In this document: positions 1 to 32,560 of the stretch, piece by piece
How the letters are laid out: every line of letters begins with the position of its first letter
Numbering within the stretch: the stretch's first letter is position 1
DNA from: Laspinema palackyanum D2c
GTDB taxonomy: Bacteria > Cyanobacteriota > Cyanobacteriia > Cyanobacteriales > Laspinemataceae
NCBI RefSeq assembly: GCF_025370875.1
Contig: NZ_JAMXFD010000024.1
Coordinates: 70,208-102,767 of the forward strand
Direction of reading: 5' to 3'
DNA length: 32,560 nucleotides
Position numbers and translations under genes: made by a program
Notes under the pieces: generated by a model
Told to the model about the DNA's origin: nothing
Databases searched by the model: none
Seen by the model: the letters and a program-made list of their open reading frames with translations, nothing else

Positions 1-324
1 CGGTTGTTCAGCAACAGGTTCTTCCGGTTGTTCAGCAACAGGTTCTTCCGGTTGTTCAGCAACAGGTTCTTCCGGTTGTTCAGCAACAGGTTCTTCCGGT
101 TGTTCAGCAACAGGTTCTTCCGGTTGTTCAGCAACAGGTTCTTCCGGTTGTTCAGCAACAGGTTCTTCCGGTTGTTCGGCAACAGGTTCTTCCGGTTGTT
201 CGGCAACAGGTTCTTCCGGTTGTTCAGCAACAGGTTCTTCCGGTTGTTCAGGAGTTTCTGGTTCTTCCGGTTGTTCGGCAACAGGTTCTTCAGGAATTTC
301 CGGTTGTTCGGCAACAGGTTCTTC
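1..324. repeat. 24-bp tandem repeat array encoding EEPVAEQP
   Basis: Ten contiguous 24-bp units fill 1-240 and run off the left edge. Eight units are identical; the units at 169-192 and 193-216 share one silent change (TTCAGCA to TTCGGCA). Positions 241-324 hold degenerate copies: a 27-bp variant (EEPETPEQP), one unit at 268-291, a 9-bp insert and one unit at 301-324. The unit is a multiple of three and keeps the reading frame of the minus-strand gene. Near-identity at silent positions points to recent expansion or active homogenisation. Confidence 0.97.
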
Positions 325-1842
325 CGGTTGTTGCGAGGTGACATAATTAATCACCTCCTGACCCAATTCTGTGCCGCGCCAGTCTTTGCCTTCGGCAACG
401 ACATCATCCATTAATGCAGCTTTTCCTGTGGCTCCTCGGAATTGTAAAACGATGTCGTTGTAGTCGAAATCGCTTCCTCCATCAACTCGAATATCTTCCC
501 AAGCAAACGCGCTACCATCTCCGGTAATATCGGAAATTTGTCCAACGTGATAGGCATCATCCGGATTGGCTGTTGCTAGGGAAAATAACGGACGCAATGC
601 TCCGCCAGCATGGGGATTATTTAACGCCTGCTGTACGGTTCCATTGGGAACTAACATCAGGAAAAATTCATCTCCCGGTCGCATCATAAAGGTTTTTACC
701 CCTTGATACTCTCCGGAATTAAAATCGTGTCCCCCTAAGCGTCCCGTAAATCTTGCGCCTTCAGTGGTATCCTTAATCACGACATAACCGAGTTCGGAAT
801 TACTAGCGGCGCGAGAAAGAGATTCTACAATAAACTCTTTTGAATTGGGGTCGAGTCCTTCCATTCCCGATAAACTGACAAGGGCAACTTCTCCTTTATA
901 TGCACCCCCATCAACCAGGAAATCTACTTCGACTTCGCCAGTTTCTCCGACTGTGAAAGTACCCGACTCGAAGTTCGGTTGCAGATTGCTTAAGTTGGCA
1001 GTGGCGACTAATTCACTCTCTTCGGTATCTGTTTCTTCGGGGAGTTCGTCGGTTTCTTCTATTTCTTCGTTACTGCTGTTATTCTCGGTTTCAGCAATGA
1101 CTTCTGATTCACTTTCTTCTTCAGCAATGTTCTCGGGTTCCGTATCCTCAGCATCGGTTTCAGCGGTTTGACTGTCAACTGTCTCTAGTTCGTCATTCTC
1201 CGGTTCTTCCGATGTCTCAATTTTATTGGTTTCCGGGTCTAAATCTTCTTCCCCGATTTCAGTTTCGTCCGTTGCGGCAGTTTCAAACTCTTCCTCTGCT
1301 TCTACCTCTTCCTCTGCTGTCTCGTTGAGGATGTTTTCCTCGGGGTCGATCGCCGTTTCATCCCCGGTACTCTCGTCACTTTCGCCCTCAGTTTCAATAA
1401 ATTCTACATCCTCTACCCCTTCATCGCTGGTAGCAGAGTTTTTGGTAATATCGGTTACACCATCAAACTCAGTTTCGCCGCTGGGTTCGTCAGCGATCGC
1501 CTCTTCCGCTTCTAAATCAAAAAATGGCAGTTCCTCTAACTCTTCATCCCCAAATGTTGGTTCTGTACTGCCTTCTCCAACAACTTCTACATCATCCCCG
1601 TCGGACTCATCCCCAGAGAATTCCTCTGCACCCTCGCTGTCTTCTGCTGTTACATCCCAGTCTGAATCAACATCTTCAATTTCAAATTCTGACTCTTCTG
1701 CGCTTTCGGTATCGTCAAGCACTATTCCGCTAGGAGTTCTCATGGTCTCCAGACGCATTGCTGGACCTTGATACCGTTTGGATTGGGGTTGAAATCCAGT
1801 CGCTTCGGAACGCTTTTTAGAACCAAAAAGTAAGTTAAACAT
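1..1842 (-). CDS. DUF4114-type acidic protein with EEPVAEQP repeats (3' end outside window)
   Basis: The frame is open from ATG at 1842 to the window edge, 614 codons with no stop; the C-terminus lies beyond position 1. Residues 1-34 begin [11 protein letters not shown] and lack a signal peptide. Residues about 35-275 are extremely rich in Glu, Asp, Ser and Thr. Residues about 279-494 form a folded region resembling DUF4114: the signature includes [14 protein letters not shown] and [16 protein letters not shown] (about 438-470), an Asp-rich pattern suggesting calcium binding. From about residue 507 the octapeptide EEPVAEQP is repeated, first with variants and then as ten perfect units to the edge. 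DUF4114 proteins in cyanobacteria are usually large extracellular or surface proteins; a surface or secreted role is inferred. A weak Shine-Dalgarno (AGGA) lies 11 bases before the ATG. The gene lies on the same strand as the TpsB transporter upstream, but no TPS secretion domain is visible. Confidence 0.8.
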
Positions 1843-2372
1843 GACTCACTAAATCCTCATTAATAGATGCAGTTTGGACAGAGGAAATCTCTGAATATTC
1901 GGGGCAGCAAGGCGATTGAGTGTTAGCTGGAGTAGGACAAACCCTAGATTTAGATAGGGGTCAATTTGGCCTGCTTATCAGCTAAAATTTCTGGAAAGGT
2001 AAGCAAGACTTCACCGCCCAAGGATTGACGGCATGGGCTGAAATTTTATTTTTTTGTGTGATTTGTAATTATCTTTCTCCAAGAAATATCATATTAGCCA
2101 TTATTTGAAATGTCAATAGACAATCCCATATTTTCGGGATATTTTTGAAAAAACTCGGAAAAAGATGAATGAAGCGCTTATAATTTCCGTGATTTTACAC
2201 AAGAAATGCTGTTTTTTTGAGGAGTAGTTATTTGAGTTCCGTAATTTCACTCAAAAAATATTTGCGTTTTAACAAACAGTTATTAAATTTGTTATTCCAG
2301 TACATCGACAGGAAATCTCTGCCATTGAAAGCAACGAAGAAAGCGCGTTGAAAACTGGTTTGTTATATTCGA

Positions 2373-2444
2373 TTAGGTTTACGGACAGCGCTGTACACTG
2401 ATGCGCTAATTCATCAGTTAGGTTTACGGACAGCGCTGTCCGTA
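2373..2444. repeat. 22-bp direct repeat plus 20-bp perfect palindrome
   Basis: TTAGGTTTACGGACAGCGCT, extended by GT, occurs at 2373-2394 and again at 2418-2439. The second copy runs into a perfect 20-bp palindrome at 2425-2444, TACGGACAGC followed by its reverse complement GCTGTCCGTA. It abuts the next palindrome family on the right. Confidence 0.9.
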
Positions 2445-2577
2445 GGGTGGGCACTGCCCACCAAATTGTAGGGTGGGCACTGCCCACCCTACAATTGCTC
2501 TACTTTGAAAAGGGCAATACCCCCTCCGAACAGCTATGTGGGCAGTGCCCACTCTACAATTGCTCTACTTTGAAAAG
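2442..2577. repeat. GTAGGGTGGGCA-family palindromes and flanking direct repeat
   Basis: The core GTAGGGTGGGCACTGCCCAC starts at 2442 and again at 2468. The second copy is a near-perfect palindrome at 2464-2496 with 16-bp arms and one central base. A third, reversed and imperfect copy is at about 2538-2557. A 24-bp direct repeat beginning CTACAATTGCTCTACTTTGA follows the second and third copies, at 2489-2512 and 2554-2577. The unit therefore looks like a duplicated palindrome-plus-tail module. Similar palindromes are scattered through cyanobacterial intergenic DNA; a related copy is at 9252-9301. Confidence 0.88.
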
Positions 2578-2666
2578 TTGGATAATTTAGACACAATTAT
2601 ATATCAATATTTGCGTTTACTATATTAATGTATAATTGCCATGATTAATACTCCAAAACAAGAGAA

Positions 2667-4721
2667 TTACAGTTGATAATTCACCGTAAAATAAAATCCC
2701 TCATCCTGAGCATTCGTCCCTTTATCATCAATTTGAAAAATAGGCCGTCCGTAATCAAGTCGCACATTAAAACCGGGAAAAACTTGCCAGAGTACACCCA
2801 TTCCGATTCCGGCTAAAAAGGTTTGTCTCGGTAATTCATTGGGATTATCGACATGATTCCAAACGGTTCCCATGTCTAAAAATGGGGCAAATTGAAAGAT
2901 GGGAATTCCGGAGGTATCGCGGAGGATTACAATCCGGTCCTCGACGCTCAAGCGAAATCCATTATCTCCCGATCGCACGTTTTGACGATACCCCCGCAAG
3001 GATTGACCCCCCCCAATCACAAACTGCTGGGAAGAAAGTAAACTATGGGGACTTAACTGTAAATCCGCTTGGATAATTAACAGTTGGGAACCCCCCAACC
3101 GTTGCACTCGCTGCACCTGAGAAATCCAACTCACAAATTGTCCATCGGGGATGGGGTCGTCATTATCAGTGGCATCAAATAAACCCGTTCCGATGTTCAA
3201 CAGCGATCGCACGGACCAAGCGCCTTGAACATCTCGGCGCAGGTAATCCGCGCCAATCTTGAATGTGCTAGTCCGGGTAATCCCATCGGCGCTAGGACCA
3301 CTGCCAAACCCAAACGGTTCACCTGCAACAAAGGTTTGACTTTCCTGGAAGGTAAACCCGAGGGAGGTGGCAAATTCTTGTCGGGGCGATCGCACCCAAG
3401 GTTGTCGAAAACTCACTTCATACAGTTCAGATTCCCCTTCAATATTCAACTCTCTAAACTCGTCTTGAACGATGCCATTTCGGTTCGGTGCTACCCGAAA
3501 CCCCAAGGTTCCATTCATCGCATTCACCGGAATCCGATAGCTGAGATCGTAGATTTGCGAGTCTCCGGTTCCCCAATAATAACTGGCAGCAATTTCGTCT
3601 CCAAACCCCGTCACGTTGCGATAGCGGACAGTTCCCCCTAAACGTTCCGAACCGACACTCGGAGGGGATAAATTATCCACACCTAAATTCAACCCAAAGG
3701 GATTCGCTTCTTGTACCCGCACGGTGAGAATACTTTGGGCAATTTCATCTCCAGCACGCAAACTGGCTTCAATATTTTGAAATAAAGGGTCGAGGCGCAG
3801 TAACCGCAACTGATCTTCTAAGCGGGCGGTATTCAAGGGCGCGCCCCCCCCAAGTTCGATCCGAGAGCGGATATAGGACTCTCGCACCCGGTTGTTGCCT
3901 TCCACTTCAATAGCGGCTAAAGTTCCTTCAATCACTTGAATTTCGACGATGCCATCCTCGATGACTTGATCTCCGAGTACGGCGCGGGAGGTGATATAAC
4001 CGCGATCGAGATAAATTTGGGTGATTTGATCGGCGAGTTGTCGGAGGCGATCGAGGGAAACGGTTTGTCCCTCCACCTCGGCAACAATGGTTTGAATTTC
4101 TGTATCGGTGAGTACGGTAGAGCCAGTCACGTTCACCTGGCGAATAGGAATTTCTACTTCGGGAGATTCTTCTGGAGCGGGTTGTTCTTCTGGCGGGCTC
4201 AAAACGGGGGGTTGCTCCTCTTCTGGGGGGGCCGGTGGGACCTCTGGTAGGGGGGGTAATGGCTCTTGGGTGGGAGGTTGCGGGGGCGGTGAGGGAGGGG
4301 TTTGGGCGATCGCCTCTGGCATTCCGGCGCTGAGTGTAGGGGGTTGCTCTTGGGATGCTATGCTCTGTAAATTAATCTCCAGACTGTCATCACAGGGGCG
4401 ATTCTCGTTCCGAGACGCTTGGCGATCGCAACTCATTTCCCCATCCTCTAGCCACCCCAAATTTCCCAATTCTTCACCCGGGGTTGTCCGATCGGCTACT
4501 TTTCCCTGAGTTGCAAATATCTCGAAGCGATCGCTATTGTTGAGGGCTTTCTCCCTGCCTGTTTCCTGGAGTTTTAGAGTCAGAAACTCTGCTGATTCCT
4601 CGGGGAGTAAGGCTTCGATATCTGCTGCTATGGCTTGACCCGCAGAACAATTAGCGATCGCCAAGAATACCGGAATTGCCACCCCATACCCCAGAACGTT
4701 GAATATCATGTTCTTCTGCAT
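2667..4721 (-). CDS. ShlB/FhaC/HecB-family TpsB outer-membrane transporter
   Basis: This is the outer-membrane pore of a two-partner (type Vb) secretion system, which threads a TpsA exoprotein across the outer membrane. I chose ATG at 4721 because GGGGGAGGG sits four bases upstream and the product (684 aa) then starts with a normal signal peptide (residues 1-32, cleavage after QAIA). The frame stays open to another ATG at 4772 with a poorer ribosome site. Residues 33-140 are a polar stretch with Cys98 and Cys110; 141-188 are Pro/Glu-rich; POTRA-like domains lie at about 190-267 and 268-337; the barrel runs from about 345 to the end and contains RLDYGRPIF. The C-terminus NYQL is not the canonical terminal Phe. 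The polar and Pro-rich N-terminus makes the protein longer than typical family members (about 550-600 aa). No TpsA gene is in this window. Confidence 0.9.
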   Translation of the reverse strand: MQKNMIFNVLGYGVAIPVFLAIANCSAGQAIAADIEALLPEESAEFLTLKLQETGREKALNNSDRFEIFATQGKVADRTTPGEELGNLGWLEDGEMSCDRQASRNENRPCDDSLEINLQSIASQEQPPTLSAGMPEAIAQTPPSPPPQPPTQEPLPPLPEVPPAPPEEEQPPVLSPPEEQPAPEESPEVEIPIRQVNVTGSTVLTDTEIQTIVAEVEGQTVSLDRLRQLADQITQIYLDRGYITSRAVLGDQVIEDGIVEIQVIEGTLAAIEVEGNNRVRESYIRSRIELGGGAPLNTARLEDQLRLLRLDPLFQNIEASLRAGDEIAQSILTVRVQEANPFGLNLGVDNLSPPSVGSERLGGTVRYRNVTGFGDEIAASYYWGTGDSQIYDLSYRIPVNAMNGTLGFRVAPNRNGIVQDEFRELNIEGESELYEVSFRQPWVRSPRQEFATSLGFTFQESQTFVAGEPFGFGSGPSADGITRTSTFKIGADYLRRDVQGAWSVRSLLNIGTGLFDATDNDDPIPDGQFVSWISQVQRVQRLGGSQLLIIQADLQLSPHSLLSSQQFVIGGGQSLRGYRQNVRSGDNGFRLSVEDRIVILRDTSGIPIFQFAPFLDMGTVWNHVDNPNELPRQTFLAGIGMGVLWQVFPGFNVRLDYGRPIFQIDDKGTNAQDEGFYFTVNYQL

Positions 4722-5393
4722 CGAACCCTCCCCCTGCCAACCCACTTGAGATAGCCTATTCTTCCAGAGCATTTATTTTGTCACTCCCTTGGTACCTTAA
4801 ACCGTGAAACTGCGGCAGCTCCAAATGCCAGTGTATCTATTGATATTGTCATCGGCAAGAGCGTCTAGGGCCGAAAACCATCCCAACTCTTTAAAACTTC
4901 AGGTTGAAACCGCAGGAAATTATACCCAATCCTGCCAAAACCCAGTTTTTACCTCAGTTGATTGTTCTGAAAACCGCTCAGCTGCATCCCTGACGGACCA
5001 AAAATCGGAGTAACTTGGGAGGGTCGAAATCAATTTGCCCTAAAGTCGGCGATGGCATTGCCGGTTCAACGTCCCAAGGATAAAATTCTCAATCGTTTGG
5101 GCTACTCCGGTGGGTTCGAGCCATACAAGAATCCCGTTCTCCAGTTGTGGCGTTATTATTTTATCTCCCCGAGGTTAAGGGTAAACCGAGCTGGGTTTGT
5201 TCTTTCCTTCATACGGTTACCCCAATTCCCTGAAGCCGTATTTCCCTATCATACATCGGTCTTTTTTTTAACAATTTGTATTAAATTTTATGGACTTGAT
5301 TTTCTCAAAAGTCTTTGAAGACACCCTGAATAGGGCCAGTAAAAACCCGGCTGCTCAGCGCTTAACTCAAGTTTGATTCCAATTCAAGGGAAA
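4722..5393. other. Gene-poor region upstream of the TpsB gene
   Basis: I see no convincing gene. Plus-strand frames at 4804-5013 (GTG start) and 5052-5318 are open, but they lack ribosome sites and recognisable protein character. The part near 4722-4800 should carry the TpsB promoter; no clear -35/-10 pair was found. No strong repeats were found. Confidence 0.6.
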
Positions 5394-5711
5394 TTATTCC
5401 GGCAGTGCTAACCCGCTGCCTTCGGCTCCAATTGGGTTATCAAAAAAGTCTGAACTCCAAGAAGTAGCGATAGGAGCTAACAGCGCCGCTACGGTCATCA
5501 ATAAAAAGATCCAAGCCAAAAATAGGCTAAAATTGGAGGGTAAGTGACTTTTTTTTGAAGGTTGAACTGGACAGTCTAGGGTTTTCAAGCAGTTGCCTTG
5601 AATCATCGGACTCCATTGATTCGCCCTGGCCCACTCTAAGTCTAATAACTGAGAATCAGCTAGGAGTTGGGACTGCCTGGTATCCGAGTTGCAAACCTGA
5701 TGCTTTAACAT
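5394..5711 (-). CDS. Possible small single-pass membrane protein, unknown family
   Basis: A 105-residue frame starts at ATG 5711 with GGAG nine bases upstream; the frame also extends to ATG 5726 and GTG 5729. The first 65 residues are polar with two Cys (positions 6 and 44). Residues about 69-88 (SLFLAWIFLLMTVAALLAPI) are one strong hydrophobic helix, followed by a short Gly/Ser/Pro-rich tail. This resembles a small membrane protein, but I recognise no family. It stands alone between TpsB and uspA and could be a chance frame. Confidence 0.4.
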   Translation of the reverse strand: MLKHQVCNSDTRQSQLLADSQLLDLEWARANQWSPMIQGNCLKTLDCPVQPSKKSHLPSNFSLFLAWIFLLMTVAALLAPIATSWSSDFFDNPIGAEGSGLALPE

Positions 5712-6144
5712 ATCTTTACTCTCCATCACAAATCTTTAAGATTTGTCTTGAATGCCGGGAAGTTGACTTGAATTTTCAATTTATCATCTGGATGTTTGCG
5801 ATCGCGTTTGCGTCCTGTATGATTTGTGTATAACTTAAGCCCATTTGCCCGGTTTTCAGTTAAGTTTTTTGAAGCAACCCCTGTCGCCCTGATTCGAGGC
5901 CACAATACCCTCGATTTAGACCCGATTTAGAAAGGTATTCTCGCTATATCACTTGACAGCGTACCCAACAAGTGATAAAGAGAAAATAAACAGGGTTACA
6001 CTTCTGAACTGGAAAAGCAATCAGGGCTCAAAAGAGAAATCGCCCTTGGAGAAGATGCGTTGAACCGAACCATCGGGTTACCTTGAAAAAGAGGCTGATT
6101 CCCCGGGGCGATCGCCCCAGTAACGAGAGCAAGGAGAATTCCCC
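5712..6144. other. Upstream region of uspA
   Basis: Apart from the 5' end of the possible small minus-strand gene, no coding potential is visible. It holds a candidate uspA promoter (5953-5981), one HIP1 site near 6108-6115, and a leader of about 155 bases if that promoter is used. Confidence 0.5.
5953..5981 (+). promoter_or_regulatory. Candidate uspA promoter
   Basis: A perfect -35 hexamer TTGACA at 5953-5958 is followed after 17 bases by TAAAGA at 5976-5981, which matches three of six bases of TATAAT. Spacing is ideal, but the -10 is weak. Transcription would start near 5988. Confidence 0.45.
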
Positions 6145-6639
6145 ATGACTTATCATAAAATTCTGGCTGCGATTGATCGTTCCCCCCAATCAGATTTTGT
6201 CATTGAGCAGGTGCTCGATTTAGCAGAAAAAGAAAAAGCCGAACTGATGCTATTTCATGCCATCCAAGTTGAGGCTCTAGCAGAGATTTCACCGATGGTG
6301 GGGACAGGCATGGGGTTAAGTCCATCTCTAGGACGAGAAATCCCCGAACTTCAGCGACAACGACTCGATGGGCAAGTCCAAAAAACCAAAGAAATACTCC
6401 AGGAATATGCTTCTATGGCAATGGCCCGGAATATTCCCACCATCTGCCATCATAGCGTCGGCGATCCCGGTGTCGTCTCTTGTGAGTTAGCCAAAAGCTG
6501 GGGCGCTAACTTAATTGTCGTAGGTCGCAGAGGTCGCAAAGGGATGACCGAACTCTTGTTAGGCAGCGTCAGTAACTACATTACCCATCACGCACCTTGC
6601 TCGGTTTTAATTGTCCAAGGCGCGTTACCCGTCACCTAA
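6145..6639 (+). CDS. Universal stress protein, UspA family
   Basis: A 164-residue single-domain universal stress protein, cytosolic, likely a nucleotide-binding dimer that responds to stress or starvation. The family fold starts at KILAAIDRS (5-13), and the ATP-binding signature G-x2-G-x9-G-S is intact at Gly127, Gly130, Gly140 and Ser141 (VVGRRGRKG... LLLGSVS). Length is normal for the family. The start is set by AAGGAG eight bases before ATG 6145. It converges on ftsH and shares a bidirectional terminator with it. The exact physiological role cannot be read from the sequence. Confidence 0.93.
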   Translation: MTYHKILAAIDRSPQSDFVIEQVLDLAEKEKAELMLFHAIQVEALAEISPMVGTGMGLSPSLGREIPELQRQRLDGQVQKTKEILQEYASMAMARNIPTICHHSVGDPGVVSCELAKSWGANLIVVGRRGRKGMTELLLGSVSNYITHHAPCSVLIVQGALPVT

Positions 6640-6786
6640 GCGAAACTCAATTGTCATCCCTCATCTTTTATTCAGATAGGGCTTAACAACCCCTCCGTTG
6701 AAAAGGTCAAAACTTTAAACCCTTTGGCAAACGGGGAAAGGTTATCTTAACAAGGCATTCATATCAAAACGATGGAGTATCCACAA

Positions 6787-6819
6787 AAAAAGGAGGGGGC
6801 ATTTTACCCCCTCCTTTTT
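6787..6819. terminator. Bidirectional rho-independent terminator, uspA/ftsH
   Basis: A perfect 13-bp stem pairs AAAAAGGAGGGGG (6787-6799) with CCCCCTCCTTTTT (6807-6819) around a 7-base loop. The stem ends in five Ts on the plus strand and five Ts on the minus strand, so it can terminate both convergent genes. Confidence 0.9.
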
Positions 6820-6875
6820 GATTCAAGACTAGGGGAACGGGTTGAAATAACCCGAACTCTATCCCCTAAACTCCC

Positions 6876-8762
6876 TTACAAAATTGGTACAAACAGATCT
6901 TTTTCTGGAACCGTCGTGTATTCCGCCACAATTTGACGCAACTCTTCCCCATCCATTGATTCCTTCTCAATCAGCAGATCCACCAAGCGGTCAATCACGA
7001 TGCGGTTTTCTCGGATAATCCGCTTGGCTTCATCATGACAATGTTCCACAATGGAACGCACTTGGGCATCAATGCGAGAGGCAATTTCATCAGAATATTC
7101 CGATCGCGTCATCAAATCGCGACCTAAGAACACTTCCCCTTGTTGGGTTTCTAAAGACATCGGCCCCAAATCGGACATCCCGAAGCGAGTCACCATCTGA
7201 CGTGCCATTCCGCTGACCTGTTGCAAGTCACCTCCGGCACCCGTGGTCACTTCAGAATCGCCAAAAATGACTTCCTCAGCGGCACGTCCTCCCAAAGCAC
7301 CCATAATCCGGGCCATTAACTGGGATTTAGAGATCAGCATTTGGTCTTCGTTCGGCATAAACCAAGTCAAACCTTGTGCTTGTCCCCGGGGAATCAAGGT
7401 GACTTTCTGCACTGGGTCATGGTTCTTAACCAAGGTCCCAACGATCGCATGACCAATTTCGTGATAGGCAATCAAGCGCTTACTCTTGCTATCCACCAGG
7501 GGAGTGCCTTCCATCCCGGCGACAACCCGGTCTACGGCATCATCAATTTCCAAGATAGTAATCGCTTCTTTGCGGCGACGTGCGGTTAAAATCGCCGCTT
7601 CATTGAGCAAGTTAGCTAAATCTGCGCCAGTAAAACCAGGAGTCCGACGGGCGATCGCCTCTAAAGAGACTTTATCCGATAGCTTCTTATTGCGAGCATG
7701 AACATCGAGGATTTCCAGACGACCTTTGATATCCGGTGCATCCACCGTCACCTGGCGATCGAAACGACCCGGACGCAACAAGGCAGAATCCAAGACATCG
7801 GGACGGTTGGTGGCGGCAATAATAATGATGCCGGTGTTACCCTCAAATCCATCCATTTCCGTCAGGAGTTGGTTGAGAGTTTGTTCGCGCTCATCGTTAC
7901 CCCCGCCGATTCCTGCACCCCGTTGACGTCCAACAGCATCAATTTCATCGATGAAAATGATACAGGGGGCATTTTCTTTGGCTTTCTTAAAGAGGTCCCG
8001 AACACGGGAAGCCCCGACCCCGACAAACATTTCCACAAATTCAGACCCAGAGATGCTGAAGAAGGGGACGCCTGCTTCTCCGGCGATCGCCTTAGCAAGC
8101 AAGGTTTTCCCGGTTCCCGGAGGTCCAATCAACAAGACACCTTTAGGAATCTTCGCACCAACAGCGGTAAAGCGTTCCGGTTTTTTCAAGAACGTAACCA
8201 CTTCTTGGAGTTCTTCTTTGGCTTCTTCAATCCCTGCCACATCGTCAAACATCACCCCAGTTTTCGCTTCCATCTGAAAACGAGCTTTGGATTTGCCGAA
8301 GTTCATGGCTTGTCCTGGACCCCCAGGAACATTGTTGGAACGGCGGAAGAGGAAGAATAAGCCAGCCAATAACAGGACCGGGAAAATTAAATTACCCAAC
8401 AGTCCCCAGATTGCGCCATCATTGCGGATGGGATGGGAGTCAAAACTGATATTGGAGTCTCTGAGACGGGCGATCAGTTCCGGGGCATTTCCTGGCAAAT
8501 CGACTCGCAAACGCTGCACTCGGTTGTCTAGATCGGGATCGACGGCTTCAACGATCGCCGTCCGGCCACCTTCATATAAATCTACGTTGGTTACGCGATC
8601 GGCGTCCAGGTATTCCAAAAACCGACCGTAGCTCATGCGAGTATTGGCGGCATTATTTCCCATATTCATGGCGGGGGAGGAAAAGACTCCCTGCCACACG
8701 ACAAAGGCGATTACTAATGCAGGTAATGCCCAAAGTAAAATTATTCTCCAGGAAGATTTCAT
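6876..8762 (-). CDS. ftsH: ATP-dependent zinc metalloprotease FtsH, thylakoid type
   Basis: Membrane-bound AAA+ protease of 628 residues that unfolds and degrades membrane proteins. In cyanobacteria its relatives form thylakoid hetero-hexamers that remove photodamaged D1 protein from photosystem II. Visible parts: transmembrane helices at about 8-27 and 119-140 with a lumenal or periplasmic domain between; Walker A GPPGTGKT (213-220); Walker B IIFIDE (268-273); second region of homology ending RPGRFDR (330-336); zinc site HEIGH (434-438), with Ile where many bacterial FtsH have Ala; and the conserved C-terminal part with [15 protein letters not shown]. From memory the sequence is closest to Synechocystis Slr0228 (FtsH2); that subtype call is an inference. 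The start is ATG 8762 with AGAGG upstream. A single-gene unit. Confidence 0.97.
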
Positions 8763-9147
8763 AGGATGCGGTGGCCTCTAGTACAAATTCAGACAATGAG
8801 ATTAAAAGCAGATTGGGTGTAATTAGACCCAAGCGAGTTGAGTGAGGACAGTCGGGGGGTTCTCTTGTTTCCACGTTCCGCTCCTCCCCTAGGGGTGGAG
8901 TCCGGGTATAGAGTAAAACCGTTCATCCCGATCAGAATCTTAATCAAATTTAACTTAATTATCAGGATCGATGCAACTGACTCGCCTAAAAGTCGGTAAA
9001 ACCCGCTCAGAATCGGGTAAAACGAGGACTCAATTACTCCGCTAATTGGCGAAATGGTTCGGTAAACCCTTCTTTAAGTTTAAGTTATGTTAAGACAATT
9101 TCACAATTTGCCCTGATCTCAGGTTCCTAAGTCTTCTGAGCAATTGT

Positions 9148-9250
9148 AGTAGCGCGTCCAGCTTAAAATTGTGGGTTCTATCCCTCCTAACCCGCCTTGC
9201 CAAGGCGGGAACTCAGAAATTTTTACCCACAATTTTAGCCTAGACGTGCT
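9148..9250. repeat. Imperfect nested inverted repeat, about 100 bp
   Basis: Outer arms at about 9148-9176 and 9225-9250 are imperfect; their inner 13 bp, TAAAATTGTGGGT (9164-9176) and ACCCACAATTTTA (9225-9237), match perfectly. Between them is a second palindrome, CCCGCCTTG-C-CAAGGCGGG (9191-9209). The size and nesting suggest a small non-autonomous repeat or stem-loop element. Confidence 0.75.
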
Positions 9251-9251
9251 A

Positions 9252-9301
9252 GTAGGGTGGGCACGGCCCACCTTTCTTCCGGTGGGCCGTGCCCACCCTA
9301 C
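9252..9301. repeat. GTAGGGTGGGCA-family palindrome with 21-bp arms
   Basis: Perfect 21-bp arms at 9252-9272 and 9281-9301 (starting GTAGGGTGGGCACGGCCCAC) flank an 8-base loop TTTCTTCC. This is the same family as the repeats at 2442-2577 but with GCACGGCCC in place of GCACTGCCC. It directly abuts the inverted repeat on its left. Confidence 0.93.
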
Positions 9302-9346
9302 AAGTCCAAGCAGAAACGGGGGACAAAAGAGGCGATCGCCAGAATG

Positions 9347-9375
9347 CAAAAATGGGCGCACCTAGATGCGCCCAT
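9347..9375 (-). terminator. Rho-independent terminator on the minus strand
   Basis: A perfect 9-bp stem, ATGGGCGCA (9352-9360) and TGCGCCCAT (9367-9375), has a 6-base loop. Read on the minus strand it is followed at once by TTTTT. It would end transcripts coming from gltX or from the structured region between 9376 and 9625. Confidence 0.75.
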
Positions 9376-9625
9376 CTTATGAATCTTGTATGAATCGGTT
9401 TTTTTTAAACGTCCCCCAGACTGTCCCGATTCCTCTAAATGTAGGGGTGATTCAGGAATCACCCGAGAACAGGGATGGGGTCTAGCAGAGTCGGAGGGGA
9501 CAGCTAGATATCCAGCCAAGGACCCCTCCCGGAGATGAGTCCCCCTGCTGCCCGCATCCGCAAAGGAGTGTGTGGAACGAAACGCGGAATGCACAAGGCA
9601 AAATAGAACCAGGGAACAGTCTGAG
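9376..9625 (-). ncRNA. Candidate structured RNA downstream of gltX
   Basis: About 290 bases separate the gltX stop from the terminator, and they are unusually structured. A long-range stem pairs CAGACTGTCCC (9417-9427) with GGGAACAGTCTG (9612-9623): 11 pairs with one bulged base. Inside it lie nested stems: a perfect 8-bp hairpin with inner arms GGTGATTC and GAATCACC (plus strand around 9446-9465), a GGAGGGG/CCCCTCC stem, and a GCAxTCCGC/GCGGATGC stem. A roughly 200-nt RNA closed by its own ends resembles 6S RNA in outline, but I cannot match conserved 6S positions. The minus strand is favoured only because the terminator lies on that side; strand and identity are uncertain. It does not match tmRNA, RNase P RNA or SRP RNA as I know them. 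Confidence 0.35.
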
Positions 9626-9662
9626 GAAGGGTCAGGACACGGCTGGGACCCTCAACCGACAG

Positions 9663-11594
9663 TTAGGGGTTAGGGGAATGGTTCCCGGTAATTTGTTCTT
9701 TGATTTCCTCAACTTTGACCGACAACTCTTTACGAGTCGTTGCACTGAGTAAATACCGATAAATAAACCAGCCAGAGTAAGCCATACCCACGATTTCAAA
9801 GGTTGGCTGTACTAAGGGAATGCCGTTAAGCACTTCCAAGACAGCAACCAATACTCTCAGGGACACCAAAGCCGCAATCAGTAAACCAACGGTGGTTAAG
9901 GGTCTTTGGTTGTCTTTAACAAACCCAGTGACGTAATCCGGGAGATAAGAGAGGATTTCGCGAACTTGTTTGCCGATCCGCTCTAACTGTTCATTTGTGG
10001 CCCCTGTATTGGGGACTCCGGTGGTTACCACTGGGACAGTCGATGGTTCAGACATCTCGTCCACAGGGATTTCAGAAGTAGGAATTTCTACCACAATCTT
10101 ATCTTGGGATGTTTCTGGTTCAGGATTTTGAGTCAAGGTACTACCCTCTTGTTCGTCAACCTTTAAGACTTTGTGCAGGCGCGTTTTGTCCAGCTCCCGC
10201 TGATAAAGTAATACCCAAGATTGTATCAGGTCAGGACCGTGCAGTTCGCCAGTTAATCCGGCTCGCAGCGATCGCATCACCAGCCCTTTTTTGACATTAA
10301 GCTGTTTTGTGACCTGTTTAATGATGTCTTGGGCATCTGCTGCTGTCAGGCTTTCGTGACTTTTTAAATGTCCGATTACCGCTTCGAGAACCTGGGAGGC
10401 TCCCTCTTTTTCCAGTTCGGCTGCTGCTTCATCGCTGAGTTCGACCTCATCAACAAAGAACATCCGACTGAGTTCCACCGCATCAGTCAAGCGAGTTAAA
10501 CTCGGACCAATTAAGGCCGAGAGTTGTTCCAACCAAGGACGGTGGCCCTCCGGATCAACAGGATATCCCGCTTGTTGCCACACCGGAATTAGTTTTTCGG
10601 TGAGGTTTTCGGGGGACATTTGGTGGAGGTATTGGCTATTAATCCAATCCAGTTTATCCCAATCAAATTTGGCCCCAGCTTTATTAACGCGATCGAAGCT
10701 AAACTGCTTTGCCGCCTCATCCAGGGTAAACAGTTCCTGATTATCCGGTGGGGACCAACCCAGCAAGGTCATATAGTTGACCAAGGCTTCGGGGAGGAAT
10801 CCCATTGCTTGAAATTCGGAAATGCCGGTCACGTTATCTCGTTTTGAGAGTTTTTTGCCGGAAATATCCAAAATCAGCGGCGTATGGGCAAATTCCGGGA
10901 CTGCGACGCCAAAGGCTTCATACAGCAGAATTTGTTTGGCGGTATTGGCAATATGGTCTTCCCCGCGAATCACTTGGGTGATTCTCATGTCAATGTCATC
11001 GACAACAACGGCGAGGTTATAGAGTGGCATACCGATGTCGGCACCACTGGAACCCCGGGCGATCACCATATCGCCGCCAAGGTCGCTTCCCCGCCAGGAT
11101 ACTTCACCGCGCACCAAGTCATTCCAGACAATCTCGCGATCGTCTTCGATTTTGAACCGAATCACCGAGGGGCGTCCTTCGGCTTCAAATTTGGCGATTT
11201 GATCCACCGTTAGATCCCGGTGACGGTTATCGTAGCGGGGGGCTTCATTCCGCGCTTTTTGAGCTTCTCTCATTTCGTCGAGTTCTTCGGCGGTGGTGTA
11301 ACACCGATAGGCGAGACCCTTATCAATGAGAGTTTTGACTCGTTCCCGGTAGAGGTCGAGACGCTTGGACTGGAAAACCGGACCGGCATCCCAGTTCAAA
11401 CCCAACCAGGTGAGTCCATCCAGGATATTTTGGGTGAACTCCGGGCGCGATCGCTCCTCGTCTGTATCTTCGACCCGTAAAATGAACTGGCCCCCTTGAT
11501 TATGGGCAAATAACCAGTTAAACACAGCCGTTCTGGCTGTTCCAATATGTAAGTTCCCAGTCGGACTAGGAGCTATTCTTACGCGAACAGTCAC
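9663..11594 (-). CDS. gltX: Glutamyl-tRNA synthetase with C-terminal CAAD membrane domain
   Basis: Charges tRNA-Glu with glutamate for translation and for tetrapyrrole synthesis. The 643 residues exceed the usual 470-490. Residues 1 to about 480 are a normal bacterial GluRS with class I motifs HIGT (16-19) and KLSKR (248-252). A Pro/Glu/Thr-rich linker covers about 481-533. Residues about 534-637 are a CAAD domain (cyanobacterial aminoacyl-tRNA synthetase appended domain) with helices at about 568-588 and 596-616, ending in a charged amphipathic tail. CAAD domains are known to anchor synthetases to thylakoid membranes in some cyanobacteria. The start codon is GTG at 11594 with a weak AGAG upstream. 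tRNA-Asp lies 94 bases upstream on the same strand. Confidence 0.97.
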
Positions 11595-11629
11595 AATTAT
11601 TTTCTCTAATTAACTTCGTTGGCAAGGAG

Positions 11630-11668
11630 ACACGCCGTGTCCCCTATTATTAGGAAAACACGGCGCGT
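11630..11668. repeat. Inverted repeat between tRNA-Asp and gltX
   Basis: ACACGCCGTGT (11630-11640) pairs with ACACGGCGCGT (11658-11668) with one mismatch, around a 17-base loop. It lies in the 94-base leader between tRNA-Asp and the gltX GTG. It could be an RNA processing hairpin, an attenuator or a dispersed intergenic repeat. There is no T-run, so a simple terminator is unlikely. Confidence 0.7.
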
Positions 11669-11688
11669 AACCTGATTTATATTTTAAA

Positions 11689-11762
11689 CGGGACTGACGG
11701 GGCTCGAACCCGCAACTTCCGCCGTGACAGGGCGGTGCTCTAACCAATTGAACTACAGTCCC
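11689..11762 (-). tRNA. trnD: tRNA-Asp (anticodon GTC)
   Basis: A complete cloverleaf of 74 nt. Acceptor GGGACTG pairs with CAGTCCC, followed by discriminator G. The D arm is GTTC/GAGC. The anticodon arm is CCGCC-CTGTCAC-GGCGG with anticodon GTC. The T arm has the canonical TTCGAGC loop. CCA is not encoded. All identity features fit aspartate. Confidence 0.98.
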
Positions 11763-12077
11763 TTTCCTTGAGCCTTTTATATCTTGCATGATGCTTTTGG
11801 ATTTGTCAACCCCTTTTTCAAAAAAAATTTTTTGACCGGGGAAGGGGGCGATTACAGCTTGGCAATATCCAGTCAGGGCGGACCTTTGAGTGCTGCCAGA
11901 AACCGGGTTTCTTTCCCCAAACTCTGCCAATTTCCCCAAATCTAGGACAGAAACCCGGTTTCTTATCCCCGTCTCCTGCTCTCATGAGGGTCTAGGGGAT
12001 GATTTATCCTAGAGGGAAGGGCGATCGCCACCTTAACCCCCCATCACCCCCTCCAATCCTCAAGGGAAGGTAAAATC
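11763..12077. other. Gap between tRNA-Asp and the Uma2 gene
   Basis: It holds the tRNA-Asp promoter and two related 15-bp palindromes, AGAAACCGGGTTTCT (11898-11912) and AGAAACCCGGTTTCT (11949-11963), 51 bp apart. A variant, AGAAACCGGGCTTCT, recurs at 32432-32446. No gene is seen. Confidence 0.75.
11781..11809 (-). promoter_or_regulatory. Candidate tRNA-Asp promoter
   Basis: On the minus strand a perfect TTGACA (11809-11804) is followed after 17 bases by CAAGAT (11786-11781), a weak -10. A start near 11774 would place the mature tRNA about 12 bases downstream. The promoter may also serve gltX. Confidence 0.5.
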
Positions 12078-12641
12078 ATGTCTAATCAAGCCTTAAAATC
12101 TATTCTGACGGTCGAAGAATATCTGCACTATGAAGAACTCAGCGACATTCGTCATGAGTACATTCAGGGTCAAGTTTATGCCATGTCCGGAGGTAGCCAG
12201 GAACATAATTTGATTTCGGTTAATATTATCACTGGCCTAAAAACTCAGTTACGCGGGAGTGGTTGTCGAGTCTTTTCGGGCAACATGAAAGTCAGAATCA
12301 AAGACCTGGATTTATTTTATTATCCTGATGTTTCAATTAGCTGTAATCCTCAAGACCGGCAGAAGTATTTTCTTGAGTTTCCTTGTCTAATTTTTGAGGT
12401 ACTTTCTCCGAGTACCGAACGGATAGATCGTCAAGAAAAACTTATCAACTATAGAGAATTAAATAGTCTTCAAGAGTATGTGTTGGTATCCCAAACGGAA
12501 AAAAAGGTGGAAGTCTATCGGCGAGGCGATCGCCCCTGCGATTGGAGTTTAGCAACTTTTTTACAAAACGATATCATTGACTTTCAATCTCTTGGATTAC
12601 AGCTATCTCTTTCAGACATCTATGAAGAGGTAGAACTGTGA
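12078..12641 (+). CDS. Uma2-family (DUF820) putative endonuclease
   Basis: A 187-residue PD-(D/E)XK-fold protein of the Uma2/DUF820 family, which is greatly expanded in cyanobacteria and mostly uncharacterised. Putative active-site residues are visible: Glu27 in RHEYIQG, Asp84 in YYPDV, Glu107 in IFEVLSPST and Lys121 in RQEKLINY. The start has AAGG seven bases before ATG 12078. The gene converges with a second, divergent Uma2 protein downstream. Nuclease activity is predicted from the fold only; the biological role is unknown. Confidence 0.92.
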   Translation: MSNQALKSILTVEEYLHYEELSDIRHEYIQGQVYAMSGGSQEHNLISVNIITGLKTQLRGSGCRVFSGNMKVRIKDLDLFYYPDVSISCNPQDRQKYFLEFPCLIFEVLSPSTERIDRQEKLINYRELNSLQEYVLVSQTEKKVEVYRRGDRPCDWSLATFLQNDIIDFQSLGLQLSLSDIYEEVEL

Positions 12642-12660
12642 GGATAAAATCCCAAAACTA

Positions 12661-12696
12661 GAGCGGTTTTAGGCTAATCTTCGCTTAAAACCGCTC
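12661..12696. terminator. Hairpin between two convergent Uma2 genes
   Basis: An 11-bp perfect stem, GAGCGGTTTTA (12661-12671) and TAAAACCGCTC (12686-12696), can extend by two pairs. No clear T-run follows on either strand, so its strength as a terminator is doubtful, but its position between two stop codons suits that role. Confidence 0.5.
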
Positions 12697-12701
12697 CTTG
12701 C

Positions 12702-13412
12702 TTAATTCTCCTGTTTTTCCAACAACTGGTGGACAAAATGCGCGTGTTCGGGTGAATTCAATCCTTCTTGCCAAACGGTGAGGACTCCGGAAAAATCTCC
12801 CGCTAATAACTTGGGACAGTCTAACCATAACCCCGGAAAAACTAGACTCCGCAAAACTCCATTTTCGTCCGGTTCGATGAGGATATATTCGCCTTCCGTG
12901 AGGTGGAACCAATCCAGTTGAGTTTGAGACACGCGCCACACCAGATACTCTTGCACTCCGTTACGACGGTAGACTTGTTTTTTATCATGTAAATCGTAAG
13001 TGGCAGTTGATGCGGCGATTTCTGCTATAAATTCTGGTGGACCTTCAACATAATCATCTTCTGCGATCGCGGAAGTACCCCCAGTCTCAATTCTTAACAG
13101 TGCATCCGGTTGGGGTTCATTGTCTAAATCGAGACGCACGGTGGTGTTATCATTCAGTTCGGTCCCTGGCGTTGCCAGCCAGTAATTGCTTAACCATGCC
13201 ATGATTGCTGCATGAGGTAAACCGTGACTTTTAGAACGGACGGGTGATGGCATATAAACGACTCCTTCGATGAGTTCAGCTTTTTTGCAATTTGGCATAG
13301 CGTGATAGCGGCGCTCAAATTCAGGACGAGTGAGGCGATCGCCATTCTCTAAAGGAAGGAGTTGTTGTTCCGTTTTGTTGTTGGGTTTTCCCACTGAAGT
13401 TTGTCTACTCAT
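12702..13412 (-). CDS. Second Uma2-family (DUF820) putative endonuclease
   Basis: ATG 13412 is preferred because GGAGG lies eight bases upstream; the alternative ATG at 13427 sits just before that ribosome site. The product has 236 residues and is clearly diverged from the other Uma2 protein. Family positions visible are Glu in AELIEG (45-50), Asp103 in PQPDALLR, Glu131 in FIAEIAASTATYD and a Lys in HDKKQVYRR (about 144-145). The C-terminal 50 residues (LVFPGLWLD...) match the longer subgroup. It is probably monocistronic. The two adjacent Uma2 genes are too different to be a recent duplication. Confidence 0.92.
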   Translation of the reverse strand: MSRQTSVGKPNNKTEQQLLPLENGDRLTRPEFERRYHAMPNCKKAELIEGVVYMPSPVRSKSHGLPHAAIMAWLSNYWLATPGTELNDNTTVRLDLDNEPQPDALLRIETGGTSAIAEDDYVEGPPEFIAEIAASTATYDLHDKKQVYRRNGVQEYLVWRVSQTQLDWFHLTEGEYILIEPDENGVLRSLVFPGLWLDCPKLLAGDFSGVLTVWQEGLNSPEHAHFVHQLLEKQEN

Positions 13413-13494
13413 AATGTGAGCCTCCATGAATTGTTCTGGGAAATTACTGTCTCTATTATCAAAGATTTATTCCCCGATTGTCCAGGATTCGCAT

Positions 13495-14649
13495 TCACTC
13501 TTCTAGGTTTATGGCAAAAACTAAAAACTGGGTCACTTGCAACGGATTAAAATTATTATCGCTGACTAAAATTAACGAGCGTCGTCCATCGGCTAATTTG
13601 GGACCGAAGGTCATTCCTTCTAAGTTATCCAGGGGAATATCTAAAGTTCGCAAGTCCAGCAACAGGCGTTTTTGAGCCGGTTGGATGTTTTGAATATCAA
13701 CATCTTTTAAACTGTCGATTGGCTGAATATTTGTTGCGTCTCCCAGAGAAACTTCATATAATAAAACTGTATTTCCTACATCTTCTGTAAAGCCTCGTTC
13801 TAAACTGAGCAATTTTGTTTCATCCCAAGCGAGTAATTCGACTAAGCTATGAATTGTCAATCCATCCGGATATTTAGGTTCAGTCTGTACAGGTTCGGTG
13901 AGATAGTAAAACTCTTGGACGGGTTGTCCTGTGGTCAAATCATATTGCAAAATGCGGACGGGAGTTCCTTTTTCCAGATTGGCGGGTTCTCCATCTTGAA
14001 CTAAAGCCGTTTCGGTTGCGGTATAGAGGAATTGCTCACTCGGGCTTAAAGTTAGGCTTTCAAAAGCCTGATTATTCCGAATCCCTTGACCATTTTGAGC
14101 GATGAATTTATCGGGAATGGGGAGAGATTGGAGTTCTTTTCCTTCCCGGGAAAATTCTTTGATGAAGGGTTGAATATCTCGTTCCACATCTCCCTCGGAT
14201 GAAATAAATAGGGTATCGCGACGGGTTAAGGAAATCCCTTCAGGGTCTACGGTGTAAGTGGGAAAAGGGCGACTGCTTTTATCCACCAAGGGGGTAACAC
14301 CAATGGGGTTAACAGCCAGAGGATTTAATTCTATTTCTACATTGTAAAATCTTGCGGGTCCTTGGATTGCGCGATCGTCTGATACGGCATAATACAGATT
14401 GCGCTGAGGATCGTAGGTGATTCCTGAGAGTCCTCCGAGGGGGGTATCCTGAAAAATAAAGCCGGTGGGGATTTTGAATTCTCCTAAATATTCAACCGGA
14501 GAATTTATCACTGAGGCAGAATTAGAAATCCGTGACTTGGAAGGACTGGCAAAGCTTTCGGGAAGGGTTTGCGGTTGACAACCCATGCCAAAAGTACAAG
14601 ACAATCCCAAAGTTATCCATAAAATAGGGTTAATTTGAGCAAAAAGCAT
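13495..14649 (-). CDS. Phytase-like (esterase-like activity) secreted protein
   Basis: A 384-residue protein with an N-terminal hydrophobic segment (about 8-24) ending in GMGCQPQ; the Cys at 24 suggests a lipoprotein, though the lipobox is not canonical. The rest fits the phytase-like beta-propeller family: FQDTPLGGLSGITYDPQRN (about 66-84), VDPEGISL, NQAFESLTLSP and, near the C-terminus, NLEGMTFGP and LILVSDNNFN. Family members are often annotated as esterase-like or phytase-like phosphatases, with few biochemical data. A periplasmic or extracellular location is inferred. It is not obviously in an operon; the next minus-strand gene ends 117 bases upstream. Confidence 0.87.
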   Translation of the reverse strand: MLFAQINPILWITLGLSCTFGMGCQPQTLPESFASPSKSRISNSASVINSPVEYLGEFKIPTGFIFQDTPLGGLSGITYDPQRNLYYAVSDDRAIQGPARFYNVEIELNPLAVNPIGVTPLVDKSSRPFPTYTVDPEGISLTRRDTLFISSEGDVERDIQPFIKEFSREGKELQSLPIPDKFIAQNGQGIRNNQAFESLTLSPSEQFLYTATETALVQDGEPANLEKGTPVRILQYDLTTGQPVQEFYYLTEPVQTEPKYPDGLTIHSLVELLAWDETKLLSLERGFTEDVGNTVLLYEVSLGDATNIQPIDSLKDVDIQNIQPAQKRLLLDLRTLDIPLDNLEGMTFGPKLADGRRSLILVSDNNFNPLQVTQFLVFAINLEE

Positions 14650-14766
14650 AGAGGTTTGAGCTGATGTATTTTCTTGAAGTTAGCAGAAATATAAATTTTT
14701 TAAACAGCTAAATAGCCACTATTTCCCAGGTTTAATTTGAATTTATAGCAGTTTTAAACCTTAAAT

Positions 14767-16251
14767 TCACGAACAATTTTGAGAAAATTGGACCAACCAG
14801 TCTTTAACGACAAAGGTGGCGATGCAGTCATCTTCGTTATAGGTTAAAATTAAATCCAAGTAATGACGATCGCCTGTTTCTAACCAGCGATCGTACCACA
14901 CCACACATTGAGCACCGGACGCTAAGGCATTCTGCCACTCAAATCCGAGATATCGAGCAATCGACTTGAGGGCATAACTTTCCACCGGCATCACCACAGA
15001 TTGGGTGACTAACTTATGAATATCCACAAACCGATTGAGAATTACTTTCCATCGATGTGGGGGAGTATGATAGCGGCGGGCCAGTTTTTTTAGGGTTTGA
15101 ACTTCATAGTCACAAAAATGAAAAATTGGGGCAATCGGATAGGTCCAAATTAATTCCAAAAACTGCTCCCAAATTTGGAACTCTTCTTCGGGACTTTCGG
15201 CTAAAAAAGCATGAAATTTCTGCGTGGGTGCTTCTCCTGGGGCGAGATTGCGGCGATCAACGACTAACACGCCCAGTAGAAAATCGAGGTTTAATTCCGG
15301 TTGCGCTTCAATATCAAAATAGAGTTCAACCGGAGAAAGGGGTAGAAACTTGGGAGAAAGGGGCAATTTTTGGGGTAAAGCGATCGCTTGATTATTGAGG
15401 GTTGCCTTGGCTTGTATGATCAGATCACGGGCGACAGTTTCCGGTTCATATTGATTATTGCAAACCTCAACTAGACCATTGGCTAAAGTGAGTAAATCCG
15501 CATGGGCGAGGGATTCTAGTTGGGTCAAATTCAGTTGTTTTAACTGTTGATAACGAATCGGAGTTACTCCAGGCAGAAGGGAGAGGTGCTGTGTCTCTTG
15601 GGCGATCGCATAACAATGACTCTGCCAGTGGCACATACTGCAAGGATGTCGTGCCATAAAGACTTCCGGTTCTTGGCGATGGCTCAACATTTTAATGCAA
15701 GGGTTTAATACCTCCTGCATTTGAGGGACATATTTCTCTAAATTCACCCGATATTCCCCTACTTCACGGCAAACTAACCAGGCATCCTGGGGCCAAGCCC
15801 CCTGGACCCCGGCCAACACCAGGGCGTGAAATGCCGCCATAATTTGATGTTGTGCCTTCGGACGTTTACTGAAGCGAATATCCACGGGAATATAGGACCA
15901 ATTCCCATAAACCGAGGCACCGGGTTTTCGGATTAATAAATCAGGACGACTCATCAGGGTGACTCCTTGGGGTCCTGGAGTCATCAAGACGCCGTGAGCA
16001 ATGCGATCGATACCCTGTTGCATTAACGCCACAGTTGCCTCGGCACCCTTTACCCAGTCTCCGTAGGGATAATTCGGGCGTTGAGCGGGGTATTCTGCCA
16101 AAACGTCCTGTCGATAAACTTCGCTATCCCGTTTCAGTTTGGTGGCAAAATCACTCGCGGATTCTGGATGAGTGCCATTTCCATACAGGTTGAGGAATGA
16201 CAGGCGCGCACAGCGTTGGTAATCAAATAAAAGGTTGTCAGTTAGCAGCAT
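14767..16251 (-). CDS. TM0106-family RecB-like nuclease with RNase H-fold exonuclease domain
   Basis: ATG 16251 gives 494 residues starting MLLTDNLLFDYQRC, the usual beginning of this family; the open frame reaches upstream to 16323. The N-terminal half is a RecB/Cas4-like nuclease: Asp104 in SRPDLL, Asp124 in YIPVDIRF with a Lys nearby, and four Cys suited to an iron-sulfur cluster (Cys14, then Cys204, Cys207 and Cys213 in HPCSMCHWQSHC). Residues about 222-262 look like helix-hairpin-helix repeats. The C-terminal half is a DEDD-type exonuclease: FDIEAQ (312-317) with Asp313/Glu315, CDYE (380-383) and NEDDC (472-476). Both active sites look intact. Function is unknown; a DNA-processing role is inferred. 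Confidence 0.92.
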   Translation of the reverse strand: MLLTDNLLFDYQRCARLSFLNLYGNGTHPESASDFATKLKRDSEVYRQDVLAEYPAQRPNYPYGDWVKGAEATVALMQQGIDRIAHGVLMTPGPQGVTLMSRPDLLIRKPGASVYGNWSYIPVDIRFSKRPKAQHQIMAAFHALVLAGVQGAWPQDAWLVCREVGEYRVNLEKYVPQMQEVLNPCIKMLSHRQEPEVFMARHPCSMCHWQSHCYAIAQETQHLSLLPGVTPIRYQQLKQLNLTQLESLAHADLLTLANGLVEVCNNQYEPETVARDLIIQAKATLNNQAIALPQKLPLSPKFLPLSPVELYFDIEAQPELNLDFLLGVLVVDRRNLAPGEAPTQKFHAFLAESPEEEFQIWEQFLELIWTYPIAPIFHFCDYEVQTLKKLARRYHTPPHRWKVILNRFVDIHKLVTQSVVMPVESYALKSIARYLGFEWQNALASGAQCVVWYDRWLETGDRHYLDLILTYNEDDCIATFVVKDWLVQFSQNCS

Positions 16252-16578
16252 ATCTTTAACATACCAATAATCAGTCACACAGAAGACAAAGGGTGCAGAA
16301 ACGGGCGATCGCCTCAAAGTCACGAGGCAGAGGGGATCAGGCTAATCCGTAGCGGTCCAAACTGGCCCCCGGGCGGTGGGTTGCTCGGTGGGGAAGAAAG
16401 GGAGCATCAAATCAACAGCACCCCAAGGTAGAGAACATTAATTGATAGAATTTTTAGGAAAGGTTTATTTAATTATAAAGAATCTCTTATTAGAATTTAT
16501 GTAAAACTGGAGATAAAAATTATTGAATTCTCTTGTTAGACTCCGATAGAATCGACCCGCTCACTCGCTACCCGTTCT
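16252..16578. other. Divergent intergenic region before the hybrid kinase
   Basis: The left 70 bases are an in-frame extension of the RecB-like gene and probably its leader. The rest is AT-rich and holds the kinase promoter (16523-16552). No gene or strong repeat is seen. Confidence 0.6.
16523..16552 (+). promoter_or_regulatory. Candidate promoter of the hybrid histidine kinase
   Basis: TTGAAT (16523-16528) and TAGAAT (16547-16552) are separated by 18 bases; they match four and five of six consensus bases. Transcription would begin near 16559, leaving a leader of about 20 bases with no clear ribosome site. Confidence 0.45.
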
Positions 16579-18981
16579 ATGCCTTCTATCTATCACCGCA
16601 ACTCTCCAACGCGCCGCCTGAGCGCACTGTATATAGTCGCCCTTAGCCTCCTCGCCATCCTCTCGATAGGTGGCGAATTGATGAGGCAGCGATCGCTTCT
16701 GGTCATTACTACGGATTCTAAAGTGCTCAATATTGCTGGACGCCAAAGAGCCTTGAGCCAACGGATGAGTAAAGCGGCACTGATCTGGCTGGAATTCCCC
16801 CCCCAGGGCGATCGCCAACTCCACCTCCAAGAACTGCAAGATGCCGTCAACCTCTTTTCCCAATCCCATCTCGGCTTAAAATATGGGGATCCGGAACTGG
16901 GTTTGCCTAAACAGAACAACCGGCAAATTGCCCAAATGTTCGAGGAACTGGAACCCTCCTATCAAGCCTTGCGACAAGGTGCAGTTGGTTTACTGTCTGT
17001 TGTCACTGAACAAGGAAACCCGGCCGATCGCGACGCAATTTTGCCCTTTTCTCAACAAATTTTAGCCCATGAAAGGTCATTTTTCTTGGGGATGGATGCG
17101 ATCGTCTCCGAGTATGAAAAACAAGCCCTTCATCGGGTTCAACATTTGCTCCGTTTGGAGTTGTTATTTTTAGGTCTCGGCTTATGCGTCATCCTCCTAG
17201 AAGCTGTATTTATCTTTCACCCCTCGGTTCGGCATATTAAGAATTATATCCAGGAGATCCTCAAGTCTCAACAAGAAATGGCGCGAATCGCCTCTCAACT
17301 CGAAGAAAATAATATGGAACTTGATTTAGCCCTCCGCGATGCTCAATCAGCTACCCAGTTGAAATCGGAGTTTTTGGCTAATATGAGTCATGAAATTCGG
17401 ACTCCCATGAATGCAGTCATTGGCATGACTGGACTGTTGATCGATACGGAACTCAACCCGACTCAGCGAGATTTTGTAGAGACGATTCGCAACAGTAGTG
17501 AAGCGTTATTGACGATTATCAATGATATTTTAGATTTATCAAAAATTGAAGCGGGAAAATTGTCCTTAGAACAGACGCCTTTTGACCTGCGCGAGGCGGT
17601 GGAAGATTCTCTGGTTCTCGTTGCTGCAAAAGCCTCGGAAAAGCAACTCGAATTGGGTTACCTCATGGATGAAGAAATCCCCGTTCGGATTATCAGTGAT
17701 GTCACCCGCTTGCGCCAAATTTTAGCCAATCTTCTCAGCAATGCGGTCAAATTTACGGAACGGGGTGAAGTTCGGGTCTTAGTAGAATCTGAGGAAATTG
17801 GCAATTGGTCCCCCTTCTCCAGCCTATTTTCCAACTCCAACCCCGACTCTTTAGTAGGGATATTGGAGCCGAATCAGACGTTTTTTGAACTAAAATTTTC
17901 CGTCATGGATACGGGAATTGGGATTCCCGAGGAGAACATTAATCAACTGTTTCGCTCTTTTTCTCAACTTGATGCTTCCACGACTCGAAAATATGGCGGG
18001 ACTGGGTTAGGGTTAGTGATTAGTAAACGGTTGTGTGAACTGATGGGGGGGAGAATGTGGGTAGAAAGTAAGGTAGGAGAAGGCTCTACTTTCTATTTTA
18101 CCATGATTGTGGCTAAAGATTCCCAACCTCTGCCGGTTTATGAAATAGGAACTGAAGCGAAGTTACAGGGGAAGCGGCTGTTAATTGTCGATGATTATGA
18201 GATCAATCGCCAAATTTTAATCCGACAAACTCAGAAGTGGGGGATGATTCCCGTTGCGGTGAGTTCGCCATTGGAGGCGATCGCCACCCTGAATCGAGGA
18301 GAATCGTTTGATTTGGCAATTCTGGATATGCAAATGCCAGAAATGGATGGGATTACTCTGGGGTCTGAGTTGCACAAGTTGCGAGACCCCCAAACGCTTC
18401 CGTTGATTTTATTGACCTCAATGGGTCAATCTCTAAATGCTGCTTTGCCGAATTTTGCCGGTTGTTTTACTAAACCGATTAAATGTTCTCATTTGTATGA
18501 AGTGTTGCTCAATGTAGTTGCCAACAAGAAGGCTATTATTGCTGCTCATGGCCCTTCTATCCCTCAGATTGACCCCCAACTGGCGGAACGATTTCCTTTA
18601 CGAATTCTTCTGGCTGAGGATAATCGCATTAATCAAAAAGTTGCCCTCAAAATTTTATCCCAAATGGGATATCATGCCGATGTTGCTAATAATGGGGTAG
18701 AAGCTTTAGCGGCATTGCATCAGCATCCTTATGATGTGGTTTTGATGGATGTTCAAATGCCAGAAATGGATGGATTAGAAGCGACTCGCCAGATTAACCA
18801 GGAGTGGGCTCCCAGCCAGCGGCCTCAGATTGTGGCGATGACGGCAGGTGCAATGGAAGGCGATCGCCAGAAATGTTTAGAAGCGGGGATGAATGAGTAT
18901 ATTACTAAGCCGGTCAAAGTTACTGTACTCCAAACCATTTTGGAGAAGATAGCCACCCAAAAATATCTCAATCCCAATTGA
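16579..18981 (+). CDS. Hybrid histidine kinase with PilJ-like sensor and two receiver domains
   Basis: An 800-residue membrane sensor kinase. Order: helix at about 13-32; extracytoplasmic region with a PilJ-type motif [17 protein letters not shown] (51-67), as in type IV pili methyl-accepting sensors and NarX-like proteins; helix at about 193-214; coiled coil; HisKA with His271 in [12 protein letters not shown]; HATPase with LLSNAVKF (385-392), DTGIGIP (444-450) and GGTGLGL (473-479). A receiver follows at about 532-648 (phospho-acceptor Asp583 in [11 protein letters not shown]) and another at about 674-790 (Asp724 in [11 protein letters not shown]). There is no HPt domain, so phosphotransfer beyond the receivers needs a separate protein. 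About 40 extra residues between the N and G1 boxes (402-440) are unusual. No partner regulator is adjacent; the signal is unknown. Confidence 0.95.
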
Positions 18982-19302
18982 TTTCTCCCCGATGAGTCAC
19001 CCAAACATGACCCCTGATTACCTCTGCTTTTTTAAATTACTTTACTTATGTTTAATTCATTCAAAAACCATGAATCATTTTGTGGTACAATTAATTTTAG
19101 GTTTAGCCTGATTTTGGCGGGCTATATTTTTGATGAAAATTCATCGTCTAAGGGGATGGCAAAACATAAATCATTCAACCGTTCAACGTCCCCCCCTTCA
19201 GGGGTTATCTTAAAATGACTCCTGAAGGAGTCACTACGAACGTTTTGGATATTTGATTTTTGAGAGTTCCCTAAACCTGTTTAAAATATGAGGTAAATCC
19301 CT
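18982..19302. other. Intergenic region before the C-S lyase gene
   Basis: No gene is seen. A short palindrome TGACTCC-TGAA-GGAGTCA (19216-19233) followed by CTACGAACG resembles a dispersed cyanobacterial repeat. TACAAT at 19086-19091 could be a -10 element, but no good -35 is at the right distance. Confidence 0.55.
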
Positions 19303-20505
19303 GTGAACCCGATTGATCGCCAGCAATTTCCCGCTTTAAAGAATAAATCGTATTTTAACTATGGTGGACAAGGACCGATGCCCGAATCGGCATTAACCGC
19401 CCTGTTTCAATCCTATCAATCAATTCAGGAAAAAGGACCCTTTAGCGGAGAAGTGTTACTCTGGATCTCTGAAGAACTTGCGGCAACTCGACAGGCGATC
19501 GCCTCGGAACTCGGGGTCATGGCAGATACCATTACCCTCACCGAAAATGTCTCGATTGGATGCAATATTCCCCTCTGGGGTTTGGATTGGCAACCGGGCG
19601 ATCGCATCCTCCTCGGCGACTGCGAACATCCGGGAGTTGTCTCTGCTGTCGGTGAAGTCGCCCGTCGGTTCGATTTACAAGTTTCAATTTGTCCCTTGAT
19701 GGAAACTTTAAATGAGGGGAATCCCACTGTGGCGATCGCCTCCCATCTCCACCCCAATACTCGCTTAGTCGTTCTCAGTCATATCCTCTGGAATACCGGC
19801 CAAGTTTTACCCCTTACTGATATTGTTAAAGTTTGCCATGAATTTAACCAAAAATCCCCCCCTTCCCCAAAAGTTAGAGTTCTTGTAGATGCTGCCCAAT
19901 CCGTCGGCATTTTACCCTTAAATCTCACCAAAAGTGGGGTTGATTATTATGCCTTTACGGGACATAAATGGTGGTGTGGACCGGAAGGGTTAGGTGGATT
20001 ATATGTCAGTCCTGATGCCGCAGAAACCCTTCATCCAACCTTTATTGGTTGGCGCAGTGTTGCCTTGAATTCTATCGGTGATTGGGAAGGATTTAAACCC
20101 GATGGACGACGTTTTGAAATGGCAACTTCCGCTTATCCCTTATTAGCCGGATTACGAAAAGCGATCTCCTTTCATCAGGGCATGGGAACCCCTGAAGAAC
20201 GCTACGATCGCATCCAAGCCTTAAGTCATCAACTCTGGACAAAACTCCGAGACTTACCGGATATTATTTGTTTAAAAACCACTCCACCGGAAGCCGGTTT
20301 AGTCTCGTTTCAGATTAAGGAAAATCTGCGAAAATCTGGGGCGAATCATGACAAATTGGTAAAATTTTTGGAAAAAGAACATCGCATCATGGTCCGGACT
20401 ATTCTCAAGCCGGATTGTGTAAGAGCTTGCGTTCATTATTTTACCTTAGAATCTGAAATAGAGCAACTAATTAAGGGAATTCAAGATTATTGTCAGGAGA
20501 TTTAA
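19303..20505 (+). CDS. Cysteine/cystine C-S lyase, class V aminotransferase fold
   Basis: A PLP enzyme of 400 residues. It strongly resembles the Synechocystis cystine C-S lyase (C-DES), which cleaves cystine to pyruvate, ammonia and cysteine persulfide, a possible sulfur donor for iron-sulfur clusters. Shared features: NYGGQGPMPESA (19-30), TENVSIGCNIPLWGLDW (80-96), LLGDCEHPG (103-111), SHILWNTGQVLPL (159-171), VDAAQS (195-200), the PLP-binding Lys222 in FTGHKWWCGPEGLGGLY, and DCVRACVHYFT near the C-terminus. The start is GTG 19303 with GAGG ten bases upstream. Related class V enzymes (SufS, isopenicillin N epimerase-like) are the alternatives; the match to the C-DES subgroup is from memory and fairly firm. 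Confidence 0.88.
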   Translation: MNPIDRQQFPALKNKSYFNYGGQGPMPESALTALFQSYQSIQEKGPFSGEVLLWISEELAATRQAIASELGVMADTITLTENVSIGCNIPLWGLDWQPGDRILLGDCEHPGVVSAVGEVARRFDLQVSICPLMETLNEGNPTVAIASHLHPNTRLVVLSHILWNTGQVLPLTDIVKVCHEFNQKSPPSPKVRVLVDAAQSVGILPLNLTKSGVDYYAFTGHKWWCGPEGLGGLYVSPDAAETLHPTFIGWRSVALNSIGDWEGFKPDGRRFEMATSAYPLLAGLRKAISFHQGMGTPEERYDRIQALSHQLWTKLRDLPDIICLKTTPPEAGLVSFQIKENLRKSGANHDKLVKFLEKEHRIMVRTILKPDCVRACVHYFTLESEIEQLIKGIQDYCQEI

Positions 20506-20678
20506 CCCATTCAAAATAGAAAAATTTCAGACAAGTTGGCTAATCGTCACCTTGATTCCGAGGCAGGGGAGAAAATGAGTTAAAATTGTTTGAGGATGGC
20601 ATTAGAGACGCGCTATCTTGGGTCCCTAGGTAATATTTCCCCTCTATCCTGTTGTTCTTTATCTAGCTGATATAGGCC

Positions 20679-21791
20679 GTGAAAACTCGACCCGTTGTTT
20701 ATATCGCCATTACCAATCATGGTTTTGGTCATGCAGTGCGCGCCGCCTCAGTTGCGGCAGAAATTCAAAGGCTAAATCCGGACATTTTGTTAATTTTAGT
20801 TACCACCGCACCCCGTTGGTTATTGGAAAGTTATATTACCGGAGATTTTATCTTACGGGAAAGGGCTTTAGATGTGGGAGTGATTCAGGCAGATAGCTTG
20901 AAAATGGATAAAGTAGCTACCTTAGAAAAATTGCAAGAAATTCGCAAGCGACAATATGCGATCGCCGCTGGGGAAGTTAACTTTATTCAACTCAATCGGG
21001 TCGGATTAATTCTGGCGGATATTCCCCCCTTAGCTGCTACCATTGGTCAAGCGGCAGGCATTCCCGTCTGGATGATGAGCAATTTTGGGTGGGATTTTAT
21101 CTATCGTCCTTGGGGAGGAGAATTTGAAGCCATTGCGGATTGGATTGCCGACTGCTTCAGTCAATGTGACTGTCTATTTCGTCTGCCTTTTCACGAAGCA
21201 ATGAGTGCCTTTCCTCTCATTAAAGATTTCGGATTAACTGGCGGAACTCCCCGCTATCAACCGGAAACAATCCGTCGTGAATGGGGGCTGAAATCTCCTG
21301 TAGAACAAACAATTTTACTTACTTTTGGCGGATTGGGATTGGAACAAATTCCTTATCATAATTTGCATGACTTTCCCGACTGGCAATTTATCACCTTTGA
21401 CCACAATGCGCCCGACTTGCCGAATTTAGTTAAAATTGACAATCAAACCAATGGCGATCGCCTTCGTCCTGTAGATTTTATGCCGGTTTGTGGGCGAGTG
21501 GTTTCCAAACCGGGATTCAGTACCTTTTCAGAAGCTTGTCGCCAAAATGTACCGATTATCTCCCTCACCCGAGAAGGGTTTGCTGAATCCCCCTTATTGC
21601 TCTCGGGAATCCAACAGCATTCTCATCACAGAATTGTCTCCCCAGAAGAGTTTTTCGAGGGGAATTGGGACTTTTTACGAGAACCCCCTCTCCCCCCACA
21701 ATCCAGCGAACCCTTAATCAAAGATGGGACGGAAGCGATCGCCCAGGCAGTGGTCGATTATTTCCAAACCGAATCCCCCTCTGAACGTTAA
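20679..21791 (+). CDS. GT-B glycosyltransferase-like protein
   Basis: A 370-residue cytosolic protein with a two-lobed GT-B pattern. The N-terminus ITNHGFGHAVRA (12-23) has the glycine-rich nucleotide-sugar glycosyltransferase loop. The C-terminal lobe has ILLTFGGLGLEQIP and VSKPGFSTFSEACRQNVP, which parallels the donor-binding segment of MurG and MGDG-synthase-like enzymes. No substrate can be assigned. The start is GTG 20679 without a clear ribosome site. The YjbQ gene starts 20 bases downstream, which suggests cotranscription. Confidence 0.8.
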   Translation: MKTRPVVYIAITNHGFGHAVRAASVAAEIQRLNPDILLILVTTAPRWLLESYITGDFILRERALDVGVIQADSLKMDKVATLEKLQEIRKRQYAIAAGEVNFIQLNRVGLILADIPPLAATIGQAAGIPVWMMSNFGWDFIYRPWGGEFEAIADWIADCFSQCDCLFRLPFHEAMSAFPLIKDFGLTGGTPRYQPETIRREWGLKSPVEQTILLTFGGLGLEQIPYHNLHDFPDWQFITFDHNAPDLPNLVKIDNQTNGDRLRPVDFMPVCGRVVSKPGFSTFSEACRQNVPIISLTREGFAESPLLLSGIQQHSHHRIVSPEEFFEGNWDFLREPPLPPQSSEPLIKDGTEAIAQAVVDYFQTESPSER

Positions 21792-21811
21792 CCCTTTTAC
21801 CGCTTAAATTT

Positions 21812-22228
21812 ATGACTTACCATCAACAAATCCTCCAACTGAAAACCACGGGAAAATCCTTAGCTAAAGTTACGGCTAAAGTGGAAGAAGTCGTGGCAAA
21901 ATCAGGAGTACAAACGGGCCTCTGCACCCTATTTCTCCGCCATACCTCTGCCAGTTTATTGCTGCAAGAAAACGCAGACCCCGATGTTTTAGAAGATTTA
22001 CAACATTTCTTTTCTGATTTAGTTCCCGAACAACGTCGCTACCGCCACAGTACCGAAGGTCCCGATGATATGCCCGCCCATATTCGCACGGCCCTCACCC
22101 ATACGAGTGAGCAAATTCCTATCAATCGAGGTCGATTAGTGCTTGGAACTTGGCAGGGAATTTATATTTGGGAACACCGGCAACAGGGTCATTATCGAGA
22201 ATTAGTGGTTCATATTCAGGGGGAATGA
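21812..22228 (+). CDS. YjbQ/UPF0047 family protein
   Basis: A 138-residue member of the YjbQ (UPF0047) family, sometimes called secondary thiamine-phosphate synthase because weak activity was reported for the E. coli protein; the true role is unsettled. Signature segments are LFLRHTSASLLLQENADPDV (41-60), MPAHIRTALTHTSEQIPI and LGTWQGIYIWEHRQ with the conserved His residues. It is full length. It follows the glycosyltransferase-like gene by 20 bases on the same strand, with no visible ribosome site, so translational coupling is possible. Confidence 0.93.
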   Translation: MTYHQQILQLKTTGKSLAKVTAKVEEVVAKSGVQTGLCTLFLRHTSASLLLQENADPDVLEDLQHFFSDLVPEQRRYRHSTEGPDDMPAHIRTALTHTSEQIPINRGRLVLGTWQGIYIWEHRQQGHYRELVVHIQGE

Positions 22229-22298
22229 TTCTCTCTCAGGTGGCTTAAACTGAGGCAGTAGAGGCTAAAAATTCAAGCAAGTCCCGGTGAGGAATTCC

Positions 22299-24659
22299 AT
22301 GATGGGTGTTTCCCAGAATCAGGAAATAGGCGATGATGCCGATCGCCCGAATAACCGCCAGAAACTGGTCTACTGGACAGTCGGATTCACCGCGATCACA
22401 ATGGCAGTGGCGGGAATTGGGATTTATCTGCTGGATCAGATGGTCCTCTTCCAAGGGCGATCGCACCTAGAACAAATCGTCCAAATTCAAGCCCAACTGA
22501 TCCAGGGGATTGCCACCGTCACGGATACCCCGCAAACCGCCTGGGAGTCCGCCCAAAAAGCCTATCAACTCCCTCAACCTTCAGGAATGCGGGTGGCGAT
22601 CGCCTGGGTGGAAACCGACGATTCCCCGGTGATGTGGCAACAGGGAACAGCCAGCGATCGCCCTTGGATTCCCGTCATCCCGGATTCTGAACTCGCCGAT
22701 GCCATCCACCGGGCGATCGTCGGGGAAACCGGCAGTCAGTTGATCACCGATGAACAGGGCATTCCGGCGATCGTCGCCTATGCCCCGATTCCTAAATTAA
22801 ATGGGGCAGTTTTGACCCAGATTGAGGTTCAAGAACTTCGCTCATCTTACCTCCCCGGTCCAGCGATCGCCACGGGAATCGCCTCCCTCATCATTTGCAC
22901 TACAGGGATACTCTTTGTCTACCAAAGTAACCGACTTCTTACCCTTGAAAAGCGCAATTCTCACCAATATCAAGCCATGTTGGAAGCGGCCCCCGAGGGG
23001 ACCATTGCTATCACCGATGGCGGTAAAATTCACTGGATAAATAACGCTGCTTTAGAACTGTTTGGCTATAGCGAATCAGAATTACAAGGGCAAAATTTGA
23101 AACTGTTGATGCCCTGGTTAATGCACCAAGAAATTGACGCCTATTTGACCCTCTTTCTGAATACTCGTCAAATGCCGGGGGAGAGCAATGCGGCTTATGA
23201 ATTAGTCGGACAGCGTAAAAATGGCACAACGTTTCCCATTGAACTGGCGATCGCTCATGTTCTATTACCCCAAGGCCAACTCTACACCCTATTTGTCCGC
23301 GACATCACCGAACGCAAACGTGCCCAGGAGAAATTGCAAGAAAGCTACAATCTTTTGCAAGCTATCTCCGAAGGGACAACAGATAGTATTTTTGTCAAAG
23401 ACCTTCAGGGTCGCTATCTCTCCATTAACTCTGCTGGGGCCAAGGCAATTGGCAAGGCTGTGGATGAAATTTTAGGAAAAAATGATACTGAATTATTATC
23501 CCCAGAAACTGCTCGCCAACGGATGAAAAATGACCATCGGATTTTGTTAGAGGGAGAGACTCAGCTTTTAGAAGAAGAAATTGTACCATTGAATGCGGAT
23601 TCTCATTTGTCTCAACCCCGGACCTATTTAACCTCAAAAACCGTTTATCGTTCTGCCCAAGGTTATGCCATCGGATTAATTGGTGTCGCCCGAGATATTA
23701 GCGATCGCGTTGAAGCCGAAACCGCCTTACGCGACACGGTGGAACGATTACATCGGACTTCCGGAGAATTGCAGGAAAAAAATCAGCAACTTGAAGCAAC
23801 TTTAACTCAATTGCAACGGACTCAAACCCAGTTAATTCAATCAGAAAAAATGTCTTCCCTGGGTCAAATGGTGGCAGGCATTGCCCATGAAATTAATAAT
23901 CCCGTAAATTTTATTTCTGGAAATTTAGGATATGTTCGGGATTACCTGGAAAATTTACTGGATTTAGTCGAACTCTACCGACAACAGTATGGGGAAACAG
24001 ACCCAATCATTGCTGATAAACTCGAAGACATAGAATTGGATTTTTTGCAAGAGGATTTGCAGAAAATTTTGGGTTCAATGAAAGTGGGAACCGATCGCAT
24101 CCGAGGCATCGTGCGATCGTTACGCACCTTTTCCCGCCTCGATGAAGCGGAAATGAAACAAGTAAATATTCACGAAGGCATCGAAAGCGCTTTGTTGATT
24201 TTGCAAGGCAGATTCAAAGCCACGGATAAGCGACTAGAAATCGATATTATCCCAGAATTTGGCGTACTGCCAGCAGTGGAATGTTATGCCGGACAATTGA
24301 ATCAAGTGTTTATGAATCTCCTGAATAATGCGATCGATGCCTTAGACCAAAAGTACAACCGCAACTTAGGAGAAATACCCCCTGAGTCCCCCACCATTCG
24401 CATTCTCACCGCCGTCACTGGCGATCGGGTAACAATTCGCATCATCGACAATGGTCCCGGCATGACCCCAGAAATCCAAGCCCGACTCTTCGACCCCTTT
24501 TTCACCACCAAACCCGTCGGCAAAGGCACCGGATTAGGACTTTCTGTTTGCTATCAAATTATCGTAGAAAAACATCAAGGTCAAATCTCCTGTCACGCCA
24601 CCCCAGATTTAGGGTCAGAATTTTCTATAGAAATTCCCATTTTTCAAGGATTGACTTGA
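22299..24659 (+). CDS. PAS-domain sensor histidine kinase
   Basis: ATG 22299 is chosen because GAGG lies seven bases upstream; a GTG at 22287 is in frame. The product has 786 residues. Helices at about 24-47 and 187-208 flank an extracytoplasmic sensor of about 140 residues. Two PAS domains follow at about 222-340 (APEGTIAITDGGKIHWIN; PAC end LFVRDITERK) and about 350-470 (TTDSIFVKDLQGRYLSIN). After a coiled coil, HisKA carries His530 in GIAHEINNPVNFI, and the HATPase has FMNLLNNAIDAL (671-682), IIDNGPGMTPE (715-725) and GKGTGLGLSV (741-750). The kinase subgroup is common in cyanobacteria. There is no receiver domain and no adjacent response regulator, so its partner is elsewhere. Confidence 0.95.
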   Translation: MMGVSQNQEIGDDADRPNNRQKLVYWTVGFTAITMAVAGIGIYLLDQMVLFQGRSHLEQIVQIQAQLIQGIATVTDTPQTAWESAQKAYQLPQPSGMRVAIAWVETDDSPVMWQQGTASDRPWIPVIPDSELADAIHRAIVGETGSQLITDEQGIPAIVAYAPIPKLNGAVLTQIEVQELRSSYLPGPAIATGIASLIICTTGILFVYQSNRLLTLEKRNSHQYQAMLEAAPEGTIAITDGGKIHWINNAALELFGYSESELQGQNLKLLMPWLMHQEIDAYLTLFLNTRQMPGESNAAYELVGQRKNGTTFPIELAIAHVLLPQGQLYTLFVRDITERKRAQEKLQESYNLLQAISEGTTDSIFVKDLQGRYLSINSAGAKAIGKAVDEILGKNDTELLSPETARQRMKNDHRILLEGETQLLEEEIVPLNADSHLSQPRTYLTSKTVYRSAQGYAIGLIGVARDISDRVEAETALRDTVERLHRTSGELQEKNQQLEATLTQLQRTQTQLIQSEKMSSLGQMVAGIAHEINNPVNFISGNLGYVRDYLENLLDLVELYRQQYGETDPIIADKLEDIELDFLQEDLQKILGSMKVGTDRIRGIVRSLRTFSRLDEAEMKQVNIHEGIESALLILQGRFKATDKRLEIDIIPEFGVLPAVECYAGQLNQVFMNLLNNAIDALDQKYNRNLGEIPPESPTIRILTAVTGDRVTIRIIDNGPGMTPEIQARLFDPFFTTKPVGKGTGLGLSVCYQIIVEKHQGQISCHATPDLGSEFSIEIPIFQGLT

Positions 24660-24674
24660 AATATTTTAACCTGA

Positions 24675-24865
24675 CCCGCAGGCTAAAGCATCCATAGCAA
24701 CACCGGCGGGGGATAAATCCCCCGCCTCATAGCTAAAGTCGTCTAAAGACGACTGAAAACACCACTGTATCAAACTTGCAGTCGGTTTTTAACCGACTTT
24801 AGCTGTTAGGCGGGGGATTTATCCCCCGCCCCCCGCCGGGTGTCGCCACTGCTTTAGGGTGCGGG
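24675..24865. repeat. Large nested inverted repeat (MITE-like), about 190 bp
   Basis: Both ends are related: CCCGCAGGCTAAAGCA at 24675 and TGCTTTAGGGTGCGGG ending at 24865. Inside are paired GGCGGGGGATAAATCCCCCG and CGGGGGATTTATCCCCCGCC blocks, each itself palindromic, and in the middle AGCTAAAGTCGTCTAAAGAC and its partner around GTCGGTTTTTAACCGAC. The whole could fold into one long hairpin. It fills the gap between the kinase stop and the SOUL stop and may terminate both. No transposase is present. Confidence 0.85.
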
Positions 24866-24876
24866 TTTTTGATTAA

Positions 24877-25410
24877 TTAATCAGAAGTAACCCCAGCAAT
24901 GGGAATCTGCACCTCGCTGAGTTTAATCGCTTCCGGAGTCATCGGGGAATTGTACAATAACCGACGAGGCGGACCGCTGATCACATACTCCGAATGTTCC
25001 TTCAGCCAGCCTTGCAACCGTTGCAAATGTTGTTCATAATTCGCCCAACTATAAGCCCCTTGAATGCCAATACTCACCACAGTCATCGGCGGATAATCCG
25101 TCACCTTCACCTCATCTGTCAGGGTTTCCGGCGAAATATCCCGGTTGGGATATAAAAAAGAAACCTCCGCAGTTTGTGGCGTGCTCACTTCCGGAGTTAA
25201 CCCATCCAAATACCGCACTTCAACCGGGGTCGTCATGGCAATTTGATTGGTGCTAATATGCCGATATAAGGGATTAAAAGCAACTTGGCTGGCTTGTTGA
25301 ACATTTCCCGAATGGCTGTAAGTCACAGCCCGATACTCGGGATACTCTTTCACTTCGATCGCCCCAGGTGGGGTAGGATTGGGAAAATCATGGGGTAAAG
25401 ATGCAGACAT
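24877..25410 (-). CDS. SOUL heme-binding family protein
   Basis: A 177-residue SOUL/HBP-like protein. Recognisable segments are IEVKEYPEYRAVTYSHSG (18-35), FNPLYRHISTNQIAMTTPVE (46-65), the PMTVVSIGIQG strand, YEQHLQRLQGWLKEH and PRRLLYNSPMTP. Family members bind heme or other tetrapyrroles in vertebrates and plants; bacterial versions are mostly untested. No signal peptide, so it is probably cytosolic. The gene is transcribed toward the PAS kinase and is divergent from the dehydrogenase gene, about 90 bases away. Confidence 0.93.
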   Translation of the reverse strand: MSASLPHDFPNPTPPGAIEVKEYPEYRAVTYSHSGNVQQASQVAFNPLYRHISTNQIAMTTPVEVRYLDGLTPEVSTPQTAEVSFLYPNRDISPETLTDEVKVTDYPPMTVVSIGIQGAYSWANYEQHLQRLQGWLKEHSEYVISGPPRRLLYNSPMTPEAIKLSEVQIPIAGVTSD

Positions 25411-25499
25411 GATTGAGTGTTAAACTGAAAAGTTTAGGAGTTTAGAACGAGCAATTCCAGGTAAAATAGAATCTAATTCTGTTGTCAGGACCGAGAACC

Positions 25500-26456
25500 A
25501 TGAAAGGACTCTGGCTAGAAAATCAGCAATTGCAACTGCGATCGCAACTTCCCATTCCCGAACCCCCAGAAGGAGAAGCCCTCATCCGAGTTTTACAGGC
25601 GGGAATTTGCAATACCGACCTCGAACTGCTGCGGGGTTACTATCCCTACAGTGGCATTTTAGGTCACGAATTCGTGGGTGTGGTGGAACGAGGACCCGAA
25701 TCCCTGCAAAATCAGCGCGTAGTCGGAGAAATTAACGCCGCTTGCGGAGACTGTCGGTTTTGTCGCAGAGGACAACCCACCCACTGCGAAAATCGCACAG
25801 TTTTGGGAATTGTCAATCGCAATGGCGCGTTTGCCGAATATTTGACCCTGCCAGTGAAAAACCTGTATGCGATACCGGATACCATTACAACGGATATGGC
25901 AACCTTCACTGAACCGATCGCCGCTGCCTTAGAAATCCAAGAACAAGTGCCTATCACCTCGGGCGATCGCATCTTAGTGGTAGGGGATGGCAAATTAGGG
26001 CAGTTAGTCGCCCAAACCCTAGCCCTCACGGGTTGTGACTTGCTGGCAGTGGGGCGACATCGGGACAAACTGGAGAATTTGGAGTCCCTAGGCATTAAAA
26101 CCGGATTTGCCGATGCCGTTACCGACGGACAATTTGATATCGCCGTGGAATGTACCGGCAACCCCGAAGGATTTACTATTGCCCGTCGCGCCTTACGTCC
26201 CCGAGGGACCCTCGTCCTCAAAAGCACTTATGCGGGTCACCTCACCCTAGATATCTCGTCTCTAGTGGTGGATGAAATTACCCTAATCGGGTCCCGTTGC
26301 GGTCCGTTTCCCAAAGCATTAGAACTCTTATCACAAAACAAGATAAATGTCAACCCTTTAATTCAAGCTAAATATCCCCTTGACGAGGCGATCGCCGCCT
26401 TTGACCACGCCCAACGCCGAGGGGTTTTAAAAGTGTTGTTAGAAATTAGCCCATAG
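25500..26456 (+). CDS. Zinc-type MDR alcohol dehydrogenase family protein
   Basis: ATG 25500 gives 318 residues; an in-frame TTG at 25482 is less likely. It has the medium-chain dehydrogenase layout: catalytic zinc residues Cys37 in AGICNTDLELL and His56-Glu57 in ILGHEFVG; structural zinc Cys82, Cys85, Cys88 and Cys96 in CGDCRFCRRGQPTHC; and a Rossmann loop VGDGKLGQL (161-169). It should oxidise an alcohol or polyol, or reduce a carbonyl, with NAD(P). It is slightly shorter than the usual 340-360 residues. I cannot name the substrate; sorbitol- or threonine-dehydrogenase-like members share the motifs. Confidence 0.9.
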   Translation: MKGLWLENQQLQLRSQLPIPEPPEGEALIRVLQAGICNTDLELLRGYYPYSGILGHEFVGVVERGPESLQNQRVVGEINAACGDCRFCRRGQPTHCENRTVLGIVNRNGAFAEYLTLPVKNLYAIPDTITTDMATFTEPIAAALEIQEQVPITSGDRILVVGDGKLGQLVAQTLALTGCDLLAVGRHRDKLENLESLGIKTGFADAVTDGQFDIAVECTGNPEGFTIARRALRPRGTLVLKSTYAGHLTLDISSLVVDEITLIGSRCGPFPKALELLSQNKINVNPLIQAKYPLDEAIAAFDHAQRRGVLKVLLEISP

Positions 26457-26476
26457 AATGACCAATGACCAATCGC

Positions 26477-26743
26477 TCAATTCCGATAATCCACACAATC
26501 GATCGCCTCTTCGGACATCGCCCGAGTGGGATGGACGGGACATTTCAAACGAGGGTCATTGGTAAAAAAGACGCAATAGGCACAGGGAATCTGGTGCATT
26601 CGCTTGGCATTGGTTGTTGCAGCCGCGATCGCACTAAAAAGGCTCCACCCCAGCAACATCACCAGCAACCAAGCACTGACAAAGCAAATTGGCACTAAAA
26701 ATGGCTCAATGGCGCGAATCAGAGAGTACAGCATTTGGAACAT
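26477..26743 (-). CDS. Small Cys-rich membrane protein, conserved cyanobacterial type
   Basis: An 88-residue protein from ATG 26743; the frame extends upstream to a TTG at 26758. The N-terminus holds one long hydrophobic stretch (about 12-42; FLVPICFVSAWLLVMLLGW in its core). The C-terminus holds a compact Cys motif IPCAYCVFFTNDPRLKCPVH, then ten residues later a fourth Cys in AIDCVDY. Four Cys with a nearby His suggest a metal site or a redox role at the membrane surface. I believe similar proteins exist across cyanobacteria, but I cannot name a family function. It converges with the dehydrogenase gene (20 bases between stops) and is divergent from the peroxiredoxin gene. Confidence 0.72.
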   Translation of the reverse strand: MFQMLYSLIRAIEPFLVPICFVSAWLLVMLLGWSLFSAIAAATTNAKRMHQIPCAYCVFFTNDPRLKCPVHPTRAMSEEAIDCVDYRN

Positions 26744-26912
26744 AGGCCGATACCCCAATCAATGACATCAAAATCTGCTTTTAACTCATACCACAAAGAA
26801 AGCAACCTGATACAATCTAAAAAAGAACTAAAAACCGCCGGACAAACCGGAGTTATCGGGCAGAATTGCCTAATCGATTCTTTTTTGTATTGGAAATTAC
26901 AGGAACCTTACT

Positions 26913-27551
26913 ATGTCTCTGCGTTTAGGTGATACCGTACCCAACTTTACCCAAGCATCCTCCCAAGGAGAGATTAATTTTTATGACTGGGCAGGAGAAA
27001 GTTGGGTTGTGCTGTTTTCTCATCCTGCGGACTACACCCCGGTTTGCACCACAGAACTGGGTGAAGTCGCCCGTCTCCAGGCTGAATTTGACCAGCGCAA
27101 TGTCAAAACCATTGCCCTGAGTGTGGATGATGTGGAATCCCACAAAGGCTGGATTGTTGATATTGAAGAAGTGGGTAACGTGAGTGTCAATTATCCAATT
27201 TTGGCCGATGCCGATCGCAAGGTATCCGATTTGTACGACATGATCCATCCCAATTCCAATAATACCCTCACCGTGCGATCGGTCTTTGTCATTGACCCTC
27301 AGAAAAAACTCCGGTTGGTTTTAACCTACCCCGCCAGTACCGGACGCAACTTTGTGGAAATTCTCCGGGCGATCGACTCCTTACAACTCACCGACAACTA
27401 CAGCGTTGCCACACCAGTCAACTGGAAAGATGGCGATGATTGTGTGATTGTCCCTTCCCTGAAAGACCCCGAAGTTTTAAAGGAAAAATTCCCCAAAGGC
27501 TACACTGCCGTTAAACCTTACCTGCGGTTAACCCCACCCCCGAATAAATAG
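26913..27551 (+). CDS. 1-Cys peroxiredoxin (Prx6 type)
   Basis: Reduces hydrogen peroxide and organic peroxides in the cytosol. The peroxidatic Cys45 lies in HPADYTPVCTTELG (37-50) with conserved Thr42 and Pro43, and the active-site Arg lies in TVRSVFVIDP. The 212-residue length and the C-terminal half (DGDDCVIVPS, PKGYTAVKPYLR) are those of the Prx6 class, which needs no resolving Cys of its own. The start is ATG 26913 with AGGA ten bases upstream. TACAAT at 26811-26816 may be a -10 element, but no matching -35 was found. Confidence 0.95.
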   Translation: MSLRLGDTVPNFTQASSQGEINFYDWAGESWVVLFSHPADYTPVCTTELGEVARLQAEFDQRNVKTIALSVDDVESHKGWIVDIEEVGNVSVNYPILADADRKVSDLYDMIHPNSNNTLTVRSVFVIDPQKKLRLVLTYPASTGRNFVEILRAIDSLQLTDNYSVATPVNWKDGDDCVIVPSLKDPEVLKEKFPKGYTAVKPYLRLTPPPNK

Positions 27552-27570
27552 GCACTTGACTCTGCCTTGA

Positions 27571-27650
27571 GAAGGCGATCGGCCCTGCTCATCTGTAGGG
27601 ATGTTCCGAGAAAGATAGCCCGCTCAATAGGGCGATCGCCTTTCTCTTTT
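27571..27650 (+). terminator. Candidate terminator downstream of peroxiredoxin
   Basis: GAAGGCGATCGGCCCT (27571-27586) pairs imperfectly with AGGGCGATCGCCTTTC (27629-27644), about 14 pairs with bulges around a long loop, and is followed by TCTTTT. Both arms contain a HIP1-like core. Termination is plausible but the loop is large. Confidence 0.45.
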
Positions 27651-27711
27651 GAATGACTTCATAAAACAATCAAACAAACAGTTTTAATCGCCAGCCATAG
27701 GACAACACCCA

Positions 27712-28686
27712 ATGGATATTAAACAGGGTTTCATCGGAACCGTAGGAAATACCCCTTTAATTCGACTCAATAGCTTTAGCGAAGAAACCGGATGTGAAAT
27801 TTTAGGAAAAGCAGAATTTCTGAATCCTGGAGGGTCCGTTAAAGACCGCGCCGCCCTCTTCATCATCGAAGAAGCCGAACGCAAAGGCTTACTCAAACCC
27901 GGGGGGACCGTCGTCGAAGGAACCGCAGGCAATACCGGCATTGGATTAGCCCATATTTGCAACGCCAAAGGCTATAAATGCCTAATTGTCATTCCCGAAA
28001 CCCAATCCCAAGAAAAAATAGATACCCTCATCACATTAGGTGCCGAAGTGCGGAAAGTTCCCGCAGTTCCCTACCGAGACCCCAATAACTATGTCAAGGT
28101 TTCCGGCAGACTCGCCGAAGAAATGGACAATGCAATTTGGGCCAATCAATTTGATAACTTAGCCAACAGAATGGCCCATTATCAAACCACCGGACCCGAA
28201 ATTTGGTCCCAAACAAACGGAAAAATAGACGCTTGGCTGGCTGCAACGGGAACTGGCGGAACTTATGCCGGAGTTTCTATGTTTTTAAAAGCCCAGAACC
28301 CGGATATTAAATGTATCGTTGCTGACCCAATGGGCAGTGGATTATATAGCTATGTTAAAACAGGCGAAATAAACCCCGTCGGCAACTCCGTCACCGAAGG
28401 CATTGGCAATAGTCGGATTACCAAAAACATGGAAGGTGTCCCCATTGATGATGCCATTCAAGTGGATGATCAAGAAGCAATTCGCGTCATTTATCAACTC
28501 CTCCAAAAAGATGGCTTATTTATGGGCGGATCCGTAGGCATTAACGTCGGTGCTGCCGTCGCTTTAGCCCAAGAAATGGGTCCGGGTCATACCTTGGTAA
28601 CGGTCCTTTGTGATAGTGGACAACGCTATCAATCCCGGTTATACGATCGCCAGTGGTTAGCCTCCAAAGGACTATCCCCAGACTAA
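27712..28686 (+). CDS. cysK: Cysteine synthase A (O-acetylserine sulfhydrylase)
   Basis: Makes cysteine from O-acetylserine and sulfide with PLP. Of 324 residues, the PLP Lys44 lies in NPGGSVKDRAA (38-48), followed by the substrate loop EGTAGNTGIGLA (69-80), the phosphate-binding ATGTGGTYAG segment and SVTEGIGNSRITKN. TAGNTGIG replaces the TSGNTGIA of the E. coli type, as in many cyanobacterial CysK-like enzymes. The start is ATG 27712 with AGGAC upstream. It stands alone on the plus strand about 7 kb from the C-S lyase that degrades the product. Confidence 0.95.
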   Translation: MDIKQGFIGTVGNTPLIRLNSFSEETGCEILGKAEFLNPGGSVKDRAALFIIEEAERKGLLKPGGTVVEGTAGNTGIGLAHICNAKGYKCLIVIPETQSQEKIDTLITLGAEVRKVPAVPYRDPNNYVKVSGRLAEEMDNAIWANQFDNLANRMAHYQTTGPEIWSQTNGKIDAWLAATGTGGTYAGVSMFLKAQNPDIKCIVADPMGSGLYSYVKTGEINPVGNSVTEGIGNSRITKNMEGVPIDDAIQVDDQEAIRVIYQLLQKDGLFMGGSVGINVGAAVALAQEMGPGHTLVTVLCDSGQRYQSRLYDRQWLASKGLSPD

Positions 28687-28810
28687 ACTGAGAATTTCTT
28701 CAGCCCGTCTGTGAACCATTACCCCCAATGACTAGACTGGACCCAATCAGTAAAAGCAATCTGAACAATTAGGGTTGCTCATCTTTTACAAATTAAGAGG
28801 CTACCATCAG

Positions 28811-29653
28811 ATGGAATCTAAGGTTCATCTCCCGTATTTTGACCGCCTTTTGGAACTATTAAAAGAGCAAAATCCAGCGGCGATCGCCGCATTTGGTCGT
28901 CACGTCCATTGGGGATACTGGGAAGACCCCAAGCGCGCCGATGGGACCCTTCCTGACTTTGCCAACGCGACTGAACAACTCTCCAGGAAGGTTTGCGATG
29001 CAGGAAACATCACCGACGGATTGAAAATTCTCGATTGTGGTTGTGGATTTGGCGGCACGATCGCCAGTCTCAACGAACGGTTTTCTAACTTAGAGATGGT
29101 GGGAGTCAATATCGACGAACGCCAACTCGAAAGGGCGCGATCGCAAGTCCAACCCCTCAACCACAATGCCATCTCCTTCGTCTGTGCCGATGCCTGCCAA
29201 TTGCCCTTTGAAGATAACTCCTTTGATGTCGTCCTCGCCGTAGAATGTATCTTCCATTTTCCCAGTCGTGAGACCTTTTTTAAAGAAGCCCGCCGAGTAT
29301 TAAAACCCGGGGGATATCTCGCCATCTGCGATTTTGTTCCTCTAAAATTTAGCCTCCCTATCACTAATTTTCTGGGTCAATTTTTAACATCTTCAATCGA
29401 TAAAACCTACGGCACAGTCCAGAGTGATTTTTCCTTATCCACCTATCGGAACCTAGCTAAAAAGACCGGATTTGTAACGCGGATAGAAGAGGATATCACC
29501 CGCAATACCTTACCAACTTATCCCTTAGTCCGGAAACTCTTACGCGAGAATGGATCCGTCGAAACTGAAAAAATTACCGCCGGGGCCGAGTTCCTCGGTA
29601 AAATAGGGATTACCCGCTATTTAATTCTTTCCTTTGAGGCCATTGACCCCTAA
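28811..29653 (+). CDS. SAM-dependent class I methyltransferase
   Basis: ATG 28811 has AGAGG ten bases upstream and gives 280 residues; the frame extends to a TTG at 28775. The Rossmann-fold SAM motifs are intact: motif I ILDCGCGFGGT (73-83), the acidic loop VNIDERQLERA (99-109), FVCADACQLPFEDNSFDVVL, and motif III ARRVLKPGGYLAICDFVP. The N-terminal HVHWGYWEDP (31-40) occurs in methyltransferases related to tocopherol and sterol enzymes, so a small-molecule substrate is likely; I cannot name it. Its last 20 bases overlap the ferredoxin gene, which implies cotranscription. Confidence 0.9.
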   Translation: MESKVHLPYFDRLLELLKEQNPAAIAAFGRHVHWGYWEDPKRADGTLPDFANATEQLSRKVCDAGNITDGLKILDCGCGFGGTIASLNERFSNLEMVGVNIDERQLERARSQVQPLNHNAISFVCADACQLPFEDNSFDVVLAVECIFHFPSRETFFKEARRVLKPGGYLAICDFVPLKFSLPITNFLGQFLTSSIDKTYGTVQSDFSLSTYRNLAKKTGFVTRIEEDITRNTLPTYPLVRKLLRENGSVETEKITAGAEFLGKIGITRYLILSFEAIDP

Positions 29654-29924
29654 ACGAGTCCTAATCTGTACAAATCGTACCTGTAGAAAACAAGGTTCCC
29701 AAAAAGTCCTCGCCGCCTTTCAATCCTTACCCGTTGCTGATGTCACCCTTGAAAGTAGTAGCTGCTTGGGACAATGTGGAAATGGACCAATGGTCCTCAT
29801 CCTCCCTGAAGAAATCTGGTATTCCCAGGTGCAACCCGATGAAGTGAAAACCGTAGTCGAAAAACATCTCCAAGGCGGCATTCCCGTTAAGGGAATGCTA
29901 TACCCCAAGTTTCACCCTCATTAA
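29634..29924 (+). CDS. Thioredoxin-like [2Fe-2S] ferredoxin
   Basis: A 96-residue protein of the thioredoxin-fold ferredoxin family (NuoE/Shethna-like). The cluster Cys are all present: Cys12 and Cys17 in CTNRTCRKQG, Cys44 and Cys48 in SSCLGQCGNGP. It should be a small soluble electron carrier. No ATG is available; the start must be TTG 29634 or TTG 29643, both inside the end of the methyltransferase gene, so translational coupling is likely and the exact start is uncertain. It converges on the STAND gene with a short inverted repeat between them. Confidence 0.88.
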   Translation: MRPLTPKRVLICTNRTCRKQGSQKVLAAFQSLPVADVTLESSSCLGQCGNGPMVLILPEEIWYSQVQPDEVKTVVEKHLQGGIPVKGMLYPKFHPH

Positions 29925-29942
29925 GGGAAAAACACGGATTGG

Positions 29943-30000
29943 TCATTGGTCCATTGTCATTTATCATTTGGATTGTTGACCCAGGACTAAGGACCAATGA
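29943..30000. repeat. Inverted repeat between convergent genes
   Basis: TCATTGGTCC (29943-29952) is the exact reverse complement of GGACCAATGA (29991-30000), 38 bases apart. The ACCAATGA core also occurs in copies at 26457-26472 (GAATGACCAATGACCAATCG). It could help termination; there is no T-run. Confidence 0.6.
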
Positions 30001-30004
30001 GCCA

Positions 30005-31351
30005 TCATCCTAAATACTGTCTCAATACAGGTGAAATCCGATAAAGACGATCAGTTTTTTCTATCCAACAACGACGGCAAAGAGATTGTAGGATATCCAG
30101 TAAATCTGAAGAGGGCATCGGGGCAATTTCTAATAATTTGACAAGGGCGATCGGCTCATCTTCTTTAGCTAACAGAGATAAAAGTTGCTTTTCGGGTTCC
30201 GATAGCCAAGCCAACGGTTGCTGTAAAATATCTTTCAAATCTTGGGGAAATAATAACGGCTGATTTTGTAATACCTGTGTCACAGTTAAGCCTAAATCAG
30301 CCATAAAATTCGCTACAGTTTTTAACCACAAGGGGTTACCTTGATAATGGTTAATGAATCGTGAGCCGTTTTCTTCCGGTTCTAATCCTTGTTCGGCGAT
30401 AATTTGGTTAGCGGATACACTGTCTAACCCGGTCAAGATTAAGTTAGGAGCATTTGGGTGTTTAACCTGAGCAATTTCTCTCGGGGCTTCCCAACCAATC
30501 AAGAGAAAACAGCTTTGATGCGATCGGTCTTTAATTTGTTTAAAGAAACTGCGATAATCCTCATAACCCACTTGATACTGACCAGCCAATTCTTCCCGCC
30601 TAAACAGGTAATGGATATCATCTAAAATAATTAAACAGCGATGGTTTTGTAAATATTTAATCAGGGGTGGCGATGAAGTTTGATTATCCCCCTCGGTAAA
30701 ACAATCGGTTAAATTGGTTTGCAATTGAGCAACAGTCGGGCAAGTTTCCAGACTACGCCAAATCACATATTCAAATTCATACTTAATTTCTTCTACAAGT
30801 TTTATCCCCAGGGCTGTTTTCCCCACCCCTATCATGCCAATAATGGCTAAAAATTGTGCCTTTTCTCTGAGGATTGATATTTTGATGCGTTCCAGTTCAG
30901 CAGTACGATTATAGAAACTCCCTAACTTCGGCATTTCACTTAGATCGTGATGAAAATTTGCGGTTTGTTGCCGGTTAGATGTTGCTCGATTTTGCGGGTT
31001 TTGATTGGGTATATCTGGGGGGTGTCTGGCTTCTCCACAAAAGTTAATGCTACCCGCTTGAACATGATCTTGTACAACATTTGAAAATAAGGATATTTGT
31101 AGCCTCTCCATTGTCGAGCGAAAATTGGATTTAGTGACTTCCTCCTCTAACTCTTTTGAAAGTGTCTGCCATAATTTTGCTCCTACATCCCGAACATAAC
31201 TCTCATTACAGTGCTTCTCCTGAGCAATTTCGCTGTATTTCTTGCCTTGCAGAGTTCCCCGTGCGATCGCCTGTTGCAAATCATCAAGATGTTGCCCCGT
31301 CTTAGCAAACACCAGAGCATCAGCGAGTTTTAACACTTCCTCAAGATTCAT
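30005..31351 (-). CDS. Short STAND (NB-ARC-type) ATPase with N-terminal HTH-like domain
   Basis: A 448-residue signal-transduction ATPase. Residues about 1-90 match the helical/HTH-like N-terminal domain seen in cyanobacterial vWA-MoxR-associated and WD40/NB-ARC proteins (LADALVFAKTGQHLDDLQQA, then LQGKKYSEIAQEKHCNESYV). A polar linker follows. The NTPase has Walker A GMIGVGKTAL (172-181), Walker B CLIILDDIH (239-247) and a GNPLWLKTVA segment (338-347), then a winged helix from about 380 to the end. In the long relatives this winged helix is followed by WD40 or other repeats; here the protein stops at residue 448 (RQYLG). No effector or sensor domain is visible. ATG 31351 follows a TATAAT promoter and a decamer-phased repeat array. 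Confidence 0.87.
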   Translation of the reverse strand: MNLEEVLKLADALVFAKTGQHLDDLQQAIARGTLQGKKYSEIAQEKHCNESYVRDVGAKLWQTLSKELEEEVTKSNFRSTMERLQISLFSNVVQDHVQAGSINFCGEARHPPDIPNQNPQNRATSNRQQTANFHHDLSEMPKLGSFYNRTAELERIKISILREKAQFLAIIGMIGVGKTALGIKLVEEIKYEFEYVIWRSLETCPTVAQLQTNLTDCFTEGDNQTSSPPLIKYLQNHRCLIILDDIHYLFRREELAGQYQVGYEDYRSFFKQIKDRSHQSCFLLIGWEAPREIAQVKHPNAPNLILTGLDSVSANQIIAEQGLEPEENGSRFINHYQGNPLWLKTVANFMADLGLTVTQVLQNQPLLFPQDLKDILQQPLAWLSEPEKQLLSLLAKEDEPIALVKLLEIAPMPSSDLLDILQSLCRRCWIEKTDRLYRISPVLRQYLG

Positions 31352-31380
31352 ACAGTCGGGTATATTTCGTGATTTTCCGT

Positions 31381-31436
31381 ATTATACCCAACATTTCCCA
31401 GCATTTCACAACAAATTCTGGCATTTTTCAACATTT
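31381..31436 (-). promoter_or_regulatory. TATAAT promoter with five 10-bp-phased heptamers upstream of the STAND gene
   Basis: A perfect -10 TATAAT reads on the minus strand at 31386-31381, giving a start near 31374 and a short leader to ATG 31351. Plus-strand heptamers start exactly every 10 bp: AACATTT 31390, AGCATTT 31400, AACAAAT 31410 (degenerate), GGCATTT 31420, AACATTT 31430. They occupy about -16 to -62 relative to that start, across the -35 position, where no good -35 hexamer exists. One helical turn per repeat puts all copies on one face of the DNA, as for a regulator or cooperative operator. Confidence 0.75.
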
Positions 31437-31558
31437 TTGACGCGATAGAGTTGGAATTGCCGACAAAACGACTAGCAAAATTAAGCATTTTAGCCTAGGC
31501 AAATATTTTAAAGTGGAGAGATAATCATGCTAGTAATACTTCTATAGGAGATTAGAGC

Positions 31559-32113
31559 GTGCTTGTCCATCTAGTCAAATCAATGAGCCGTAGTAATAGA
31601 TTGAAAAAAATTTATCTAAGCCTGCTTTTGTGTTCAATGGTTTTACCTATTGCCGCTATTGGGCAAGCGTCTCCCAACTATCAAGAACGAGATGGAATAT
31701 ATGGCGAAATAAAATTTGCTGAATTTTGTAATATACCCAACGGTTTAAGAGCAAGAGTTGTTGCTGAAGCGGGTAGTAGAGACTCCAGAGTTTCAAGTGT
31801 CGAATTTAAAATTTACTCAAGATATGCTTATGAAGTGAATTTGTGGGGACAAACAGTTGTTCATGTTACGGGTGAAAACTGGCGACCTCTAGGAGTTCTA
31901 GGTCCTCGCAATAATACCAGAGATGGTGATAGAAGATTCTATGATTCAGGACCAATGACAGGTCCACTACAGTCAGTTGTTCACTCCCCAATCAAGTTTG
32001 CGATTCATGTCAATCATAGTAGAGGTACGACAATCGATCTAGGGGGCATTGTTGATATGGGAGTAATTGAACCAGGACAGTGTAGAATATATGATGATGG
32101 TAATTTCAGATAA
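31559..32113 (+). CDS. Small secreted protein of unknown family
   Basis: GTG 31559 is chosen because AGGAG lies eight bases upstream; ATG 31583 in frame has no ribosome site. The product has 184 residues with a clear signal peptide (about 1-38: basic MSRSNRLKK, hydrophobic IYLSLLLCSMVLPIAAIG, cleavage near GQA). The mature part is about 145 residues, beta-rich in appearance, with two Cys (EFCNIPNG and GQCRIYD) that could form a disulfide. No family or catalytic motif is recognised. It is divergent from the STAND gene, with about 207 bases between starts. Confidence 0.75.
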   Translation: MLVHLVKSMSRSNRLKKIYLSLLLCSMVLPIAAIGQASPNYQERDGIYGEIKFAEFCNIPNGLRARVVAEAGSRDSRVSSVEFKIYSRYAYEVNLWGQTVVHVTGENWRPLGVLGPRNNTRDGDRRFYDSGPMTGPLQSVVHSPIKFAIHVNHSRGTTIDLGGIVDMGVIEPGQCRIYDDGNFR

Positions 32114-32560
32114 ATTTATTTTGATGGTGATTAACTGAATTATCATCAAAATAAAAGTTGGTAGTAGGGGCGTTATTTGGGTCAAAATTTAGGCTAAAAT
32201 TAATTATTTTTATTCCCGATTAGACGCACCTTCCTGTATCACAATTGGTGCATCTAGTCGGATTTATAAATATCTGTAAAAGCTTAATTTTTTGGGTCGC
32301 CTAACGTACCCTAAAAATCCAGAAAATCACCCAAGAAAAATGGCTTTCATGAAAATTTTCGTTGCGTGGTATAAATTGTCTGAAGAACCCCGATTCTTTG
32401 AAGTAGTGATCGCCTCTAAGCAACCTACCAAAGAAACCGGGCTTCTATGAAGCCTTGAGTTGGGTGGCAGAGATCTTCTAAACCTGAAGGGGTGACAAGA
32501 AGGCCAAAAGGCTTACCCCTTGTCGGTTTGGGCCATTTGTAGTATAAGAAAAAGAGGTCA
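32114..32560. other. Terminal intergenic region with several hairpins
   Basis: No gene is seen. A hairpin TTTTGATG (32119-32126) with CATCAAAA (32144-32151) is a weak terminator candidate for the secreted protein. A longer stem joins CGATTAGACGCACC (32217-32230) and GGTGCATCTAGTCG (32247-32260). AGAAACCGGGCTTCT (32432-32446) is a variant of the palindromes near 11.9 kb. AAGGGGT and ACCCCTT around 32494-32521 form another hairpin. Confidence 0.7.

Follow-up and report, generated by a model that had tools for sequence, protein, structure and literature searches.

MalT, a STAND ATPase that works as a multimeric assembly, contacts DNA by an HTH domain of the LuxR type at its C terminus and drives a regulon. 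In AfsR the nucleotide-binding oligomerisation domain is of the NB-ARC type. Two reports describe regulators of the AfsR/SARP group that recognise direct repeats with an 11-bp period, placed over the -35 region (PMC10936776, PMC5930380). According to the passages on PimR, one monomer occupies each repeat, binding is cooperative and a secondary operator has a 10-bp period (PMC5930380). These regulators are known activators, the targets named in the same sections being pimM for PimR (PMC5930380) and afsS for AfsR (PMC10936776). STAND NTPases have also been placed in conflict systems of multicellular bacteria, cyanobacteria included (PMC7159879, PMC8195603), and the section on bacterial TRADD-N proteins mentions ECF-sigma-like HTH domains and a possible transcriptional response (PMC8195603); the word 'promoter' does not occur in the main texts of these two papers.

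In this study we analysed a stretch of 32,560 nucleotides from the cyanobacterium Laspinema palackyanum D2c (the window), in which the gene for an NLR-like STAND ATPase with an N-terminal HTH is preceded by direct repeats at 10-bp steps. In AfsR, as its description has it, a DNA-binding domain is likewise carried by a STAND protein with a nucleotide-binding oligomerisation domain (PMC10936776), and in the SARP operators described direct repeats likewise lie over the -35 region, with a helical turn from one to the next, the units here spanning the -35 region and the spacer. The sections consulted give SARPs an OmpR-type and a BTA domain, whereas a sigma-4-like HTH is predicted here; they give a period of 11 bp instead of 10 bp, two or three repeats per described operator and another gene as the target, and they mention no genome in which each of many paralogues has a unit to itself (PMC10936776, PMC5930380). 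AfsR and the SARPs are the closest systems in their working. Because both the OmpR-type plus BTA architecture and the 11-bp period are absent here, we place the window system with STAND transcription regulators that use phased direct repeats, and not with the SARPs. Unlike in MalT, the HTH of the window protein sits at the N terminus, and the array is conspicuous nowhere but at its own promoter and, weakly, at that of a paralogue; unlike in the STAND conflict systems, the window gene has no conserved neighbour. The sequence-only reading of this locus had known of no described operator of this form for the family. In searches of open-licence PMC papers, no title or abstract opening among those listed described arrays of this kind; the form as such has its precedent in the 11-bp repeats of AfsR and the SARPs over the -35 region.

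Five phased units at the window promoter

The heptamers AACATTT, AGCATTT, AACAAAT, GGCATTT and AACATTT, reported earlier at 31390, 31400, 31410, 31420 and 31430, were confirmed at these positions. The gap between them and the TATAAT, reported as four bases, is three (CCC, 31387-31389), and in the register of the family these bases are part of a unit. Read on the gene strand in this register, the array consists of AAATGTTGAA, AAATGCCAGA, ATTTGTTGTG, AAATGCTGGG and AAATGTTGGG, five 10-bp units running from 31436 to 31387 and followed by TATAAT. Numbered from the -10 hexamer outwards, and all on the minus strand, these are candidate operator unit 1 (AAATGTTGGG, 31387-31396), which adjoins the -10, unit 2 (AAATGCTGGG, 31397-31406), unit 3 (ATTTGTTGTG, 31407-31416), the most degenerate of the five, and unit 4 (AAATGCCAGA, 31417-31426), each placed by the window sequence and the family register, and unit 5 (AAATGTTGAA, 31427-31436), placed by the window sequence and an alignment of the relatives whose predicted recognition helix starts with ESYVR (ESYVR members). 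By eye, a fifth unit is found in the window, L014, L040 and L141, the remaining ESYVR members having three or four. The hexamer is ATTATA on the forward strand (31381-31386), that is TATAAT on the minus strand, with its first base 35 nt before the ATG; a start site at about 31374, predicted from the -10, would leave a short leader (31352-31374, minus strand).

The best 40-base stretch of the array has 25/40 matches at lag 10. None of 5000 dinucleotide-preserving shuffles of the 150-bp upstream region reached this value at that lag and 4 of 5000 did so at any lag from 6 to 15; the best 30-base stretch (19/30) was reached in 5 of 5000. Rfam at gathering threshold returned nothing on the window besides a tRNA.

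The gene behind this promoter (30005-31351, minus strand) encodes a protein of 448 aa, and the earlier description of its product as an HTH-like domain joined to a STAND ATPase was borne out. PF00931 matches with E 4.8e-11 and 42.8 bits against a cut-off of 23.5, identifying an NB-ARC-type P-loop NTPase; the NB-ARC ATPase and a helical C-terminal part take up residues 134-448 (30008-30952, minus strand). No LRR or WD40 match and no match to an OmpR-type DNA-binding or BTA domain was found by Pfam in the 448-aa protein, and PADLOC gave a weak match only (E 0.0021). With the full-length AlphaFold2 model, in which the NB-ARC body is confident and residues 1-20 and 85-130 are of low confidence, the best Foldseek matches are plant resistosomes and NLRs, CED-4 and Apaf-1, which share the NB-ARC core in their fold; entry 8bob, from the maltose system, is at rank 38. 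Plant resistosomes, CED-4 and Apaf-1 carry a CC, TIR or CARD domain where the window protein has its predicted DNA-binding HTH.

This N-terminal domain (residues 1-87; 31091-31351, minus strand) is predicted to be helical and to bind DNA. It was modelled by AlphaFold2 with a pLDDT of 88 and helices at 3-18, 24-34, 39-45, 50-68 and 77-94, of which 39-45 and 50-68 form the predicted HTH; the start of the predicted recognition helix (residues 50-60) is encoded at 31172-31204 on the minus strand. The top Foldseek match of the domain model is 2h27, sigmaE region 4 on -35 DNA, at a modest E of 0.084, and sigma region 4, KorA and LuxR types are among the matches. A profile search placed 2h27 at E 0.66, below unrelated matches, and two Sigma70_r4 models reached 22 and 21 of 44 family members at E ≤1 while leaving the window's own domain unmatched. 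We speak of a predicted resemblance to sigma region 4. On the other side of the promoter, a divergent open reading frame (31559-32113, plus strand, 184 aa) has a start that looks by eye like a signal peptide, and no Pfam match.

Conservation and recurrence of the array

The array is conserved upstream of relatives of the window gene, as the earlier reading had asked of orthologues: all 27 ESYVR members have it in register (unit consistency ≥0.5) together with a -10. Pairwise identity among them is 0.72-0.87 from -40 to -1 and 0.36-0.43 from -100 to -41, and their HTH domains are 62 to 100% identical to that of the window. They are not all one-to-one orthologues, since one genome (G014) has two (L017, L101). 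Past the -10, the stretch 31381-31352 of the window (TATAATACGGAAAATCAC) is about as conserved in these members as the array; another site, or a signal for translation, may lie there.

Nine copies of the N-terminal domain occur in the window's genome, and upstream of most of them repeats spaced by about 10 bp can be made out by eye. The units differ from one to the next, as in the paralogues L002 (GGAAAATGTC), L004 (GTCGGATAAA) and L006 (GCGGATAATA); in L009 the repeats lie about 200 bp upstream of the gene, and in the upstream region of L007 no repeats were seen by eye. L006 (177 aa) and L009 (273 aa, with a weak pentapeptide match) are short paralogues without an NB-ARC match, yet have phased repeats. 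L007 has an AAA_35 body; its upstream region resembles those of L023, L151 and L152, with a TATAAT promoter and no array. Among the matches listed, the domain is present in at least 36 of 39 genomes (the own genome and relatives) and in at least 38 of 117 genomes drawn across the phylum, and one genome has 55 domain matches, two of them with stop codons. One genus (G011, G012, G013) has 34-55 matches per genome, again among the matches listed, and this expansion may suit the study of insulated regulators.

From part of the matches listed, 286 were collected and reduced to 262 distinct members (22 duplicates and 2 without a start were removed), which gave 208 non-redundant upstream regions at <70% upstream identity. 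At lag 10, 42 of 114 discovery homologues and 27 of 94 hold-out homologues reach ≥20/30. The next lag is 20, twice the period (20/114 and 13/94), and all others stay at ≤7/114 and ≤2/94, lag 11 with 2 and 1 members and lag 9 with 7 and 2, so that nine-bp arrays exist too. Among control open reading frames from the same stretches 9 of 293 pass at lag 10; seven of these overlap a family array, leaving 2. An earlier count at ≥22/30 found 26 of 136 members, with none of 680 shuffles and a single one of 117 control genes passing, and at ≥19/30 the figures are 89 of 208 homologues against 2 of 1040 shuffles. The array is a family-wide pattern, not a local curiosity. It is not universal: 119 of the 208 homologues fall below 19/30 at lag 10, and 109 still do when lag 9 is also allowed, and of the 82 members of the 'same order' group 23 pass once both lags are admitted; we count these figures against the array being each gene's own operator. 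A 9-bp step is apparent by eye in L041, L058, L105, L117 and L134 (e.g. GTCGGAAAT, GTACGAAAA), the position ahead of the -10 being unchanged. The control upstream regions (L153-L240 and the window) have repeats of their own at lags 7 (9/293), 14 (10/293) and 21 (7/293), which suggests heptameric tandem repeats elsewhere in these genomes.

Sorted by the length of the open frame, some frames ending at the edge of their locus, arrays of ≥19/30 occur in 69 of 149 members of 420-540 aa and in 13 of 26 of 150-260 aa, compared with 4/17 (260-420 aa), 2/7 (<150 aa) and 1/9 (540-900 aa). Arrays therefore also accompany short HTH proteins that have no room for an NB-ARC domain.

Targets of the pattern and a second family

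The window's three-unit pattern, allowing ≤2 mismatches, has 12 matches in its own genome and the reversed control 11. Three of the 12 are in the own array and one, with 2 mismatches, in the array of the paralogue L003, the other eight being weak; no further three-unit array stands out in this genome. A generic three-unit pattern gave 27 rows in six genomes (overlapping windows of one array being counted apart) against 3 for the reversed control, with none in G009. Nineteen rows are at family promoters, judged against the positions of the listed domain matches, four at a second HTH-STAND family and four elsewhere: one in G012, one inside an open reading frame of G014, and two that resemble each other, in G014 and G128, where a gene that we take to be dapA-like begins. 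No conserved neighbour gene was found among open reading frames of ≥100 aa within 3 kb, the largest neighbour cluster covering 7 of 80 loci. On viral contigs 204 stretches match a pattern, and none encodes a relative.

The protein of the second family has Sigma70_r4_2 and NACHT domains. In the family's own upstream region a CTGACATTnC array with a 10-bp period is present in 5 of 6 close relatives (L332, 1411-1437, G000:C18; L334-L337), and seven more distant relatives with a start found have no array; 17 of 30 loci had no start under the rule used and were left unmeasured. A second family with a sigma-4-like HTH and a STAND part, and with the same form of array, is present in the window's own genus.

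Promoter geometry and the sign of regulation

Ninety array members with a single best -10 give the consensus aAAAgT..G.TATAAT (such a -10 is present in 175 of 262 members and absent from 79 of 208 upstream regions). In 62 of the 90 the first base of the hexamer is 33-35 nt away from the start codon, and a G stands two bases before the hexamer in 86%. The phase of the array to the -10 is fixed across the family, the window hexamer (31381-31386) included. When 69 arrays were found without reference to the -10 and 17 without a -10 candidate were set aside, the remaining 52 gave a Rayleigh R of 0.69 (nominal p ~2e-11, descent ignored). In 80 members lag-10 self-identity is elevated between about -40 and -11, which means that the array spans roughly the last 40 bp before the -10. 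Counted from the first T of the hexamer it occupies about -40 to -1 in these members and -50 to -1 in the window, covering the -35 place and the spacer. Copies of a gene's own unit also occur farther upstream (19 in 70 genes, or 0.27 per gene against 0.047 with the units of other genes), mostly in the same direction, with 3 reversed.

The earlier proposal of autoregulation by the N-terminal HTH of the STAND ATPase is supported: the array is kept in all 27 ESYVR members, paralogues have other units with the same period and phase, and in the own genome the pattern is prominent at no promoter other than its own and, with 2 mismatches, that of a paralogue. We consider it probable, judging from sequence comparisons, that the array is the gene's own operator and that several NLR-like ATPase protomers occupy it. 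Their N-terminal sigma-4-like HTH domains would lie on successive 10-bp units on one face of the helix, one HTH per turn, between about -62 and -13 in the promoter of the gene. The protomers would be held together by the STAND body and bind cooperatively, and a flexible linker might allow a ring to place its HTH domains along a straight array. The resting protein would hold its own promoter low, and reassembly of the STAND body, driven by a nucleotide or ligand, would release or remodel this repression. Repression appears to us the most likely sign because unit 1 touches the -10, the array covers the -35 place and no other target was seen.

The missing -35 and the analogy to AfsR argue for activation. 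A strong rival, which we nevertheless hold to be less probable than not, is that HTH protomers bound where the -35 would be bring in RNA polymerase, in the manner of AfsR, or that the sigma-4-like domain takes the place of sigma region 4, the result being a positive-feedback switch. AfsR, a SARP-NOD-TPR STAND protein, is described as binding two 11-bp repeats from -40 to -19 and contacting sigma region 4 (PMC10936776), and the predicted sigma-4-like fold of the HTH and the locked phase also speak for this reading. The -35 itself, reported as missing, is not wholly so at the promoter of the window gene, where by eye GTGAAA matches TTGACA in 4/6 positions at a spacing of 17 bp; for the family the claim holds in that matches of ≥4 at spacings 16-18 are in no excess (8 of 70 array genes against ~9.7 expected from shuffles), although matches of exactly 3 are commoner (46 against 26.5). 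Against autoactivation, unit 1 at about -22 to -13 is nearer the -10 than the AfsR box, and a protomer there could block polymerase. Basal firing is plausible because of the G at -14 and the near-consensus hexamer, which is partly a product of selection as hexamers were picked at ≥5/6. A second target for such a switch to drive was found neither by the pattern search of the own genome nor in the neighbour clusters.

Private units and the recognition helix

Period and phase are common to the arrays of the family, and units vary between paralogues (e.g. AAATGTTGG, AAAGTCGGA, AAAGTAGGA). Identity at unit position 7 is 0.52 within arrays against 0.24 between genes, and at position 4 it is 0.71 against 0.43; the A-tract positions 2 and 3 barely differ (0.75 against 0.70 and 0.60 against 0.55). 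A unit consistency of ≥0.5 was found in 100 of 175 members, and a collapse at 90% left 70 array genes for comparison with the HTH. When 74 ten-residue windows were scanned and the rest of the domain was controlled for, unit distance gave its highest partial correlation (0.36) at windows 49 and 50, in a peak at starts 48-51 that coincides with the model helix beginning at residue 50; for window 49-58, 0 of 2000 permutations reached the observed value. Examples of helix and unit are GH..R with AAATGTCGG, GH..K with AAAGTCGG and SY..R with AAATGTTGG.

Covariation across paralogues gives moderate evidence that the unit and the predicted recognition helix tend to vary together. A stratified test shows the link to be weaker than the scan indicates: it holds at a rest-of-domain distance <0.55 and above this vanishes or reverses, and a window beginning at residue 24 does as well as those on the helix. 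An unpooled mutual-information scan, itself noisy, has residue 54 with position -25 as its best single pair, and its column sums place K4 and D24 above the helix, which counts against the link. R54 and K54 go with T (39/46) and A (16/18) at unit position 4; we rejected this pairing as a code letter, since a weak tree shows no more than 6 changes at residue 54 and the association is at clade level, not independent of descent.

Binding of the array by the own protein is something we infer, and this leaves some room for the operator of another, unrelated regulator that controls all genes of the family. We hold this to be improbable, because one common factor would need one motif and the units of paralogues in a single genome differ and tend to follow their own HTH. 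Intrinsic curvature, a bend that A-tracts at 10-bp phase would give the promoter without any protein devoted to it, would fit the AAA(A) that begins units every 10 bp. It is slightly less probable still: the non-A core positions are repeated in a gene-specific manner, more so than the A positions, and by this comparison we rejected curved DNA as the main cause; unit 3 of the window has ATTT instead of an A-tract, and the link with the HTH would be left unaccounted for. A neutral tandem repeat arising by slippage, as near-perfect arrays (29/30 at lag 10 in two members) might suggest, is very improbable and in the main refuted by conservation, given the array kept with a sharp upstream edge in 27/27 ESYVR members, the fixed phase to the -10 and the mere 2/293 control frames once family arrays are set aside.

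If the array is the gene's own operator, unit and HTH would have changed together across paralogues, and each gene of the large family would then mainly address itself. These results offer a way into a large group of NLR-like ATPases in bacteria, whose promoters suggest that they bind DNA, mainly their own; cyanobacterial NLR-like proteins may act via transcription, beyond toxic effectors. Paralogues with differing units in one genome form a natural series for the co-change of HTH and site, and the set is a source of insulated regulator-operator pairs. As a tentative generalisation, one we would not yet lean on, filamentous cyanobacteria might hold large HTH families, mostly NLR-like ATPases, many of them wired to their own promoter by private 10-bp arrays read by a sigma-4-like domain. 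A ring-forming ATPase on four or five turns, replacing the -35, would then make an all-or-none switch of self-synthesis, with many such switches insulated from one another in a cell. The arrangement recurs in the Sigma70_r4_2 and NACHT family.

Within the ESYVR arrays the units are not all equal. By eye, 20 of the 27 members have one inner unit, AAATGCCAGA or AAATGCCATA, among neighbours of the form AAATGTTGG (31417-31436 in the window), and in many of them TTGGCAAATGCCAG forms a near inverted repeat across two units.
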